This document shows, one piece after another, positions 1 through 5,327 of a stretch of DNA of 5,327 bases. Source of the stretch: Chloroflexota bacterium (GTDB taxonomy: Bacteria > Chloroflexota > UBA6077 > CF-72). The first letter of the stretch is position 1. Every line of letters starts with the position of its first letter. The notes under the pieces are model-generated. The model worked only from the letters and a program-made list of their open reading frames with translations, was not told where the DNA came from and did not search any database. Made by a program: the position numbers and the translations under genes. The stretch spans positions 1 through 5,327 of the forward strand of contig JAFAPL010000526.1 of assembly GCA_019247135.1 (NCBI GenBank). Reading direction: 5' to 3'.

Positions 1-237
1 GATCACGACCAGCCGTGTGGCGCTGAGGCGAACGCGGCCAAGCTGCTGGGCGGCGACGCCGGTTTCCGAGCGTGTGACGCGGCCCTGCAAACGCTCGGTG
101 GGTTCGGCTACTCGCGCGAGTTCCACGTGGAACGCGTGTGGCGCGAAGTGCGCCTGTTCCGCATCGCGCCGATCTCTCAGGAGATGGTCCTCAATTACTT
201 AGCGGAACGTGTCCTGAACTTACCCAAGAGTTATTGA
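1..237 (+). CDS. Acyl-CoA dehydrogenase, C-terminal fragment (5' end outside window)
   Basis: Frame 1 is open from the first base to a TGA at 235-237 and gives 78 residues. The segment DAGFRACDAALQTLGGFGYS (residues 19-38) followed by REFHVERVWREVRLFRIAPI (39-58) and SQEMVLNYLAERVLNLPKSY (59-78) is the typical last part of the C-terminal helical domain of FAD-dependent acyl-CoA dehydrogenases, which oxidise an acyl-CoA thioester to the 2,3-enoyl-CoA in fatty-acid or branched-chain catabolism. The GGFGY motif and the arginine-rich helix are diagnostic. In medium-chain enzymes the catalytic glutamate lies in an IYEGT motif just after this arginine helix; here the equivalent stretch reads RIAPISQEM, so that glutamate is not at its usual place. 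Either the base sits elsewhere in the missing part, as in isovaleryl-CoA dehydrogenase, or the subfamily differs. The gene ends naturally and is cut only by the window edge. The family call is firm; the substrate is unknown. Confidence 0.9.
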   Translation, partial: DHDQPCGAEANAAKLLGGDAGFRACDAALQTLGGFGYSREFHVERVWREVRLFRIAPISQEMVLNYLAERVLNLPKSY

Positions 238-249
238 ATTTGTTTGGAA

Positions 250-321
250 CGGAGCCGCTCATGAGCGGCTCCGCACGGCGGATCATGATCCGCCGTGGCC
301 AGGCGATCATGATCGCCTGGC
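250..321. repeat. First block of three abutting 24-bp palindromes
   Basis: The units are 250-273 (centre 261/262), 274-297 (centre 285/286) and 298-321 (centre 309/310). The second and third share the inner ten bases GATCATGATC with the first unit of the other block; the first has GCTCATGAGC. Each unit pairs across all 24 positions. The first unit follows the TGA of the acyl-CoA dehydrogenase gene closely enough to be transcribed as its 3' trailer. Confidence 0.97.
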
Positions 322-338
322 AACACTATGCCGATGTT
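322..338. other. 17-bp non-palindromic spacer splitting the array
   Basis: The spacer reads AACACTATGCCGATGTT. Only its outer four bases are complementary (AACA at 322-325 and TGTT at 335-338), and it lacks the CATG centre. It could be a separate element, a decayed unit that has lost 7 bp, or a scar of insertion. Its length brings the two flanking palindrome centres to 41 bp apart instead of 24. Confidence 0.8.
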
Positions 339-410
339 CCCAGCCGATCATGATCGGCTGGGCAGGTTGGCGCATGCGCCAACCTGGGAGCCCGAGCATG
401 CTCGGGCTCC
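339..410. repeat. Second block of three abutting 24-bp palindromes
   Basis: The units are 339-362 (centre 350/351), 363-386 (centre 374/375) and 387-410 (centre 398/399). The first has the GATCATGATC core; the other two have GCGCATGCGC and GAGCATGCTC. The last unit begins GGAGCC and ends GGCTCC, as the very first unit of the array does apart from one extra base pair at its edge, so the outermost units resemble each other at their ends. Confidence 0.97.
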
Positions 411-420
411 ATCTAACCAA

Positions 421-451
421 CGCATATCGGGCCAACAATTGCGATAATGCG
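421..451. promoter_or_regulatory. Imperfect inverted repeat, candidate operator upstream of the MFS gene
   Basis: CGCATATCG at 421-429 faces CGATAATGCG at 442-451; the arms are complementary apart from one unpaired base, with 12 bp between. The repeat covers the presumed core promoter, 5 bp before the exporter start, where a repressor would normally bind. No regulator gene is in the window, so this is only a positional inference. Confidence 0.35.
443..448 (+). promoter_or_regulatory. Candidate -10 box (GATAAT) for the MFS gene
   Basis: GATAAT matches the sigma-70 type TATAAT at five of six positions and lies in the AT-richest part of the spacer. The exporter ATG is only 9 bases after it, so transcription would start at or within a base or two of the ATG and give a leaderless or nearly leaderless message. 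No purine-rich ribosome binding site is seen before the ATG, which agrees with this. No good -35 box is visible. Confidence 0.4.
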
Positions 452-456
452 AAGTA

Positions 457-2061
457 ATGGCAGCCGCGAATCCCGCCCTGGCGTTGCCCCGAGCCGTAGA
501 GCGGCCGCGGTTCGGACTCGCCTACAAGTGGCTCGTCCTGATCGCCATGCTGCCAGGCATGACCGTCTTCCTGCTCGACGTCACCATCGTCAACGTCGCG
601 CTGGCCAAGCTCGGCTCCGTCTTCGACGTCGACGTCGCCACCGTCCAGTGGGTCATCACCGGCTACGCACTCGCCAGCGGCATCGCCACGCCGATGGCGA
701 GCTTCATCGAAGGCCGCTTCACCATGAAGCGCGTCTGGGTAATGGCGATCGCGACCTTCACCGCCGCGAGCGCCCTGTGCGGCCTCGCGCCAGCGTTCTG
801 GGTGCTCGTGTTCGGCCGGATCCTGCAGGGCTTCGCCGGCGGCATGCTCATCCCCATCGCGATCAGCACCCTGTTCCAGGCATTCCCGCCCAACGAACGC
901 GGTGCCGCCATGGGCTTCTTTGCCATCCCGATGGTCGCGGGCCCAGCCTTCGGGCCGACCATCGGCGGCTACATCGTCACGCATTGGGACTGGCGACTGG
1001 TGTTCTTCGTGAACGTGCCCGTCGGCATCGCTGCCGTCACGCTCGCCATGCTGTGCCTGCATCCCGGCAAGCCCCGCCTCGGCATCCGCTTCGACACGAT
1101 CGGTGCCATCCTTTCGTCGACGGCCTTCGGACTGACCCTGTATGGCCTGTCCAGAGTGAGCGCGGACGGTTGGAGCGCCCTCAGCGTTCGAGGTCTGATC
1201 GGCACTGGCCTGACGGCGCTCGTGGCCTTCCTGTTCTGGGAATTTCGTCAGGAGCAGCCGTTACTGGACGTACGCCTGTTCCTCAATCCCCTGTTCCTGA
1301 ATGCCAACATCGTCGGCTGGGTCAGCACCATCGCGCTGTTCGGCGCCGAGTTCATGCTGCCGCTCTACCTGCAGAACCTGCGCGGGCTGTCCGCGCTCGA
1401 CACCGGCCTGCTGTTGATGCCGCAAGGCCTCGCCGTCGCGGTGTCCGGGCCAATCGCCGGTCGCCTGGTCGACAGGATCGGTGCCCGCTGGATCGTGCTG
1501 GTGGGCTTCGCATTGTTGAGCTTCAACACGTTCCAGCTCTCACAGATCACGCTGACCACAGGTTTCGACGAGCTGAAGTTACTGCTGGTCGTGCGTGGCG
1601 TCGCGCTCGGGTGCACCATGCAGCCGACGCAGCTCACCGCCATGTCAGCCGTCGCGCCGCGTCTGCGAACCAACGCCAGCTCACTGAACAACGCGATGCG
1701 TAATGTGTTTCAGTCGTTCGGTATCGCAATGCTGTCGACCATCGTTCAGACGCAGACAACCGTCCACACGACCATCCTCGAATGGAACGTGCGTCAGGAC
1801 ACCATGCCTGGCCAGTTCCTCAACCAGTTGACCAATCACCTGGAGGTCAACAACAGCTTGCCGGACCCGGCCGCGACCGTCGCGGCGATGGAGATCATGG
1901 TCGGCCAGATCACCCAGCAAGCGGCGGTCCTCGCGTTTGGCGATGCATATCGTGTGACGTTCGTGGCCGCGGTGCTCGCCTTCTTCCTGGGCATGCTGCT
2001 ACCTGGCAAACGCTCGGCCGCCCAACGCTCGCCCGACGAAGCGGTGGCGATGGGCCACTGA
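457..2061 (+). CDS. DHA2-family (EmrB/QacA-like) MFS multidrug efflux transporter
   Basis: The 534-residue product has the size and hydrophobic pattern of 14-TM drug:H+ antiporters of the inner membrane, which expel toxic compounds using the proton gradient. Visible signatures are LLDVTIVNVAL at residues 39-49 in TM1 (motif D1), the GRILQGFAGGM segment at 120-130 in TM4, AGPAFGPTIGG at 161-171 in TM5 (antiporter motif C) and DWRLVFFVNVPVG at 178-190. The motif A loop between TM2 and TM3 is degenerate: ASFIEGRFTMKRV at 81-93 has Glu where Asp is usual and lacks the usual Gly before the Arg-Lys pair. The matching loop in the second half, GRLVDRIGARW (335-345), keeps the standard form. A polar insert at about 440-475 precedes the last helix (about 497-516). 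The ATG is the first in frame after the AT-rich spacer and gives a normal N-terminus; no ribosome binding site is seen. No EmrA-type adaptor or regulator is adjacent. The substrate cannot be told from sequence. Confidence 0.93.
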   Translation: MAAANPALALPRAVERPRFGLAYKWLVLIAMLPGMTVFLLDVTIVNVALAKLGSVFDVDVATVQWVITGYALASGIATPMASFIEGRFTMKRVWVMAIATFTAASALCGLAPAFWVLVFGRILQGFAGGMLIPIAISTLFQAFPPNERGAAMGFFAIPMVAGPAFGPTIGGYIVTHWDWRLVFFVNVPVGIAAVTLAMLCLHPGKPRLGIRFDTIGAILSSTAFGLTLYGLSRVSADGWSALSVRGLIGTGLTALVAFLFWEFRQEQPLLDVRLFLNPLFLNANIVGWVSTIALFGAEFMLPLYLQNLRGLSALDTGLLLMPQGLAVAVSGPIAGRLVDRIGARWIVLVGFALLSFNTFQLSQITLTTGFDELKLLLVVRGVALGCTMQPTQLTAMSAVAPRLRTNASSLNNAMRNVFQSFGIAMLSTIVQTQTTVHTTILEWNVRQDTMPGQFLNQLTNHLEVNNSLPDPAATVAAMEIMVGQITQQAAVLAFGDAYRVTFVAAVLAFFLGMLLPGKRSAAQRSPDEAVAMGH

Positions 2062-2066
2062 CAGCC

Positions 2067-2504
2067 TTGCCTGATCCGCACAACCTCCAGCGATTCGTCG
2101 ATGCACAGAACGCGGGTGGGACGTACGACGAAGCGCTCGCGGAAGTGCGACGAGGGCGCAAGACGTCGCACTGGATGTGGTTCGTCTTTCCCCAGATCGC
2201 GGGCCTGGGCCAGAGTCCCATGTCGCGCACCTACGCCATCTCGTCACTGGAGGAAGCGCGCGCATACTTGCGCCATCCGGTGCTCGGTCCCCGATTATTG
2301 GAGTGCGCGAGCGCCGTCGCGAACAGTCAGGCAGCCAGTGCCGAAGCTATTTTCGGCGGCATCGATACGCAGAAACTCCGCTCTTCAATGACGCTGTTTT
2401 TCCGCGCCGACCAGTCACAGCTCGTCTTCAAGGCAGTCCTGGATCGCTATTTCGGAGGAGCTGTGGACTCCGCTACTGACCAGCTGATCCGGTCGTCCAC
2501 GTAA
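2067..2504 (+). CDS. DUF1810 family protein
   Basis: The 145-residue product matches the DUF1810 family (Rv1873-like, small mainly helical proteins of unknown function) along its length. The hallmarks are DPHNLQRFVDAQ (residues 3-14), SHWMWFVFPQIAGLG (34-48), YAISSLEEARAYLRHPVLG (56-74), IFGGIDTQKLRSSMTLF (95-111) and a C-terminal FGGAVDSATDQL (129-140). The reading frame is open much further upstream, but that part lies inside the transporter gene and is not family-like. I chose the TTG at 2067 because it places DPHNL at the usual N-terminus and gives the usual family length; no ATG or GTG in frame fits. It begins 5 bp after the exporter stop, so the two are probably co-transcribed and translationally coupled. 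The last 32 bp overlap the methyltransferase gene on the other strand. No biochemical role can be assigned. Confidence 0.9.
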   Translation: MPDPHNLQRFVDAQNAGGTYDEALAEVRRGRKTSHWMWFVFPQIAGLGQSPMSRTYAISSLEEARAYLRHPVLGPRLLECASAVANSQAASAEAIFGGIDTQKLRSSMTLFFRADQSQLVFKAVLDRYFGGAVDSATDQLIRSST

Positions 2505-3330
2505 TCAGCATTTCGCGCACACCCTCCGGCCACCGCACGTGATATCCGCGTTTGTCCACGACGAACAGCTCGTCGAAGTGCTCGTCAAGCTGCTCGCGCG
2601 CCTGTTGCGCATCGACGGAGCCGTGTAGCTGGACAGCGCGGAGTGCGCGCTCGAGCATGCCGTCGCGCGTCGGCTCTGCTAACCACGTGTAGTTCTGGCG
2701 CATGGGCAACGGCAGCACGCGAACGTCGGGCAAGATGCCCATGTCCCAGAGCACCGCCAGCAGCTCACGATGGCCTGGCGGAGCTTCGAACGGTCCGCCG
2801 AATACCAGCTGGTAGACGTTTGCCCCCATGTGAGGTGGCGGCACACTCCAGAGGCCGATGAGCACGCGCCGACGCGCCGCTGCTTCCAGCGCACGAACGA
2901 ACGGCACAATGTCGCGCACGAAGTACGTCACGTGTGTCGTCAACACAACGTCGCCAGAGATATCCGGTGCCGGCCAGACGGACTCCACGAATCGGGCGTT
3001 GGTAATTCCCGATTCAGCGGCAGTCCGCTCGAACTGTGCGCGCATTGCCGCGGACGGGTCGACGTTGATCACCTCCCGACACCGCGACGCCAGCGCCAGA
3101 CCAATACGGCCGGCCCCGCCGCCGACGTCCACCACCGTGTCGTCTGGGTCGATGTAGCTGGCGAGTGCTTCGAGGTTAGCGTCCGCCACACGCCGCGGGT
3201 CGGCACGCGCCTGTTCGGCGATGGCTGGCGACCACTCGTCGCCGCCCGCTCCACCGCGCCAGCGCAGCCGCATGTCTTCGAAAGCAGCAACCCGAGCGGC
3301 GTACTCGTCGGCGGGCGTGATCACCATCAT
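2473..3330 (-). CDS. Class I SAM-dependent methyltransferase
   Basis: The 285-residue product has a Rossmann-type methyltransferase domain. Motif I is VVDVGGGAGRIGLAL (residues 66-80), the glycine-rich loop that holds S-adenosylmethionine; the acidic residue after strand 2 is Asp91 in VINVDPS. GDVVLTTHVTYFV (126-138) corresponds to the strand 4 region, and RRVLIGLW (154-161) to strand 5. The N-terminal 60 residues are charged and helical, and the C-terminal 100 or so (NYTWL at 213-217, then a helical stretch to LFVVDKRGYHVRW) probably form a substrate-binding cap. The frame is open upstream to 3483, but the extra residues are Arg/Ser/Gly-rich and unlike the domain. The tandem ATG pair at 3325-3330, with a GGGA about 7 bases upstream, gives a natural start. 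The gene is divergent from the six-TM protein and convergent with the DUF1810 gene. The methyl acceptor is unknown; nothing nearby points to one. Confidence 0.88.
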   Translation of the reverse strand: MMVITPADEYAARVAAFEDMRLRWRGGAGGDEWSPAIAEQARADPRRVADANLEALASYIDPDDTVVDVGGGAGRIGLALASRCREVINVDPSAAMRAQFERTAAESGITNARFVESVWPAPDISGDVVLTTHVTYFVRDIVPFVRALEAAARRRVLIGLWSVPPPHMGANVYQLVFGGPFEAPPGHRELLAVLWDMGILPDVRVLPLPMRQNYTWLAEPTRDGMLERALRAVQLHGSVDAQQAREQLDEHFDELFVVDKRGYHVRWPEGVREMLITWTTGSAGQ

Positions 3331-3466
3331 GGCGCGGTCCCAGGATAGTCGGGCCGAGCTTCCTGAAGATCCGGGACGGCTGCCCGTTTCGCCCGGGACA
3401 CGCATCGGAGGAACCTGAAGGCGAACCCGACAACGGGTCACCACCCAAATGAGGAGAACCCTCCGC
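3331..3466. promoter_or_regulatory. Divergent intergenic region, presumed to hold two promoters
   Basis: These 136 bp separate the methyltransferase start (minus strand) from the six-TM protein start (plus strand), so both promoters should lie here. I see no convincing -35/-10 pair for either. The only symmetric element is a small hairpin at 3425-3438, ACCCG-ACAA-CGGGT (5-bp stem, 4-base loop), 28 bp before the plus-strand ATG. It could be an operator or leader hairpin, or chance in GC-rich DNA. A GGAGGA at 3407-3412 has no standard start codon after it. Confidence 0.4.
3452..3457 (+). promoter_or_regulatory. Ribosome binding site that fixes the start of the six-TM gene
   Basis: AGGAGA at 3452-3457 (within GAGGAGA) is a good Shine-Dalgarno sequence 9 bases before the ATG at 3467. 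It directly follows another in-frame ATG at 3449, which therefore cannot use it. The ATG at 3467 is the likely start. Confidence 0.75.
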
Positions 3467-4174
3467 ATGGATCGTCCAACCACCTGGGAGCGCCTGAGCT
3501 CGGTATGCGGCGCTTTGTTCGCGGCCCTTCAGATCGCCGCGACGGCATACTTCCTGATCGTCCTCGCGCCTCATCTGCCTCCACTCGACGCGCCACTGGA
3601 GCAGCAAGGCCAGTTTTATTCGCAGTACACGTTTGAAAACGCGCTGGTCGCGTACTTGTCCGTGCTGCCGATGCCTTTCTTCCTCGTGTTCCTTGGCGGA
3701 GTGTTCGCCTTGCTCCGGCGGATCGAAGGCGGCGTTGGCGCGCTCACCGCGACCGCGCTGGCGGCCGGCGTGTCGGTCGCGATCATCTGGCCAATCGGCA
3801 TCGTGGTCGCCGACTCGGGCCAGGGCCTGTCGCACCAGGGTCTCGCCCCGCTCGCCGTGATGGCGTTCGACGGCGTCGCGCAGTTGTCGCTCGCGCTGAG
3901 CGCGCTCGCCGGCGCGGTACTCCTGGTCACCATCGCCGCGGGCGTCCTGTCAGCCGATGGACTGCCGCGCTGGCTCGCCTATTCCGCCGTCGTCCTGGCC
4001 GTGGTGAATCTGATCGGCTCGGTCACCCTGCTCAATGCGTCCCTGTACCCGATCCTGGCGATCGGCACACTCCTGTTCGACATCTGGGTCGCCGCGTTGA
4101 GCGGTATGCTCCTGCGACGTGTCACAGCCAGCCGCCCAGGCCGTCTCGCCGAGCGTGCCAGCCTGGCTGCCTGA
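3467..4174 (+). CDS. Six-TM integral membrane protein of unknown function
   Basis: The product has 235 residues. Hydrophobic segments lie at about 12-35, 60-84, 91-115, 136-161, 169-189 and 193-216, giving six predicted membrane helices. A polar loop of about 25 residues (DAPLEQQGQFYSQYTFENAL, 41-60) follows TM1. A short positive turn (LRRIEGG, 83-89) follows TM2, and a basic tail (RRVTASRPGRLAER) ends the protein, which together suggest that both ends face the cytoplasm. No catalytic motif, cofactor site or transporter signature is recognisable; it looks like the small uncharacterised membrane proteins common in Actinobacteria and Chloroflexota. The start at 3467 is set by the ribosome binding site just upstream. 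Its 3' end overlaps the probable start of the sensor kinase, so the two are likely one operon, and a role as a partner or sensor input of that kinase is possible but not shown by the sequence. Confidence 0.75.
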   Translation: MDRPTTWERLSSVCGALFAALQIAATAYFLIVLAPHLPPLDAPLEQQGQFYSQYTFENALVAYLSVLPMPFFLVFLGGVFALLRRIEGGVGALTATALAAGVSVAIIWPIGIVVADSGQGLSHQGLAPLAVMAFDGVAQLSLALSALAGAVLLVTIAAGVLSADGLPRWLAYSAVVLAVVNLIGSVTLLNASLYPILAIGTLLFDIWVAALSGMLLRRVTASRPGRLAERASLAA

Positions 4175-5327
4175 GCGCCAGAGTCTGACCCGTCCTGTGG
4201 CCTGGACGCTGTGGATCATCACAGCGCTCCAGGTCGCTTTCGGGTTCGTGCTCGGCGCGCTCGACCACCTCGACGTGCGCGGCCTGTTCGCTGACTACCT
4301 CATTGCGCTCGCATGTGGGGCGCTCGCGTTCGCGTCCATGGGCGTGCTGGTCGTGACCCGTCAGCGTGCAAACCCGATCGGCTGGATCTTCTGCGTCCTC
4401 GGCGTGGGCTTCGGAACTGGATGGATGACCGAGTACGCCCGCCTCGGGCTCGTCACGGCTCCGGGAAGCCTGCCCGCCGCCGAGTTGGTGAACTGGGTCA
4501 ACCGGTGGCTGTGGATGCCTCTTCTGGCGCTGGTCGCCGTCTACCTGCCGTTACTGTTCCCGGACGGTCGTCTGCCGTCGAGGCGCTGGCGGTTAGCGGC
4601 CGGACTCGCCGCCGTTGCGACGGCGAGCATGGCCGTCAACTTCGCCATCGCGCCAGGGCCAGTGGACGCGAGTGAGCCCGACCTGCCGAACCCATTCTCG
4701 CCTGACTGGGCACCCGCGGTTCTGCCCATCCTGACGCGGATCGCGACGCTGCTCGCTGTCGTCAGCCTGGTAAGCGGCGCGAGCGCTTCGATCGTCCGCT
4801 TCAAGCGTGCAACGGACGAGCGCGAACGCGCGCAATTGAAGTGGTTCGCCTACGCCCTTGGCATTCTGGTGGTTGCACTCGTTGCGCCGCTGGTGGTCGG
4901 TTTCCCGCATGCGACCGAAGACACATTGCTGAGCGGAGTTCTCACATGCTTCGGCTTTGCGGCGATTCCGATCGCCACTGGCATCGCGATCGTGCGCTAC
5001 CGATTGTTCGATATTGACCAGCTGATCAGCCGCACGCTGCTGTACGCCGCGCTGACCGGATGCGTGGTCGGGGTGTATCTGTTCATCGTCGGCTATCTGG
5101 GCGCGGTGCTCCGGGTCGGCAACGATCTTGTGGTGTCGCTGGTCGCGACAGCGATCGTCGCGGTCATCTTTCAGCCGCTCCGAGATCATCTCCAGCGCGC
5201 GATCGCGCGCCTGTTGTACGGGCGGCGGGACGAACCGTACGTCGTGCTCTCGCGCCTCGACCGTCAGTTGGCCAACAGCCTGGCGCCAGACGACGTGCTG
5301 TCGACGATTGTGACGGAGCTTCGTTCG
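4155..5327 (+). CDS. Membrane-anchored sensor histidine kinase, N-terminal part (3' end outside window)
   Basis: One frame is open from 4101 to the right edge; from GTG 4155 it gives 391 residues with no stop. Helices are seen at about 15-35, 46-67, 76-98, 118-135, 147-165, 190-213, 230-250, 260-280 and 295-317, with another at 324-340. Conserved stretches are NPIGWIFCVLGVGFG (73-87), LLFPDGRLPSRRW (133-145), ERAQLKWFAYALG (224-236), RYRLFDIDQLISRTLLYAAL (281-300), QPLRDHLQRAIARLLYGRRD (340-359) and EPYVVLSRLDRQL (360-372). These are typical of the N-terminal sensor half of NarL-type (HisKA_3) two-component kinases in Chloroflexota and Actinobacteria, where a GAF-like or linker region and then the phospho-acceptor and ATPase domains follow; those lie beyond the window, so kinase activity is inferred. 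The start is uncertain: GTG 4155 overlaps the upstream gene by 20 bp and gives the usual short N-terminal tail, GTG 4197 is the alternative, and neither has a strong ribosome binding site. The signal is unknown. Confidence 0.85.
   Translation, partial: MPAWLPERQSLTRPVAWTLWIITALQVAFGFVLGALDHLDVRGLFADYLIALACGALAFASMGVLVVTRQRANPIGWIFCVLGVGFGTGWMTEYARLGLVTAPGSLPAAELVNWVNRWLWMPLLALVAVYLPLLFPDGRLPSRRWRLAAGLAAVATASMAVNFAIAPGPVDASEPDLPNPFSPDWAPAVLPILTRIATLLAVVSLVSGASASIVRFKRATDERERAQLKWFAYALGILVVALVAPLVVGFPHATEDTLLSGVLTCFGFAAIPIATGIAIVRYRLFDIDQLISRTLLYAALTGCVVGVYLFIVGYLGAVLRVGNDLVVSLVATAIVAVIFQPLRDHLQRAIARLLYGRRDEPYVVLSRLDRQLANSLAPDDVLSTIVTELRS

What the first reader, a model, noticed from the sequence alone, without database searches (positions are those of the whole stretch)
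250..410. Gapless tandem array of six different but individually perfect 24-bp palindromes
Each unit is a perfect 24-bp palindrome, with symmetry ending exactly at its border, and the units abut at a strict 24-bp period (3 + 17-bp spacer + 3). A perfect 24-bp palindrome needs 12 matched pairs (chance about 1 in 4^12 per site), so six in register cannot be accidental. Unlike CRISPR, REP/BIME or ordinary tandem repeats, the sequence is not conserved between units while the self-complementarity is. Possible roles: a cruciform or hairpin DNA element, a chain of stacked RNA hairpins acting as a 3' trailer or leader, a landing platform for a protein that reads shape or the CATG centre, or the footprint of an enzyme that makes or copies hairpins.
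Basis: seen in the sequence. Interest (0 to 1): 0.93.

Follow-up and report, generated by a model that had tools for sequence, protein, structure and literature searches.

The report
Hairpin-chain repeat element after stop codons
Six different but individually perfect 24-base mirror sequences stand in a row right after a gene's stop codon in a bacterium most likely of the Chloroflexota; a related genome carries the same kind of chain at 17 places, often at gene ends, and a sister genome lacks it at two matching sites, so it is likely a small mobile DNA element that would be recognised by its folded shape rather than by its letters.

Summary
In detail: six perfect 24-bp palindromes at 250-410, three plus 17 bp plus three, all centred on CATG. 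The array is not unique. A Chloroflexota genome (G001) whose MFS protein is 72% identical to the window's carries such units at 17 places with at least two in tandem: 22 ends, 17 of them triplets. Copies with both ends read TTTGG - palindromes - about 120-240 bp of further hairpins - palindromes - CCAAA. Two sites of one operon lack the element in sister genome G002, and a third holds a single hairpin. Across 45 distinct units the arms co-vary almost completely: 180 cells changed on both sides, 3 on one side. At 16 ends beside a stop codon the first hairpin starts 2-16 nt from it (median 11). The window copy looks like a compact copy that lost its centre. Best reading: a non-coding, probably mobile multi-hairpin element whose fold, with a fixed CATG loop, is what matters. 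Enzyme, mobility and RNA effect are untested. No Rfam match at threshold, no REP tag, and no paper describing it in the searches made.

The parts
1..237 (+). C-terminus of an acyl-CoA dehydrogenase gene, stop codon TGA at 235-237
   Evidence: open frame; Pfam PF00441 E 1.7e-13
238..249 (+). T-rich left edge ATTTGTTTGGAA, like the TTTGG edge of other copies; 12 nt between stop codon and first palindrome
250..273 (.). palindrome unit 1, CGGAGCCGCTCA/TGAGCGGCTCCG
   Evidence: hairpin in the folds
274..297 (.). palindrome unit 2, CACGGCGGATCA/TGATCCGCCGTG
298..321 (.). palindrome unit 3, GCCAGGCGATCA/TGATCGCCTGGC (one base pair away from a G001 unit)
322..338 (+). 17-bp centre AACACTATGCCGATGTT, read as the remnant of the internal region that is about 120-240 bp in copies with both ends
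   Evidence: sequence; other copies; the remnant reading is inference
339..362 (.). palindrome unit 4, CCCAGCCGATCA/TGATCGGCTGGG
363..386 (.). palindrome unit 5, CAGGTTGGCGCA/TGCGCCAACCTG; one base different from the unit at L092 1934-1957 of G001
387..410 (.). palindrome unit 6, GGAGCCCGAGCA/TGCTCGGGCTCC (outer-unit type, one base pair away from a G001 unit)
411..422 (+). right edge ATCTAACCAACG; CCAA lies about 4 nt further out than in most other copies
457..2061 (+). MFS transporter gene downstream; the relatives L039 and L040 are 72% and 73% identical in the best segment

Best explanation
The array is most likely a shortened copy of a dispersed, non-coding repeat element that is built as a chain of hairpins, that likely moves with the help of an unidentified enzyme which would read the folded single strand, and that here stands directly after a gene's stop codon. 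Shown: the same kind of 24-bp CATG-centred palindromes form pairs or triplets at the ends of 17 elements in a related genome, in inverted order around further hairpins where both ends are present, mostly inside T-rich TTTGG edges; two sites of one operon are empty in a sister genome; the arms of a unit change together. Inferred: the window copy lost the internal region by deletion. Inferred: the enzyme recognises the fold (10-bp stem, G8-C17 pair, CATG loop) rather than the stem letters. Inferred: the two arms stay complementary because one arm is copied or repaired from the other when the unit is single-stranded, as in quasi-palindrome correction. Inferred: in the message the hairpins stand where REP hairpins are reported to stall ribosomes, and they would also hinder 3' exonucleases.
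For:: the tandem core pattern occurs 13 times in G001, 0 times for the reversed control, and 0 times in G002; 17 elements with at least two tandem units in the G001 stretches fetched, 22 ends, 17 of them triplets; 63 of 75 collected units are perfect (53 of 63 in G001, 4 of 6 in G002, 6 of 6 in the window); perfect CATG-centred units were accepted alone, imperfect ones only beside a good neighbour, so the share is biased upward; between the second permease gene and the next ATPase gene, and after the second ATPase gene, the element is present in G001 and absent in G002 (overlapping stop/start TGATG; 2 bp between the aligned flanks); between the binding-protein and first permease genes G002 has a single hairpin; 97.3% of cells paired (shuffled 55.6%), 180 two-sided against 3 one-sided changes, covariation score 0.978 (shuffled 0.218; slid structures at most 0.135); 37 of 48 paired changes on the minimum spanning tree are of transversion type, which cannot pass through a G.T wobble. 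T-rich TTTGG edge; 16 ends lie 2-16 nt from a stop codon, median 11; window unit 5 differs from a G001 unit by one base; internal hairpins also show some two-sided changes.
Against: No enzyme was found: no Y1 transposase in G001 or G002. Seven stretches with reverse transcriptase genes were examined and none is bracketed by elements, though in G002 one has an inner-module match about 0.8 kb from its frame; the remaining RT matches were not examined. No target duplication could be read. Insertion rests on comparison with one sister genome about 80% identical in DNA. At a fourth site (L093) G002 has a different hairpin repeat, and at a fifth (L052) the aligned stretch ends at the upstream gene, so these are not clean empty sites. 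There is no empty site for the window itself, because the gene upstream of the MFS gene differs in G001 and G002. In the element with two alike inverted ends (L093) the minimum-energy DNA fold pairs four of its six palindromes end to end in one long stem instead of a chain of hairpins. 6 of 34 aligned ends have T instead of G in the first G of TTTGG and some lack the motif altogether, among them both ends of L112. Selection on an RNA fold could also give co-variation. 5 of 17 G001 elements and 1 of 3 G002 elements had no stop codon within 10 bp in my heuristic gene calls.
Confidence: 0.58

Rival explanations
1. The arrays are host-maintained RNA elements: hairpin chains at the 3' end of messages, kept by selection for mRNA protection or translation control, with mobility only in the past.
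For: First hairpin 2-16 nt after a stop codon at 16 ends; REPs within 15 nt of a stop codon are reported to stall ribosomes (PMC12306157, passages); very stable RNA fold, z -11.7.
Against: Only 3 of 450 cells are one-sided changes to a G-U pair, whereas GT pairing was often seen in GTAG REP stems and taken there as a hint of transcription (PMC3733652, passage); 37 of 48 paired changes are of transversion type; two sites differ in presence between sister genomes.
Confidence: 0.23
2. The perfect symmetry is purely a by-product of replication errors (template switching at quasi-palindromes) acting on old repeats, without any function or dedicated enzyme.
For: Template switching turns imperfect palindromes into perfect ones (PMC7202029, abstract and start of the introduction); it is discussed as a cause of concerted arm evolution for nematomorph mitochondrial palindromes (PMC6649704, passages).
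Against: It does not explain the 24-bp length, the nearly invariant CATG centre and invariant G8, the ordered unit types within triplets, the TTTGG edges or the dispersed copies.
Confidence: 0.12
3. Array of operators for a homodimeric DNA-binding protein that reads duplex DNA around CATG.
For: Conserved core GNNCATGNNC; location upstream of an MFS transporter gene.
Against: The seven outer base pairs of each arm differ widely between units yet remain complementary, which duplex reading of the centre does not require; 15 of 21 elements lie at a gene 3' end.
Confidence: 0.04
4. Assembly artefact of a metagenome contig.
For: No genome is held for the window, so its source could not be checked.
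Against: The same architecture occurs on many contigs of another genome, with unit sequences one change apart.
Confidence: 0.02

Closest known systems
REP / REPIN (BIME) repeats moved by RAYT Y1 transposases
   Same: Short extragenic palindromes in many copies, inverted pairs, a share of hairpins close after stop codons, compensatory or alternative complementary stem residues reported (PMC3116915 passages; PMC3733652 passages, which also names GTAG repeats in Chloroflexi; PMC12306157 passages).
   Different: No GTAG or CGTC tag at the edge, up to three 24-bp palindromes per end instead of one short hairpin, unit stems that vary almost freely, no Y1 transposase found in G001 or G002.
MITEs (non-autonomous miniature transposons)
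   Same: Small, dispersed, inverted ends, filled and empty sites; no coding function recognised.
   Different: End units conserved in fold more than in sequence; no target duplication or parent transposon recognised.
Mobile hairpin elements of mitochondria (sponge RHE; double-hairpin elements of fungi, the latter recalled)
   Same: Hairpin repeats, some tandem, that invade intergenic DNA.
   Different: In sponge RHE the stems are conserved and substitutions fall in the loops (PMC2800124, abstract and section 22); here the loop is nearly fixed and the stems vary.
Perfect coding palindromes of nematomorph mitochondria
   Same: Perfect palindromes; template switching is discussed there as a cause of concerted evolution of the arms (PMC6649704 passages).
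   Different: Those lie in coding sequence and vary in length; here they are non-coding, of one length and one loop, in dispersed copies.
Whalefall-1 RNA (Rfam RF01762)
   Same: G001 outer units give weak matches, best 23.2 bits.
   Different: Below the gathering score of 37 bits; not a member.

Membership tests
REP / REPIN | Conserved GTAG or CGTC tetranucleotide at the hairpin border | tested here: not met
   34 aligned ends: edge is T-rich plus GG at -4/-3 (G in 27 and 33 of 34); no GTAG or CGTC column pattern
REP / REPIN | Cognate Y1 (RAYT) transposase in the genome | tested here: inconclusive
   PF01797: 0 in G001, 0 in G002, 1 in G003; found in 5 of 14 control genomes; completeness not given, and the window's own genome is not held
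REP / REPIN | Many extragenic copies, often as inverted pairs | tested here: met
   17 elements with two or more tandem units in the G001 stretches fetched, 5 of them with such a run at both ends
MITE | Terminal inverted repeats | tested here: met
   T-rich TTTGG edges at most ends and inverted unit order; the window's right edge and both L112 ends deviate
MITE | Filled and empty sites between relatives | tested here: met
   Two sites of one transport operon, G001 against G002; a third holds a solo hairpin, two further ones are ambiguous
MITE | Target site duplication | tested here: inconclusive
   None recognisable at the two empty sites, but the orthologues are about 80% identical
MITE | Related autonomous transposon | tested here: inconclusive
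   None recognised; only the Y1 and reverse transcriptase families were searched
Known structured RNA (Rfam 15) | Match at or above gathering score | tested here: not met
   0 matches in the window and in seven G001 stretches; sub-threshold matches only in a stretch with two elements
CRISPR array | Identical direct repeats separated by unique spacers | tested here: not met
   Units abut and differ in sequence
Intrinsic terminator | GC-rich hairpin followed by a T run | tested here: not met
   On the + strand the T-rich tract lies before the hairpins and ATCTAACC follows unit 6; on the - strand TTCCAAACAAAT follows unit 1. The terminator scan tool was not run
Integron attC site | R boxes and recognition by an integron integrase | not tested
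   Considered only as an analogy for fold-based recognition (recalled)

The most novel reading that the evidence does not exclude
A new class of fold-addressed mobile DNA: an element whose ends are chains of three 24-nt hairpins read by stem length and CATG loop only, whose arms are rewritten from each other while single-stranded, and which inserts precisely behind stop codons so that each insertion places a stack of hairpins under the terminating ribosome.
Probability: 0.26. Interest if true: 0.9.

Novelty: new variant of a known kind. Interest (0 to 1): 0.73.

Why it matters
In the dispersed bacterial hairpin repeats described so far each family keeps a largely fixed stem, with some complementary variants. 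Here the stem is almost free and the fold is kept: 180 two-sided against 3 one-sided changes in 450 cells. If the reading holds, two open questions become testable: whether a recombinase can address DNA by hairpin shape alone, and how the arms of short palindromes are kept identical in bacteria. It also offers a natural series of hairpin chains 2-16 nt behind stop codons for studying how 3' structure affects translation termination and message decay.

Tried and rejected
Viral pattern scan: 38 stretches matched a three-core pattern. Scanned for perfect palindromes of 18 bp or more they show none in abutting 24-bp units; ordinary tandem repeats and arrays of shorter palindromes are common among them. 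Outer-unit pattern in viral contigs: 0. No match of a G001 element in plasmids nor of the array in phages; the whole window against plasmids gave only gene matches in the 10 of 145 records listed. Phylum scan of 400 genomes: 17 with a match, G001 with 13 places and the other 16 with one each; the reversed control gave one match in each of 6 genomes; I did not check each single match for palindromy. Relatives scan: 2 of 61 genomes. Class scan with a slightly different pattern: 5 of 29, all but G001 with at most 2 per strand. A single loose core gave 112 matches in G001 against 69 for its reversed control, and 112 against 109 in G002, so single cores are not informative. All these patterns except the loose core miss units centred on AACATGTT, so counts are lower bounds. 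A covariance model of the unit (built from the same units) found in 55 sources (293,029 bases) the known units and a few degraded ones, and listed nothing in the five G003 stretches given to it, L176-L180. Strand polarity from wobble mismatches: too few to decide. Papers: no description of such arrays in the lists returned (searches were on related topics); only openly licensed PMC papers are held.

Limits of counts: the G001 and G002 stretches were picked from pattern and BLAST hits, so the number of elements is a lower bound, and contig ends cut some. The alignments of ends hold 11 and 7 ends that I chose. Element edges for gene distances were set by eye from the T-rich border and genes were called by codon-position GC: 15 of 21 elements listed there (window) have a stop within 10 bp of that edge; 12 of 17 in G001, 2 of 3 in G002, 1 of 1 in the window. 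The 17 G001 elements are not the same set as the 17: one search leaves out L046 and the first element of L047 and includes the one-unit copies L102 and L104; L118 and the solo hairpin of L175 were also left out. One search measures the 16 ends (15 elements) for which such a stop was found; the right end of L125 was left out and would give 22 nt (positions 2114 and 2137).

Full report
WHAT IS THERE. The window (5,327 bp) holds, left to right, the end of an acyl-CoA dehydrogenase gene (stop at 237), the array, an MFS transporter gene (457-2061), a DUF1810 protein, a methyltransferase on the minus strand and two open frames without a Pfam match at E 0.001. In a first-order Markov model of the window a perfect 24-bp palindrome appeared in 1 of 400 resamples. 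As single-stranded DNA the region folds into six 10-bp hairpins with CATG loops, plus a weak 4-bp one in the 17-bp centre, z -12.2 against dinucleotide shuffles; as RNA the same, plus a basal stem from the edges, z -11.7. It matches no Rfam family at threshold.

RELATIVES. The MFS protein finds two Chloroflexota genomes, 72% and 73% identical in the best segment (L039 in G001, L040 in G002). The window's own genome is not held, so the assignment to Chloroflexota rests on these relatives. G001 contains 13 places with two cores at 24-bp spacing, against 0 for the reversed pattern; G002 contains none. Of 400 genomes drawn from the phylum, G001 alone has more than one such place; 16 others have one, and 6 have one for the reversed control. 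In the class of 29 held genomes, DNA of a complete element matches G001 (47 matches), G002 (27), G003 (13) and G027 (1). The palindrome triplets thus look narrow in distribution (G001 and the window; G002 has mostly single outer units and one degraded triplet), while inner hairpin modules are shared by three sister genomes.

ANATOMY OF THE ELEMENT. In G001 the palindromes come mostly as triplets: 22 ends with at least two tandem units in 17 elements, 17 of the ends triplets. Left-type ends have outer unit GGAGNNCG (with variants), middle CCAGGCGG and inner CGCAGGCG or CGGCGCCG; right-type ends have outer GGAG, middle CACCGTGG, CAGAACGG or CAGGTTGG, and inner GCCAGGCG or GCCAGCCG. Five elements keep runs at both ends, in inverted order around roughly 120-240 bp that is itself rich in hairpins. 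One of these, L093, has two alike ends, and its lowest-energy DNA fold pairs most of the two ends with each other instead of forming the separate hairpins. Outside the outer palindromes lies a T-rich edge, in consensus TTTGGNN; of 34 ends aligned, G stands at -3 in 33, at -4 in 27, and T at -6 in 31. Other copies are reduced to one unit or to hybrids (L102, L104, L096). The window array has the unit order of two right-type ends; its unit 5 differs from a G001 unit (L092 1934) by one base, and units 3 and 6 differ from G001 units by one base pair. I therefore read it as a compact copy whose middle is reduced to 17 bp (inference).

INSERTION. In G001 a branched-chain amino-acid-type transport operon (Pfam: binding protein, two BPD_transp_2 permeases, two ABC ATPases) carries three copies at gene ends, with a fourth upstream near the contig start (L047). 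In G002 the matching operon has no element between the second permease and the first ATPase gene, where stop and start overlap as TGATG, and none after the second ATPase gene, where only 2 bp separate the aligned flanks. Between the binding-protein and first permease genes it has a single hairpin of the outer type with one internal mismatch. A solo palindrome is what recombination between the two outer units would leave, since palindromes are direct repeats as well as inverted ones (inference). Two further sites did not give clean empties: at L093 G002 holds another hairpin repeat, and at L052 the alignment stops at the upstream gene. In G001 the first ATPase gene apparently takes its start codon from the last palindrome of the element (L047 4787-4789; sequence; that translation starts there is inferred).

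THE ARMS CHANGE TOGETHER. Over 45 distinct units (33 perfect, 12 imperfect) and 10 pairs, 97.3% of 450 cells form a standard pair. 180 cells are changed on both sides and only 3 on one side; the covariation score is 0.978 against 0.218 for shuffles and at most 0.135 for slid structures. Perfect units entered the set without needing a neighbour, imperfect ones only beside one, which favours pairing somewhat. G8-C17 never varies and the centre hardly does. On a minimum spanning tree of the 33 perfect arms, edges with up to three differences carry 48 paired changes, 37 of transversion type and 11 of transition type. Transversion-type exchanges such as G-C to C-G cannot pass through a wobble pair, so the usual slow route of RNA stems does not explain most of them. 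Random choice among the three other bases would give 2:1, so the ratio itself shows no strong bias; the point is the scarcity of one-sided states. Arm copying (template switching, or repair within the hairpin) explains that directly; strong selection for the fold remains possible. Similar proposals exist for perfect palindromes elsewhere (PMC6649704, passages; PMC7202029, abstract and start of the introduction).

POSITION. Of 21 elements examined with heuristic gene calls, 15, including the window, have a stop codon within 10 bp of the T-rich edge; 12 of 17 in G001, 2 of 3 in G002, 1 of 1 in the window (and for the window). For 16 such ends the distance from stop codon to first palindrome is 2-16 nt, median 11; in the window 12; one more end, not measured there, would be 22. 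REPs within 15 nt of a stop codon are reported to stall ribosomes (PMC12306157, passages), so the window array would have that effect on the acyl-CoA dehydrogenase message if transcribed (inferred, untested).

MECHANISM AND STATUS. Shown: existence, dispersal, modular ends, presence/absence between sister genomes at two sites, fold kept while stem sequence varies, frequent proximity to stop codons. Inferred: mobility by an enzyme acting in trans, recognition of the folded strand, arm copying, effect on messages, loss of the middle in the window copy. Against a simple REPIN assignment: no GTAG or CGTC tag and no Y1 transposase in G001 or G002. For it: REP families too are reported with complementary stem variants, and GTAG repeats are reported from Chloroflexi (PMC3733652, passages). 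I therefore file it as a new variant of the dispersed hairpin-repeat / MITE kind and not as a member of a named family. Paper searches returned no description of it from the openly licensed library.

Noticed in passing
L005 3032-3065, L009 3715-3805, L012 1071-1162 and 4890-4942, L016 657-730, L026 4364-4437, L030 5906-5987, L032 1032-1130, L035 841-906 (IMG/VR contigs): Several viral contigs carry clusters of two short palindromes, GCTCATGAGC and ACCGGTGC-like, in varying order, some contigs at several places; a different kind of palindrome array.
   Followed up: no
L099 about 276-556, L100 about 1920-2173, L105 about 1984-2277, L106 about 1893-2185 (G001); L179 about 1751-2018, L180 about 1779-2039 (G003): Related elements without CATG palindromes but with inverted GC-rich hairpin modules; their inner stems appear exchanged as complementary blocks (GCCGC/GCGGC against GGGGC/GCCCC), so the same fold-over-sequence pattern may hold there.
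   Followed up: partly
L196 about 1312-1501; L118 about 1880-2000: G002 carries another hairpin repeat (CTCTCCC...GGGAGAGG with GGGGTGAGGG) at the gene end where G001 has the L093 palindrome element, and again inside or beside an element at L118; gene ends may be shared hotspots.
   Followed up: no
L047 4787-4789: The first ATPase gene of the transport operon in G001 seems to use an ATG inside the element's last palindrome as start codon; the encoded MSELL stands where G002 has MTDLL and G003 MAELL.
   Followed up: partly
L039 and L040, roughly 60-90 bp upstream of the MFS start: The MFS gene in both relatives has a shared AGTGANNNNTCACT palindrome running into CTAACCTATA; the window keeps CTAACC but has the array where that operator-like palindrome would be.
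   Followed up: no
L096 1649-1672: A non-palindromic hybrid of two neighbouring unit types (left arm begins CCAAGCCG, right arm ends CGGCTGCG), as expected from a deletion between units.
   Followed up: no
L190 6632-6719 and frame 7485-9626 (G002): A match to the inner hairpin module lies about 0.8 kb before a frame with reverse transcriptase homology; only one such module was seen there, so no bracketing.
   Followed up: partly
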